This document shows positions 1 through 64,000 of a stretch of DNA of 64,000 nt, piece after piece. Position numbers and translations under genes: made by a program. Source of the stretch: Natrinema sp. SYSU A 869 (GTDB taxonomy: Archaea > Halobacteriota > Halobacteria > Halobacteriales > Natrialbaceae). Position 1 is the stretch's first letter. Every line of letters begins with the position of its first letter. The notes under the pieces are model-generated. The model was not told where the DNA came from. It made no database searches and saw only the letters and a program-made list of their open reading frames with translations. The stretch spans positions 930,001 to 994,000 of the forward strand of contig NZ_CP082249.1 in the NCBI RefSeq assembly GCF_019879105.1. The letters are read 5' to 3'.

Positions 1-134
1 GAGTGCCTGAATCAACCCGCTCATATCTCCACCAGTATCCGCCGTTCGGCGGCATCACTGCAACGCTATTGGGGACCATCGGCGAGTTCGAGCGCGACGC
101 TTATGTTGCTGGCTGGCACGTTTGGAGACAATGA
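1..134 (+). CDS. C-terminal fragment of an unidentified protein (cut by window edge)
   Basis: The frame that starts at base 3 is open from the window edge to a TGA at 132-134 and encodes a 43-residue tail ending in GWHVWRQ. The composition is ordinary for a halophile, and the stop codon overlaps the ATG of the next gene (ATGA at 131-134). Such 4-base overlaps are common inside operons of this organism and recur many times in this window. I do not recognise the protein from the tail. The overlap suggests co-transcription with the metallo-beta-lactamase fold gene downstream. Confidence 0.55.
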   Translation, partial: VPESTRSYLHQYPPFGGITATLLGTIGEFERDAYVAGWHVWRQ

Positions 135-1126
135 CTACCGACGCTTCTTGCGGTACTGTCCGGGCCGATCGCGCTCTCTCACGGATTCATCGCCTCGAGT
201 TCGACGTTCCCTGGCCGCCCAAACACGTCGCTGCCTACCTGCTCGAGGGGTCCAAACCGATCCTGATCGACGCGGGCGCGCCGGATGAGGCGGGCGAGTC
301 GGAACTACGGGAGGGACTCGCCGAGTTTGACTACGAACCGGCTGATATCGATCACGTGCTGGTGACCCACATCCACAGCGATCACATCGGGCAACTCCCC
401 GCACTGCGGGAGGCTGGCGCGACGGTCCACGCGCCAAAGGCAGGACTCTCGAGGCTCGAGCACGAACTGGCGGAAGTCCGATCTGGCCTCCGGGAGACGG
501 CGATGTCAGCGGGTTACAGCGGTGAGGCTCTGGACGACGTGATTGAGGAGGAACTCGAGTCGCGTCGTCGAGACCGACGACTGGTCGACCGCGAGACCGC
601 CCAGCCAATTGATCCGACCGAACCCGTCTCCATCGGCGGTCGCGAGTTCAGGGTCTTCGAGACGCCGGGCCACGAGATCGACCACCTGTGTTTCGAGACG
701 ACCCTTGAGGGGACGGACGTGCTCTTTGCAGGCGATACGCTCATCGAACCGTTTCGTGCGGGGGCCTTCCATGTCGGGTTCAACCACGGTGCCTATGATG
801 CCGTCGAGGCCTACGACAAGTCCATGGATCGGCTGACCGAGACGACCGCGACGCACGTCTTCCCCGGCCACGGTCCCGTGTTCGAGGACCCCAAGCGAGT
901 CGTCGAGACGACACGGGAACGGTTGGAGACGTTGCTCAAGGAGACGGTGACTGCGCTTGAGGCGATCGAACCGGCGACGCCGCTGGCGATCGCCGAGGAA
1001 CGCGTCGGGAACGTCCGCTATCACGCGCCGGTGCTCGACACGCTCGGGGCGCTGGGCACGCTCGAGAAGCAGGGCAACGTGTCCTCCGAGGTCGAAGAAG
1101 GCGTCCGATACTACGAGACGGAGTAG
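131..1126 (+). CDS. Metallo-beta-lactamase fold hydrolase
   Basis: A 331-residue MBL-fold protein. The metal-binding signature THIHSDHIG (HxHxDH) lies near residues 80-88, followed by a later His after the spacer, the FAGDTLI aspartate that bridges the metals, and the FPGHGP histidine near residue 250. The C-terminal 80 residues form a helical extension typical of the glyoxalase II/RNase Z-like MBL hydrolases with a small C-terminal domain. The ATG at 131 is preferred to an in-frame TTG at 122 because it overlaps the stop of the upstream gene. The substrate cannot be deduced; family members hydrolyse thioesters, lactones or phosphoesters. A convergent small gene follows after about 140 bp. 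Confidence 0.85.
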   Translation: MTTDASCGTVRADRALSRIHRLEFDVPWPPKHVAAYLLEGSKPILIDAGAPDEAGESELREGLAEFDYEPADIDHVLVTHIHSDHIGQLPALREAGATVHAPKAGLSRLEHELAEVRSGLRETAMSAGYSGEALDDVIEEELESRRRDRRLVDRETAQPIDPTEPVSIGGREFRVFETPGHEIDHLCFETTLEGTDVLFAGDTLIEPFRAGAFHVGFNHGAYDAVEAYDKSMDRLTETTATHVFPGHGPVFEDPKRVVETTRERLETLLKETVTALEAIEPATPLAIAEERVGNVRYHAPVLDTLGALGTLEKQGNVSSEVEEGVRYYETE

Positions 1127-1267
1127 GGTCGCTCGAGTCGCAGTGCCGTGGAAGATAGGGGAGAACATAGATCATAGATTCGGATTTTGGGCAGTCGCAT
1201 GCGACCACTGTTTCGAGTAGATTCGGAAAACCTGGCGGATACGGAGACCCGATCGAGGGTTCGAAGG

Positions 1268-1546
1268 TCAGGTCTCGTCGACAGTGTCGAGCGTCGCGTC
1301 ACAGTGCGTACACCGGTCACGGTCGGTTTCGTTCGGTGCGCCACACTCCGAGCAGTTGATCCGAGCCGGCGGCTCGCTGTCGGCGTTTAACGAGTCCATT
1401 GCGAGTGCGAGGAGAAGGAGGAAAATCCCGAGTGCCAAAAACCCAACCAGGTTGAACGCTAAGAGGACGACCAGAACGTATCCGACGACCGCAAGTATCG
1501 GAATGCCGACGATCGCGTAGAGTAGCTCTCTCGACACCTCGTACAT
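1268..1546 (-). CDS. Small membrane protein with C-terminal zinc ribbon
   Basis: A 92-residue protein. Residues about 10-50 are two closely spaced hydrophobic segments rich in Leu, Val and Ala, so the protein should be membrane-anchored. The C-terminal part carries two CxxC pairs, CSECGAP and CTHCDAT, which form a typical double-knuckle zinc ribbon. Proteins of this architecture (zinc ribbon plus one or two membrane spans) are common in haloarchaea and mostly uncharacterised. It is monocistronic, convergent with the hydrolase to the left. Confidence 0.75.
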   Translation of the reverse strand: MYEVSRELLYAIVGIPILAVVGYVLVVLLAFNLVGFLALGIFLLLLALAMDSLNADSEPPARINCSECGAPNETDRDRCTHCDATLDTVDET

Positions 1547-1992
1547 GAATCATACTCTTCAACTCGAGGACGAAAGGGTTCCGGTCGCACGCGTATTCTC
1601 AGAACAGATTCTGTGATCCGGTGGATCGCGCATGGGGTCGTCCAGAAACGAATTGACCGTCGAACCCTGCTTCGGTGTCCCCACTGGGTACCCCGATTGT
1701 ACTGGTCGTCAGTTACGGCCCGATCACCCACACGGCCGCGCCGTGTGGCTGTCCGGTGTCCGCTGACGTTCTCGAGGGCAAAACTGACTCGACCGAGTAA
1801 GGGATCAGGAGGGGATGTGCGGCGGTACGCCCGTTTTTTAGGCGGTGTGTCTCGGTGCAACCCCGTACGTGTCCCAGCGATCGACGATCTCAGTCATCGT
1901 CTGCAGAATGGTCAGTCCCTGGTCGATTGTCACGAGGTGCCTACATACCCTACTCACGCGTAACGCTATGTGCCGAAATCGAGTTGAACACG
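1547..1992. other. Intergenic stretch of 446 bp with one strong hairpin
   Basis: No convincing gene is visible: the open frames on both strands have non-halophilic composition. The region contains a perfect 9-bp inverted repeat, CCACACGGC / GCCGTGTGG, separated by 3 bases (1728-1748). A run of six T follows at about 1831-1836. The hairpin could be a transcriptional or regulatory structure, but nothing else supports a function. Confidence 0.5.
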
Positions 1993-2382
1993 ATGCAGCA
2001 ATCTAAAGAAGAACTAACAGTCGTCATGGAAACGCCGGACGCGGTGGTCCAACATCAAGCGGGTTTCGGTGCGGCGACCGAAGACGATGAGATGGCCGCA
2101 GAGCACTTCCGAATTAGCGCAGGAACCGATCTCACGCCCCTCCTGGAGGGACTTCACGAAGATACGTGTCAGTGTCCACACTGGGGGTACGTGATAGCTG
2201 GCGAAATTACGGTCCAATATTCCGACGGCTTCGAGGAGGTAGACGAAGCCGGCGATCTCGTCTACTGGCCGCCGGGCCATACCCTCTGGGTTGGCGACGA
2301 TGACGCGGAGTTCGTCCTGTTTAGCCCACACGAGGAACACATGGAAGTCTTCGACCACATGGCCGCCAAGATGGAAGAATAA
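1993..2382 (+). CDS. Cupin-fold protein
   Basis: A 129-residue single-domain cupin beginning MQQSKEELTVV. The segment HWGYVIAGEITVQYSDG followed by a glycine- and proline-rich turn (WPPGHTLWVGDD) matches the two conserved beta-barrel motifs of small cupins. The ATG at 1993 is chosen over upstream in-frame starts because the upstream translation is Arg/Ser-rich and unlike halophilic coding sequence. The next gene starts two bases after its stop, so the two are probably co-transcribed. No substrate can be assigned. Confidence 0.75.
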   Translation: MQQSKEELTVVMETPDAVVQHQAGFGAATEDDEMAAEHFRISAGTDLTPLLEGLHEDTCQCPHWGYVIAGEITVQYSDGFEEVDEAGDLVYWPPGHTLWVGDDDAEFVLFSPHEEHMEVFDHMAAKMEE

Positions 2383-2384
2383 CG

Positions 2385-2567
2385 ATGGCAACGACTCCGA
2401 AACAGGAGCTTGCGACCGTCTCCTGTCCGTTCTGCGAGCGGGAAACGGCCGTTCCAGTTCCGAATACGGACGTCGAACTGGCAGTCAGACGCTCCGTCGC
2501 GCCCTTCGGCGATCGCGCCACCGTCTCGTGTCCGGCCGATCACAGATTCTGGGTGTACTTCTGTTAA
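2385..2567 (+). CDS. Small Cys-rich (zinc-finger-like) protein
   Basis: A 60-residue protein starting two bases after the cupin stop. It contains CPFC near the N-terminus and a later CPADH motif with a terminal Cys, an arrangement that could bind one zinc ion. Such micro-proteins with two half-knuckles are abundant in haloarchaea and few have known roles. Tight spacing suggests translational coupling with the cupin. I do not recognise a specific family. Confidence 0.65.
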   Translation: MATTPKQELATVSCPFCERETAVPVPNTDVELAVRRSVAPFGDRATVSCPADHRFWVYFC

Positions 2568-2631
2568 CGGCCTGCGCTCGTCCACCTGTACGTCCCGTTC
2601 GTCGAATGCACACACTGCCGCGATCGCCGGC

Positions 2632-4209
2632 CTACTCCTCGCCGTCCTCGAGTTTGTACTTCTGGACCTTCCCGCTCGTCGTCCGCGGCAGTTCCTCGAT
2701 AAATTCGATCTCGCGGGGGTGTTTGTAGCTGGCCACCTCCTCGAGGCAGAAGTCTTTGATTTCCTCGGTGGTCACGTCGCTGCCGGGCTCGATCCCCGAC
2801 GCGGGAACGATGAACGCCTTCGGCACCTCGTTGCGCCGTTCGTCCGGAATCCCGACGATAGCAACGTCCGCGACGGCCTCGTGCTCTAAGAGTAGGGTCT
2901 CGAGTTCGCTGGGATAGACGTTGTAGCCGGCGGTGTTGATCATGTGTTTCTTCCGGTCGACGATCTCGTAGTAGTTGTTCCCGTCGCGGCGGGCGATGTC
3001 GCCGGTCCGGAAGTAGCCGTTCTCGGTGAACGCCGCCTCGGTCGCGTCGGGCAGGTTGAGATACCCCGTCATGACCTGCGGTCCGCGGACGACGAGCTCG
3101 CCCTCCTCGCCGGATGAGACTTCGTCGCCCGACTCGTCGACGATCTTACAGTCGGTCATCCGGAGCGGTTGGCCGATCGTCCCGTGTTTCAGACCGAATG
3201 TCGAGCCGCTTTGCGTGTGGGTCGCGCCGTGGGTCTCGGTGAGGCCGTAGCCCTCCGAGATGTCGACGCCGGCGGTCTCCTCGAACTGCTCCTGGACCGC
3301 CGTCGAGAGCTTCGCGCCGCCCTCAGAGGCCGACTCGAGGCTACTGAGATCGTACTCGCCGAAGTCGTCCGCGTCGACCATGTCGGCGTACATCGTCGTC
3401 ACGCCGACGAAGTGGGTGATCCCCTCGTCCTCGATGAGCTGCATGCACTCCTGAGCGTCCCACTCGAGCGCGCTGCGGAAGTAGAGCCGCCCGCCGCCGA
3501 CCAGCGGCTGGAGGGCGGTGTGGGTAAAGCCAGTGATGTGGTACAGCGGGAGCCAGGTGAGGCTACGGACGTCTTCGGGTTCGACGTCGACGTTCGAGGC
3601 GGTCAGGGGCCACATGAGCTGTGCGCGGGTGTTGCTGTGGGTGAGCTGGACGCCCTTCGGATCGCCGGTCGTTCCGGAGGTATATGGCAGCAAGGCGACG
3701 TCGTTGTCCGCGCAGTCGACCAGCGTCGGTTCACCGCGCAGCTCCTCGAACGCGTGGTCGTCCGGATCCCGGGGCCAGTCCTCGCTCTGAATCGTGATCA
3801 CCTCGGGATCCATCCCGGCGTCTTCGGTCGCCTGATCGACGGTCTCCCGTAGCGCCGGGTGCGTGACGACGGCGCTCGCGTCCGTGTCCTCGAGCTGGTA
3901 GGCGACCTCGCGGCGCTTGTACTGTGGGTTCACCGGCGAGATCTCGACGCCGGCCTTGAACGCGCCGATCGAGGCGACGAGGTACTGCGGGCAGTTCGGC
4001 AAGAAGAGTAGCATCCGATCGCCGGGCTCAAGCCCGATGTCGTGGAGGCCGCCGGCGAGTTCGGCGGTCCAGTCACGGACCTCCGCGTGGGTCCAGCGCC
4101 GCCCGTGGTGTTCCATCGCCTGTGCGTCCCCGTGATGGGCTGCCGTCCGGTCGAACAGCTTCGCGACGTTCCCCGTTCGCGCAGATTCGTCGACTGCGTC
4201 GATATCCAT
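2632..4209 (-). CDS. AMP-forming acyl-CoA synthetase (long-chain fatty acid/aromatic acid-CoA ligase type)
   Basis: A 525-residue ANL-superfamily enzyme. It would adenylate a carboxylic acid with ATP and then form the CoA thioester in the cytoplasm. Visible motifs are the P-loop YTSGTTGDPKGVQLTH near residue 180, the GYGLTETHG motif, the YFRTGDIARR motif, the hinge VDRKKHMINTAGYNVYP and the C-terminal catalytic lysine in RTTSGKVQKYKL. The ATG at 4209 is chosen over an in-frame GTG at 4233 because a TATA-like TTTTAAGT lies about 27 nt upstream, which implies a leaderless transcript. The acid used cannot be told from sequence. Confidence 0.9.
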   Translation of the reverse strand: MDIDAVDESARTGNVAKLFDRTAAHHGDAQAMEHHGRRWTHAEVRDWTAELAGGLHDIGLEPGDRMLLFLPNCPQYLVASIGAFKAGVEISPVNPQYKRREVAYQLEDTDASAVVTHPALRETVDQATEDAGMDPEVITIQSEDWPRDPDDHAFEELRGEPTLVDCADNDVALLPYTSGTTGDPKGVQLTHSNTRAQLMWPLTASNVDVEPEDVRSLTWLPLYHITGFTHTALQPLVGGGRLYFRSALEWDAQECMQLIEDEGITHFVGVTTMYADMVDADDFGEYDLSSLESASEGGAKLSTAVQEQFEETAGVDISEGYGLTETHGATHTQSGSTFGLKHGTIGQPLRMTDCKIVDESGDEVSSGEEGELVVRGPQVMTGYLNLPDATEAAFTENGYFRTGDIARRDGNNYYEIVDRKKHMINTAGYNVYPSELETLLLEHEAVADVAIVGIPDERRNEVPKAFIVPASGIEPGSDVTTEEIKDFCLEEVASYKHPREIEFIEELPRTTSGKVQKYKLEDGEE

Positions 4210-4231
4210 GGATTGTGATACCAAGGGCCGC

Positions 4232-4239
4232 ACTTAAAA
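4232..4239 (-). promoter_or_regulatory. TATA-like box of the acyl-CoA synthetase gene
   Basis: On the minus strand TTTTAAGT is centred about 27 nt before the ATG at 4209. This is the expected spacing for a haloarchaeal leaderless mRNA, and it decides the start codon. Confidence 0.55.
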
Positions 4240-4366
4240 TCCTATCTCTCACGGTCGCGACCGGACCGAACCGCGCATCTTCGCACCCAGCGAACCGCTC
4301 GAATACACGCTCGAACCGATCGCTCGAGCGATAGGTTTAGTAATCATACTGTCGTATATCCAACGA

Positions 4367-5035
4367 ATGGTCCCCGAGTCTGTCACCCAGTTTCGCAACC
4401 GGATCGACCGCTCCGATATCGTCGCGACGGTTGTCCTCGTCGGCGTTCTCACCGTTCTCGGCGTCGACGTGAACGGGATCGCGATGGTCCTCGGTGTCGT
4501 CGTCGCTGCACCGCTCGTCGAGGCTGCCCTCGACAGGGCCGATATCGATGCGGCTCTCGCCTGGCTTTGCTTCGGGCTGTTTGCCGTCGCTGCCGGTGTC
4601 GTGGAACTACGAGCAGGCAACCACTGGTTCGGCGGATCGCTGTTCGCGATCGGGTGCTGGATCTGCCTCGACGGCGTCTACGCGTGGCGGAGCGGGTCAG
4701 CAGCGGATCAGGGAGGTGACACCGCCAAAGACGACGATATGACGAAAAACGACGTACTCCTCGTCAGCCAACACAACCGGTGGCTGCTCGAGGAACTCCG
4801 CGAGGCCGACCGCCCGCTCACGAAGGCAGAGATCTGTGACCGAACCGGCCTCATGGACGACGATTTCGAGCGCCTCCTCGAGTTTCACGACGAGTCGAGC
4901 CCGATCGAACGGATCGGAAACGGATACGCCCTCGACGAGGACGAAATGGGTGCCAGCGCGTTCGTCAGAAACACCACGCGGACAGTCGGGGGCCGAATAT
5001 TCCGCCCGTTTCGGCTGTTTCGCCGTACCGGCTAA
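4367..5035 (+). CDS. Membrane protein with cytoplasmic winged-helix domain
   Basis: A 222-residue protein. The N-terminal half (about residues 20-110) contains four hydrophobic segments, separated by short polar loops. After an acidic linker, residues about 125-185 read like a winged helix (NDVLLVSQHNRWLLEELREA and KAEICDRTGLMDDDFERLL). The tail is basic. The combination suggests a membrane-tethered regulator or sensor, a design seen in several unnamed haloarchaeal families. It stands alone, divergent from the acyl-CoA synthetase. Confidence 0.75.
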   Translation: MVPESVTQFRNRIDRSDIVATVVLVGVLTVLGVDVNGIAMVLGVVVAAPLVEAALDRADIDAALAWLCFGLFAVAAGVVELRAGNHWFGGSLFAIGCWICLDGVYAWRSGSAADQGGDTAKDDDMTKNDVLLVSQHNRWLLEELREADRPLTKAEICDRTGLMDDDFERLLEFHDESSPIERIGNGYALDEDEMGASAFVRNTTRTVGGRIFRPFRLFRRTG

Positions 5036-5088
5036 CGTCGAGAACGGTCCTCGAGACCACACGGCCATCGCTGTCTGTGCCGATATCC

Positions 5089-5649
5089 CTATTCTGAGTC
5101 GGATTCCGATCCTGCCGATTCGACGCGCTTGCCCGTCTCCATCGGAATCACTTCTCGGTCGGCATCGTCCCACTCCCGCTCGAGTTCCCGGCCCTCGAAC
5201 AGCCGGTCAAGAAAGACGGCGAGCCCGGCCACTTCGGAGTGGGGCTGGTTGGTAACGCCGACGTTCCAGTCGGCTTCCTCGTAGACGTCGAAGGGGACTT
5301 TCTCGGAGCCGACGACGAGCAAGAGCGGGTCGCCCTCGTCGGCGTGGGCCGCTCGGATGTCGGCTTCGACGTCCTGGACGCGCTCGCCGTACATCGTGAG
5401 GTGGACGACCTGTCCCTCCCAGTTGCGGATGACCCCCTGTGGACCCTCGGTGAGTTCGGCCTTGAAGGGCCCTCCGAAGCGGTCGGTGATGTCCGCGACG
5501 GTCTCGAGTGACTGGCCGGCGTTGTCGGGAAAGAGCACGCGGTCGGCCCCCAGCGCCCGCGCGGTCAGTCCGACGTGGGTCGTCATCCGGTCGTCCCGGC
5601 CGGGCCGATGGCCGAGTCGAAGGACGGCGACCTCGGTGTCGTCGTGCAT
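5089..5649 (-). CDS. trm56: tRNA (cytidine(56)-2'-O)-methyltransferase aTrm56
   Basis: A 186-residue SPOUT-class enzyme that 2'-O-methylates C56 in the T-loop of archaeal tRNAs using S-adenosylmethionine. The N-terminal VLRLGHRPGRDDRMTTHVGL block is the hallmark of this archaea-specific family, and the middle VVGSEKVPFDVYEEADWNV segment corresponds to the knotted SAM-binding region. The ATG at 5649 places this block 8 residues from the start; a GTG at 5661 is possible but adds nothing conserved. The C-terminus is an acidic haloarchaeal tail. Convergent with the membrane regulator on its left. Confidence 0.88.
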   Translation of the reverse strand: MHDDTEVAVLRLGHRPGRDDRMTTHVGLTARALGADRVLFPDNAGQSLETVADITDRFGGPFKAELTEGPQGVIRNWEGQVVHLTMYGERVQDVEADIRAAHADEGDPLLLVVGSEKVPFDVYEEADWNVGVTNQPHSEVAGLAVFLDRLFEGRELEREWDDADREVIPMETGKRVESAGSESDSE

Positions 5650-5713
5650 GTCCGTATCCACTCTCGGGCGAGGTTAGGGGGTTTCGTTTTCGAACTTCTG
5701 TTGAGGTGCACTC

Positions 5714-6922
5714 TCACGCAAGTGCATAGCACCGTCCGTCGATCGACCCGACCAACAACGCGTCGTCGAGGACGGCAACACTGCCTCCGACATCCTCGAG
5801 GGAAACTTGCCATGCGCGCTCCCGCCGCGGAGCGATTCTGGTGAGGCTATCAACTGCGGCAATGTACACGCTCTGCTTGTCCGTTGCTGGAATCGGACAT
5901 GAACCCGAAAGGCGGTCCCCGAGCGGGACACCCCACGTTACTGAGCCATCATGGACGTTGTACGTGAACACCGTCCCGTGCCACGTCGGGCACACGAGTT
6001 CGCGAAGGGAGCTCCGTTCGAATATCGACATCGATCCGACAAACGACGGTGATAAATTATTCCGCCACACCTCATCACCAGTTTGCGCGTCAAATGCAAC
6101 GAGAGCATTGCCACGTTGAGATCCGGCGGCAGTCGCATACACGGTTCCATCGAAAACCGTCGGCGTCACGGCAGCCTTCGAACTCGTCGTACCGATTTCT
6201 TTCGTCCACCGGTGCTCACCATCGGTGGAGAAGGCGTGAAGATCGCCATCACTCGTAGCGACGAACACACCATCGTCCGTGACAGACGGGGAACCAATAA
6301 TCAAATTATCACATTCGTACTGCCACTGCTTGTCTCCATCAGTTGTGTAGGCGGATACTGCCTGCTCTTCGGCGGTACCGAAGTATACCGTCCCGTCGCT
6401 TACAGCCGGTGATCGAAACACACCGCTCGCTCCCAGAGCGACCTCGACCTCGTATGACCACACTTCCTCACCCTCTTTCGTTAGTACCGCTAACCCTTCG
6501 TGGGTTCCAACGTAGACGAACTCATTGTCGACGGTCATACTACAATGTCTTCCTCGACCGCCACCGGGAACGTGCTCATCCGCAATTTGCGTCTGCCAAA
6601 CCTGAGACCCGTCCGTCACATCGATTGCCGTCACAATGGACCCACCAGCAAAGAACGCGACCCCGTCCGAGACAACCACGGCTGGAACGTGCATCGAATC
6701 GACAGGTGTCTTCGCTTCCCAGCGAATCTCCGGCTCGTCCGTCGGACCTGAAACGTCTAGATTGTGTCCGGTCGAACCCGAATCGAACTCCGGACGCGGC
6801 CAGGCTCCCGTCACCTCGAGTGACTCCTGGCTACCGAAGTCAAATCCAATGGAATCAGTACACCCTGCTGTACCAACGAGGGAAATGGTGGACCCGCCCA
6901 CAAGAAATTCACGACGATCCAT
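5714..6922 (-). CDS. Tat-exported lipoprotein with PQQ-type beta-propeller
   Basis: A 402-residue protein. It starts MDRREFLVGGS, a twin-arginine signal, followed by a lipobox ending TAGC near residue 21, so it should be anchored outside the membrane. The remainder holds PQQ/BamB-like blades, with repeated patterns such as VFDGTVYATAAG and VSDGTVYFGTAEEQAVSA. The ATG at 6922 is preferred to one at 6943 because a TATA-like AAATATTTA lies 26-34 nt upstream and because it puts the RR pair at positions 3-4. Base composition is clearly poorer in GC than its neighbours, suggesting acquisition from a lower-GC halophile. Function unknown. Confidence 0.85.
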   Translation of the reverse strand: MDRREFLVGGSTISLVGTAGCTDSIGFDFGSQESLEVTGAWPRPEFDSGSTGHNLDVSGPTDEPEIRWEAKTPVDSMHVPAVVVSDGVAFFAGGSIVTAIDVTDGSQVWQTQIADEHVPGGGRGRHCSMTVDNEFVYVGTHEGLAVLTKEGEEVWSYEVEVALGASGVFRSPAVSDGTVYFGTAEEQAVSAYTTDGDKQWQYECDNLIIGSPSVTDDGVFVATSDGDLHAFSTDGEHRWTKEIGTTSSKAAVTPTVFDGTVYATAAGSQRGNALVAFDAQTGDEVWRNNLSPSFVGSMSIFERSSLRELVCPTWHGTVFTYNVHDGSVTWGVPLGDRLSGSCPIPATDKQSVYIAAVDSLTRIAPRRERAWQVSLEDVGGSVAVLDDALLVGSIDGRCYALA

Positions 6923-6947
6923 TCTTTGGAGAATAGTTTTCATCTGG

Positions 6948-6956
6948 TAAATATTT
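6948..6956 (-). promoter_or_regulatory. TATA-like box of the low-GC propeller lipoprotein
   Basis: AAATATTTA on the minus strand lies 26-34 nt before the ATG at 6922 and immediately beside the alternative ATG at 6943. It therefore supports the downstream start. Confidence 0.5.
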
Positions 6957-7097
6957 CACCCGCAACACGTTGTGGGCCGAATTGATCTGCTCTAGTTCGT
7001 TGGCACCCGTACTACGCACAAATATCGATCACTGACCGAACGTGGCAACTCGGCACCGCGAAAACCCTTCTGGCTCTGACGTGTACGGTGGCACGAT

Positions 7098-7574
7098 ATG
7101 AAACGGATCAACGAATCCGATCTCGACTGGGACGAGTACGACCGCGAGGAGACGGCGTTCCGGCGAAAGGAGCTCTCCAACGCCGCCGACGCCTCTGACA
7201 TCGGCTGTAGCCTCTACGAACTCCCATCCGGGATGCAGTCGTGGCCCTATCATTACCACACGGCCAACGAGGAAGCGCTCTACGTGCTGGCGGGCGACGG
7301 CGAGCTCAAAACCGAGGACGGCCTCGAGCCGCTGACGGCCGGCGACTACGTGACCCTCCCGGCGGACGAGCGCGGCGGCCACAGAGTCGTTAACGACAGT
7401 GAAGAGCCGCTTCGGTACCTCGCGATATCGACGATGAACGAACCGGACATCACCGTCTATCCGGAGATGAACAAGTTCGGCGTCTTCGTCGGCTCGCCAC
7501 CGGGCGGCCGCGACGAGCGATCGCTCGAGGGCTACTATCGTATCGATGATGAGACCGAATACTGGGACGAGTGA
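7098..7574 (+). CDS. Cupin-domain protein (mannose-6-phosphate isomerase-like)
   Basis: A 158-residue protein. The cupin core shows the metal-binding motif 1, WPYHYHTANEEALYVLAGDG, and motif 2, around LPADERGGHRVVNDSEEPL, where His and Glu ligands are present. The C-terminal segment EYWDE is typical of small cupin_2 proteins. It probably binds a metal and a small acid or sugar, but no substrate can be named. It is transcribed alone, divergent from the propeller lipoprotein. Confidence 0.82.
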   Translation: MKRINESDLDWDEYDREETAFRRKELSNAADASDIGCSLYELPSGMQSWPYHYHTANEEALYVLAGDGELKTEDGLEPLTAGDYVTLPADERGGHRVVNDSEEPLRYLAISTMNEPDITVYPEMNKFGVFVGSPPGGRDERSLEGYYRIDDETEYWDE

Positions 7575-7773
7575 CAACGCGTCACCGCTGGATTGATTCC
7601 CCGTTCGACCGGAGTCTATCGCTACTCAACGTCGAAGCGGTGGCGTTCCGAAGCCGAAATCCCGAGTTTGACAGGGCGTAGTCAACCGGCGTCGCTGAGA
7701 CGCCGATAGGCTTTTTCGAGTGCCTGCGAAACACACACGCAATGATGGTATTCGGGAGCCGGGTGACCGCCCG

Positions 7774-7992
7774 ATGACGGGGGTTCGCGAGTGGATTGCG
7801 ACCGCCCGCGAGGAACGATGGGGGATGTTGACCGATCTGGTGTTCGCGATACTCTGGGTGACCGCAGTCGATATCGTCTTCCGCGTCCTCGAGGGACCGG
7901 ACTGGGCGTACTACATGTTCATGCTCGCCGGAGTCGTCGCATACTTCGGGTTGCTGTGGAGTTACGATCTCGCGACGGACGGGTCACAGTAA
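7774..7992 (+). CDS. Small two-span membrane protein
   Basis: A 72-residue protein from the ATG at 7774 (MTGVREWIATAREERWG). Two hydrophobic segments, about residues 19-37 and 46-65, are predicted to cross the membrane, with the amphipathic Arg/Glu-rich start in the cytoplasm. A longer form from a GTG at 7720 would add an 18-residue polar leader with no supporting signal. No family was recognised beyond the resemblance to other short haloarchaeal membrane proteins. Confidence 0.65.
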   Translation: MTGVREWIATAREERWGMLTDLVFAILWVTAVDIVFRVLEGPDWAYYMFMLAGVVAYFGLLWSYDLATDGSQ

Positions 7993-8146
7993 CAGCCTGT
8001 TGACGAGCTGTCGCCGCATTTTCGAGGAGCTTCGTTCCTCAAGTGAGAAGCCGATCGCCTCAGTAATCGGATCGACAGCGATCGCTCTCAACCGCGCCTG
8101 AACGAGAAAAATACGATGCAGCACGGCGAAAAAGGCGTCGAACCGA

Positions 8147-8608
8147 CTACTCGTTTTCGCGGCTATCGATGACCAGTACCGGCACCGTCGTGGTCCGCAG
8201 CGTGCGTTCCGCGACGCTGCCGAGCAGTGCACGCGTGATCCCCGAGCGGCCGTGGGACCCCATCACGACGAGGTCGATATCGTTGTCCTCGATGTACTCA
8301 CCGATGAGTTTGTGGGGTTTCCCGGCTGAGACGTGCTCGACGGTCTCGAGGCCGCGCTCTCGAGCGTGCTCGGCGATGTAGCCGGTGGCGCGATCGGCGC
8401 GCTCCTTGACCTCGTCCATCTCGTCGTACCGGCCTTGTTCGATGCGGTCGAGTTGCTCGCCACCGAGGCTGAGACTCATCGCATTGGTGTCGACGACGTA
8501 CAGGGCGTGTACTTCGGCCCCGTACTGGTCGGCGAGATCGAGCGCGTGCTCAACTGCCTGTTCGGCCGTTTCGCTTCCGTCCGTCGGAACGAGTATTCGT
8601 TCGTACAT
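8147..8608 (-). CDS. Universal stress protein UspA family
   Basis: A 153-residue UspA protein. It begins MYERILVPTDGSETAEQA and carries the ATP-binding motif G-2x-G-9x-GS as GSHGRSGITRALLGS near residue 125. It sits directly downstream of the acetate-type symporter, whose intended stop codon appears to lie two bases before this ATG, so the pair is likely co-transcribed. UspA proteins often accompany transporters in archaea and may sense ATP or modulate transport. Confidence 0.9.
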   Translation of the reverse strand: MYERILVPTDGSETAEQAVEHALDLADQYGAEVHALYVVDTNAMSLSLGGEQLDRIEQGRYDEMDEVKERADRATGYIAEHARERGLETVEHVSAGKPHKLIGEYIEDNDIDLVVMGSHGRSGITRALLGSVAERTLRTTTVPVLVIDSRENE

Positions 8609-10298
8609 GATCAGTCGTCCGCGGGGTCTCGCCCCCGTCGGTTACGACATCTTCAGCGGCCTGTTGCTGGCCCATCGGTTCGGGGCTGTGACACTGTCGC
8701 ACCATCTTCTTCGTTGCGAGCGGTGGTTCGTCGGTCATCACCGAGACGATGATGGTGACAGCGAACACGACCGGAACGGCGACGAGCGCCGAGCCGATCG
8801 CCGGCAACCACTGTTCTAGTACCGGCACGAACGCCTCGCCGGAGCCACTCATGTAGTTCGGGACGACCTCGTTAATCATCGGGATCGTCCAGATAGTCAG
8901 CCCGGTGAGCATCCCGGCGAGTGCGCCCTGGCGGTTCGTGTTCTCCCACCAGAGTCCGAGGAAGAACATCGGGAACAGGACTGCACCGGCGAGCGAGAAC
9001 GCGTACGACACGAGCGCGGCGATCGGTGCCGCGGGGTCAAGCGCGGCCAGCGTGGTCAACACACCCAGTGCGACGATTCCCAGGCGACCGACGAGGATCT
9101 GCTGCTGTTGGGTCGCGTCCTCGTTGATAAGGTTCGTATAGATGTCGTGGGAGACGGCCGAGGAGCCGGTAATGAAGAGTCCGGCAGTCGTCGCGATCGC
9201 TGCGGCAATCCCGCCAGCGGCTACGAGGCCGACGAACCATTGTGGCAGGTTTGCGAACTGGGCCGCGATCACGACGAGGACGTCGGCGGTCGATCCGGAC
9301 ATGCTGGGGTCGCCGTACGTTGTCCCCGTGGCCGGGTTGAGATCGTAGAGACGCGTCCCGAACGCCGTGTACGCGGGAGCGCCGAGGTAGAGCAGGCAGA
9401 TGAAAAACAGGCCTGTCACGGTCGACCAACGGGCGGTCCGTTCGTTTTCAACCGTGTAGAACCGGACCAGTACGTGAGGGAGTCCGCAGGTCCCGACGAC
9501 CAGCGAGAAACACGTCGCGATCCACAGGTACGGACTGGAGTGCGCGAAGGGCTCGGTGAACTCGTCGCCAAGTTCACTGAGGAGCATCCCGTACTCGATC
9601 TGCGGGAGCAGCGTCGAGTATCCCTGCGTCCAGCCGATCACGTACATGCCGGCCAGGAAGGCGCTGATGAGGATGACGTACTGCACGGCCATGTTCTTTG
9701 TCGCGCCGAGCATGCCCGAGAGCGTCAGGTAGCCAACCGTGATGGTCATCATGAAGATGACCATCGCCTGGTAGCCGCTGAACCCAGCGAAGCCGAGATC
9801 GCCGAAGATATACAGGCCGACTAGTGCCATCCCGCGAGCCTGTCCAATCGCGTAGACGAACGCGATAAGGAACGTCGTGATCGCTGCGATGGCGCGTGCG
9901 CTGTCGGAGTTGAATCGGTCACCGACGAAGTCCGGTGCCGTGTACTTCCCGAATCGGCGCATCTGCGCGGCCATGAAGATAAGCAGGATGAAGTATCCGG
10001 TCGTCCAGCCGACGACGAACGCCAGGCCGTAAAAGCCCGACAATGCGATCAGCGCCGCCATCCCGAGATAGGACGCGGCGGACATCCAGTTGGCGCCGAT
10101 CGCCATCCCGTTCTCGATATTCCCGATGGAACGACCGGCGACCCACATGTCTTCCGTGTCGGCCACGCGGAACACGAACCCGATCAAGAGGAAGATAGCG
10201 AGCATCCCCAGGACGAGGATCGCCGGTCCGATCTTGAACGACACGTCCATCCCCTGCGGCAGGAGCCCGGACTGCAGGACGATTCCCGCATCCATCAT
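8550..10298 (-). CDS. Sodium:solute symporter, acetate/small-acid type (large subunit)
   Basis: A 582-residue SSS-family transporter with about 13 membrane spans. It includes ANWMSAASYLGMAALIALSG and the later GGIAAAIATTAGLF stretch typical of the ActP/MctC-like acetate and pyruvate carriers. It starts in a 4-base overlap with the DUF4212 gene, the usual partner subunit. As written, the frame overlaps the following uspA gene by 59 bases and ends in an Arg-rich tail (DHVRTNTRSDGRKRNGRTGS). Adding one G to the five-G run at 8632-8636 would instead end the protein RDPADD at 8611, two bases before uspA. The present tail is therefore probably a sequence error. Confidence 0.88.
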   Translation of the reverse strand: MMDAGIVLQSGLLPQGMDVSFKIGPAILVLGMLAIFLLIGFVFRVADTEDMWVAGRSIGNIENGMAIGANWMSAASYLGMAALIALSGFYGLAFVVGWTTGYFILLIFMAAQMRRFGKYTAPDFVGDRFNSDSARAIAAITTFLIAFVYAIGQARGMALVGLYIFGDLGFAGFSGYQAMVIFMMTITVGYLTLSGMLGATKNMAVQYVILISAFLAGMYVIGWTQGYSTLLPQIEYGMLLSELGDEFTEPFAHSSPYLWIATCFSLVVGTCGLPHVLVRFYTVENERTARWSTVTGLFFICLLYLGAPAYTAFGTRLYDLNPATGTTYGDPSMSGSTADVLVVIAAQFANLPQWFVGLVAAGGIAAAIATTAGLFITGSSAVSHDIYTNLINEDATQQQQILVGRLGIVALGVLTTLAALDPAAPIAALVSYAFSLAGAVLFPMFFLGLWWENTNRQGALAGMLTGLTIWTIPMINEVVPNYMSGSGEAFVPVLEQWLPAIGSALVAVPVVFAVTIIVSVMTDEPPLATKKMVRQCHSPEPMGQQQAAEDVVTDGGETPRTTDHVRTNTRSDGRKRNGRTGS

Positions 10299-10741
10299 TC
10301 GGAGACACCCCCGTCAGCCGCCGTGGCGTCGCCGCTGCCTCCGGCCGCCCCCTCGTGGTCCGAGTGATCGATACCGTACTTCGTGTCCAGCTGATCGCGC
10401 TTGCGAGCGTACCATGCCGAGAGGATCAGTGCACCGCTGGGACCGCAGACGGCGACCAGGAAGTAATGCAGCGGGAATTCGATGACCGGCATCGGCGTCG
10501 TCATCACGCCCGGCGCGACGGCCGTGGCTAGCACGGGGCCGAATACGAGGATTGCCCAGGCGATGAATCCTGTCCAGATCACCCGCAGGTGATCGCGCAT
10601 GAACGGTGTACTCGGTTTCAGGAGATTCACCTCCGCGCTGAGATAGTCCGTATTTCGGTGGGATTGACCGGGCTGTCCGGCCACGCCACCGTCCGTTTCA
10701 GCTCGTCTGTCAGCCGAATCGTGGGTGTTATTATCTGGCAT
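10295..10741 (-). CDS. DUF4212 protein, small subunit of the sodium:solute symporter
   Basis: A 148-residue protein starting MPDNNTHDSADRRAETDGG. After a polar N-terminus it has two membrane spans (about residues 55-80 and 90-112, the latter FPLHYFLVAVCGPSGALIL) and an acidic tail. DUF4212 proteins are nearly always encoded just upstream of an SSS acetate-type permease and are thought to form its second subunit. Here the stop overlaps the permease ATG by 4 bases. It lies 59 bp downstream of acetyl-CoA synthetase 1, on the same strand. Confidence 0.87.
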   Translation of the reverse strand: MPDNNTHDSADRRAETDGGVAGQPGQSHRNTDYLSAEVNLLKPSTPFMRDHLRVIWTGFIAWAILVFGPVLATAVAPGVMTTPMPVIEFPLHYFLVAVCGPSGALILSAWYARKRDQLDTKYGIDHSDHEGAAGGSGDATAADGGVSE

Positions 10742-10800
10742 ATATGTGCGAATCGTGTGATTTCGTCGTCGTTTGGAATCGAAAATCGAATGCTGAGTCG

Positions 10801-12780
<1,980 letters not shown>

Positions 12781-13049
12781 GGTACACCCACTCAATGGTT
12801 TACCCACATAGTAAAGCCGCCCTCTAGTTGTGCAAAATCGACCTGAGTTTTACAGGGTCACCTAGCATATATTGACTATATTAAGACATGATAGGCGGTC
12901 GTCGCACCCGTTCATCCCGATATATCGTCAACGTAATGACCCATTACGCGATGGAGCACGCAATTCGTGCGATCGTATGTCCCGGCTACTGCTGGACCGG
13001 ACGAAACATCTAGAGACCTAGTATCGAGCCGTGCGGTATCGTCTCCGGA

Positions 13050-15266
13050 CTACCCGTCCGGATCGTCGAAGAACGTCCGCAGCAGTTCATGTTGCCCCTT
13101 TCGGAGGTGGTTGTGCAGCGTCGGCGAGGAGACCCCCATCGCGTCGGCGACCTCCTCGGCGGTGCTCTCCCGGGGCCAGTCGTAGTAGCCGCCGAAGTAG
13201 GCCGCCCGGAGCGCGGCCTCCTGACGGTCGGTCAGGCGATCCTCGAGCCCTTCCCGGAACTCGCGGGCGGTCTGGACCGTCCGCTCGGCATCGCGTTTCC
13301 CGACCAGTTCGGAGTCGGGGAACGCGGACCGGAGGCCGTCGAGGATCGTCCGGAGGTCGGCGTCAGCCGCACAGTCGCCGGTGATCGTCGCCGACCCGCC
13401 CTCGAAGACCGCCTCGTGGACGGTCACACCGTACTCGGTCAGCGTGACGATGGGGCAGGAGCCGTCGACAACGAACTCGACGCGCCAGCCGTCCTCGTCG
13501 GTTTCGACCAGCCGACAGTCCTCAATCTCGGGGGTGGTATCGGCGAGGTCGAAGACGTCGGCCGGTGACGCCCCCTCGAGTCGAACGTAGTAGAGGTGGG
13601 TCGACTCGTCGATCGGAACCAGCGAATCGAGTTCGAACCGACAGTTGAGCCGGCGTGAGGCGTCGACGAAAAAGGAGCGGGCGTCCCGGCAGGCGACCTC
13701 GAGTTCGATCACACGATCCGACAGCAGGAGGTTCCGCCGGCGGATGGCACCGATCGCGTAGCCGACTTGCCGGCCGATCACTGCCAACCACGCTTGTTCG
13801 TCGTCATCGAACGCGTCCGCGCGCTCGGTCGCGACCGAGAGCATCCCATAGACGGTATCACCGTAGGCGAGTGGGACTCTTGCGATGGCCCCCTCGAACG
13901 AGTCCTCGTCCTCGAGCGTCGCCGTGATGTCGTCCGCAACCAGTACCGTCCCGTCCTCCGAGTAGGTGTCAGCCGCTGGTTCCGGGGAGACAAGGGGATC
14001 AGTTGGATCGTCCGCTCGCCACTCGTCGGGGACGACCTGCTTGATCGCATTGGGTTCGATCCCACTGGACGCGCGCCACTGCCGGCGGCGATCTGAGATC
14101 GTCGCCCGGTCGATCCAGGCGAACTCGTAGGCCCGTCCGTCGGCGAGCGCGCCACACGTTCTCGTCTCGACTTCCTCGTGATCCGTTGACTCGAGCAGCG
14201 CGTAGGTCACGTCTCGGTGTCGCCGGGCGACGGTGTACAGTCGCTCGAGTTCGTCACGGCACTGGCGGGCGGCCTCGAGTTCCTCGTGTGCGGCCGTCCC
14301 GTCGCGGACGAAGACAGCGAAGCCGCGGTGGTGGCCCTGATCGTCCCGGAGCGGCGAGACGACCTCGGTCGCGCGAAACTGCGAGCCGTCCTTGTGGACG
14401 CGCCAGCCGTCGGTTTCACAGCCGGATTCGTCGAGCGCGGTCGAGAGTGTCCGTTCTGGAACGCCCCCCTCAACGGCGTCGTCAGTGTAGAACGCAGAGA
14501 CGTGGGTGCCGACGATTTCGCCGGCCCGGTAGCCAAACATCGCGGCCGCGCTCCGGTTCCACCGTTCGACGTAGCCGTCAGCATCGAGGCGGACGAGCGC
14601 ATACCGGTCGCTGGCGGCCAACAGGAGCCGAACGACGCTGTCGTCGCTCACCGCGGGCCCGGACTGGGGGTCGCCGGAGCGAGGACTGGAGGGGCCCTCA
14701 ACGGCGTCGAAGGCGTCGACGATCTCGGTGTCGGTCGGCTCGGGCAGATAGGACTCGAGGGCTTCGAAGCTGCGCCAGCCGCCCGCGGTCTTGACGACAC
14801 GAGGGTTGACGTCGTGGTCGACCAGAGCGGTGTGAGCAAAGTACTGCCGCAGGTCGCTCGTCGAAACGTCACCGAGTGCGGGGTCGTCGAACAGGTCACT
14901 TGCCCGATCGGCGACGTCCGAGACCAGCATTTGAAGCCGGCGGGGCGTGACAGTGAATATCCGATCGTCGGTCGAGAGGTCGTTGCTACGGGCGTATCGC
15001 TGGAGTTCCCGTTCGACGCGGGTCGGCAGGTACGCGGTTCGGGTTCCGTGACCGTCGCCGGTCGGAACCCGGATCAGATACCGCGGCGGATCGATCCGCA
15101 CCTGCTCGATGTCGTCGAGCGCGAGCCGCGTCAGCTCGGCCGGTCGAAGCCCCACGTCCCCGCAGAGACGGATCACCAGCGCCTCGCGGTAGGTTTCGGC
15201 CGCATCAAGTAGCGACTCGTACTCCTGTCGTGTGAGCAGTGCCCCCACAGTCCCCTCGAGGCTCAT
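13050..15266 (-). CDS. Bat-like (bacterio-opsin activator type) regulator with tyrosine-recombinase-like, PAS and GAF domains
   Basis: A 738-residue multidomain regulator. Residues 1-175 resemble the catalytic domain of tyrosine recombinases: GLRPAEL contains the first Arg, SDLRQYF replaces the usual HxxR histidine with Ser, and GGWRSFEALESYLP keeps the Trp and a Tyr nine residues later. Residues about 210-330 form a PAS domain (DADGYVERWNRSAAAMFGY), about 360-510 a GAF domain and about 520-670 the BAT-associated region. The end is an HTH_10 helix-turn-helix (TAEEVADAMGVSSPTLHNHL). Sitting between two acs genes, it is a likely regulator of acetate metabolism; signal unknown. Confidence 0.88.
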   Translation of the reverse strand: MSLEGTVGALLTRQEYESLLDAAETYREALVIRLCGDVGLRPAELTRLALDDIEQVRIDPPRYLIRVPTGDGHGTRTAYLPTRVERELQRYARSNDLSTDDRIFTVTPRRLQMLVSDVADRASDLFDDPALGDVSTSDLRQYFAHTALVDHDVNPRVVKTAGGWRSFEALESYLPEPTDTEIVDAFDAVEGPSSPRSGDPQSGPAVSDDSVVRLLLAASDRYALVRLDADGYVERWNRSAAAMFGYRAGEIVGTHVSAFYTDDAVEGGVPERTLSTALDESGCETDGWRVHKDGSQFRATEVVSPLRDDQGHHRGFAVFVRDGTAAHEELEAARQCRDELERLYTVARRHRDVTYALLESTDHEEVETRTCGALADGRAYEFAWIDRATISDRRRQWRASSGIEPNAIKQVVPDEWRADDPTDPLVSPEPAADTYSEDGTVLVADDITATLEDEDSFEGAIARVPLAYGDTVYGMLSVATERADAFDDDEQAWLAVIGRQVGYAIGAIRRRNLLLSDRVIELEVACRDARSFFVDASRRLNCRFELDSLVPIDESTHLYYVRLEGASPADVFDLADTTPEIEDCRLVETDEDGWRVEFVVDGSCPIVTLTEYGVTVHEAVFEGGSATITGDCAADADLRTILDGLRSAFPDSELVGKRDAERTVQTAREFREGLEDRLTDRQEAALRAAYFGGYYDWPRESTAEEVADAMGVSSPTLHNHLRKGQHELLRTFFDDPDG

Positions 15267-15398
15267 CGGTTCTGGTTCGCCTATTCTGCTGATGCGAACA
15301 TAATTGTATCGCTCATCGGCCTCGTTTTTCGTAAATATTCGCGTACAGTGGCGGACAGCTGAGATGGATGGATTTCGCGATTGTAGAAAGTCCGAAAA

Positions 15399-17399
<2,001 letters not shown>

Positions 17400-17503
17400 A
17401 TCTCGTCCGAATCGTGGATGGTCAGGGGAATAAACGTTCCTCCAAATCGCCGTGCAGTGGGCAGTTCGCCATCCGGTTGTCCGACAAGAGGTTCTCGAGG
17501 CGC

Positions 17504-18004
17504 TCAGAGACCGTCCTGCGTCGAATTGATATCGGAAATATCCTCAGGATCGATCTCGTGACCGGGTGCGCGGACGACGTAGACGTCGTAGCGGTGGTCG
17601 CTCGCGACCGGACTACCGACGCTCGACTGGGGCGCGATGACCGAGCCCGCGTTCTCTGAGCCGATGAATACGACCGATGCCTCGATATCGGCCGCAACGC
17701 GCCGTATCTCGCGGACGACGTTCGTCGTCGACGTCGCGGTTGGTTCGTCGGAACTGACCCGTTCGGTCCGGAACGTCGCCTCCGGCGCGACCTTGTCGGC
17801 GCGGGTCTGCATCCCCGCGGCGATCGCCTCCGTATTGAACGGCTCGCCCTGCGTGATCCAGCCTCGATCCCGCGCGTAGTCGGCATCGTCCGGAATCACC
17901 GTCAGAACGACGACTTCCTCGTCGAGCAAGTCGCCGAACGTCGATGCTCGCTCGAGCGCTTGCGTTGCCAACTCCGACCCGTCGAAGGGAACGAGCAGTG
18001 ACAT
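17504..18004 (-). CDS. Universal stress protein family, degenerate ATP motif
   Basis: A 166-residue UspA-fold protein starting MSLLVPFDGSELATQALERA. Unlike its two relatives in this window, the region where G-2x-G-9x-G(S/T) is expected reads GSENAGSVIAPQSSVGS, so the second glycine of the ATP-binding motif is missing. It may therefore be a non-ATP-binding member. It is encoded 50 bp downstream of another uspA gene and 104 bp upstream of acs copy 2, all on the minus strand. Confidence 0.83.
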   Translation of the reverse strand: MSLLVPFDGSELATQALERASTFGDLLDEEVVVLTVIPDDADYARDRGWITQGEPFNTEAIAAGMQTRADKVAPEATFRTERVSSDEPTATSTTNVVREIRRVAADIEASVVFIGSENAGSVIAPQSSVGSPVASDHRYDVYVVRAPGHEIDPEDISDINSTQDGL

Positions 18005-18054
18005 ACGACTACGTCACACGACAGGTGTGGTAAATGTTCGGCCTCAACACTCGG

Positions 18055-18477
18055 CTAGCCGACGACCAGTACCGGCCGATCCGCGGTTCGGACGACCCGA
18101 TCGACGGTACTGCCGAGCAACGCCCCCTTGAACGACGAGCGGCCGCGAGAGCCGAGCACGATCGCGCCCGCGTCCCGCTCGGCCGCGTCGGCGAGTATCT
18201 CCTCGTGGGGGACGCCCGATCGAACCGCCGTCTCGACAGCCACGTCAGCGTCCGCCGCCGTCGCCTCGAGGTCCGCGAGCCAGTCCGCCGCGCGCTCCTC
18301 GAGGTGTTGCCGGGCCTCCTCGGGATCAACGATACCCGTGTCGTACTCGGTCCGTTCGTCGACGACGGCGACTCCGTACAGCGATGCGTCGAATCGCCGG
18401 GCGAGCGCGATCGCGTGATCGACCGCTGTCGCCGCGGCTTCGCTGCCGTCGGTTGCGACCAGAACGGAATCGTACAT
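18055..18477 (-). CDS. Universal stress protein UspA family
   Basis: A 140-residue UspA protein (MYDSVLVATDGSEAAATAVDH at the start). The motif GSRGRSSFKGALLGST near residue 115 is a full ATP-binding signature. It heads a leftward run with a second uspA gene and acs copy 2. Immediately upstream lies the hairpin array at 18628-18937, so its promoter region is unusually structured. Confidence 0.9.
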   Translation of the reverse strand: MYDSVLVATDGSEAAATAVDHAIALARRFDASLYGVAVVDERTEYDTGIVDPEEARQHLEERAADWLADLEATAADADVAVETAVRSGVPHEEILADAAERDAGAIVLGSRGRSSFKGALLGSTVDRVVRTADRPVLVVG

Positions 18478-18627
18478 GGACGACGATACGGGTCCCCTCG
18501 AGAAAGGGTTGGGGCTCGTTGAGGTGACGGACCCATCCGCGGTGGCGCGCGCTGTACCGCGGTGAGCGAACTGCGAACCACGGTTCGATACTGCGCGAGG
18601 GATGGTGAGCGGCCCTCAGGAGTCGTT

Positions 18628-18937
18628 CGAAAGACGCTTTGCGTCTTTCGTGACTGAGCGAATCGAAGCTAAGCGGGAGCGAAGTCGTTCGAGACGGCGG
18701 AGACGTCTCGTGATGACGAAAGGTGCGTTTGCACCTTTCGAACCACTCCCGCGAGGTCAGCGGGACGGATATCCTGCCAGAATTCGCGAGGTCGTCGGCG
18801 CTTCGCGCCGACTGCAAGCGATTCCTCCGGAATCGCCCTGCCCGCGAAGCCGACGGCTTTGCTTGATGACGAGAGAGCAGAGCTCTCTCGAACCACGAAC
18901 GAATCGGTTGGGGAGGCCGTGGCACCCTTCGGTGCCA
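18628..18937. repeat. Array of seven short perfect hairpins
   Basis: Seven inverted repeats with mostly 7-10 bp stems and 3-7 base loops occur in about 310 bp: 18628-18650 (CGAAAGACGC arm), 18690-18710 (CGAGACG), 18717-18740 (CGAAAGGTGC), 18794-18812 (GTCGGCGC), 18847-18859 (AAGCC), 18870-18890 (CGAGAGAGC) and 18920-18937 (TGGCACC). Two modules share flanks, TGATGACGA on the left and TCGAACCAC on the right, while their stem sequences differ and stay complementary. No gene is convincing in the 537-bp gap between 18478 and 19014. The array resembles a cluster of small palindromic elements rather than a CRISPR, since spacing is irregular. Confidence 0.75.
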
Positions 18938-19014
18938 GCTAGAGCAGCATGCTCGGTTCTGCTGATATCGCGTGCATCACTGGAAAACAAGTTTCGATAC
19001 TCCGCTAGCACTGC

Positions 19015-19737
19015 TCATCTATCGTTCCGTTCGTCTCTCGCGACGCCGCGCGCCGCCGTCGCCTTCACCGAGGCGACGATCGACCGACCCGGCTCGAGCC
19101 CCAGCGCCTTGACGCTCCGCCGAGTGACCAGCGCCACGAGTTCGGTGCCCTCGTCACCGCCGTCTCCGTCCTCGAGTTCGATCCCCACTCTCGCAACCGC
19201 ATCACCGGCCTCGAGCCACGAGACGGTCCCCGGAAACCGGTTCCGAACGCTCGTCCCTTCGGCTCGCGGCACGTCTGCCGGCGCGTGCAAACTGACCGCA
19301 TCGGAGCGGATCGTCACGGACGCGGTCGCGGCGTCGGCCGGAACGACCGCCAGAATGTTCCCGGCCTCGGTTTCGACGGTTGCGAGTTCGCCATCGCGAT
19401 CGATGACTGGTCCCGTGAGCACCGTCTCGTCGACGCGGGCAACGCCCTCGTAGGCCGCGACCAGCCGATCGAACCGCGCCAGCAGGTCCCGTGCGGTCTC
19501 TGTCAGGGAACTGCCGCCGCCGTCGGCTCCGCCGCGGGTGCGCTCGACTAACGGTCCGACTGCCTCCTCGAGTTCGACCACTCGCTGCTGGAGACGTGGG
19601 TACGAACGCTCGAGGGCCGCCGCCGCGCCCGACAGCGAGCCGCAGTCGTCAATCGCGCGTAACATCGCGACGTCACTGCGGTCGACGGTCACGTCGTCGA
19701 TCCGCAGATAGGGGTCGAACTCCTTTTCCATGGTCAT
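19015..19737 (-). CDS. ModE-like regulator with TOBE (molybdate/tungstate-binding) domain
   Basis: A 240-residue regulator. Residues about 15-90 form a ModE-type winged helix (RAIDDCGSLSGAAAALERSY, ERTRGGADGGGSSLTETARD). The C-terminal part (AVSLHAPADVPRAEGTSVRN and VTRRSVKALGLEPGRSIVA) is a TOBE/MOP oxyanion-binding domain. The ATG at 19737 (MTMEKEF) is chosen because family members begin close to this block; a GTG at 19803 would overlap the stop of the ATPase gene but adds a Pro/Arg-rich leader. It is the last gene of a tungstate/molybdate ABC operon and probably represses it when the oxyanion is bound. Confidence 0.85.
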   Translation of the reverse strand: MTMEKEFDPYLRIDDVTVDRSDVAMLRAIDDCGSLSGAAAALERSYPRLQQRVVELEEAVGPLVERTRGGADGGGSSLTETARDLLARFDRLVAAYEGVARVDETVLTGPVIDRDGELATVETEAGNILAVVPADAATASVTIRSDAVSLHAPADVPRAEGTSVRNRFPGTVSWLEAGDAVARVGIELEDGDGGDEGTELVALVTRRSVKALGLEPGRSIVASVKATAARGVARDERNDR

Positions 19738-19799
19738 CGGTGGTTCACGCGGTGGCCCCGACGGGGTGCGACGAGGCCCACTCGAGTCCCCCTTCACGA

Positions 19800-20603
19800 T
19801 CACGCGAGAAGTTCGTTTTCATCGTACAACAGGTCGCCGCGAACGAATCGGGCAGTTCGTTCGTCACGTGGGTTGTCGAACACCTGCTCTGGCGGGCCGA
19901 TTTCGACCAGTTCGCCCTCGAGCAGGAAGGCGACCCGATCCGAAATCCGCTCGGCTTGGTGCATGTCGTGCGTCGCGAGCAACACGCCGTGATCGCGGTC
20001 GCGCACCCGACCGATCGCCCGCTCGAGGATGGCCGTGTTCCGCGGGTCGAGATCGGAGGTCGGCTCGTCGAGGACGAGCAGATCGGGCCGCGGCGCGAGC
20101 GCGCGCGCGAACGACACCCGCTGGGCTTCGCCGCCCGACAGCGAACTCACGTCGCGATCCCACGCCTCCCGAAGCCCGACGAGTTCGAGGGCCTCAAGTG
20201 TCCGATCATCGACCGTCGGCGACCCATGAACCCAGCGGGCCGCGAGCCGCTCGGCAAAGTCCCGGATCCGTCTGGACCACGGCCGACGAATCCGCCTGCC
20301 GGCATCGACGTTGCGCGCCACCGAGGTCTCGAACAGGCTCGCCCGCTGGAAGACGATGCCGATCCGCCGCCGGAGCTCGAGGCGCTCGTCTCGAGACAGC
20401 GACCACGGGTTCGTCCCATCGCAGCGGACCGCACCGTCGGTCGGCCGCTCGAATAGGGCGGCCAGCCGTAATAGCGTCGTCTTGCCGGCCCCCGAGGGGC
20501 CGATGATCGTCACGACCTCGCCCGATTCGACGGCGAGCGAGACGTCATCCAGAATGGCTGTGTCGTCGACGCCGTAGGACGCGCGCTCGAGCTCGAGGTT
20601 CAT
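19800..20603 (-). CDS. tupC: Tungstate/molybdate ABC transporter, ATP-binding subunit
   Basis: A 267-residue ABC ATPase. It has Walker A GPSGAGKTT near residue 38, the Q-loop in IGIVFQRASLFETS, the signature LSGGEAQR, Walker B DLLVLDEPTSDLDP and the switch histidine in LLATHDMHQAE. The ATG at 20603 (MNLELERASYG) is preferred to longer forms with Ser/Cys-rich leaders. It follows the permease gene by 55 bp and precedes the ModE-like regulator. Assignment to tungstate rather than another oxyanion rests on the binding protein. Confidence 0.88.
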   Translation of the reverse strand: MNLELERASYGVDDTAILDDVSLAVESGEVVTIIGPSGAGKTTLLRLAALFERPTDGAVRCDGTNPWSLSRDERLELRRRIGIVFQRASLFETSVARNVDAGRRIRRPWSRRIRDFAERLAARWVHGSPTVDDRTLEALELVGLREAWDRDVSSLSGGEAQRVSFARALAPRPDLLVLDEPTSDLDPRNTAILERAIGRVRDRDHGVLLATHDMHQAERISDRVAFLLEGELVEIGPPEQVFDNPRDERTARFVRGDLLYDENELLA

Positions 20604-20658
20604 AGCTGTCTCACCGCGATCGCGATCATGATCGCACTGGTGGGGGTCGCTCTCATCG

Positions 20659-21330
20659 TCACCGCCCTCCGAGTCGCAGGACGACCCCGTTGACGAGCAA
20701 GACGAGGACCAGCAACACCACACCGAGCACCAGTGCCGTCTCGAACTCGCCTTTCAGGACCTCGAACTGGATCGCAGTCGTCAGGGTTCGGGTTTTCGAG
20801 GTCCCGTCTGCGTAGGCGATGTTGCCGCCCACGATCAGAACGGAGCCGACCTCGCTGATCGCACGGCCGAAGCCGGCGAGGATCCCGGTGATGACGCCAT
20901 ACCGCGCCTCTTTGAGGGTGATCAGTGCGACATCGGCACGAGTTCCTCCGACACCGTAGGCCGCGTCCCGAACGGCATCGTCGACGCTCTCGACCGCGGA
21001 AAGCGCGACGCCGGTGATGACCGGTGCGGCGAGCACGAGTTGCGAGATGATCATCGCCTCCGGCGTATAGATGAGGTCCAGCGTTCCCAGTGGTCCTCGA
21101 TTCGAAAGGACGTACCAGACGAGGAGTCCGACGACGACGCTCGGAAACCCCATTCCGGTGTTGATGACGGCAGTGACGAACCGCTTTCCACGGAAGTCCG
21201 CGAAGCCGACAGCAAAGGCAATCGGGAGGCTCACGACGGTGCTCAGCACGATTGCGGTCAGACTGACCGTCAGCGATATCCGAATAATGCTTCGGAGGTA
21301 GGTCGGATCGGAGAGGGCGTCGAATGGCAT
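20659..21330 (-). CDS. tupB: Tungstate/molybdate ABC transporter, permease subunit
   Basis: A 223-residue inner-membrane permease with about five spans. The EAA loop is visible as [28 protein letters not shown] (positions about 130-157), followed by [16 protein letters not shown], a sequence characteristic of the TupB/WtpB-like permeases. It lies 39 bp downstream of the binding-protein gene, on the same strand. Confidence 0.88.
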
Positions 21331-21369
21331 TGGTAGTGAAGCGGACCGGGCAGGTTGGCAGAGTGAAAC

Positions 21370-22287
21370 TCACTCGTCCGACGAGTCCGGCTGCCATCCC
21401 TCCGGGACGTACTGCTGGAACTTCGGCTCTGATGACAGCGCCTCGGGATAGAACAACTGTTCGCCGTTCGCTGTGAAGCCCTCGATGATCTCCTGTCCCT
21501 TGGGACTCGTCACGAAGCCAATGTAGGCCATGGCGAGCTGGTAGTTGACGTTCGAGTGGACCTCGGGGTTGACCGCCATGATCCCGTAGGGGTTCGCGAG
21601 CAGCTCCGGCCCGTCCTCGATTGGCCCCTGAATCAAAATCTCGAGGTCGATGTCGTCCCGCGAGAGGTACGTGCCCCGATCGGCGAGCGTGTAGGCCCCC
21701 GCCTCGTTCGCGTGGGTCAGCGTCTCGCCCATCCCTTGCCCGAGGCTCTGATACCACTCGCCACCGGGCTCGACGCCCGCCTCCTCCCAAATGACTAGCT
21801 CTTTTGTGTGCGTCCCGGACTCGTCTCCACGGGAGACAAACGGCGCGTTCGCGCTCGCGATAGCATTGAAGGCGACCGCCGCGCCCTCGGCATCGCTCGC
21901 GCCCGCCGGATCGTCGCTCGGGCCCACGATCACGAAATCGTTGAACATCAGGTCCCGCCGGTTGACGCCATAGCCCTCTCGCATGAACTCGTCCTCGCGC
22001 GAGCGGGCGTGAACCAGAATGACGTCGGCGTTACCGTCTCGAGCGGAGCGGATCGCGGCACCCGTCCCCTCCGCGTTGGCCGCGACGCGCGTCCCGAAGC
22101 GGTCCTCGAACGCCACGTTGATCTCGTCGAGCAGCCCCGTCGCTTCCGTGCTAGTTGTCGTCGCGAGCGCGAGTTCCTCGCCGGCGATCGATCCCTCGCC
22201 TTCCTCCCCGGATCCGAGACAGCCGCCAACGGCTGCAGCGATCCCCGCCGCACTCGCCCCGAGTAGCGCTCGACGTCGATATTCCAT
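21370..22287 (-). CDS. tupA: Tungstate/molybdate-binding lipoprotein
   Basis: A 305-residue solute-binding protein. It starts [15 protein letters not shown] (Tat signal) with a lipobox ending GGC near residue 23. The mature N-terminus carries [12 protein letters not shown], the TTTST block typical of TupA-type tungstate-binding proteins, and [14 protein letters not shown] is the second oxyanion-contacting segment. The ATG at 22287 fits a TATA-like TTTATACT about 30 nt upstream. It heads the operon tupA-tupB-tupC-modE-like. Molybdate cannot be excluded. Confidence 0.88.
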
Positions 22288-22312
22288 ATAGGGAACAACG
22301 ATGGAATACAGG

Positions 22313-22320
22313 AGTATAAA
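22313..22320 (-). promoter_or_regulatory. TATA-like box of the tup operon
   Basis: TTTATACT on the minus strand is centred about 29 nt before the tupA ATG, implying a leaderless transcript. A downstream ModE-like regulator would be expected to act near here, but no clear palindrome is visible. Confidence 0.55.
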
Positions 22321-22439
22321 CGTACCGCTTAGGGCACCCAACAGTGGTTATCGATACCGCTCACGAGTTCACGTTAGATACAGAGGTAACTGTAACCGGT
22401 TACGGCGCTGCATCCGATCCGACCGGATATCGGGCGAAA

Positions 22440-22903
22440 TCATCCGGACTCCGCCACTGCAACCACGACGTTCTGGACGTACCGCATACTCGTGGCAATC
22501 GCCATGATTCCGTCCATCAGCGCCTGCTGGGAGGCCTCATCGGGATAGACCCGATACTCTACCTGTACCGTCTCCGCCTCGCGCAACTGGCAGGAGACGC
22601 CTTCCTCGTCGAGAAACGTGTAAACCCCGGCGTCGCCGCCAGCATCGGTCCGACGTACTTGAGCAACTCGCCGCGTCGCTGATCGTCGCGAAGCAGGTTT
22701 TTCGCTCGCTCGGTGTCGAACCCGTTCCGACCGACGATTCGGACCGGCCCGAACTCGTCTTCTTTGATGACATGGACTGGCAACTGCGAGAGTTCGACCT
22801 GAAAATTGAACTCGGTATCCTCGTCTGTGTGAGGGGTTACGTTCCGGATGGCCGTGTCGTCCAGCCAGTGGCGGACCTGCGTCTCACTGATGTGTCTCGT
22901 CAT
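22440..22903 (-). pseudogene. Conserved hypothetical protein, frameshifted
   Basis: The first 93 codons from the ATG at 22903 read as a normal halophilic protein (MTRHISETQVRHWLDDTAI... to LLKYVGPMLAATPG). The frame then turns into an Arg/Ser-rich tail and stops. One added base in the GGGGTTT run at 22622-22628 restores a natural continuation containing TFLDEEGVSCQLREAETVQV and ends at 22440, giving 154 residues. The two parts are clearly one gene. I do not recognise the family with confidence; the mix of helical ends around a beta-rich core resembles small chaperone-like DUF2299-type proteins. Likely a sequence error rather than decay. Confidence 0.7.
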
Positions 22904-23013
22904 ACACAGGCCGTCAGCGAGCAGCAGGATAAGCCTTCAGCGGGATATGTCCTGTTCTGTCCACTAGGTCCCGCCTCGAGCCCGGAACTAAGCGAACGAA
23001 CTGAATCCGCACA

Positions 23014-23898
23014 TTAGTGCTTGTCCGGCATCGTCGAGTGACGTGTCGTCTTGCGCATATCTGCCCGTTTGGAGGGCGGCGGTGCCATCGTGGAGTGGCG
23101 GCTCGGACCGCCCGACGCCGTTCCACGGTCCTCGTCGCCGCCGAGTCCCGATCCCAGAAGTCCCTCATCCTCGTCGTCATCGTCAGTGTCCTCCTCGTCC
23201 GCTGTGTCATCGGCTGTGGCTTCGTCGGCGGCCTCGGCGTCGGCCGTCTCGTCGGCTCCGTCAGTTGCCTCGTTACCGGCGGTACCGGCGCTCGTCGCCT
23301 CGAGTCGCTCTTTGAGCTGCTGGATATCGTCACCGAACTGCTCGAACGAGGACTGCATCGATGATCGAAGCCGATCCCCAAGGTCGTCGGTCGTCTCGTC
23401 CGCCCCCTCACTCTCGGATACGTCCGCCTCGTCACCCGCAGCGTCGTCCGGTTCACCCTCGGCACCCGCCGTCCCGTCGTCCGATTGCGGCCGATCGGCA
23501 TCACCCGCCGATCCGTCGGCCCCGGATTCGGCCCGCTCGCCGATCGTCTCCTGAAGGTCGCCGACGGCACCCTCGAGACTGCCGTTGTCGGCCCGATCGG
23601 CGAGTTTCGCGAGGTGGAGCAATCGCTGGAGGTCCTCGAGGTTCTCCTGCTTGCCGTGAGCGATAGCCTCCGGGATCGAATCTGGTTCGGACCCGTCTTC
23701 GAGGGTATCCAGTCCGACCGCCGCGAGCAATTCGTCGGGGTTGGCCGACTCGAGGAGGTCGCTCGCTTCTTGGGCGGTCTCGAGCAGGTCTTTCTCGTCC
23801 TCGCTATCCGAGTCACTGCCGGATACGATCGACCCGCTGGACGCGTCGGCCTCGTTCAGTACCTCGTGCACTCGATTGTGGAGTTGTGTGTCGCTCAT
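23014..23898 (-). CDS. Hyperacidic protein with basic RHSTM-containing tail
   Basis: A 294-residue protein of unknown function. Residues 1-120 contain helical segments (RVHEVLNEADA; LQRLLHLAKLADRADNG). A long Asp/Glu/Ala-rich stretch follows, with a predicted coiled segment DDIQQLKERLEATSA near residue 200. The last 30 residues are abruptly basic and carry two copies of RHSTM (SRHSTMAPPP and TRHSTMPDKH). It is the last gene of a leftward cassette of four acidic proteins and, like its neighbours, begins MSD. A tail of opposite charge on an acidic protein suggests an interaction or packaging signal, but that is inference. Confidence 0.75.
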   Translation of the reverse strand: MSDTQLHNRVHEVLNEADASSGSIVSGSDSDSEDEKDLLETAQEASDLLESANPDELLAAVGLDTLEDGSEPDSIPEAIAHGKQENLEDLQRLLHLAKLADRADNGSLEGAVGDLQETIGERAESGADGSAGDADRPQSDDGTAGAEGEPDDAAGDEADVSESEGADETTDDLGDRLRSSMQSSFEQFGDDIQQLKERLEATSAGTAGNEATDGADETADAEAADEATADDTADEEDTDDDDEDEGLLGSGLGGDEDRGTASGGPSRHSTMAPPPSKRADMRKTTRHSTMPDKH

Positions 23899-23967
23899 CT
23901 GTGGCTCTCAGGTATCACCGCCGTGTCGTGCGCGATAGTCGGATCGGGAGCGACGGAGTGCAGTCGA

Positions 23968-24885
23968 TTACTCGGCTTCAGCTTCCGTCTCTGACTCCTC
24001 ATCCGAGTCGGAGTCCGACTCCTCGTCCGTTACTGCCTCGATGATCTCGTTGGTCATCTCCTCTCGGCTGAGGTTCGCCTTCACACCGACGTCCTTCGCG
24101 ACTGACTGCAGATCGCTGTAGGACATCACTCCGAGGAAGTCCGTGAGCGTGTCCTTCCGGAGGTCCTCGAGGTCCTCCATGGACGGCTCGTCCTCGCCCT
24201 CTCCGGACGGTTCGGCTTCGTCGGCCGTCTCCTCACCTTCGTCAGCCGATTCTTCAGCTTCGTCGGCCGTCTCTTCGTCTTCTTCGCCACCCCCACCGAC
24301 TGTCTCTTTAGCTTTGCTGGCCGCTCCTTCGACCGATTCTTTGGCTGTACCGGCGGCGTCTTTGACTGACTCTTTGGTGCCCGTTTCGTCGCTTTCGCTG
24401 CCTTCGTCTTCCTGTTCTTCCGTTTCGTCTGCTGGCTCTTCGCCCTCGGATTCTGCCTGCTCCTCGCTCTCGGATTCGTCCTCGTCGGTGTCGTCGCTCT
24501 CGTCGCTTCCGGCGTCGTCGAGGAGTCCCTCGAGACTGCTGCTGTCGGTTACACCTTTCGCCACCGACTCGATCGAGTCGCGGCCCTCCACGTTCGCGAA
24601 CGATTCACGGAGGGCGTCCCGAATCGCCGTCGAGAGATCCGTACGGATCTCATCGAATTCTTTCCCTTCGTCGACGCCTGCGGCGATCGTCTCGTGGACT
24701 TCCCGACCGATGGCCGCGCCGACTTCGTGCCCGAACCGTTCGCCGAACTGGCGACCGACCGCAGCGCCGACCTCGCCGCCGTCGATGCTGTCCTCGATAC
24801 TCCCGTCGCCGAGCATATCGGCGACGTCGAGCTGGTTGCTGACCTCGCTTGCGACCATACTCTTCAGCCCCGATCCGTCACTCAC
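23968..24885 (-). CDS. Acidic protein with glycine-zipper segment and SAP/HeH-like C-terminus
   Basis: A 305-residue protein. Near the N-terminus is a glycine-spaced helix (GGEVGAAVGRQFGERFGHEV) related to that of the next gene upstream. A very acidic linker follows with an internal SVKDAAGTAKESVEGAASKA helix of LEA-like type. The last 60 residues (LTDFLGVMSYSDLQSVAKDV and LSREEMTNEIIEAV) look like a SAP/Rho-N-type helix-extended-loop-helix fold. The GTG at 24885 is preferred to a GTG at 24894 because it gives the MSD start shared by its relatives and is preceded by a strong Shine-Dalgarno sequence. Function unknown. Confidence 0.72.
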   Translation of the reverse strand: MSDGSGLKSMVASEVSNQLDVADMLGDGSIEDSIDGGEVGAAVGRQFGERFGHEVGAAIGREVHETIAAGVDEGKEFDEIRTDLSTAIRDALRESFANVEGRDSIESVAKGVTDSSSLEGLLDDAGSDESDDTDEDESESEEQAESEGEEPADETEEQEDEGSESDETGTKESVKDAAGTAKESVEGAASKAKETVGGGGEEDEETADEAEESADEGEETADEAEPSGEGEDEPSMEDLEDLRKDTLTDFLGVMSYSDLQSVAKDVGVKANLSREEMTNEIIEAVTDEESDSDSDEESETEAEAE

Positions 24886-24888
24886 GAC

Positions 24889-24897
24889 GATCACCTC
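24889..24897 (-). promoter_or_regulatory. Strong Shine-Dalgarno sequence deciding the GTG start at 24885
   Basis: On the minus strand GAGGTGATC is complementary over nine bases to the canonical archaeal 16S rRNA 3' end and ends 3 nt before the GTG at 24885. The alternative GTG at 24892-24894 lies inside this element, so it is unlikely to be the start. Confidence 0.6.
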
Positions 24898-24938
24898 GAG
24901 TCGGTTCGTGGAGCGAGTGTGTTCCCTGAATCACGGTC

Positions 24939-25420
24939 TTATTCCTCGGCTTCGGTCGCCTGTTCCGATTCTTCGTCCGCTGCTTCCTCGTCCTCCGCGT
25001 CCGATTCGGAGTCGTCTTGCGCTTTAGCTTCGGTATCAGTGTCGTCCTCGGATTCGGTGCTGTCTTCGGCCTCGGTGTCTTCCCCAGCCTCGCTTTCTTC
25101 GTCCTCCCTTCAGCGGTCCCTTCGTCTTCCTCGCCTTCCTCGGCGGTTTCTTCTTCGTCTGCTTCGCCTTCTTCGGCCGCTTTGTCCTCCTCGCCGGAAC
25201 TGAGCAGTTCGTCGACGACCATGTTTCCGATCGTCCGCCCGAGAGATTCGCCGATCGCTCGCCCGAGAATCGCTCCGATCTGTCCACCCAACGCCTCTCC
25301 AAGCGGTTTGTCCCCGTCAATCTCACCTTCCCATTTCGTTCCGTCGACCAGTTCCTCGACGTCGATGTTGTCGGAGATCGCCTCGGTATCGATCCGTTGA
25401 GTCAGTGAATCGTCGCTCAT
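24939..25420 (-). pseudogene. Acidic glycine-zipper protein, frameshifted
   Basis: From the ATG at 25420 (MSDDSLTQRIDTEAIS) the protein has a DVEELVDGTKWEGEIDGD block and a glycine zipper, LGGQIGAILGRAIGESLGRT, then an acidic tail. At codon 104 the frame turns into a Lys/Arg/Thr/Pro-rich sequence that runs to 24878. Adding one G to the three-G run at 25106-25108 restores an acidic tail ending ATEAEE with a TAA at 24939 and a length of 160 residues. The basic tail is therefore an artefact of a one-base loss. Its ATG overlaps the previous gene by 4 bases, and the zipper block is paralogous to that of the next gene. Confidence 0.72.
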
Positions 25421-26388
25421 GATGATGCCTCCGCCTGTGACGGCTCTGCCTGTCCGCCGGTCTCTTCATCCTGATCCGGCTCGAGTTGCTCGAGTAGCTG
25501 TTTGAGTATTGCGCTGACGACCGCCGACACGAGTTCCTCGGTCGGGAAACTGGGAACGAGCGCGGCCAACTTCTTTCTCACCCAACTCGCCACCCCCGAC
25601 ACCCCGTTCTTCAGACGCTGTACCGCCGATGAAAGCAGACCGGGGGACTCGTCTTCGCTCTCGGACGCTTCCTCGTCTTCGACGTCTTCCTCGCCCCCGC
25701 CGAAGAGTCCTGTGAGCTTCTCGACGGGCTTGTTCAGCAGGTTCTTGACGAACTTGATCGGCTTACTCAACAGTGACTTCGCCTTGCCAATCATTGCTCC
25801 GGGGCCGTCCAGCAGCCCCGTCACCGCCGACAGCAGATTGCCGAGCAGGTTGTTTCCCCCCGGTCGCGCCGAGACATCCAGCGTCACTGGATCCAGGTTG
25901 ACCTCGAGCCCCAGTAGGTCGAGGAACAGTCCATCGAGGTCGAGGTGGAGGACACCGGATGCCTCGTCTCCCTCGTAGACTTCGTCGGCACCCTCGACGT
26001 GGTACTCGTCTTCTTCCGCCTCGTCTTCTGCAGATTCCGCTTCGCCTTCGGCCTCCTCCTCCTCGGATTCCAATTCTGGTTCCCCCTCCTGTTGCTCGGA
26101 CTCGTCCGCAGATTCGTCAGCGTCGCTTTCCTCGGTGTCAGTTTCCGCTTCCTCGTCCGCTGGTGCGGAGTCTTCTTCGTCTTCCGGCGTCTCTTCGGCG
26201 TCGTCCTCACTCGAGTCTGCCTCCGCGTCCTCGTCTTTCTCTTCCATCTCTGCCTGCCCGCCGTCGGTCAGTATCCGCCGTGACGGTCCGTCCGTCAGCT
26301 CGCCCATTCGTTGACGGCTTGAGGAGCACTCGACCCACTGGAGATCCGACTGCTCCTCGCTGCCGTCAGATGTGGCATCCTCGATCAT
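25417..26388 (-). CDS. Hyperacidic protein with amphipathic C-terminal helices (first gene of the acidic cassette)
   Basis: A 323-residue protein starting MIEDATSDGSEEQSDLQ. Residues about 50-150 are an almost uninterrupted Glu/Asp/Ser/Ala tract. A beta-like VLHLDLDGLFLDLLGLEVNL segment follows, then several amphipathic or hydrophobic helices (LLGNLLSAVTGLLDGPGAMI; IKFVKNLLNKPVEKLTGLFG) and a final helix LVSAVVSAILKQLLEQLEP. The VLHLDLDGLFLDLLGLEVNL segment resembles short hydrophobic repeats seen in haloarchaeal surface or particle-associated proteins, but no family is recognised. It overlaps the next gene by 4 bases and begins 111 bp after the cobalamin operon's last gene. Confidence 0.75.
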   Translation of the reverse strand: MIEDATSDGSEEQSDLQWVECSSSRQRMGELTDGPSRRILTDGGQAEMEEKDEDAEADSSEDDAEETPEDEEDSAPADEEAETDTEESDADESADESEQQEGEPELESEEEEAEGEAESAEDEAEEDEYHVEGADEVYEGDEASGVLHLDLDGLFLDLLGLEVNLDPVTLDVSARPGGNNLLGNLLSAVTGLLDGPGAMIGKAKSLLSKPIKFVKNLLNKPVEKLTGLFGGGEEDVEDEEASESEDESPGLLSSAVQRLKNGVSGVASWVRKKLAALVPSFPTEELVSAVVSAILKQLLEQLEPDQDEETGGQAEPSQAEASS

Positions 26389-26499
26389 TATACGGAAACA
26401 CAGACGAGAGAGAGCGTTGTGGGGGTTGGCCTTGCGTATGCGACTACTCGGCACGGCAGAAAATTACCGGTGACGGGCGACCGTCCCGACGGATCGTCA

Positions 26500-27792
26500 C
26501 TACTCGAGCGAGCCGACACGAAGCGCGTACTCGCCACGCGTCTCGCCGTTGTCGTGGTACGCGACGGGTTCCTCGATGGCCGCGACCGTTCCATCCGCGA
26601 CTGCGGCCGCTGTCGCGATTCCGTTGAGGCACTCGAGTCCACCTGCGCCGGACTCGAGATCGAACCAGCGGACGGCGTGGGTATCGGGATCGCGAACCCG
26701 GAAGTTCTGTGCACAGGGAGCGACGAGCCGGTCGCCGTCGGTGGCCAGCCCGTGGACGAAGCCGCGGACCTCGTCATCCCAGCTGAGGGTCCCGTCGGCG
26801 TCGAACGCGGCGACCCGATGTTCGTTCGGGTGCCGGCTCTCGGTCTCCCGGCTCTCTTTCGCGTACGTGTTACCGGTCACGAACGCGACCCGGCCGTCGT
26901 CGGCAGCGGCGTGGTTCGGGTAGGCGTACAGCGTCTCCCCGCCGATCTCGGTCTCGACGGCGAGGTCGACGCTCCAGCGCTCTGCACCGCCGGGCCCCAG
27001 CAGGTAGCCGCGTTTGTCGCCATGACTTGAGACGGCGATCGAGTCCCTGTCGAACGACACGTCGCCGACACGGCGGTCGCCCTCGGTACCGGGGTCCCAG
27101 GTCCACTCGAGGTCGCCCGACTCAGTCTCGAGAACGACGAGGCCGGTGTCGTGCTCGCCCATACAGCGGTTGTAGCCGACCGCGAGGCGCTCGCCGTCGG
27201 CGTCGAGATCGAGCGCGATCGGCGAGGCATCGGTTTCGTAGGTCCAGCGAACCGAGCCGTCGGCGTCGAACGCGTAGACAGTGCTGTACCACTGCCGGGT
27301 CTCGCCGTCGCGTTCGTAGCGCCGCGCGGCGGCGTAGAGGCGCTCGTTTCCGTCGGCGTCGGTCCCTGTCTCGAGCGCCACGACGTAGGGCAGGTAGAAG
27401 ACGGTGTCCTTGACGGCCTCACCGACGTCCTCGACGGCGTCGTATCGCCAGCGACGGTCACCCGTCGCGGCGTCGTAGGCGGCGATCGTTCCAGTCTCGC
27501 CGCGGCCGGCGACCATGATCGTTTCCTCGCTGTCGTCACCACCGGTCTCGAGCGACGCGATCCCGACAGCGTGGTCCGGATGGTCGACTGACCACCGGGC
27601 CTCGAGCGAGTCGGCGTCGCGGGCGGTGACAGTCCCGTCCCACTCGCCGGTGACGACAAGCCCCCCGGACTCGGCGATGTGGACCGCAGATCGGGTCCAC
27701 ATGTGGCGGCTTCGAGCGGCTTCGATCTCGCCGAGCGGAACCGACTGGCACTCGAGGGACCCCTCGCGTTCGGTATCGGCAGTTTCGGCCAT
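26500..27792 (-). CDS. Cytoplasmic PQQ/WD-like beta-propeller protein of the cobalamin operon
   Basis: A 430-residue protein without a signal peptide. It shows repeated blade motifs such as TIAAYDAATGDRRWRYDA, TVYAFDADGSVRWTYETDA and HRVAAFDADGTLSWDDEV, giving about seven blades. It starts two bases after the DUF3209 stop, at the distal end of the main cobalamin operon. Haloarchaeal cobalamin loci often carry such a protein; its role in the pathway is not established. It could be a scaffold or, more speculatively, a redox partner. Confidence 0.82.
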   Translation of the reverse strand: MAETADTEREGSLECQSVPLGEIEAARSRHMWTRSAVHIAESGGLVVTGEWDGTVTARDADSLEARWSVDHPDHAVGIASLETGGDDSEETIMVAGRGETGTIAAYDAATGDRRWRYDAVEDVGEAVKDTVFYLPYVVALETGTDADGNERLYAAARRYERDGETRQWYSTVYAFDADGSVRWTYETDASPIALDLDADGERLAVGYNRCMGEHDTGLVVLETESGDLEWTWDPGTEGDRRVGDVSFDRDSIAVSSHGDKRGYLLGPGGAERWSVDLAVETEIGGETLYAYPNHAAADDGRVAFVTGNTYAKESRETESRHPNEHRVAAFDADGTLSWDDEVRGFVHGLATDGDRLVAPCAQNFRVRDPDTHAVRWFDLESGAGGLECLNGIATAAAVADGTVAAIEEPVAYHDNGETRGEYALRVGSLE

Positions 27793-27794
27793 CG

Positions 27795-28166
27795 TTACTC
27801 CTCGACCGGGAAGGTCTCGTGGAGGGTGTCGTGGGCGTCGCCGAGCCCGTCCACGATGTGCTCGCCCTGCGCGCTCAGTCGCTGGACCGCCCGCTCGGCG
27901 TCGCGGACCGCCAGCAGCCGCCCCCGAGTATAGTCGTACTCGGGGTCGTCGCTGTCCATCGATGCCACCTCCTCCTCGAGATCGACCAGCGCCGCGTCGA
28001 GGTGACGCTGGATCTCCGCAAGGCTGTCGGCCTCCGCGAGGCCCTTGATGGGACCCTCGAGGTGTCCTTCGAGTTCTTTCTCCGCGTGATCGCGGGTGCT
28101 GTCGTCCCCGACGCCGAGGACGTTCATCAGTCCGAGTCGTAGCGCTTCGATTTCGTAGCAGCTCAT
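27795..28166 (-). CDS. DUF3209 protein of the cobalamin operon
   Basis: A 123-residue protein opening MSCYEIEALRLGLMNVLG, the signature of the DUF3209 family, which occurs mainly next to cbiX in haloarchaeal cobalamin loci. The remainder is helical (HAEKELEGHLEGPIKGLAEA; LAVRDAERAVQRLSAQGEH). The conserved Cys and His near the N-terminus could bind a metal. It lies 43 bp after cbiX and is followed after 2 bp by the beta-propeller gene. Function unknown; position suggests a role close to cobalt insertion. Confidence 0.85.
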   Translation of the reverse strand: MSCYEIEALRLGLMNVLGVGDDSTRDHAEKELEGHLEGPIKGLAEADSLAEIQRHLDAALVDLEEEVASMDSDDPEYDYTRGRLLAVRDAERAVQRLSAQGEHIVDGLGDAHDTLHETFPVEE

Positions 28167-28209
28167 GGGTGAATGTATGACTTATCGAATTCGTGTCTTT
28201 CGGCTCGCG

Positions 28210-29442
28210 TTACAGCGTCTGATCGACGAGGTCGCTCACGATGCGGTCCCGATCGAGGTGGTCGCCGACGATCCGTTCGGCGTCGCCGTCCTCGACGCCG
28301 CCGTACCAGATCCCGTCCGGGTAGACCGCGACCATCGGCCCGTCGCCACAGCGCCCCAGACACGACGACCGCGTAATGCGGGCGTCGCAGTGTTCGGAGT
28401 CCCGCACCTCCTGACGGAGGCGCTCGAGGACCGCCGGCGACCCCATCTTGGCACACGTCTGGTTGGTACAGACCGCGACGTGTTTTTCGGGCGCGTCGTG
28501 GCTGTCGGGCTCCTCGTCGATGTCGTCGCGGTCGGCGTGGGCCTCCTGATGGGCCAGCGCGCGGAGCATGGCCCGAGCGCCCCCGACGTCCTCCTCGTAG
28601 CCCTCGAGGTCGACCTTGTACTTGCACGTGTCACAGGACATCTCCACGCTCTCCGTGCGGGCCTCCTCCCAGCGATCGGCGAAGACGTCGAGCAGCCGCG
28701 AGTCCGTTCCGAGCGGGTCGCCGGCCAGCGCATCGACGTAGGGGTAGTCGGAGTCGAAGTCCGCCGTCCAGTCGCGAACCCGCTGCGTGAGGACGCCGTC
28801 GCCGAGCATGTACGGCAGGACGACGACCGCGTCGGGCCGGTGCTTCGAGAGCCCGTGCAAACTCTCCTCGAGCGTCGGCTCCGTCACGCCGATGAACGAG
28901 GCTTCGACGCGGTCGAACTCGCGGCCCTCGTAGAGTAGCCGGGCGAGCTTGTGCACATCGCCGTTGGCGTCCGGATCGCTTGAGCCGCGGCCGCAGACAA
29001 CGACGGCGACATCGTCGTCCTCGCGGTCGACGTCCAGTTCCGCTTCGACCGCAGCGGCGCGGTCGTCCAGCAGGTCCAAGATCGCGGGGTGGACCCCCAG
29101 ATGTGCGCCGTTAGTGATCTCGAGGTCGTGTTCGGCCCGCGCTTGCTCGATCGCCAGCGGCACGTCGTTCTTGACGTGGCTCGCGGCGAAGAGCGAGCAG
29201 TGGACGACAGTGACCTGGGACGCGACCGGTGCGAGCGTCGCGAAGGCCTCGTCGATCGACGGCTCTGCGAGCTCGAGGAACGCGGCGTCGACCGGGATCC
29301 CGAGTTGGGACTCGAGGTCAGCGGCCAGTTCGCGGACCTGTTCGTTGGATTTCTCGCGTCTGGAGCCGTGGCCGATCAGGAGGACGGCCTCGTCGTCGAA
29401 CCCGGCTGTGGATCCGGGCGTGGTCTGGTCGGGTGTACTCAT
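28210..29442 (-). CDS. cbiX: Sirohydrochlorin cobaltochelatase CbiX fused to a thioredoxin-like [2Fe-2S] ferredoxin domain
   Basis: A 410-residue fusion. Residues about 10-250 are two CbiX repeats: LLIGHGSRREKSN with the catalytic His, the SLFAASHVKNDVPLAI block, and a second half with VVVCGRGSSDPDANGD and VVLPYMLGDGVLTQRV. A CDTC pair follows near residue 268. The C-terminal domain (CTNQTCAKMGSP...CLGRCGDGPMV) is a thioredoxin-like [2Fe-2S] ferredoxin with four spaced cysteines. CbiX inserts Co2+ into sirohydrochlorin in the early-cobalt route. The ATG at 29442 is chosen because longer frames add an Arg-rich leader. Confidence 0.93.
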   Translation of the reverse strand: MSTPDQTTPGSTAGFDDEAVLLIGHGSRREKSNEQVRELAADLESQLGIPVDAAFLELAEPSIDEAFATLAPVASQVTVVHCSLFAASHVKNDVPLAIEQARAEHDLEITNGAHLGVHPAILDLLDDRAAAVEAELDVDREDDDVAVVVCGRGSSDPDANGDVHKLARLLYEGREFDRVEASFIGVTEPTLEESLHGLSKHRPDAVVVLPYMLGDGVLTQRVRDWTADFDSDYPYVDALAGDPLGTDSRLLDVFADRWEEARTESVEMSCDTCKYKVDLEGYEEDVGGARAMLRALAHQEAHADRDDIDEEPDSHDAPEKHVAVCTNQTCAKMGSPAVLERLRQEVRDSEHCDARITRSSCLGRCGDGPMVAVYPDGIWYGGVEDGDAERIVGDHLDRDRIVSDLVDQTL

Positions 29443-29498
29443 CGATTTCGATGTGGAAATTGCGAATGCGGTTTGCAGTCCGAACCGGTCGGCCGTCG

Positions 29499-36344: not shown

Positions 36345-37127
36345 CTACCACTCCATCCCACCGTTGATTCCGAGTACCTGCCCGGTCATGTACTCCGCCT
36401 GATCGCCGGCGAGGAACCGAACCATGCCGACGATGTCCTCGGGTTTGGCGAACCGCTCCAGCGGAATATCCTTGCGAATTTTGTCCTGAACCCGTTCGGG
36501 GACCTTCTCGAGCATATCCGTCTCCGTGAATCCCGGTGCGACGCAGTTTGCCGTGGAACCGTGACTAGCGAGTTCCAGCGCCAGCGTCCGGGTGAAGGCG
36601 AACAGGCCACCCTTCGAGGTCGCATAATTGGCCTGTCCGTAGTTGCCCTGCTGACCGACGACGCTCGAGATGTTGATCAGGCGTCCGTGGTCGGAGGTCT
36701 TGATGTCCTCGTAGAACGCGTTCGTACAGTTGAACGTCCCGTTCAGATTGACGTCGATGACGGTCTGCCAGTCCTCGTACGTCATGTCCTCGAACGTCCG
36801 ATCGATAGTGATCCCCGCGTTGTTGACGAGGACGTCGATTTCGCCGAGTTCGTTGCCGATCTCTGCGGCCATCCGCTCGACCTGTGCCGGCTCCGAGACG
36901 TCCGCCTGGACAGGGACTGCCGACTCACCGTTTTCCTTAATCGTCTCGGTCACCTCACGTGCCAGTTCTTCGGACGATCGATAGTTCACCGCTACGTCGG
37001 CACCACAGCGGGCAAGTTCGAACGCGATCTCGCGACCGATCCCGCGAGAGGATCCCGTTACGAGGCACGTTCGATCAGTCAGTGGGCGACGCGACAGGGG
37101 CTCGAGGCGCTGGACTGTTTCGGACAT
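36345..37127 (-). CDS. SDR-family 3-oxoacyl reductase (PhaB/FabG-like)
   Basis: A 260-residue classical short-chain dehydrogenase. It has the NAD(P)-binding motif TGSSRGIGREIAFELA near residue 25, NNAG, the catalytic Ser in NISSVVGQQGNYGQ, the YxxxK pair in YATSKGGLFAFT and the PGFTETDML segment. The sequence between the catalytic motifs (SSVVGQQGNYGQANYATSKG) is that of acetoacetyl-CoA reductases (PhaB) and FabG proteins; haloarchaea lack fatty-acid synthase, so a PHA-synthesis role is more likely. A PhaJ-like gene occurs at 55073, but not in the same operon. Confidence 0.87.
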   Translation of the reverse strand: MSETVQRLEPLSRRPLTDRTCLVTGSSRGIGREIAFELARCGADVAVNYRSSEELAREVTETIKENGESAVPVQADVSEPAQVERMAAEIGNELGEIDVLVNNAGITIDRTFEDMTYEDWQTVIDVNLNGTFNCTNAFYEDIKTSDHGRLINISSVVGQQGNYGQANYATSKGGLFAFTRTLALELASHGSTANCVAPGFTETDMLEKVPERVQDKIRKDIPLERFAKPEDIVGMVRFLAGDQAEYMTGQVLGINGGMEW

Positions 37128-37263
37128 ACAGTCGACACTACACCCCCATTCGTGTTAACTACTTTACCGTCTATCAACAACCGTGAATACCACTCTGTAA
37201 TTCGTTTCCGATTCGGGAGGGCGAAATGAGGCATCTCGATGGTCCGTGTTACGCCGTCTCGAC

Positions 37264-38169
37264 TCAGACGTCGAACGTGCTGTGCCACCGGTAGCGCCGC
37301 CCGCCCCAGACGAATGTTTGTCGAACCAGGCCGTACACGAGAAGCGGTATCGCCGCCAATACGACCGGATACGCTGCGAGGAACATCCACCGGCGAATAC
37401 CGAACGCGGCGTAGACACCGGCCATCGCCACTGTCACCAACGCCAGCGCAGGGAGCGGAAACAGCACACATCCGGCAGCGAGTCCCGTTCTGACGACGAA
37501 CTGGCCGACAATCCCAGTCAGATCGTGGTGACGGACGATCTTCGTGAATCGGACTTGGTTCTCGAGCGTTTCGCGGAACGAGCCCCCAATCTCGACGCGA
37601 CGCGTCCGCTCGACGCTCGTGATATCGGCGTATTCCATGAGGAGTCCGTCATCGCTCACCGTCCGCCGGAGGTCCGCGAGGAAGGCCTCCTCGTCGATAT
37701 CGTCGCGTTCGAAGACAAGGGAACCGCCCCAGGGAACGTCCGCGAGGGAGACGGCGAGTGTTCCACTGATAACGTGCGCCGGTTCGAGAAGCACGGCGAG
37801 CGGATCCTGGCCGACGAAGATCGGAACTTCCGTGGTCGGACCGTTCCGTTCGTAGTCGTTGCGTAACCCATCGAGCCAGTCAGGGAGATGATGAAAATCG
37901 TCGTCGGACCAGACGAGTCGATCGTGTTCGGCCGTTTCTATCCCGGCCGCGATCGCGTTCGCCTTCCCGGAACATCCCTCGGGTTCGCCTGCGACCACCA
38001 GCCTGACGGTGTCCGGACAGTCATCGATTCGCTCGGCGACCGACTCGACCGCCGTATCGCAGACCACGAGGAGTTCGTCTGCTGGATGGAGTTGCGCGAC
38101 GATCTCCTCACAGGTATCGTTTCACCCCATCGTGGGCAGAACGACACTGATTAGCGTTGGATCTGCCAT
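37264..38169 (-). pseudogene. Glycosyltransferase family 2-like membrane protein with an in-frame stop codon
   Basis: The frame from the ATG at 38169 starts MADPTLISVVLPTMG, the usual opening of a GT-A glycosyltransferase, then hits TGA at 38122-38124 and continues NDTCEEIVAQLHPADELLVV. The stop most simply derives from CGA (Arg). Downstream, GCSGKANAIAAGIETAEHDR, the DDD metal motif in VWSDDDFHHLPDWL and VPWGGSLVFERDD fit GT2/GT21 enzymes. Three hydrophobic spans occupy the C-terminal 80 residues. A TATA-like ATTTAATC at 38193-38200 fits the ATG at 38169. Translation from a GTG at 38067 would give only a truncated enzyme. Confidence 0.75.
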
Positions 38170-38275
38170 ACCCTCCCATCGACCTAGTTAGTGATTAAAT
38201 GACAGGTAATCGAGCCGGAATCGACTATTAGCATGGCGATCGAGACCGACGTAGCGATCGAATACGATCGCCGCG

Positions 38276-39583
38276 TCAGCGACCGATCTCCTCGAGGAAT
38301 CGATCGAAGGCCCCGCTCTCGGGATGGACGTGGACGTACGTCCCGAGCGACTCGTACTCGGTCAGGCCGTCGTGGTCGCCGTCGATACCGTCGCCGCGGA
38401 CCGTCTCGAAGGCGAATCGGGCGTCGCCGTCGACGTCGGCGCTCGAGTAATGGAACTCGTGGCCCCGAATCGTTTCACCGGCGTTCGCAGTGAGCGTTCC
38501 CGCGGTGGCCTCGAGTTCGACGTGATCCAGCGCCTGATAGCGGTCGTGCATGGTCACGTCGGCGGGGAGAATACCGGCCATTTCGCTCCGTTCGCCCTCC
38601 GTGGTCGTCAGCGACTGGCTCATGGCCATCAGACCGCCGCACTCGCCGAGGACGGGCAGCCCCTCTCTCGCGAGGTCGCCGAGTTCGTCGAGGGTGCCAC
38701 TCGACTCGAGTTCTGCCGCGTGGAGTTCGGGGTAGCCACCGGGCAAGTAAACTCCGTCGGCGTCAGGAACGGAATCGCCCGCAACCGGCGAGAACGTGAC
38801 CAGTTCGGCCCGTTCGCGGAACCGTTCGATGGTCGCTGGATACCGGAAACAGAACGCCGCGTCGCTGGCGACGGCAATCGTGGCGTCGACCGACGCCGCG
38901 GGTTCGATCGGCGTCTCGGGGGCCGGCGGTTCGCTCGCGACGTCGGCCAGCCGCTCGGCTCGGAGCGACTCAGCGGCCTCCCGCAGTGCGTCCGTCGGCA
39001 GTGACGCCTCCTCGCCCATCTCGAGTCCGAGATGCCGATCGGGAATCTCGAGGTCGTCGTTCGGCGGAATCCGACCGAAGTACTCGAGGTCGTCGGGCAA
39101 TGCGTCGCGGATTCCCTGCTCGTGGCGACCGCCGTGAGCCCGTTGGGCGACGACGCCGGCGACCTCAACATCGCGACCGATCGTCTCGGCGTATTCGCGG
39201 AATCCGAGCGCGGTCGCTGCGACGCTCTCCATGCCCGCTTTCGCGTCGACCACGAGGACGACGGGAATGTCGAGCGCTTCGGCCACCATCGCGGTGCTCG
39301 AGCCGTCGCCGTCGTAGAGGCCCATCACGCCCTCGACAACGCAGACGTCACCCTCGCCGCGCTGGTAGTTCCGCCGGAGGCCATCCTCGCCACAGAGCCA
39401 CAGATCGAGGGTCCGGGACGGGCGGCCCGCGACCGCCTCGTGGTGGCTCGGATCGATGAAGTCCGGGCCCGCCTTGGCGGGCTGGACCTTGTGTCCCGCG
39501 TCCTCGAGCGCCTGCACGATCGACAGCGTTGCAACCGTCTTCCCGACACCGGAGCTAACGCCGCCGAGGACGAACCCCTTCAT
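38276..39583 (-). CDS. cbiA: Cobyrinate a,c-diamide synthase
   Basis: A 435-residue enzyme that amidates the a and c side chains of cobyrinate using glutamine and ATP. The N-terminal synthetase domain has MKGFVLGGVSSGVGKT as P-loop and the GVMGLYDGDG motif. The C-terminal class I glutamine amidotransferase domain shows the nucleophile in LGECGGLMAMS near residue 320 and the distal HEFHYSS and HVHPES histidines. It is encoded apart from both cobalamin operons. Its ATG overlaps by 4 bases the stop of a possible 26-residue leader. Confidence 0.94.
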   Translation of the reverse strand: MKGFVLGGVSSGVGKTVATLSIVQALEDAGHKVQPAKAGPDFIDPSHHEAVAGRPSRTLDLWLCGEDGLRRNYQRGEGDVCVVEGVMGLYDGDGSSTAMVAEALDIPVVLVVDAKAGMESVAATALGFREYAETIGRDVEVAGVVAQRAHGGRHEQGIRDALPDDLEYFGRIPPNDDLEIPDRHLGLEMGEEASLPTDALREAAESLRAERLADVASEPPAPETPIEPAASVDATIAVASDAAFCFRYPATIERFRERAELVTFSPVAGDSVPDADGVYLPGGYPELHAAELESSGTLDELGDLAREGLPVLGECGGLMAMSQSLTTTEGERSEMAGILPADVTMHDRYQALDHVELEATAGTLTANAGETIRGHEFHYSSADVDGDARFAFETVRGDGIDGDHDGLTEYESLGTYVHVHPESGAFDRFLEEIGR

Positions 39584-39660
39584 CGCGGCCCCTCCGAGAC
39601 GCAGTCGGCTGTCCCAACGATTCGTTCGTCCGCGATATCCGCGGTACGCACGGCGTTCAT
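39580..39660 (-). CDS. Possible 26-residue leader ORF overlapping cbiA
   Basis: An ATG at 39660 opens MNAVRTADIADERIVGTADC and ends in a TGA that overlaps the cbiA ATG (ATGA). A TACTAA-type box lies 10-20 nt upstream. The overlap is what a translationally coupled leader would show, but the frame is short and could be chance. No family is recognised. Confidence 0.25.
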   Translation of the reverse strand: MNAVRTADIADERIVGTADCVSEGPR

Positions 39661-39884
39661 TGTCGTTGGGTTAGTACAACTGGACTTGAATCCGTCGGTG
39701 GCGTCGATCGACTGCCGGCAGAACAGACGACCCGACGCGTGGTTCGATACGGCACTCACTGGACCCGAAACCGAATTCGAATGGCGGTATGTCGATTTCA
39801 ATACAGGACCGTCGTTTTGAAACTACGGTTACAAAATGTCAGCTTAGAGAATTCTTTACTACGGCAGCGTCGTACGTCTACGAG

Positions 39885-40484
39885 ATGTCACGAAAAACGG
39901 ACCCACGCGTCGTCGCGATCTGTGGAAGCGTACACGATGGGAGCACCACGCGAATCGCCCTCGAGGAGGTCCTCGCCGCCGCGCGAACGGCCGGAGCGAC
40001 GACGGAACTCGTGGATCTGCGGTCGTACGAGGTGCCCTCCCTGTACGCCGCCGATTCCGAGCTGTCTGACGCCGATGCCCTCCGCACGACCGTCGACGAC
40101 GCGGACAGCGTCGTTCTCGGGACGCCGAACTACCACGGGTCGTACGCAGGGGCGCTGAAGGACGCGCTCGACCACTGCGGTCGCGACGAGTTCGCGGGGA
40201 CGACTGTCGGACTACTCGAGACGGCCGGCGGTGACTTCCCCGGATCTGCGCTCGTGCATCTCCGGACCGTCAGCCGGACGCTGCGCGCGTGGACGCTGCC
40301 AACAGAGGTCGCCGTTCCGAACGCTCACGAGACGATCACTGACGAGGGCATCGGCGACGAAGCGGTCGCCGCACGCGCCCGTCGCCTCGGGCAGGAACTC
40401 GTCGCGTACGCCGGTGTGTCGGCCTCTCCCGAGCGTATCAATCAGCGATCACCGACGGCGGCCGGCGGTGAGGTCGATGACTGA
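39885..40484 (+). CDS. NADPH-dependent FMN reductase family flavoprotein
   Basis: A 199-residue flavodoxin-like protein. VAICGSVHDGSTTRIALEEV near residue 10 is the FMN-phosphate loop, and VVLGTPNYHGSYAGALKDAL with GLLETAGGDFPGSALVHLR form the flavin-ring contacts. The ATG at 39885 follows a TATA-like TTCTTTACTA by about 27 nt. Nearness to cbiA raises the possibility that it reduces cob(II)yrinate before adenosylation, but the downstream gene is a quinone oxidoreductase, so general redox defence is equally possible. The stop overlaps the next gene. Confidence 0.87.
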   Translation: MSRKTDPRVVAICGSVHDGSTTRIALEEVLAAARTAGATTELVDLRSYEVPSLYAADSELSDADALRTTVDDADSVVLGTPNYHGSYAGALKDALDHCGRDEFAGTTVGLLETAGGDFPGSALVHLRTVSRTLRAWTLPTEVAVPNAHETITDEGIGDEAVAARARRLGQELVAYAGVSASPERINQRSPTAAGGEVDD

Positions 40485-41532
40485 CCGGGCCGCGATGAGC
40501 GACGAGCCAGCGGACGGGGCTTCGACGCGAGACTCGACCGAGGAAAGGGTAGACCGCACGGACCGGGACCGTATGCGGGCGATCCGGGTCCACGAACACG
40601 GTGATTCTGACGTCTTGACCCTCGAGTCGGTCCCCCGACCGGAGCCGGGGGCTGACGAACTGTTCGTTCGCGTTCGCGCTGCCGGGGTCAACCCAATCGA
40701 CTGGATGGTGCGAGAGGGGTACACCGACGAGGCGCTCGCTCCGTCGCTGCCGTACGTTCCCGGCTGGGACCTGTCGGGCGTCGTCGAAAGGGTTGGATCG
40801 GCGGTGTCCGGACTCGAACCCGGGAACGCGGTCTTCGGGCTCGTTCGGATGCCCGATCCGGGACGGACGTACGCGGAGTACGCGACCGTCCCGGCCGACG
40901 ATGTCATCCGGAAGCCGGCGACGCTCGAGCACACAGCGGCCGCGGGGCTCCCGATGGTCGGACTCACTGCATGGCGCGCGCTCTTCGAAGAGGGGGACCT
41001 CCGCGAGGGACAACGGGTGCTCGTTCACGCCGCTGCCGGCGGCGTCGGCCACGTGGCCGTCCAACTCGCGGCCCACGCCGGGGCCACCGTCATCGGGACC
41101 GCGTCCGGACGAAACGAGGCGTCCCTCCGCGACCTCGGCGTCGACGAGTTCGTCGACTACCGGGAACGGCGGTTCGAGGCGGCCGTCGACGACGTCGACC
41201 TCGTGCTCGACGCGGTCGGGGGCGACGTGCTCGAGCGATCAACGGCCGTCCTGAGAGAGGGCGGACGCATCGTCACGCTGCCAGAACCGCCGTCGGAGAG
41301 GGTCATCGAGACCGCCCAGAGGGAGCGACGAGCGACCGTCCGCTGGTTTAGCGTTGAACCGGACGCGTCGGCGCTCGGTGAGATCCGGGCGCTCGTCGAC
41401 GACGGCCACATCCGGCCGACGATCAGCGGCATCCGACCGCTTTCCGAGGCCGCCGCGGCACACGAGGAAAGCGAAGACGGGCACGTCCGGGGCAAACTCG
41501 TCCTCGAAACCGAGCCGACGATGACGGACTGA
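40477..41532 (+). CDS. Zinc-independent NADPH:quinone oxidoreductase-like MDR protein
   Basis: A 351-residue medium-chain reductase of the quinone oxidoreductase class. MRAIRVHEHGDSDVLTLESV starts the catalytic domain near residue 33, AGVNPIDWMVREGY replaces the zinc ligands, and the nucleotide-binding loop is VHAAAGGVGHVAVQLAAHAG. Three in-frame ATGs are possible (40477, 40495 and 40573); the first overlaps the FMN reductase stop and has GAGGT just before it, while the last fits the usual family start. It forms a two-gene unit with the FMN reductase. Confidence 0.83.
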   Translation: MTDRAAMSDEPADGASTRDSTEERVDRTDRDRMRAIRVHEHGDSDVLTLESVPRPEPGADELFVRVRAAGVNPIDWMVREGYTDEALAPSLPYVPGWDLSGVVERVGSAVSGLEPGNAVFGLVRMPDPGRTYAEYATVPADDVIRKPATLEHTAAAGLPMVGLTAWRALFEEGDLREGQRVLVHAAAGGVGHVAVQLAAHAGATVIGTASGRNEASLRDLGVDEFVDYRERRFEAAVDDVDLVLDAVGGDVLERSTAVLREGGRIVTLPEPPSERVIETAQRERRATVRWFSVEPDASALGEIRALVDDGHIRPTISGIRPLSEAAAAHEESEDGHVRGKLVLETEPTMTD

Positions 41533-41556
41533 CTCGGACGGCGTCACACCAGATCC

Positions 41557-41589
41557 GTTACAAAAATGGTGTTGTGGGAACACTTTAGC
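41557..41589 (+). promoter_or_regulatory. Promoter region of the ArsR-like regulator with inverted repeat
   Basis: GTTACAAAA at 41557-41565 is followed by the inverted repeat GTGTT-N5-AACAC (41569-41583) and a TATA-like ACTTTAGC at about 41582-41589, 27 nt before the ATG at 41613. The same GTTACAAAA stands 57 nt before the FMN reductase start at 39885. The arrangement suggests an operator next to the promoter. Confidence 0.45.
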
Positions 41590-41612
41590 GGCTACTGGGA
41601 GACGGAACGACT

Positions 41613-42515
41613 ATGAACAGTCTGGAGGCCATGGCGTGTGCTCGGGAGTCCGAGCACTGCATGCAGCCGGCCGAGGCCTTTTCGCTCATCGGCGACGAGA
41701 CCCGAGTGAAGATCCTCGAGGCGCTGTGGAACGCCGACGAAACGCCGCTGCGCTTCTCGGCGCTCTACGACCGCGTTCCGATCGATACCAGCCCGCAGTT
41801 CAACTATCATTTGGATCGGCTTACCGGCCAGTTCGTCCGGAAGACCGACGCGGGGTACGAACTCCGCACGGCCGGCGAGAACGTCGTCCGGGCCATCGTC
41901 GCGGGCTCGTTCACCGCTCATCCCCGGCTTGAGCCGTTCGAGACCGGCGATGAGTGTACGCGATGTGGCGAGGTGCTGACGGCGAGCTACGAGGACGAGC
42001 AACTCGCCGTCACCTGTCGGTCCTGCGGCCGGACCCATGGGGAGTACGCGTTCCCGCCCGGCGGCCTCCTCGACCGGAGCCGTAACGAGGTTCTCGACGC
42101 GTTCAACCAGCGCGTCCGACACTTGCATTGTCTCGCCAAGGACGGCGTCTGCCCCGAGTGTAGCGGCCGGATGCGGACGGAACTCGTCCGCGAGGGCGGC
42201 TGCTGTCTGGATACCGACCTCCGAGTGGAGTACGTCTGCGAACAGTGCCGGCACAGCCTCTGCTCGACGGTCGGCATCGCGCTGCTCGACCAGTCGTCGC
42301 TCGTCGCGTTCTATCGCGACCACGGTATCGATGTCGGGACCGTCCCATACTGGCAGTTGAACTGGTGTGTCAGCGACGATTCCACGACGGTTCGGTCAAC
42401 CGATCCGTGGCGGCTCGACATGTCGATCCCCCTCGGAGATGAGGTCCTCGAGTTCACACTCGACGGCAAGCTTTCGGTTATCGAGTCCCAGCGCCGCGAG
42501 TCGTGTCCCGGCTGA
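41613..42515 (+). CDS. ArsR-like winged-helix protein with zinc-ribbon domain
   Basis: A 300-residue regulator. Residues about 18-95 are an ArsR-type winged helix (EAFSLIGDETRVKILEALWN; DTSPQFNYHLDRLTGQFVRK). The middle contains three CxxC pairs (CTRCGEV, CRSCGRT, CPECSGR) and later CEQC, forming at least two zinc knuckles. The C-terminal domain (STDPWRLDMSIPLGDEVLEF) is of the type seen in DUF7351-like haloarchaeal regulators. A nearby palindrome suggests autoregulation. Its targets are unknown; a shared upstream box hints at the FMN reductase operon. Confidence 0.85.
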   Translation: MNSLEAMACARESEHCMQPAEAFSLIGDETRVKILEALWNADETPLRFSALYDRVPIDTSPQFNYHLDRLTGQFVRKTDAGYELRTAGENVVRAIVAGSFTAHPRLEPFETGDECTRCGEVLTASYEDEQLAVTCRSCGRTHGEYAFPPGGLLDRSRNEVLDAFNQRVRHLHCLAKDGVCPECSGRMRTELVREGGCCLDTDLRVEYVCEQCRHSLCSTVGIALLDQSSLVAFYRDHGIDVGTVPYWQLNWCVSDDSTTVRSTDPWRLDMSIPLGDEVLEFTLDGKLSVIESQRRESCPG

Positions 42516-42600
42516 CGACTGTGCGAGCGTCATTGGCGACGCCCCGCTCAAGCGACCGAAACCGAGTTGTGAGTCGCCCGCGTTCGGAGGACCGAGACCA

Positions 42601-43158
42601 ATGAGCGACGCGACGACGGACGAGACGGTTCCGGCGCTGAAAGAGCGCGCCGGCGTGGTCAACGCCCTGATCGACGGCGAACAGACGGTACTCGTTCGCC
42701 ATCCGACCCTCGATTCAGGGATGATCGACGACCGGTTCGTCCTTTATCCGGCCTACACGCACCAGGAGTCGGATCGCTATCAGCCCGGATACGAGGACTA
42801 CTACCACCGGGCGAGCGCCAAACCCGACGCGGGCGTGCCGATCCACGCCGTCGCCGAGATCCGCGAGGAGTACGCCGTCTCGAGCAACGATCTCGAGGCC
42901 CTTGCCAGACACTACGTCTACACTCCCGACGGCCTACGCGACAAGTACGATCCCGAGGATGATTTGCGTGTCCTGTTGCTCCGCGTGTCAGCACTCGAGT
43001 CGCCGCGGCTCATCGAGGAGCGCGGCAGCTACCGCGGTTGTCGTGCCTGGATCGAACTGGAAGGCGACGTCGAGGTCGATCCCGACGCAACCGCGCCCGT
43101 ACTGGACGACGCGACGTTCGCCGAACGGCAGGCAGCAGTTCGGGATGCGCTCGAGTGA
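42601..43158 (+). CDS. DUF1802 family protein
   Basis: A 185-residue protein. The N-terminal PALKERAGVVNALIDGEQTV and the DDRFVLYPAYTHQESDRYQP segment match the DUF1802 family, which is widespread in cyanobacteria and archaea and has no known function. The rest (IEERGSYRGCRAWIELEGDV) is predicted beta-rich. The ATG at 42601 is preferred to longer frames with Ser/Arg-rich leaders. Confidence 0.82.
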   Translation: MSDATTDETVPALKERAGVVNALIDGEQTVLVRHPTLDSGMIDDRFVLYPAYTHQESDRYQPGYEDYYHRASAKPDAGVPIHAVAEIREEYAVSSNDLEALARHYVYTPDGLRDKYDPEDDLRVLLLRVSALESPRLIEERGSYRGCRAWIELEGDVEVDPDATAPVLDDATFAERQAAVRDALE

Positions 43159-43218
43159 TGGGGCACCCCCACCAACGAACTTAACCGCTCGAGTCGGCTA
43201 CGATTCGCCGCTCGAACT

Positions 43219-43386
43219 ATGAACGAAGAAACAGGAACCGACACCGAACGGCACCTCCGTGAGGCGCTCCGACACCTGGGCGAGGCACAGGACGACGATG
43301 ACCTCAGAAAGACCCATTCCGTCGCGCTCGAGGAAGTGTCGAACACCGTGTCGTCAGTGCTGCGCGAATACGAGGGCAACAAGTAG
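43219..43386 (+). CDS. Small acidic helical protein
   Basis: A 55-residue protein starting MNEETGTDTERHLREALRHL. It is almost wholly helical by appearance, acidic, with a HLREALRHLGEAQDDDDLRK amphipathic core. Similar short proteins are common in haloarchaea and are mostly not annotated. It follows the DUF1802 gene by 60 bp. The coding quality is good (GC-rich third positions), but no function can be proposed. Confidence 0.65.
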   Translation: MNEETGTDTERHLREALRHLGEAQDDDDLRKTHSVALEEVSNTVSSVLREYEGNK

Positions 43387-43520
43387 CAATCGGACTATTT
43401 TCGGCGGGAATCTTCCGTGACGGAGAGCAGGCTGGATCGCGTTCGACGGCCCAACGAAACCGTCTGTGGTACGTTGTCCTGAGTTTTATGAGCGATTGCC
43501 GAATAGTATCGCCCAGATAA

Positions 43521-44207
43521 ATGACAGACAGAAAACCAGTATGGGCGACAGGAACTGGCACGCGGGAACCGTTGCTACGGCTCGGAAGCCGCTGGCTCGT
43601 CCTCCTGGGGACACCGCTCCTCCTCGCAATCGTACTGTGGTTTCATCCGGCGGCCGGCGACGAACCGTTTTCGACCCTCGCACCGATCGCGGACACGTGG
43701 TTCATCGTTCACGCCCTGTTGCTTCCACTGTTCGGTCTGCTCGGCGTTGCCCTGTATATGCTACTGATCGGCTATCAGGGACTGATCGCGACGATCGGGC
43801 GAATCGGGATCGCGATCTATCTCGTCTGTTACCTCGCGTTCGAAGCGATTGCCGGCATCGCGACGGCCGTCCTGCTCCGCGAGTCGCGAGGTCTCGCTAC
43901 CGACCAACAGGAGGGCGTTGCAACGGTCATCAAGGTGATTTTCACGGAGCCGATCGATGGCGTCGCCGGCATCCTGGCGCTCCTCGGGACCGTCGGCAAC
44001 CTCGTCGCAGTTCTCGCGATCGCCGTCCTCCTGCGTCGATCGGGAGCACCCGTTATCCCGCTCGCCTTGCTCTTCGGTTCGCCGATCAGTATCGTCGCCC
44101 ACGGAAGCACCCCCATGGACGCGATCGGTATGTTACTGTTCGGTCTCGGCATCACGTGGCTCGAGTTCGGCTGGGCAGTCCCGGAAGAACAGCGCTCTGC
44201 CGCGTGA
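43521..44207 (+). CDS. Integral membrane protein, about six to seven spans
   Basis: A 228-residue hydrophobic protein. After a short polar N-terminus, the spans include WLVLLGTPLLLAIVLWFHPA, TWFIVHALLLPLFGLLGVAL, GRIGIAIYLVCYLAFEAIAG, GILALLGTVGNLVAVLAIAV and PLALLFGSPISIVAHGS. No transporter or enzyme signature is visible. A His in the FHPA, IVHALL and VAHGS segments may be structural or bind a cofactor. Convergent with cbiE. Confidence 0.75.
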   Translation: MTDRKPVWATGTGTREPLLRLGSRWLVLLGTPLLLAIVLWFHPAAGDEPFSTLAPIADTWFIVHALLLPLFGLLGVALYMLLIGYQGLIATIGRIGIAIYLVCYLAFEAIAGIATAVLLRESRGLATDQQEGVATVIKVIFTEPIDGVAGILALLGTVGNLVAVLAIAVLLRRSGAPVIPLALLFGSPISIVAHGSTPMDAIGMLLFGLGITWLEFGWAVPEEQRSAA

Positions 44208-44283
44208 CCGATCCGGTCGGCCGGCAGTCAGTAGAGATAGCCGCCGGAGACCGCGACGAATTCCGGCACCGGAACCGATGATG

Positions 44284-45093
44284 CTACGGCGAGGACGACG
44301 GCGCGACCGGCCGTCGAACCGCGAGCACGACCAGATCGGAGAACGGCGTGTCGTCCGTCCCGCTCCCACCGGCGTGTGCTGCCAGTTCCGCGAGCGTGAA
44401 CCGGTGGATCTGCTCATCATCGTGCGTCAACTTCTCGAGCACCAGCGCCTCGAGACTGGGATCAGCGCCTGCCTCGAGCAAAAACGCCGCGATATCGCCG
44501 GGCATCCGATCGTACGGCCGCGGGAGCACGAGCAGGTGTCGGTCATCCGCTGTCACTGCGGCAGCGAGTCGGTCCATATCCGACTCGAGGTCGCCGCTCT
44601 TGTGGAGCGTGACGAACTCGGTGTCCTCCATCGGCGTTCGGGCGCGGCTGGCGGCCATCTGGAGCGATGAGATGCCGGGAATAATGCGGACTGGAATCTC
44701 GGAATCCATGCGTTCCACAGCATCCTGGACTTTCCCGACGAACTGGTAGCCCGAGTGGTTGGGATCGCCCATTGCGACGGCAGCCCCCGCCTCGCCGGCG
44801 GCGACGCGCTCGCCGAATTCTTCGAGCGCCTCGGCCTCGTCCTTGTAGCCACAGGTCAGCAGGTCGGCGTCAGTCAAGTCTTCGATGAACTCGACAACGG
44901 TCGTGAAGCCGACGACGACGTCCGCCTCGCGGATCGCCCGCTCGCCGCGAGGCGTGAGATACTCTTGGTTCCCGGGACCAACGCCGACGGCATAGACCGG
45001 ATCGTCCGCCCCCTCGTCGATATCGGGTTCCGCCGCTCCCGCGGCGAACGTCGCCGGGTCCGGCCCTGAATCGAGATTGTATTCACCGCTCAT
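44284..45093 (-). CDS. cbiE: Cobalt-precorrin-7 C5-methyltransferase CbiE
   Basis: A 269-residue tetrapyrrole methylase. YAVGVGPGNQEYLTPRGERA near residue 33, VAMGDPNHSGYQFVGKVQDA, IPGISSLQMAASRARTPMED and LVLPRPYDRMPGDIAAFLLE are the CbiE pattern. It methylates C5 of cobalt-precorrin-7, complementing CbiT encoded in the other operon; in many organisms CbiE and CbiT are adjacent or fused, here they are about 9 kb apart. It overlaps cbiC by 4 bases and ends the cobN-cbiC-cbiE operon. Confidence 0.92.
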   Translation of the reverse strand: MSGEYNLDSGPDPATFAAGAAEPDIDEGADDPVYAVGVGPGNQEYLTPRGERAIREADVVVGFTTVVEFIEDLTDADLLTCGYKDEAEALEEFGERVAAGEAGAAVAMGDPNHSGYQFVGKVQDAVERMDSEIPVRIIPGISSLQMAASRARTPMEDTEFVTLHKSGDLESDMDRLAAAVTADDRHLLVLPRPYDRMPGDIAAFLLEAGADPSLEALVLEKLTHDDEQIHRFTLAELAAHAGGSGTDDTPFSDLVVLAVRRPVAPSSSP

Positions 45094-45839
45094 CGGTTCC
45101 GGCCGTCCGCGGCTCGCGTCTCGGCGTCGAGCTCGAGGTCGATTTCGTCGGTCCGGACATCTTTCGCGACGTGGATCAGTTCGTTCGTCAGCGCTGCGGC
45201 GAGGCCGCTGCCGCCGCGGCGGCCGACGTTCGTGATCGCCGGGACGTCATACTCCTCGCTGACCTCGCGGATCCGCTGGCGGCTCTCTTCGGCCTTGACG
45301 AAGCCGACGGGCGTCGCGACGATGGCGGCGGGTCGGGTGCCGTCCTCGATGCAGTCTGCCAGCGCGAAGGCGGCCGTCGGCGCGTTGCCGATCGTCGCGA
45401 TCGCGCCGTCATAGACGCCCTGCTTGTCGAGTTCGAGCACCGAAGCTGCGGTTCGGGTCATGCCAGTCTCCTTTGCTAGCTCAGCGCCGTTACCGATCGC
45501 CTTGCGCTTCTCGCAGTTGTGACCGCGACCGGTGATGCCGGCCTTCGACATCGTAATGTCAGTCACGATAGTCGTCTCGTCGAGCACGGCTCGAGCGCCG
45601 GCGCGGACCGGCGCGTCCTCGTCGTCGCCGAGCTCGTCGCTGCCAGTGAACTCGATCAAGTGCTGGAACTCGATGTCGCCCATCGAGTGAACCGACTTCT
45701 GCCGGATTCGGTCAGCCAGCGTTTCGTCGGGGACGAACTGCCGAACGATGTCCATGCTCGTCTCGGCGATGTCCATCGCGTTCTGCGTCGTTGCGCCCAG
45801 ATCGGCGTACTCCTCCTCGAACTCTTTACTGTCATTCAT
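45090..45839 (-). CDS. cbiC: Cobalt-precorrin-8 methylmutase CbiC
   Basis: A 249-residue enzyme moving the C11 methyl group to C12. The motifs are RIRQKSVHSMGDIEFQHLIE, with the catalytic His, VTDITMSKAGITGRGHNC near residue 95 and ATIGNAPTAAFALADCIEDG followed by VATPVGFVKAEESRQRI. It lies between cobN (61 bp upstream) and cbiE (4-base overlap). Length and motif order agree with CbiC/CobH. Confidence 0.93.
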   Translation of the reverse strand: MNDSKEFEEEYADLGATTQNAMDIAETSMDIVRQFVPDETLADRIRQKSVHSMGDIEFQHLIEFTGSDELGDDEDAPVRAGARAVLDETTIVTDITMSKAGITGRGHNCEKRKAIGNGAELAKETGMTRTAASVLELDKQGVYDGAIATIGNAPTAAFALADCIEDGTRPAAIVATPVGFVKAEESRQRIREVSEEYDVPAITNVGRRGGSGLAAALTNELIHVAKDVRTDEIDLELDAETRAADGRNR

Positions 45840-45900
45840 TTGGTATCACACTCCGGTCCCCCGAATATCGACTGTTGGCCGAACTCGTTCGCTCCCGTCG

Positions 45901-48900
45901 TCAGTCATCGGTCGACACCTCCGCACCGACGCCCTCGTTGGTCGTCCGCGCCTCGAGGTCACCCTCGACCTCGAGGTTCAGATCGCGAAGTTGGTCGACC
46001 GTCTCGTCGTCTGCATCCCACAGGTCGCGCTCGATGGCCTCGAGCAGGGTGTCCGTAATGGACTCGAGCGCCCATGGATTGACGTCGCGCATCCACCCCT
46101 GACGATCCTCGTCGAAGGCGAACTTCTCGGCAACTTCCTCCCAGAGGGTGTCGCTCACGATGCCGGTGGTCGCGTCCCAGCCAAGCGTCACGTCGACGGT
46201 CGTCGAGAGGTCGCCCGCGCCCTTGTAGCCGTGGTCCTCCATGGACTCGAGCCAGTCCGGATTCAGCACGCGCGAGCGCATGGCCTTGCGGACCTTCTCT
46301 TCGTTCGTGTAGACGTCGATGTTGTCGGGATCGGAGGAGTCGCCAACGTAGGAGGCGGGTTCCTCGCCCGAAATCTCGCTCACGGCAGAGATGAAGCCGC
46401 CGTGGAAGGCGTACCAGTCCGAGGAGTCGAACTCGTCTTGCTCCATCGTGTCCTCGATCTTGACCGTCGCGTCGACGCTCGAGAGACGGCGCTCAAAGGA
46501 TGCGTGGGCGTCCGAGACGCGGCCTCTCGACCCCATCGCGTAGCCGCCCCACTGGACGTAGACGTCGGCGAGATCCGAGCGGTCGTCCCAGTTACCCTCG
46601 TCGACGGCCTTGTTCGTCCCGGCACCGTAGCCGCCCGGCCGGGTCGTGAAGACGCGGTGTTTCGCCGCTTTTCGTGCGTCCGATTCGTCGAGTCCTTCTT
46701 CGTCCTGTAATTCTTCCTGCTCTTCCTCGACGTGCTTCTTGACGTAGTTCATGTCGAGGGGCTCGTCGAGGTCGACGACAGCATCGACGGCGTCGTGGAT
46801 GACGCCCGCCGCTGCCGGGAACGCGTCCCGGAAGAGGCCGGAGACGCGCGTCGTCACGTCGATTCGGGGTCGGTCGAGTTCCTCGAGCGGGATGGGTTCG
46901 ACGTCGTCGATCCGCCCGGCGTCCGTCCACTGTGGTTCGACGCCCATCATCGCGAGCACCTGAGCAATGGTCTCGCCGCGGGTTCGCACCGTGGGAGTGC
47001 CCCATGCGACGACACCGATCTCCTCGGGGTACGCGTCGTTCTCGTCGTGATGGCGCTCGAGGACTCCCTCAGCGACCTCGCTGCCGACCTGCCAGGCGGT
47101 CTTCGCCGGCACCTTGCGCGGGTCGAGCGTGTAGAAGTTCCGCGCGGTCGGCAGCAGGTCGACGCCGCCGCGGGTCGGCGCGCCCGATCCGCCGGGGGTA
47201 CGTACTCGCCCGAGAGGGCGTCCGCGGTCCGGGGGATCTCGTCTTCGGCTCCCTGCACGCGGGGCTGGGCCTCCTCGCAGATGTACGCGAGGGCCTTCCG
47301 GAGGTCGTTGTGGGCACCTGACTTCGCACGACCGTCGCCGATGGTCTCGAGGTCGACGACGAGCAGATTCATGTTCACCTCGTCGTCGGGACCGGCTTCG
47401 CGCTCGGAGACGGGGATATCGAAGTCGTGTTCGGCAAGCGTCTCGATCAGTTCGACGCTGGTCTCGTAGACGATGTCCGCGGCCTCGGCGTAGGTCATCC
47501 CGAGAGCCTCGTCGTACTTGCCGGGCGAGTCGAGCATCGTCTGATAGTCGACACCGAGCGCGCCGGCAACGCTCTCTCGAAGGCTCGGCGCGCCGGGGTT
47601 CTCGAGTCGCGTCAGCGCGACCAGATACTCCGTCAGGCGCTCCCCCTCCGGCGGTTCGGACATGGTGTGCAGCCCGAGCCGGATCTGGGTTGTCTTCACG
47701 TCCGTGAGGTACTCGTGGATGCGTTCGACGAGTTCGTCGATGTCGACCTCATCTCCCGACACCTCGCCCTCTGCGAGGCTCGAGCCGGCCTCGTCTGGCC
47801 CGCGAACGTCGGCCTTCTCGTCGATCGTGCCCGTGATACCCAACTCGACGGCGAGATCGAGTTCCTCGACTTTCTCGCGCATGAGGTCTGCGAGATGTTC
47901 GCCGTCGTCCGCGCGGGCGTCTTCCATCCCGGCCTCGCGGTACTGGTTGGCGAGTTCCTCGAGTTCCGATAACTCGTCGTAGGTACCCGCGTTCCGCATG
48001 ACGGGGGTCAGGTAGTCGACGATCGCCGCATACGAGCGGCGCTTGGCCTGCGTTCCTTCCCCCGGATTATTGACGATGTAGGGGTAGACGTTCGGGATAT
48101 CGTCGATCAACTGATCCGGCGCGCTCTCGCCGTTCAGCCCGACGGTCTTCCCGGGAAGCCACTCGAGGCTGCCGTGGGTCCCGAGGTGGACGACCGCGTC
48201 GGTCTCGAAGCTATTGCGCAGCCAGCCGTAGAACGCGAAGTAGTCGTGTGGTGGCTGGAGGTTCGAGTCGTGATAGACCTTCGAGGGGTCCATCCCGAAC
48301 CCGCGCGGCGGCTGGACCGTCACGAGGACATTGCCGAACTCGACGCCCGGAATCGCGAACGGGCGGTCGGGGACCTCGCCCCACTCTTCGATGATATTCT
48401 CTTGGAACCGCTCGTCGGTGTCGCTGAACCACTCTTCGTACGTATCCGAGGAGACCACGTCGACCGACAGGTCCCGAACGTCCTCCGGCGCGACCCACCG
48501 GTCCTCGAGCGTGAGCTGTGCGGTCAGTTTCTCCACGAGCGTCTGGCCGCTGTCCGGCATCTCGTCGCCGAGATCGTAGCCGCGGGCGTCGAGTTCCTCA
48601 AGCAGGTTGACCGTCGACTCGGGGCTGTCGAGCCCGAACGCGGTCCCGATTCCGTCGTCGCTCGGCGGGTAGTTGTGGAGGACGACGGCGACCTGTTTGT
48701 CCTCGTTCGGTGTGTGACGCAGTTCGGCCCAGTTGACCGCGAGCCGGGTCGCGTGATCGATCCGGTCCTCGATCGGGAAGTGGTGTTTCGGCGCGCTGCC
48801 GATCCCGGCCTCGTCGTCAGTTCGCTCTTTGCCGGAAATCGGGTGCGTGACCACGTTCCCGTCGAACTCCGGCAGCGCCACGGAGAGGGCGAGTTCGAAG

Positions 48901-49796
48901 CCCATCACGCCCGTGTCGCTGGATTCGTAGCGCGAGCGAGAACGCATCGTGGTGACCGTCTGCAGGACGGGGACGCCGAGGCGGTCGAGGAAGACGTCCT
49001 CCGCGGAACTGCCTTCGTCGCTGGCACTGCGGCCGCGCTCGTCCATCGAGAGAGAGAACATGAACGAGGAAAGCACGGCGTCGACGATCGAGTTTCCATC
49101 GCCGTCGAGCAGCCAATTGTCCGTGACCCACTCGGCGTCTTCCTGCTCGTCGGTGTCCGTCGCTGGGTTACAGAAGATCGGCAGGGCGTTGGCTCCCTGT
49201 TCCTCGAGTGCCCGGACCTGCGCGTCCACGTACCGGGTGTTCTCGTGGGTCCAGTGGGACTCGTAGAACCAGACCGCGACCGTTGGTTTGTTGGGGTCGT
49301 GGGTTGCGAGCAGCCCCTCGTACTCGATTCCCGGATGGTCGGGGTGGTAGACACCCTCCGTGGGCAGTTCGGTGGGCTCGTCGTACTCTACGTCTTGTCC
49401 TTCGTACTCGGCGGCGAGGAACCGACACAGGTTCGCAGTGTTGATCGTCCCGCCTTTCTCCAGATACTCGTAGACGAGGTCGCGATGGGCATCCGAAACC
49501 GTCGTGTCCTCGAAGGCGAAGGCGTCGCCGGTCGCCTTGACGATCAGCGGAACGCCCGCCTCCGCGAGTGCGCCCGTCGCATAGTCGTAGCCCGGCATGC
49601 TGTCTTCGGCCCCGTGCAGCCAGAAGATTGCCGCCGCGGCGTCGTGCAATTCCTCGACGAACTCCTCGACGTCGGCCTCGTCCTCGAGGTCGCTCTCCGA
49701 GCGGACGACCAGCTCGACGTCCTCGAGACGCTTCGCGGCCCGGCCGATCGAGCCAAGTTCGTTCTCCGTCGCAGTATAGATCCCAATCCGTGTCAT
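45901..49796 (-). pseudogene. cobN: Cobaltochelatase large subunit CobN, frameshifted in this sequence
   Basis: From the ATG at 49796 (MTRIGIYTATENELGSIGRA) the frame runs as CobN/BchH through the chelatase domain (RSYAAIVDYLTPVMRNAGTY; ADALSGEYVPP) to about codon 867. It then becomes Arg/Ala-rich. The true continuation, VDLLPTARNFYTLDPRKVPA onward to EARTTNEGVGAEVSTDD, lies in another frame ending at 45901. Adding one C to the five-C run at 47194-47198 joins them into about 1,298 residues, the usual CobN size. The enzyme would insert cobalt with an AAA/vWA partner, encoded divergently. Sequence error is more likely than loss, as both halves are intact. Confidence 0.9.
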
Positions 49797-49799
49797 CGT

Positions 49800-49808
49800 A
49801 CTTTTAAA
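49800..49808 (+). promoter_or_regulatory. TATA-like box of the chelatase AAA/vWA gene
   Basis: CTTTTAAAC lies 23-31 nt before the ATG at 49831, the right distance for a leaderless plus-strand transcript. It lies within the 34-bp gap to the divergent cobN start, so the two promoters overlap and may be co-regulated. Confidence 0.6.
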
Positions 49809-49830
49809 CCTCTGTTGTATTAGCTCAAGT

Positions 49831-52014
49831 ATGGTTGCAAACGCCGGGGGCAAAAAGCTATCGTCACTCCCCTTTCCGGCGATCGTCGGACAGAACGATC
49901 TGAAGCGCGTGCTGCTCGCCGTCGCGGCCAACGACGGCCTCGACGGGGGCCTGATCGTCGGCGAGAAGGGAACCGCGAAGTCGACCGCCGTTCGCGCGCT
50001 CGTCGATCTCCTGCCCGAGCAGCGGGCCGTCGCGGACTGTCCGTACGGCTGTTCGCCCGATGATCGTGATCTGCAATGTGCGGACTGCCGCGAATGCGAC
50101 GCCGACGAGTTGCCGGTCGAAACCCGGCCGGTCCCCCTCGTCACCCTCCCGCTCGGAGCGACCCGCGATCGGGTCGTCGGGACCCTCTCGGTCGAAGACG
50201 CGCTGGCCGGCGAGGCCGACTTCGATCCCGGCCTGCTGGCCCGCGCGAACCGCGGCATCCTCTACGTCGACGAGGTCAACCTGCTGGACGACCACTTGGT
50301 CGACGTCGTCCTCGACTCGGCCGCGAGCGGCGTCAATACCGTCGAGCGGGACGGGGTCAGCGTCTCCCACCCTGCGAACTTTACCCTGATCGGCACGATG
50401 AACCCCGAGGAGGGTGATCTGCGCCCCCAACTGCGGGACCGCTTCGCCCTGCAGGCCACCGTCGAAGGCTGCCGCGAGATCGACGACCGCGTCGAGATCA
50501 TCGATCGGGCGCTCGCAGTCGACGGCGGCACCGGTCCAGACCCGAGAACAGACTACGCCGACGAGGTCAAGACCCTCCGCGACAACCTCGACGCGGCTCG
50601 AGACCGCCTCTCGAGCGTCGATCTTCCGAGCGATTTCAAAGCCGAAATCGCCGAAGTCTGTCTCGAGGCCGGCGTTGACGGCCACCGCGGCGACGTGGCG
50701 ACAGCCCGGACAGCAATGACGCTGGCCGCGCTCGAGGGCCGGGAGACGGTCATCGAGTCCGATATCCACGAGGCCGCGACGTACACGCTCCCCCACCGCC
50801 TCCGGAGCACCCCCTTCGAGGACGAACCCGATCTCGATGATCTGCTAGAGGACCGGTTCGACGAGGAGTCGCCGGACGAGGGAGAGGGAAACGAGTCCAA
50901 CGGGAGTGACGCGGGCGAGGGTAACGGCGACGAACGCGGTGATCGTGACGAGGGGAACGGGGACGAGAGAGGCGACGACACGGACGGGAACGAGGGAGAC
51001 GACGGCGACGCTTCCGACTCCGACGGCGATGACGGCTCCGGATCCGAACGACGACCGGAGGACAGCGAGAACCCGGCATCGCCGACCCAGTCGTCTGCCG
51101 ACACCGGTGACGGGAGTTCGGCCGATGACTCGAGCGAACAGGACTCCGAGTCGAACGAGTCACCGGACGACGAGGGGGAGGACGAAACCGCCCAGCCGCT
51201 GGTCCCCGGCCAGCAACGGGCCGGGGTCGGCGAGGCGCGAGCACCCGACCTCGAGACGCCGACCGCCGAAAGCGACGCGAGCGCGGCCGGAACGGGATCG
51301 CGTGCGAGTACGGCACCGAGTACGGACAACCGTGGTGCTCGGATCCGCACCGAGCCCGCGTCCGGCGAGGGGGCGATCGACGCCGCGGCGTCGGTCCGGT
51401 CGGCCGCATCCCGCGGCGAGTCACGTGTCGAGGAACAGGATCTCCGCCAGTCGGTCCGTACCGGCGATACGTCGGTGACGATCGTCTTCGCCGTCGACGC
51501 CAGCGCCTCGATGCGGCCGGCGATGCGGACCGCCAAGGGTGTCGTCCTCGAACTCCTGCGGGACAGCTACGAACATCGCGATCAGGTTTCATTCGTCGCC
51601 TTCGCCGGCGAAGACGCCGACGTCTTGCTCCCGCCGACCGACAGCGTCTCGCTGGCCGCCCGCCATCTGAAGGACCTCCCCTCGGGCGACCGAACGCCAC
51701 TCCCGGCCGGCCTCGAGACCTCGCACCGAGTGCTCGAGCGCGCCGATACCGACGCCTCGGTCGTCGTCCTCGTCACTGACGGACGGGCGAACGTCGCCGA
51801 CGGGAGTCCGACGGACGCGACGCGGACCGCGGCTCGAGCGCTCGCGACCAGTGACGCTCGAGTGATCGTGGTCGACGCGGGCGAGGACTCCCGCGCCGGC
51901 CTCTCAGAACTGGTCGCGAGCGAAACCGAGGGCGAACTGGTCGATCTCGACTCGCTTTCGGTCGAGACCGTTCGAGCCGCCGCCGAGACCGCGGCGGACG
52001 AGACCAAGCGGTAG
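49831..52014 (+). CDS. Chelatase AAA+/vWA subunit (ChlI-ChlD fusion), probable cobaltochelatase partner of CobN
   Basis: A 727-residue fusion. Residues about 10-320 are a ChlI-type AAA+ domain: Walker A GEKGTAKSTAVRAL, a Cys-rich insert (CPYGCSPDDRDLQCADCREC, near residues 70-90), Walker B GILYVDEVNLLDD and NFTLIGTMNPEEGDLRPQLR. A linker of about 170 residues is very acidic, with a near-repeat of EGNGDERGD. Residues about 545-725 are a vWA domain with the MIDAS motif DASASM. ChlI/ChlD subunits power BchH/CobN chelatases by ATP hydrolysis; divergence from cobN supports a cobalt role. Confidence 0.92.
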   Translation: MVANAGGKKLSSLPFPAIVGQNDLKRVLLAVAANDGLDGGLIVGEKGTAKSTAVRALVDLLPEQRAVADCPYGCSPDDRDLQCADCRECDADELPVETRPVPLVTLPLGATRDRVVGTLSVEDALAGEADFDPGLLARANRGILYVDEVNLLDDHLVDVVLDSAASGVNTVERDGVSVSHPANFTLIGTMNPEEGDLRPQLRDRFALQATVEGCREIDDRVEIIDRALAVDGGTGPDPRTDYADEVKTLRDNLDAARDRLSSVDLPSDFKAEIAEVCLEAGVDGHRGDVATARTAMTLAALEGRETVIESDIHEAATYTLPHRLRSTPFEDEPDLDDLLEDRFDEESPDEGEGNESNGSDAGEGNGDERGDRDEGNGDERGDDTDGNEGDDGDASDSDGDDGSGSERRPEDSENPASPTQSSADTGDGSSADDSSEQDSESNESPDDEGEDETAQPLVPGQQRAGVGEARAPDLETPTAESDASAAGTGSRASTAPSTDNRGARIRTEPASGEGAIDAAASVRSAASRGESRVEEQDLRQSVRTGDTSVTIVFAVDASASMRPAMRTAKGVVLELLRDSYEHRDQVSFVAFAGEDADVLLPPTDSVSLAARHLKDLPSGDRTPLPAGLETSHRVLERADTDASVVVLVTDGRANVADGSPTDATRTAARALATSDARVIVVDAGEDSRAGLSELVASETEGELVDLDSLSVETVRAAAETAADETKR

Positions 52015-52171
52015 GTCCCGTGGAGATGTGTGCCATCCTCGAGTCGACCCCGACTTCGCGCGTTCGGAGAGACACTGGTGAATTGGGACGGCACGACGGC
52101 CCACGGACGGGAACGACGGGGACGGACCAACACCCCTTTGAATACCCTCCGTCGTTATCCGACGAGAATTG

Positions 52172-53781
52172 ATGACGGGGGACGAGCCAGTCGCCGACGA
52201 GTCCGTCGGTGACGATATCGAATACGGAATCGACGAGCAGCCGCCACTCGGCGAATCGATGGTGCTGGGGATCCAGCACTACCTGACGATGGTCGGCGCG
52301 AACATCGCCGTGCCGCTGATACTGGCTGACGCCATGGGGATGCCGTCCGGCGTGACCGCTCGGTTCATCGGGACCTTCTTCGTCGTCTCGGGGCTCGCGA
52401 CGCTCGCCCAGACGACGTTCGGGAACCGGTATCCGATCGTCCAGGGTGCGCCGTTCTCGATGCTCGCACCGGCGCTGGCCATCGTCGGCGTTGTCACCGC
52501 CGGCGGCGTCTCGGGACAGCCGAGTTGGGAGGCCGCATTGTTGCAGTTACAGGGCGCGATCATCGTCGCGTCGGTCGTCGAGGTCGCGATGGGCTACTTC
52601 GGACTGGTCGGGCGACTCCGACGATACCTCTCGCCGGTGGTTATCGCTCCCACGATCGCGTTGATCGGTCTATCACTGTTCAGCGCACCCCAGATCACGG
52701 CGGTGAACCAGAGCTGGTGGCTACTCGGGCTCACGCTCGGTCTCATTCTGTTGTTCTCACAGTATCTCGACGTCAAACACAAGGCGTTCCGTCTGTATCC
52801 GGTTATTCTCGCGCTCATCGTCGCCTGGTTCGCCGCCGCAGCGCTGTCGGTGTTCGGCGTCATTGGGGGAGCCATCCCGGCTACGTCCCCCTCGAGCGGG
52901 TCGCGGACACCCGGCTACTGTTGCCGATCTACCCCTTCCAGTGGGGCGTGCCGCAGGTGACGACCGCCTTCGTCGTCGGGATGTTCGCCGGCGTGCTAGC
53001 ATCGATCGTTGAAAGCATCGGGGACTACTACGCGGTGGCGAACATCACTGGGTCGGGGGCTCCAAGCGGGAAGCGGATCAACCACGGCATCGGGATGGAG
53101 GGACTGATGAACGTCTTCTCGGGCATCATGGGGACTGCCGGCTCGACGTCCTACTCCGAGAACATCGGCGCGATTGGGCTGACCGGCGTCGCCTCGCGGT
53201 ATGTCGTCCAGATCGGGGCCGTCGTCATGCTGTTCGTCGGCTTTATCGGCTATTTCGGCCAGTTGATCGCGACGATTCCGGACCCGATCATCGGCGGCCT
53301 CTTCATCGCCATGTTCGGCCAGATCGTCGCCGTCGGGATCTCGAACCTGCGTCACGTCGACCTCGACTCCTCGCGCAACACCTTCGTCATCGGCTTTGCC
53401 CTCTTCATCGGCCTGGCGATCCCAGCGTACATGGGTAACTTCGAGAGCACACTCGCGTTCCGCGAGTCCGTTGGGCTCGAGGCGACGGTCGCCTCGCTAG
53501 TCAACGCGATCGACCCGCTACTGGCCGGGATCGGGATCTCGGAGACAGCCGCTTCGATCTGGGTGGAAGCCGCCGCACAGGCCGTCGTCGACACCGTCTT
53601 CATCATCGGCTCGACCGGGATGGCCGTCGGCGGTCTTGCCGCGCTCGTCCTCGACAACACGATTCCAGGCTCTCGAGAGGAGCGCGGGCTGGCAGAGTGG
53701 GACCGGATCACCGAAGATGAGGCCGACTTCGACTCGTTCTGGGACCGCTGGGTTCGGACCGAGACCCACACTGAGGACTGA
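52172..53781 (+). pseudogene. Xanthine/uracil permease (NCS2 family), frameshifted in this sequence
   Basis: From the ATG at 52172 the sequence reads MTGDEPVADESVGDDIEYGI, then NCS2 motifs (LGIQHYLTMVGANIAVPLIL; FGNRYPIVQGAPFSMLAPAL) to about residue 232. It then goes out of frame. Transmembrane helices resume in another frame with RLLLPIYPFQWGVPQVTTAF, VESIGDYYAVANITGSG and the substrate motif GTAGSTSYSENIGAIGLTGV, ending at 53781. Adding one G to the five-G run at 52865-52869 joins the parts into 536 residues. A TATA-like TTTGAATACC precedes the ATG by about 30 nt. Probably intact in the cell. Confidence 0.88.
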
Positions 53782-53880
53782 TCGCGAGGCCGATCGCGCG
53801 ATTCAGTGGTCGTTTTGGCAGTTTCTCAATACGTCAAACGCAACCCGGAATTGTAAGAGCGAGCGGGTCGCAGGGATTGT

Positions 53881-54708
53881 ATGGCAGAACTCGAACTCGC
53901 AAACGGGACCATCTGGTACGAGACGAGCGGCGACGGCCCGCCGCTGGTCTTCGTCCACGGCGGCTGGATGAACGGCCGGGCCTGGGAGCCCCAGGTCGAA
54001 CGCTTCGCAGAGGACCACCAGGTTGTCACGCTCGACGTTCGAGGCCATGGCGAGACCGGCGTAACCGATCCGGATGAGTACTCGATCGGCCTCTTCACCG
54101 ACGACCTCGAGGCCCTGCTCTCGGAACTCGAGATCGAGCGGCCGGCCCTCTGTGGGCTCTCGCTGGGATCGATGGTCGTGCAAGAGTATCTGGACCGTCA
54201 CCCCGACGATGCGGCGGGCGCGATTCTTGGCGGCGCAGTGCGGTCGATGCCCCCAATCGAGATGCCGACGGGAGTGAAGTCGTTCTGGTCGCCGCTGCCG
54301 GCGCTATCCGCGTCGCTGTCGGTATCGGGCTCGGCGGGAACGTTCCGGTCGATGCTGTGTTCGATTCAGGCGACGACCGGCCAGCGGTGGTTATCGGTCG
54401 ATCCCGAGATCAGGGCCGAGGCGATCGAGGCGGTCGGCGACATCTCCGCAACCGAATTTCGGAAGATCTTCGACGCGCTCTACCGCTACGATCCGCCGGC
54501 GCTGACCGGCGTCGAAACGCCGACGCTGGTGGTACACGGCGAGCAGGAGGCCCCTCTGGTCAAGCGACAGGGTCGGCAGATCGCGTCGGCGGTCGCTACC
54601 GGCGACCAGTTCGAACTCGCCGCCTCCGGCCATCTCGTCAATCAGGACCGACCGCGGGCGTTCAACGAGATCGCGGCCGACTTTCTCGCGGACCTTCCCG
54701 CCGCCTAG
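53881..54708 (+). CDS. Alpha/beta hydrolase
   Basis: A 275-residue alpha/beta-hydrolase. VFVHGGWMNGRAWEPQ provides the oxyanion-hole HGG. CGLSLGSMVVQEYLDRH near residue 93 is the nucleophile elbow (Ser in GLSLG). An acidic residue after VETPTLVVHGEQE and the histidine in AASGHLVNQDRPRAF complete the triad. The family includes esterases, haloperoxidase-like and lactonase enzymes; the substrate is unknown. It is transcribed alone. Confidence 0.85.
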   Translation: MAELELANGTIWYETSGDGPPLVFVHGGWMNGRAWEPQVERFAEDHQVVTLDVRGHGETGVTDPDEYSIGLFTDDLEALLSELEIERPALCGLSLGSMVVQEYLDRHPDDAAGAILGGAVRSMPPIEMPTGVKSFWSPLPALSASLSVSGSAGTFRSMLCSIQATTGQRWLSVDPEIRAEAIEAVGDISATEFRKIFDALYRYDPPALTGVETPTLVVHGEQEAPLVKRQGRQIASAVATGDQFELAASGHLVNQDRPRAFNEIAADFLADLPAA

Positions 54709-55072
54709 GCCGCAGACTGGTCGTCTGAAACGAGATACCGGCCGGTTTTGGTTGAATATCGCTCGAGCGATCGTTATGGCCATCGAGCGTCCACGGTGAC
54801 CGTCGAGCGACCCGGGTGTCCATCAGTCGAAACACCCTATTTACCTCGAGTCGGTATTCCACCGCCGTAGTCGGCCGCGCGTCGAAGAGGTTCGGTATCA
54901 CATACCGTCTTCGGCGGAATGGATCGAGTATGGTGACGAGAGAATCGATCAGCGCTCAAGAGTGTTATCGTCAGCCACCCAATGTAATTTGGCGATACCA
55001 CAAAGGCAGGGAGCGTACTAGTTCTATCCGGAATCGTCACTCCCGTCGAACGGTCCATACCCACCTAAACCA
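54709..55072. other. Intergenic stretch of 364 bp
   Basis: No reading frame here has halophilic composition on either strand, and no tRNA or repeat is seen. The composition falls towards 50% GC near 54950-55050, as is usual for a haloarchaeal promoter region, and the stretch presumably contains the promoter of the PhaJ-like gene at 55073. Confidence 0.5.
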
Positions 55073-55729
55073 ATGAGTAGTCAATGTCCGGACGCCGATA
55101 ACGCCAATGCCACCCCAGCAACCGAGCAGTGGACCAGCATCTCGAAACACGTCGTCAATAGTTATCTCGAAGCCAACAACGCGCTCCTCGCCGCAATGGG
55201 ATTTAGTTCCACGGCAGAAGATGCACCCACAACGGAGTCGGCGGTCGATACGACGACGCCGTCGCCGACCGCCGAGATCGCGTTTGGCGACGAAAACTGG
55301 GTCATGGAGCGCTCGACGGACGACTACGACACGCTCGGCGTCGGCGACTACGTCCGCTTCAGCAAGCCGATCGCGGACACCGACGTGAGCGCGTTCGCAC
55401 GGGTCTCCGGTGACACCAACCGGCTCCACCTCGAGTCCGACTTCGCCGAAGACACCCAGTTCGGGGGACAGATCGCCCACGGCACGCTCGTGGCCGGGAC
55501 AATCAGCGCCGCGCTGGCCCGACTCCCCGGCGTGACGGTCTATCTCTCGCAGGACCTCGAGTTTACGGGGCCGGTCCGAATCGGCGAGACGGTCACCGCC
55601 GAGTGCGAAATCGTCGAGGAACTCGGTGGTGACCGATACCGATTACACACGACGGTCATCGGCGGGGACGATGAGACAGTCATCGACGGCGAGGCCGTCG
55701 TCATCATCAACGAACTTCCCGGCAAGTAA
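55073..55729 (+). CDS. phaJ: (R)-specific enoyl-CoA hydratase (PhaJ/MaoC-like) with N-terminal helical extension
   Basis: A 218-residue protein. Residues about 90-218 are a hot-dog MaoC hydratase: ARVSGDTNRLHLESDFAEDT carries the catalytic Asp and the following GGQIAHGTLVAG the catalytic His of the hydratase-2 motif. The enzyme would make (R)-3-hydroxyacyl-CoA for polyhydroxyalkanoate synthesis. The first 70 residues are additional: an amphipathic stretch, WTSISKHVVNSYLEANNALL, then a Ser/Thr/Asp linker. The extension resembles the helical regions of phasins and may bind PHA granules (inference). Confidence 0.85.
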   Translation: MSSQCPDADNANATPATEQWTSISKHVVNSYLEANNALLAAMGFSSTAEDAPTTESAVDTTTPSPTAEIAFGDENWVMERSTDDYDTLGVGDYVRFSKPIADTDVSAFARVSGDTNRLHLESDFAEDTQFGGQIAHGTLVAGTISAALARLPGVTVYLSQDLEFTGPVRIGETVTAECEIVEELGGDRYRLHTTVIGGDDETVIDGEAVVIINELPGK

Positions 55730-55863
55730 TCGTCAGCCGTCCGAAGCGGAACGTATCTGGACAGGGCGCCCACTCTCGTATCGGGTCGGGTAGTGGCGAC
55801 CGGCGGCTGCTTCTCACGCGGACAACACAAAACAGGTATCGCTCGAGCGAGACCATCCGCGCA

Positions 55864-57195
55864 ATGGCAGATGAGTCACACGTGTCGGGGGCGCTCGAGC
55901 GGACCCACAGTCGGCGACGAGTCCTCCAAGCGGCCGCCGGCGCGGTCACCGCGACCGCCGGGATGGCGGGCTGTCTCGGTCGAACCGAGCGAGAAGCGAT
56001 TCCTCGCGTCGAAACCGGGCTCGAGCAGACGATTCCGGACGGCGTCGTCCAGTTCAGGCGCTCCCTCGAGCGGTGGGGGTACTACCCCGATGCCACGGTT
56101 CCCGACGACGTAACGCGGGACTGGCGACTCGATCGACTCAACACGGGATCGCACACTGCCGCGAAGGCGAGCGCTGTTCCCCTGCCGGATGGTGGTCTGG
56201 TCTTTCCGGGAGACACCGGCTTTCTCGTCGCCCTCGACGCGGACGGCGAGGAGCGGTGGCGGACCGGAACAGACACCGACGGCCGGGGAATCCATGGCAC
56301 GCCCGCCGTCGCCGACGGGCGGGTCTACGTCGGCGCGTACGACGGCGAACTCTACGCCGTCGACGCCGAGTCGGGCGACATCGACTGGCAGACAAACCTC
56401 GGCGGCTCCATCGGCTCGAGTCCGCTCTACCACGACGGAACCCTCGTCATGGCGGTCGAGTACTCCGATCCCGAGGGAAGTACGTTCATCGTCGACGCGA
56501 GCGACGGGTCCGTCGTCTGGGAGGATCCACAGCATCGGCCGACCGATCACCCCCACTCGACGCCGGCGGTCGATCTCGAGAGCGGGCGGCTGGTCTGCGG
56601 GTCGAACGACGGGATTCTCTACGGCTGGTCCTATCCCGATCCCGAGTTCGAATGGTCGTTCGAAACCGACGATAGCGGGAGCAACCAGATCAAGGGTCCA
56701 ATCGCGACCTACGACGGCGGGGCATACTTCGGCTCATGGGACCACCGCGTCTACCGGGTAAATCTCGCGGACGGCACCGAGGACTGGTCGTACGAGACGG
56801 GCGATCTGGTGATGTCGGGCCCGGCGCTCGATCCCGTCCTGGACACGGTCTTTATCGGGAGCCACGACGGCAACCTGTACGCGCTTGACGCCCAGTCCGG
56901 CGACCGACACTGGTCGTTCGAGACCGACCGGGCGATCATCGACTGTCCGACCGTCACCGACGAGCGGGTGCTCGTCGGGTCGAAGGACACCACCCTCTAC
57001 GCGCTCGAGAAACGGACCGGCGAACTGGTCTGGACGGTCGATAACGATGGTAACGTAACGAGTACGCCGCGCGTGATAGATGGGGCGATCTACTACGCCG
57101 AGCGCGCGCCGAACCCGCCTGAGGACGGCGAGGACGCATCCGACGAGGGGATCGACGACGACGGCGGCGGCTACAAGCTCGTGGCCGCGGAGTGA
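55864..57195 (+). CDS. Tat-exported lipoprotein with PQQ-type beta-propeller
   Basis: A 443-residue protein. The start MADESHVSGALERTHSRRRV contains a twin-arginine motif (SRRRVLQ), followed by a hydrophobic core and lipobox MAGC near residue 39. The mature part shows seven to eight propeller blades with repeats such as GRVYVGAYDGELYAVDAESG, TVFIGSHDGNLYALDAQSGD and VLVGSKDTTLYALEKRTGEL. GC content is normal here, unlike the similar lipoprotein at 5714-6922. Function unknown; BamB-like folds are often scaffolds or dehydrogenases. Confidence 0.88.
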   Translation: MADESHVSGALERTHSRRRVLQAAAGAVTATAGMAGCLGRTEREAIPRVETGLEQTIPDGVVQFRRSLERWGYYPDATVPDDVTRDWRLDRLNTGSHTAAKASAVPLPDGGLVFPGDTGFLVALDADGEERWRTGTDTDGRGIHGTPAVADGRVYVGAYDGELYAVDAESGDIDWQTNLGGSIGSSPLYHDGTLVMAVEYSDPEGSTFIVDASDGSVVWEDPQHRPTDHPHSTPAVDLESGRLVCGSNDGILYGWSYPDPEFEWSFETDDSGSNQIKGPIATYDGGAYFGSWDHRVYRVNLADGTEDWSYETGDLVMSGPALDPVLDTVFIGSHDGNLYALDAQSGDRHWSFETDRAIIDCPTVTDERVLVGSKDTTLYALEKRTGELVWTVDNDGNVTSTPRVIDGAIYYAERAPNPPEDGEDASDEGIDDDGGGYKLVAAE

Positions 57196-57370
57196 GCGCA
57201 CGACACGCCTTCTCGCGGTCGACCCCGAGCGCTAGCACGAGCAAGACACCCCGTTCCGTCACTGGTCGCTCTCGATCAATGAGGAGAAGAGCACCTCACG
57301 ACGCGTATCTTCGCTCCCCCGTGACTACCACCAGAATTATTACTACACGGACGACAACCAGTGTTCGACC

Positions 57371-57700
57371 ATGACCGATCGGCCGCCCTCCCCGCCGGCA
57401 CCGACGACCGGCCTCATGACCGTCGACAGCAGCCTCGAGAGTAGCATCGTCGCGACGACGTCCCAGCTCGCCGAGTCGATCGAAGACTCGCTGGGCTATC
57501 GGCTCAACGTACCAGTGTTCGAGAACCTTCTGCTCGAACTCGACCGCCACGGCTACGTCGACTGGGTGACCGTCACCCGAACCGGCGACTACGTCTGGGA
57601 CCTCTCCGAGTCCCCCAACCGCATCGGCGAGGCCATCGCTACAGCCGTCGTCGATCGGCTCGAGTCGTGGCTCGCGAGTGATGCGGACGGCCACGAGTGA
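57371..57700 (+). CDS. Small winged-helix-like protein
   Basis: A 109-residue protein starting MTDRPPSPPAPTTGLMTVDS. The central NVPVFENLLLELDRHGYVDW followed by VTVTRTGDYVWDLSESPNR resembles the recognition helix and wing of small winged-helix proteins. The acidic C-terminal helix could mediate dimerisation. It stands alone apart from an uncertain frame that overlaps its end. Confidence 0.62.
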   Translation: MTDRPPSPPAPTTGLMTVDSSLESSIVATTSQLAESIEDSLGYRLNVPVFENLLLELDRHGYVDWVTVTRTGDYVWDLSESPNRIGEAIATAVVDRLESWLASDADGHE

Positions 57701-58021
57701 CCGACAGCTACCGGTAACGTTCGTCAAGATCGAAGACCTCGAGATCGCGTTCGGAGAGACACATCTCTTGGCCGAGGGCGAACAATGCCAGTACCAGCAC
57801 AACGCGATGGAGGCAGTCGTCGAACCAATCTATATCCGCGAGTATACCGAGACGATGGTCGAGATTACTGACACACGACTCGAGGACCGAACGACTGGCG
57901 AGCCGTTCTCGATTAACGAGGAGATGCAATCGATCGCGCCCGGAACCTGTTCGAGATCCTCGTTCCGTTCGTCGGAGGCCTGCGGATCTGCATCGGCAGG
58001 ATCTTGCCTGACTCGAGCTGA
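57681..58021 (+). pseudogene. Uncertain small gene, possibly frameshifted
   Basis: The frame from the ATG at 57681 reads plausibly to codon 89 (ITDTRLEDRTTGEPFSINEE near the end) and then turns Ser/Arg-rich. Adding one C to a CCC run near 57937-57941 would continue NLFEILVPFVGGLRICIGRI to a stop at 58019-58021, about 113 residues. The coding quality of both parts is reasonable, and the start overlaps the previous gene by 20 bases. No family is recognised; it may be a real gene, a remnant or chance. Confidence 0.35.
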
Positions 58022-58322
58022 CGGCCGTCCTCGCGACGGTCGGGAAGCGGTACCTGTCGACCCCGGGCCGATATCGCGGTCTCGCCACAGATGACAACAC
58101 AGCCCGTTGAACCCGTCAGCTCTCGTGCACTGAGCCGTCACTGAACTCCGTGCCGTCTGGTCGCAACTCCCATCAACGGACGGTATATTCGTTCCTCGAA
58201 ATTCAGGTACACACGGAGACCGTCTGCTATTCCCGACGTGCCATCGGTCATCGACGATATAACAGCGAAATGCTCATTACGGGTTATTACCATTTCAGAG
58301 CTACGTACATGGGAGGAAATCT
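58022..58322. other. Intergenic stretch of 301 bp before the HTH-membrane protein
   Basis: No gene is seen. Composition drops near 58240-58300. A TATA-like GATATAAC lies at about 58255-58262 and a clear Shine-Dalgarno sequence GGAGG at 58312-58316, six bases before the ATG at 58323. The next gene therefore appears to be translated from a leadered mRNA, unlike most in the window. Confidence 0.55.
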
Positions 58323-58565
58323 ATGGGAACCGATCTGAACGATCTGACGGAGAAACAGCGGGATATCGTCACGGAAGCGAGGAAAAACTCCAACAAGAGC
58401 AACGAGGAAATCGCCGTTGAAACGGATGCATCGGCCTCGTACGTCAGCCAGGTCCGGAACGAGCACAGTGACCTCATCGAGAATGACAGCGGATCACTGC
58501 TGCCCGTCCTCGTCATCCTCGTCGTTCTGGGGCTCGCGTATGCAGCCGAGAACGGGTTGCTCTGA
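58323..58565 (+). CDS. Helix-turn-helix protein with C-terminal membrane span
   Basis: An 80-residue protein. Residues 1-50 resemble a helix-turn-helix of the resolvase/sigma-like kind (LTEKQRDIVTEARKNSNKSN; EEIAVETDASASYVSQVRNE). Residues about 58-77 form a single span, LLPVLVILVVLGLAYAAENG. It is a membrane-tethered DNA-binding micro-protein. The GGAGG at 58312-58316 supports the ATG. It is immediately upstream of an Mrr-like nuclease gene with a membrane anchor, and base composition is lower in GC than average. Confidence 0.72.
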   Translation: MGTDLNDLTEKQRDIVTEARKNSNKSNEEIAVETDASASYVSQVRNEHSDLIENDSGSLLPVLVILVVLGLAYAAENGLL

Positions 58566-58727
58566 TCGACGGTCCGAGACGGGATCGAGGACGGTTCTCC
58601 GGTGTTTCGAAGACCGTCTCTCTACGAGTGGCTCGTACCCTGTCGTTCTACGATCGAATCCGGAATATCTGCGACTCCAGTACCCAACAACTTTGTCATC
58701 AGAATTGAATATTCAGGCAGACCACAC

Positions 58728-60089
58728 ATGGCAGTGCTAGACGATCTGTCCGGGTTCGAGTTCGAGGACGTGATGGAGGACGTGTTCCGAAATCTCGGCT
58801 ACGAGAACGTTCGCCAGGCGTCGCGAACAGCCGACGAGGGGCGGGACATCATCATGGAAGAAGTCGTCGACGGAACTCGACGCGGGATCGTCATCGAGTG
58901 CAAGCACACCGGAACCGTCGGTCGCCCCGTCATCCAGAAGCTTCACTCTGCGATCGCGACCTTCGATTTCGACGGCCCCAAGCGAGGAATGGTCGCCACG
59001 ACGGGACGGTTCACCGGCCCCGCTCGGGAGTACGCCGAGCGTCTCGACGACACTGACGACCCATACCCAATCCAACTCATCGACGGACGGGACCTCCGCG
59101 AAATCGCCGACGAAGTCGGGATCGACCTCTACAACGGTCGCATCGAGATCCTCTGTACCCAAACGCACCGCCCGTTCGATCCCGCTGGCGACATCGACGC
59201 CCCCGTCCGCGAAGCGTTTCGAGACGTGAAAAACATCGATCCTGCCAGGCTTCCCGAGCCTCACGCCCAGGCATCGCTCGAGCCGATCGTCGTCGTCACT
59301 GCGCGGGCGGACGCCACCTTCGAGACATCAGTCGGTATTATTCACCGCCTCGACGAGACAACCTCGTTCGTCGTCCACGCCGGCCGGACGCACCCGCGAG
59401 TTCTAGACAACGATGTCAGCCGACTCGTCACCGACAACCTGCGACGAACGATCGAACTCGACGAGAGAGCGCTCGAGGCCGAGTTTGACGCGGTCGACGT
59501 GAACCGGTTCGGCCAGACCGAAACCGAGTACAAGGAGTGGACGGTCGATCGACTCCGAGAGTATCACACGACGACCGTGACCTACACCGGCGACAACAAC
59601 GTCACCTACAACAAAACCTGCGAGCCGACCCAGTCCGACATCGCAGTACAGTCGGTCACCCCTGTTTATCTCCCCGACGTTCGGCAGACGACGCGCCTAC
59701 AGCAGTATTCCTACCCCTACCAGTACTACGTTGCAGGCCCGTCCCGGATCACCACCGAAGACGGAATCCATCGCTGTGTTCACTGCGACGACGAGTCAGC
59801 CTCGACGTTCACGTACTGTGATCACTGTGGGAGCATCAACTGTGAGACCCACATCCAAACCGAACGCCTCGAGAAGGATCCGGTCTGTACCGGCTGTGCG
59901 ATCACCGAGCGGTTCGCGCTCAAGACGAAATACTTCTCCGACGAGGAGAACCTCGAGACGTTCCGCGAAGAGTACGAAGCAATGGCTCCCCACCGGAAGG
60001 CGATGGAAAACAAACCGCTCGCGGCCAGCGCAGTGATTTCAGCGCTCCTGGTCGTCGCCATGCTCCTCGTCTCGAGTGGTCTCCTTTGA
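58728..60089 (+). CDS. Mrr-like restriction endonuclease-fold protein with zinc ribbon and C-terminal membrane anchor
   Basis: A 453-residue protein. Residues about 8-130 are a PD-(D/E)xK Mrr-type nuclease: FEFEDVMEDVFRNLGYENVR, the Asp in TADEGRDIIMEE and the ExK in GIVIECKHTGTVGRPVIQKL. The middle region is unassigned. Residues about 345-405 contain CxxC pairs (CVHCDDE, CDHCGS, CTGC) forming a zinc ribbon pair, and residues about 430-450 are a membrane span (LAASAVISALLVVAMLLVSS). The ATG at 58728 is favoured over an upstream in-frame start with Pro/Arg-rich leader. Could act in DNA defence or membrane-linked nucleic-acid cleavage. Confidence 0.83.
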   Translation: MAVLDDLSGFEFEDVMEDVFRNLGYENVRQASRTADEGRDIIMEEVVDGTRRGIVIECKHTGTVGRPVIQKLHSAIATFDFDGPKRGMVATTGRFTGPAREYAERLDDTDDPYPIQLIDGRDLREIADEVGIDLYNGRIEILCTQTHRPFDPAGDIDAPVREAFRDVKNIDPARLPEPHAQASLEPIVVVTARADATFETSVGIIHRLDETTSFVVHAGRTHPRVLDNDVSRLVTDNLRRTIELDERALEAEFDAVDVNRFGQTETEYKEWTVDRLREYHTTTVTYTGDNNVTYNKTCEPTQSDIAVQSVTPVYLPDVRQTTRLQQYSYPYQYYVAGPSRITTEDGIHRCVHCDDESASTFTYCDHCGSINCETHIQTERLEKDPVCTGCAITERFALKTKYFSDEENLETFREEYEAMAPHRKAMENKPLAASAVISALLVVAMLLVSSGLL

Positions 60090-60169
60090 GAAGAGACACT
60101 ACTGGTCGGAATCGTTTGATACCTCTTCGGGGCGGTTAGTAGTAGTCGAGAAGCGGGCCGTTTGCGAGT

Positions 60170-60243
60170 GGGCGCTACAGGATTTGAACCCGTGGCAGCT
60201 TGGTCCGAAGCCAAGTACTCTGTCCAGACTGAGCTAAGCGCCC
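60170..60243 (-). tRNA. tRNA-Arg (anticodon TCG)
   Basis: On the minus strand a 74-nt sequence begins GGGCGCTTAGCTCAG and ends CAAATCCTGTAGCGCCC. The acceptor stem GGGCGCT / AGCGCCC pairs perfectly. The anticodon arm is CTTGG / CCAAG with loop CTTCGGA, giving anticodon TCG, which reads CGA (Arg). The T-arm (GGGTTCAAATCC) is standard. No intron is seen. CCA is not encoded. Confidence 0.93.
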
Positions 60244-60392
60244 GCATCGTGTTATTCCGTGCGGTTCCGTATAAGTCACTCGATTTTCACCGATTCCGAC
60301 AGGGATCGACACACTCACCAATCGGGAATTCTCAGCCCATGACAATCGCCGCCGGGGGTCTTTGTTATGTAGTTCCAACGTCTATGCATGTC

Positions 60393-60575
60393 ATGACGGA
60401 AGCTGAAGCCCCCATTCCAGACGAGGCGCAGTCCGGTGCGACACCGCTCGAGTTACTCTCGGACGACGAGGGTGGCTGGACCGCCGTTCCCGCGGATGCG
60501 AGCGGCGACGAGCGGGTGAGCAAGTGGCTCGAGATCGAGAGTGACACGCTCTGTGATCTCGAGGAGTGGCGCTGA
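60393..60575 (+). CDS. Small acidic protein, possibly DUF7511-like
   Basis: A 60-residue protein, MTEAEAPIPDEAQSGATPLE at the start, ending VSKWLEIESDTLCDLEEWR. The pattern 'GGWTAVP ... WL ... L ... R' resembles short haloarchaeal DUF7511 domains. The ATG at 60393 is 27 nt after a TATA-like TTTGTTATG; another ATG three codons upstream is also possible. It lies beside tRNA-Arg, divergent from it. No function is known. Confidence 0.65.
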   Translation: MTEAEAPIPDEAQSGATPLELLSDDEGGWTAVPADASGDERVSKWLEIESDTLCDLEEWR

Positions 60576-60763
60576 GACGCCGGCCAGCATGCGGTGGTGG
60601 CCGGTCGAGACAGGCGGCTCACGTTCGATTCCGCTGTTACTCCTGATCTCGTCCGTGTTCGCTCGATCGCTGGGCGTCGTGTGAGTCCACGGCTGATTCG
60701 AGCCGCCGAAACCCACGACGGCGGACCGCACCGTTTAACCAGCCCGCATGACCACTCCCGCGT

Positions 60764-61623
60764 ATGACAGTCGGGGAGACGGGTCGCGGGTTGCTCGAGT
60801 TGACGCGGCCGGTGAACGTGATCGCGGCGAGCGTGTTGACGTTCATCGGCTCGTTTGTCGCGGGCGGTGTAACCGGGGAACCGACCGGGGTCGCCGCAGC
60901 GGTCGGAGCCACGGCGCTGGCAGTCGGTGCGGGAAACGCGATCAACGATTACTTCGATCGAGAGATCGACCGGATCAACCAGCCCGAGCGGGCGATCCCC
61001 CGCGGTGCCGTGAGTCCGCGCGGTGCGCTCGCGTTCAGTATCGTTCTCTTTGTCAGTGCGGTCGGACTCGCACTCACGCTACCTCCGCTGGCGATTGCCA
61101 TCGCGGCCGTCAATCTTCTCGCACTGATCGCGTACACTGAGATCTTCAAGGGGCTTCCCGGGCTCGGAAACGCACTCGTCGCCTACCTCGTCGGAAGCAC
61201 GTTCCTCTTCGGGGCCGCGGCAATCGACGAGGCCGAGATCGGTCCAGCGGTCGTCCTCTTCGTGCTCGCGGCGATCGCGACGCTGACACGGGAGATAATC
61301 AAGGACGTTGAGGACATTGAAGGTGACCGCGAGGAGGGGCTGCACACGCTTCCGATCGCAATCGGGGAACGGCGAGCGCTCGCCGTCGCTGCCGTCCTCC
61401 TCGTCCTCGCAGTCGTCGCGAGCCCGATGCCGTTTCTCCGGGGGACTTCGGCGTCGCCTACCTGCTGGTCGTCATCCCGGCCGACATCGTCATGCTCGCC
61501 GCTGCGTATGTGAGTTTCGAGGACCCGACCGTCGGTCAATCGCGTCTCAAGTACGGAATGTTTCTCGCCTCGCTAGCGTTTATCGTCGGCCGCGCCGCCC
61601 TCGACCTTCCCCTGCCAATATAG
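60764..61623 (+). pseudogene. ubiA: Digeranylgeranylglyceryl phosphate synthase (UbiA family), frameshifted in this sequence
   Basis: From the ATG at 60764 the protein has the UbiA pattern: LLELTRPVNVIAASVLTFIG, the first Asp-rich motif in NAINDYFDREIDRINQPERA and the second in IKDVEDIEGDREEGL. At residue 225 the frame becomes Ser-rich. Adding one G to the five-G run at 61440-61444 gives the last helices (FGVAYLLVVIPADIVMLAAA; SLAFIVGRAALDLPLPI) and a stop at 61621-61623, total 286 residues. The enzyme adds the second geranylgeranyl chain in archaeal ether-lipid synthesis and is essential in archaea, so sequence error is far more likely than a real mutation. Confidence 0.9.
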
Positions 61624-61798
61624 CACGCAGAAACGGCGTTCACGACGGATCAGTGGCTGGTCCGACCGCGAACGTGACCAGTGGGTTTTATAATCAAAGT
61701 ACTATAAGCTACTTCGCATATCTTCATACAACACGCCGGCCATCGGAGTGGGCTGTGGTTCACGCTCGTCGCCACGGCGATGGATGTGAGTATTCCGC

Positions 61799-62431
61799 AT
61801 GTATGACCTCGCAGATGTCCTTCCGGACGCCGAACTCGATCCGGGGACGAACGTACTTGTCGCGGGCCCGCCACTGACGGGGAAACGGCGAATCGCCTTC
61901 GATATCCTCGGGAGTGGCGCGAACCGCGGTGACGGCTCGATTGTCGTCACCACGAAAGATAGCGCCGACAAAGTCCTCGAGAGTTTCGACGATCACGTCG
62001 ACGACGGCGTCGAGCCCGACATCGGCGTCGTCGACTGTGTCACGAAACAGCGTGGCATCGGAACGATCGACGACGATCCGCGGATCAAGTACGCCTCCTC
62101 GCCCGTCGACATGACCGGGATCGGCATCAAGCTCTCGGAGTTCCTCAAGGAGTTCTACGAGACCCGTGGGCTCACCGAAAATCGCGTCCTCCTTCACTCC
62201 GTCTCGACGCTGTTGATGTACTCCGACCTCCAGACTGTCTTCCGGTTTCTCCACGTCTTTACGGGCCGGATTCAGAGCGCTGACGCGCTGGGCGTTTACG
62301 TCATCGACTCGACGGCCCACGACGACCAGACGATGAACACGCTCAAACAGCTCTTCGATGCCGTCGTCGAACTCGAGGAGACGGCCGACGACGAAGAGTT
62401 CGAGATCCGGACGGCTGGGCTGTCGACGTAG
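61799..62431 (+). CDS. RecA-superfamily (KaiC/RadA-like) ATPase-fold protein
   Basis: A 210-residue protein. VLVAGPPLTGKRRIAFDILG near residue 20 is a Walker A loop. GSIVVTTKDSADKVLESFDD and the ALGVYVIDSTAHDDQTMNTL segment (Walker B-like hydrophobic strand with Asp) fit the RAD55/KaiC fold. The LLHSVSTLLMYSDLQTVFRF region is typical of haloarchaeal RAD55-family proteins, which lack the second ATPase module. Its role is unknown; a regulatory function is inferred. Confidence 0.8.
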   Translation: MYDLADVLPDAELDPGTNVLVAGPPLTGKRRIAFDILGSGANRGDGSIVVTTKDSADKVLESFDDHVDDGVEPDIGVVDCVTKQRGIGTIDDDPRIKYASSPVDMTGIGIKLSEFLKEFYETRGLTENRVLLHSVSTLLMYSDLQTVFRFLHVFTGRIQSADALGVYVIDSTAHDDQTMNTLKQLFDAVVELEETADDEEFEIRTAGLST

Positions 62432-62505
62432 GCTTCTGTTGCAGCGTGCTGTATTCGACGGTGTGAGATGAGATACACTACAGCCGTCCACACTTCCACC
62501 ATCGG

Positions 62506-62609
62506 GTGGGAAATCAAAAGGGGCCGAACGGTCGCGAGCCGAACCGACGCAAGCACGGCCGACAGGCCGCGCACAGCGAGGTGCAGGCCGCGAGCGTGAG
62601 GGGGCTTTC
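62506..62609. repeat. Intergenic repeat, copy B (GTGGGA...AAAGGGGCC ... GGGGGCTTTC type)
   Basis: A 104-bp element begins GTGGGAAATCAAAAGGGGCC and ends GAGGGGGCTTTC, the same ends as the copy at 33511-33633. Internally both contain an ACGCAAGCACGG / AAGCAAGCACCG-like segment and a GCGCACAGCGAGG / GCGCGCAGCGAGG-like segment. It lies between a RecA-like ATPase gene and the CoA-binding protein gene. The rest of this 279-bp gap shows nothing further. Confidence 0.7.
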
Positions 62610-62710
62610 GGGCTGGTATCACTGCGCCGATGATAGGTACCGCTACGAGATCCCGTCTGTTTGCCACCGCGACCCTGAGACGTTTAGCCCTCGAACCCGT
62701 ATACTCGTGT

Positions 62711-63121
62711 ATGCCAGTCGAATCCACGGACGAGCTCGAGGAAATTCTCGAGTACGAGACGATCGCCGTCGTCGGCTGCTCGAGCACGCCCGGCAAGGCG
62801 GCCCACGACGTGCCGAAGTACCTGCTCGATCACGGCTACGACGTAATTCCGGTCAATCCATTCGCGGATGAGATTTTCGGCCGCGACGTCTATGACTCGC
62901 TGGCAGACGTCGAGGAAGAGATCGATGTCGTCTGTATCTTCCGGCCCAGCGAAGAGGTCAGCGAGATCGTCGATGCGGCCCTCGAGCGCGAGGACGTGAC
63001 AGTCATCTGGACCCAGCAGGGGATTCGCGACGACGAGGCGGCAGCCCGCGCGGAGACTGCGGGTCGAGCCGTCGTCCAAGATCGGTGTATGAAGGTCCAG
63101 CACCGGCGGCTCGTCGCCTAG
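62711..63121 (+). CDS. CoA-binding domain protein (succinyl-CoA synthetase-alpha-like Rossmann fold)
   Basis: A 136-residue protein. ETIAVVGCSSTPGKAAHDVP near residue 16 is the CoA-binding Rossmann motif, and GYDVIPVNPFADEIFGRDVY with VVCIFRPSEEVSEIVDAALE follows the YccU/CoA_binding_2 family. Residues near the end include VVQDRCMKVQHRRL, with the conserved C-terminal Cys and His. The ATG at 62711 is favoured over an upstream in-frame start at 62630. Function undefined; family members bind CoA and may regulate acyl metabolism. Confidence 0.88.
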   Translation: MPVESTDELEEILEYETIAVVGCSSTPGKAAHDVPKYLLDHGYDVIPVNPFADEIFGRDVYDSLADVEEEIDVVCIFRPSEEVSEIVDAALEREDVTVIWTQQGIRDDEAAARAETAGRAVVQDRCMKVQHRRLVA

Positions 63122-63174
63122 ACGCCAATTTTTCGAACGTCCGTACGACGACCCGCGCCGACGACTGATCGAAC

Positions 63175-64000
63175 CTACGACGTCCACTCCTCGAACGAGC
63201 GGTAGATCCCCTTCGAGAGGTAGCGTTCGCTCGAGTCCGGAAAGAGCGTCACGACCGTCTCGTGGGGAACGTCGAGATCGCCGCCCTCGATCTCGCGAGC
63301 GACTCGTTTCGCGGCCACGCTCGCGGCACCCGCGCTCGAGGCGACCAGATGGCCCTCTTCGCGAGCGAGGCGTTTGAGTTCGTCGTGGGCGTTGCGATCC
63401 GGGATGGCGTCGACGTCGTCGACCAGATCGGGCTCGAACAGTTCGTTGGTCGCGGTGTCGTGGGTGCCGATCCCTTCGGTCTTGTACTCGTCTTCGGCGC
63501 GGTCCTCACCGAGAAGTTCGCCGTAGACGGACCCCTCGGGTTCGACGGCGACGATGTGGGTCTCGGGATCCTGCTCGAGGGCGTAGCGAGCGATTCCCAT
63601 GAGGGTGCCGGCGGTGCCACAGCCGGCGACGACCGCTCCCACCCGTCCGTCCAGCGCGTCGAAGATTTCGGGGGCCGTCGTCTCGTAGTGCGCCTCGGTG
63701 TTGAGCGGATTCGAGAACTGCTGTGGGACGGCTGCGTTGTCGAGTTCCGCTGCGAGCTCGTGAGCGCGGTCGATCGCACGCTCCATTCCGTCTTCCGTCG
63801 GCGTGTTGATGACCTCCCCGCCCAGTGCCGCCATCAACTGCTGTTTCTCCACGCTGAACCGCTCGGGAACGACGAAGATCGCGTCCAGTCCCAGTTGTTC
63901 GGCCGCGATTGCCAGCCCGATGCCCGTGTTGCCAGCCGTCGGCTCGATGATCGTCCCGTCCGGCGAGACGTCGCCGCGCTCGAGCATCCGCTCAAGCATG
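63175..64000 (-). CDS. cysK: Cysteine synthase/PLP-dependent beta-elimination enzyme (N-terminus beyond window)
   Basis: The C-terminal 275 residues of a fold-type II PLP enzyme; the start lies past the window edge. IIEPTAGNTGIGLAIAAEQL contains the TSGNT-like PLP-phosphate/substrate loop. FSNPLNTEAHYETTAPEIFD and VVAGCGTAGTLMGIARYALE give the substrate- and PLP-phosphate-binding GxGTxG motif. HLVASSAGAASVAAKRVARE carries the pyridine-N serine. It fits CysK/O-acetylserine sulfhydrylase or cystathionine beta-synthase-like enzymes. The final segment SSERYLSKGIYRSFEEWTS is typical of CysK. Convergent with the CoA-binding protein. Confidence 0.9.
   Translation of the reverse strand, partial: MLERMLERGDVSPDGTIIEPTAGNTGIGLAIAAEQLGLDAIFVVPERFSVEKQQLMAALGGEVINTPTEDGMERAIDRAHELAAELDNAAVPQQFSNPLNTEAHYETTAPEIFDALDGRVGAVVAGCGTAGTLMGIARYALEQDPETHIVAVEPEGSVYGELLGEDRAEDEYKTEGIGTHDTATNELFEPDLVDDVDAIPDRNAHDELKRLAREEGHLVASSAGAASVAAKRVAREIEGGDLDVPHETVVTLFPDSSERYLSKGIYRSFEEWTS

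Follow-up and report, generated by a model that had tools for sequence, protein, structure and literature searches.

Gas vesicles of haloarchaea are the reference organelle of the archaea and a platform for ultrasound applications and antigen display, and their gene set is regarded as complete at 14 genes. GvpC attaches to the ribs via 33-residue helical repeats (PMC9994262). Loss of GvpI leads to extremely long vesicles, and the protein binds GvpH, GvpL and GvpC (PMC7688916, PMC9501494); limitation of length and binding to GvpH and GvpL have been published for GvpI of Halobacterium (PMC7688916). In Natrialba magadii and Haloterrigena turkmenica, long GvpIs carrying N-terminal extensions of >200 residues have been noted (PMC3403918). 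No vesicles were scored for Natrinema pellirubrum and related species whose gvp clusters are devoid of gvpC (PMC4390858). The present analysis concerns a cassette in Natrinema sp. SYSU A 869 whose four products are probably missing parts of gas vesicles, not those of a new pore or particle.

Organization and composition of the cassette

Four consecutive genes (g1 to g4) occupy positions 23014-26388 on the minus strand of the window, i.e. the whole 64,000-nucleotide stretch of DNA analysed. A preliminary description had reported this arrangement together with a 4-base overlap, which is the ATGA shared by g1 and g2 (25417-25420). A hyperacidic composition, with a pI of about 4.05 and an Asp plus Glu content of 28-33 % versus a window median of 19 %, is shared by g1, g3, g4 and residues 1-104 of g2. 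Scans of all four proteins against Pfam and NCBIfam yielded no match above cut-off. A tblastn search of plasmids with the g1 core and g2 as queries gave no match either, to which the low-complexity filter may have contributed.

A g2/g3 homologue directly follows g1 in 55 of the 57 distinct loci carrying g1, a cassette pattern far beyond chance. The four-gene block is real and conserved across Halobacteria, its orthologues being tightly syntenic rather than scattered. In the window, the cassette comes after genes of a cobalamin locus (CbiX-like, DUF3209, PQQ), as would be expected of passengers of that locus or of a chance run of acidic low-complexity ORFs. This explanation is hardly credible, however, since the order is also kept where the cassette sits elsewhere (L046, L047, L050, L051, L059-L063), and since DUF3209, located two genes upstream of the cassette and used as negative control, does not track gvp genes (p=0.16). 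A functional tie to the cobalamin neighbours was rejected on the same grounds.

Upstream of g1, a 27-nt element, CATACGCAAGGCCAACCCCCACAACGC (26414..26440, minus strand), was recognized by eye across Natrialbaceae loci. It has a single match in its own genome with up to 3 mismatches allowed and is possibly a promoter or UTR element. A promoter element common to g1 and gvpA/gvpF was looked for and not found.

Properties of the encoded proteins

The 323-residue protein g1 (25417..26388, minus strand) comprises an acidic N-terminal stretch, an invariant core, putative amphipathic repeats and a C-terminal helix. Homologues are present in 101 of 293 genomes of the order and, within the sampled phylum, restricted to haloarchaea. 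The core, VLHLDLDGLFLDLLGLEVNLxPVTLDVSAxPGxNNLLGNLLSAVxGLLDG (25774..25971, minus strand; A1 match, E=3.6e-29), has 16 invariant columns among 16 sequences compared and may resemble motifs of bacterial secreted proteins. The 11-residue repeats (LLSKPIKFVKN/LLNKPVEKLTG; 25693..25806, minus strand) were detected by period-11 autocorrelation, with z=3.3 in the window copy and 4.3-8.3 in Natrialbaceae relatives; in two others, a period of 18 was detected (z about 12.5). The hydrophobic moment of the repeats exceeds that of shuffles in the window copy only. A GvpA-like hairpin was considered for the core and rejected (hhalign probability of 0.2 % against the GvpA/J/M rib protein profile).

Protein g2 (24939..25420, minus strand) is a glycine-zipper protein with an acidic tail. 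In this assembly, g2 is not intact, its frame being broken by a one-base shift near 25090. The called ORF continues out of frame to its end at 24878, whereas the acidic frame stops at the TAA at 24939. In relatives the frame stays open, encoding intact homologues. For g3 (23968..24894, minus strand), comparison with relatives suggests the GTG at 24885 as the true start. Profiles of g2 and g3, iterated over the loci analysed, recognise not only their own protein but also the other one, with E about 1e-17 to 1e-32 at most loci. The two are hence paralogues, as had been proposed, and carry GxxxG helices. The 'DV..L.DG' lead and the subsequent helix are kept in relatives. In the window, the helix of g2 reads LGEALGGQIGAILGRAIGESLGRTIGNMVVDELL (25202..25303, minus strand), and that of g3 (24670..24780, minus strand) has three invariant Gly and is predicted to be followed by a second helix. 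An AF2 model of 131 g3 residues displays a simple arrangement of two helices (residues 39-75 and 80-101; pLDDT block means of 78-91 across residues 41-90), which supports a helix pair in the zipper region, whereas the model of g1 (pLDDT 61) lacks a reliable fold. The zippers share the GxxxG spacing of Gly-zipper_Omp (PF13488). However, g2 reaches only 13.6 bits versus a gathering threshold of 25, the helices of both paralogues are rich in charged residues, and neither a signal peptide nor a membrane segment is evident by eye.

The C-terminus of g3 harbours a conserved 48-residue module (24031..24174, minus strand; A3, E=1.3e-26) with the motif DxxxLRxETLxxFLxxMSYxDLQSxAKxVGVKANLSREEM. It corresponds to the SAP/HeH-like end noted earlier and has no match in Pfam, SAP included. 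Homology between this end and that of Halobacterium GvpC is unsupported; the latter looks zinc-finger-like.

The acidic g4 (23014..23898, minus strand; 294 aa) was recognized by an HMM built from 28 operon-encoded GvpIs with E=1e-9, compared with 5e-17 for Halobacterium GvpI. By this profile similarity and the basic, GvpI-type tail SRHSTMAPPPSKRADMRKTTRHSTMPDKH (23017..23103, minus strand), g4 belongs to the GvpI family as a paralogue. The tail, already noticed in the preliminary description, is conserved among g4 proteins (RHSTMAPPPSKRADM...RHSTMPDK) and is common to GvpI of Halobacterium salinarum (NPAAHSTMP...HSTVP). The pI of 4.05 differs from that of Halobacterium GvpI (10.8); long GvpIs within gvp operons likewise have acidic N-terminal parts. 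In addition, g4 follows g3 instead of lying between gvpH and gvpJ, and the gvp cluster, about 0.78 Mb away, has its own GvpI besides g4 (L086). A GvpI copy of their own is present at 34 of 37 g1 loci distant from gvp genes, as if g1-g3 require one. Hence, the cassette is not undescribed with respect to g4, whereas g1-g3 do not figure in the set of 14 gvp genes known from haloarchaea (PMC9501494, PMC4390858).

Association with gas vesicle genes

Among 293 genomes of the order, 98 contain both g1 and GvpA (scored as PF00741), 3 only g1, 24 only gvp and 168 neither (Fisher p=3e-50, the genomes not being independent samples). As for the three genomes with unpaired g1, the match is weak in one (4e-5) and split in another, and the third genome is 70% complete. 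The association was also observed outside the family of the window (p=2e-27) as well as within it (54 with both, 0 with g1 only, 3 with gvp only, 6 with neither; p=1e-6). Moreover, gvp genes are located within 8 genes of g1 in 20 of 57 loci from several families, the window locus not being among them. In several lineages, g1 and g2 lie within the operon of the accessory GvpF-GvpM complex, with g1 in an order of the gvpF-G-H-g1-g2/g3-gvpI-J type (L084, L087, L090, L096, L097). In relatives devoid of gvp, the cassette is decayed or missing: one genome (G159) has nothing but remnants of g1 and g3 left at the corresponding position, and another (G055) has the flanks without the cassette. The cassette is accordingly gained, lost and inherited together with gvp genes, and its membership in the gas vesicle system is well supported.

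The functional cassette with conserved order and a part in some assembly, as originally envisaged, is thereby retained; the new system, formed at a membrane or as a pore, is not, because co-occurrence with gvp, insertion into gvp operons and the GvpI paralogue g4 identify the assembly as the known gas vesicle. The same observations, together with the charged zipper helices, make it very improbable that the proteins act apart from gas vesicles, in a membrane pore, in a particle or in an assembly associated with membranes, even though glycine zippers and putative amphipathic helices are present. Also improbable, if to a lesser degree, is that gvp genes and cassette build a GvpA-based compartment other than a buoyancy gas vesicle. 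Species lacking gvpC were scored vesicle-negative and have nevertheless kept their gvp clusters (PMC4390858), and the cassette too; but GvpA and full GvpF-M complements are retained, including in the window genome (L086), and inducing conditions for expression may simply have been missed.

Relation to GvpC and proposed function

Recognisable multi-repeat GvpC and g1 are mutually exclusive: g1 was found in none of 8 genomes with such a GvpC versus 98 of 114 other gvp genomes (p=8e-7). Within one genus (g46), G064 has gvpC and G056 the cassette, and the profile of haloarchaeal GvpC, PF05465, gave no match in the genome of the window. About 13-16 gvp-positive genomes lack both g1 and a recognised GvpC, indicating that neither is obligatory. 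Besides this exclusion, the putative tandem helical repeats of g1 are reminiscent of GvpC. They differ, however, in length (11 or 18 residues versus 32-33, with 33 in cyanobacteria), and g1 is not placed between gvpA and gvpN. Pfam, PF05465 and hhalign comparisons revealed no homology of g1 to GvpC or GvpA, which, like the hydrophobic moment above shuffles in the window copy only and the unreliable AF2 model of g1, speaks against a GvpC-like role.

On balance, we favour the cassette as encoding auxiliary gas vesicle proteins of gvpC-less haloarchaea, which would substitute for reinforcement by GvpC and control length, presumably as a module outside the GvpA shell. Protein g1 would run along the outer GvpA ribs by means of amphipathic helices of short period (11 or 18 residues), g2 and g3 could act as glycine-zipper helix pairs oligomerising or bridging g1, and g4, by analogy with GvpI, might contact GvpH/GvpL and limit elongation. 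The long acidic stretches would keep this coat soluble at molar salt. The vesicle-negative scoring of gvpC-less species (PMC4390858) counts against a GvpC-like function.

Less likely, the proteins are gvp auxiliaries for another step, forming a nucleation, chaperone or anchoring complex instead of a GvpC-like coat; anchoring could, for example, comprise tethering, clustering or partitioning of vesicles, in which case nucleic acid might be bound by the SAP/HeH-like end of g3. The co-occurrence and linkage data fit equally, GvpI and GvpH are members of the accessory complex (PMC7688916), and fusions of the g3 module with ribosomal protein S3 and with an Hsp20-like protein were found as well, which suggests a general binding module. 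The exclusion of GvpC, in contrast, favours a GvpC-related role, and the missing Pfam SAP match argues against nucleic acid binding.

Conclusions

Overall, g1 is present in 98 of 122 (about 80 %) sampled gvp-bearing genomes, normally with g2/g3 homologues and in none together with recognisable multi-repeat GvpC. Tentatively, most gvp-bearing haloarchaea may possess a second, GvpC-independent class of gas vesicles with a wall reinforced and sized by g1-g3 and a GvpI paralogue. The cassette is missing from current gas vesicle models and heterologous gvp constructs, and, if so, its omission could bear on clusters being thought silent or vesicle-negative. Should these proteins be shell parts, they would show by what GvpC is replaced, be relevant to the vesicle-negative appearance of gvpC-less species, a question left by PMC4390858, and provide new proteins for tuning vesicle stiffness.

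Gene organization and protein features

The cassette comprises four consecutive open reading frames on the minus strand (26388-23014), namely g1 (26388-25417), g2 (25420-24939), g3 (24894-23968) and g4 (23898-23014). As noted in the preliminary description, two of them are linked by a 4-base overlap, the ATGA common to the g1 end and the g2 start. Upstream locate cobalamin-locus genes, including those for a DUF3209 protein (E=9e-53) and a PQQ-repeat protein; one was read by us as CbiX-like. A 27-nt element upstream of g1 (26414-26440), conserved in Natrialbaceae and unique in the genome, possibly represents a promoter or leader element. The proposed hyperacidic character applies to g1, g3, g4 and residues 1-104 of g2 (pI ~4.05, D+E 28-33 % vs. 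a window median of 19 %), and the g2 frame is broken in the present assembly, changing near 25090 (25080-25100) beside a G run; relatives keep a single acidic frame. A small gene (22559-22903) likewise displays an apparent frame change after a G run, at about 22620. Since g2 relatives are intact, assembly errors likely account for both breaks.

The g1 core contains 16 invariant columns and is followed by segments repeating with a period of 11 residues (z=3.3 for the window copy, 4.3-8.3 for relatives in Natrialbaceae) or, in the fetched loci L064 and L094, of 18 residues (z ~12.5); the hydrophobic moment of the repeat is above the 95 % shuffle level for the window copy only. AF2 yielded no reliable fold for g1, and profile comparison showed no relation to GvpA/J. 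In some lineages g1 attains 770-840 aa, with carboxypeptidase-regulatory/Ig-like domains inserted before the core (e.g., L064:4985-7303).

The paralogy of g2 and g3, previously proposed from a shared block with a Gly-rich helix, was confirmed. For the g3 N-terminus, AF2 predicted two successive helices, the first one comprising 37 residues with the GxxxG pattern (pLDDT block means 78-91, residues 41-90). Given the many charges on these helices, a soluble helix bundle is probably to be preferred to the membrane or pore assembly suggested earlier on account of the glycine zippers. The SAP/HeH-like C-terminal module of g3 also occurs fused to the end of other proteins, in small-genome haloarchaea devoid of gas vesicle (gvp) genes (L131:6955-7551, L132:6236-7330, L133:6223-7170, L134:6323-7441, L135:5903-6880). 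As the fusion partners were read by us as ribosomal protein S3 and an Hsp20-like protein, it is, judged from these fusions, a general module, the presence of which does not alone imply DNA binding.

Conservation and association with gas vesicle genes

Profile searches revealed the order g1-g2-g3-g4 to recur at the cobalamin locus as well as at unrelated sites in other genera and families; a search with a single sequence detected g3 in 86 of the 293 genomes available for the taxonomic order. Orthologues are syntenic, the gene after g1 being a g2/g3 homologue in 55 of 57 distinct g1 loci; 38 of the 57 share the ATGA/GTGA overlap at the g1 stop.

The cassette is very probably linked to gas vesicles. 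Across the 293 genomes, the g1 core (profile A1) was detected in 101 and GvpA (PF00741) in 122, both being present in 98, g1 alone in 3, gvp alone in 24 and neither in 168 (p=3e-50). Of the three genomes with g1 alone, one is 70% complete, and the other two gave a weak (4e-5) and a split match, respectively. Listed in the same sequence, counts were 54/0/3/6 within the family of the window (p=1e-6) and 44/3/21/162 outside it (p=2e-27). As control, DUF3209, encoded two genes upstream of g1 and present in 139 genomes, shows no association with gvp (64/75/58/96, p=0.16). The genomes are related, so these p-values overstate the evidence; natural losses provide separate cases. Among Natrinema genomes lacking gvp, G159 retains at the same site only the g1 N-terminal part and a g3 fragment, and G055 possesses the flanking genes without the cassette. 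Two gvp-free genomes of genus g19 harbour the cobalamin locus with no cassette beside it. G252 has gvp and g2-g4, its g1 core being lost.

Physical linkage was observed in 20 of 57 loci, with gvp genes at most 8 genes from g1. Arrangements include gvpA-gvpO-zinc-ribbon-g1-g2-g2'-g3 (L064, L068, L078), the whole block adjoining a gvp cluster (L074, L098, L100), and gvpF-G-H-g1-g2/g3-gvpI-J within the operon (L084, L087, L090, L096, L097). The unnamed zinc-ribbon protein between gvpO and g1 has 112-113 aa (L064:4592-4933, also L068 and L078). A GvpI copy lies within 3 genes in 34 of the 37 g1 loci that are remote from gvp genes. The gvpA-N-O/gvpF-M cluster of the source genome is located ~0.78 Mb from the cassette (L086); it lacks gvpC and encodes a GvpI of its own.

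Relationship of g4 to GvpI

The g4 profile additionally matched, in outlying families, a gas vesicle operon protein at the gvpI position, between gvpH and gvpJ; the same protein is annotated as 'hypothetical protein' in public plasmid records (L079:11806-12765, L080:11962-12873, L083:8944-9717, L084:8770-9723). An HMM built from 28 such operon proteins detected Halobacterium GvpI at 5e-17 and the window g4 at 1e-9, and gave no unrelated hit below 1e-3 in the entire gene set searched. Both share C-terminal S-T-M/V-P repeats (Halobacterium, NPAAHSTMP...HSTVP; g4, RHSTM...RHSTMP). Based on this HMM match and the common repeats, g4 is, at the sequence level, a GvpI paralogue; hhalign of the g4 and operon sets gave E=6e-47, a value inflated by operon copies sorted into the g4 set. 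Long GvpI relatives were noted earlier in Natrialba magadii and Haloterrigena turkmenica (PMC3403918).

Exclusion with GvpC and proposed function

Multi-repeat Halo_GVPC (PF05465) was detected in 8 genomes, all with gvp and none with g1, whereas 98 of the remaining 114 gvp genomes have g1 (p=8e-7). Three further genomes with single marginal repeats (E ~5e-4) were not counted as GvpC; one, G069, has g1. GvpC and cassette are exchanged within families f4, f5 and f12, and even within one genus (g46: G064, G056). In G285, a cassette-free member of the family of the window, a gene situated between gvpA and gvpN has a GvpC-like product (blastp 7e-6, unfiltered). At L117, from a genome without the cassette, a 416-aa GvpC-like gene missed by Pfam occupies the position between gvpA and gvpN; its product terminates in a SAP/HeH-like segment, in place of the zinc-finger-like end of Halobacterium GvpC.

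Reviews give a set of 14 haloarchaeal gvp genes, with 12 present in Haloquadratum and Halorubrum vacuolatum and 11 in species that lack gvpC and gvpDE, among them Natrinema pellirubrum and Natrialba magadii; these 11-gene species were reported vesicle-negative, their expression being unknown (PMC4390858). In a table published later, gvpC is entered for them (PMC9501494). For the clusters read here, the genome data agree with the absence of gvpC.

GvpC strengthens the wall via helical repeats along the ribs (PMC9994262). GvpI, the loss of which makes vesicles extremely long, has GvpH, GvpL and GvpC as binding partners (PMC7688916, PMC9501494). About 13-16 gvp genomes possess neither g1 nor a recognised GvpC; in a few of them (L112, L115, L136) the gvp cluster contains a g2-like glycine-zipper gene, and L112 and L136 also have two gvpO-like genes. 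The simplest reading, which we hold to be somewhat probable, is that g1-g3 and g4 provide a GvpC-like coat where the cluster lacks gvpC; another accessory gas vesicle role of g1-g4 is less probable. The proteins had been presented as undescribed and functionally unassigned, which does not apply to g4; for g1-g3, no description was found in the open-access literature searched, and they appear to be new within the gas vesicle system. Together with the GvpI-like g4, they would serve clusters devoid of gvpC in the way that GvpC and GvpI serve Halobacterium.
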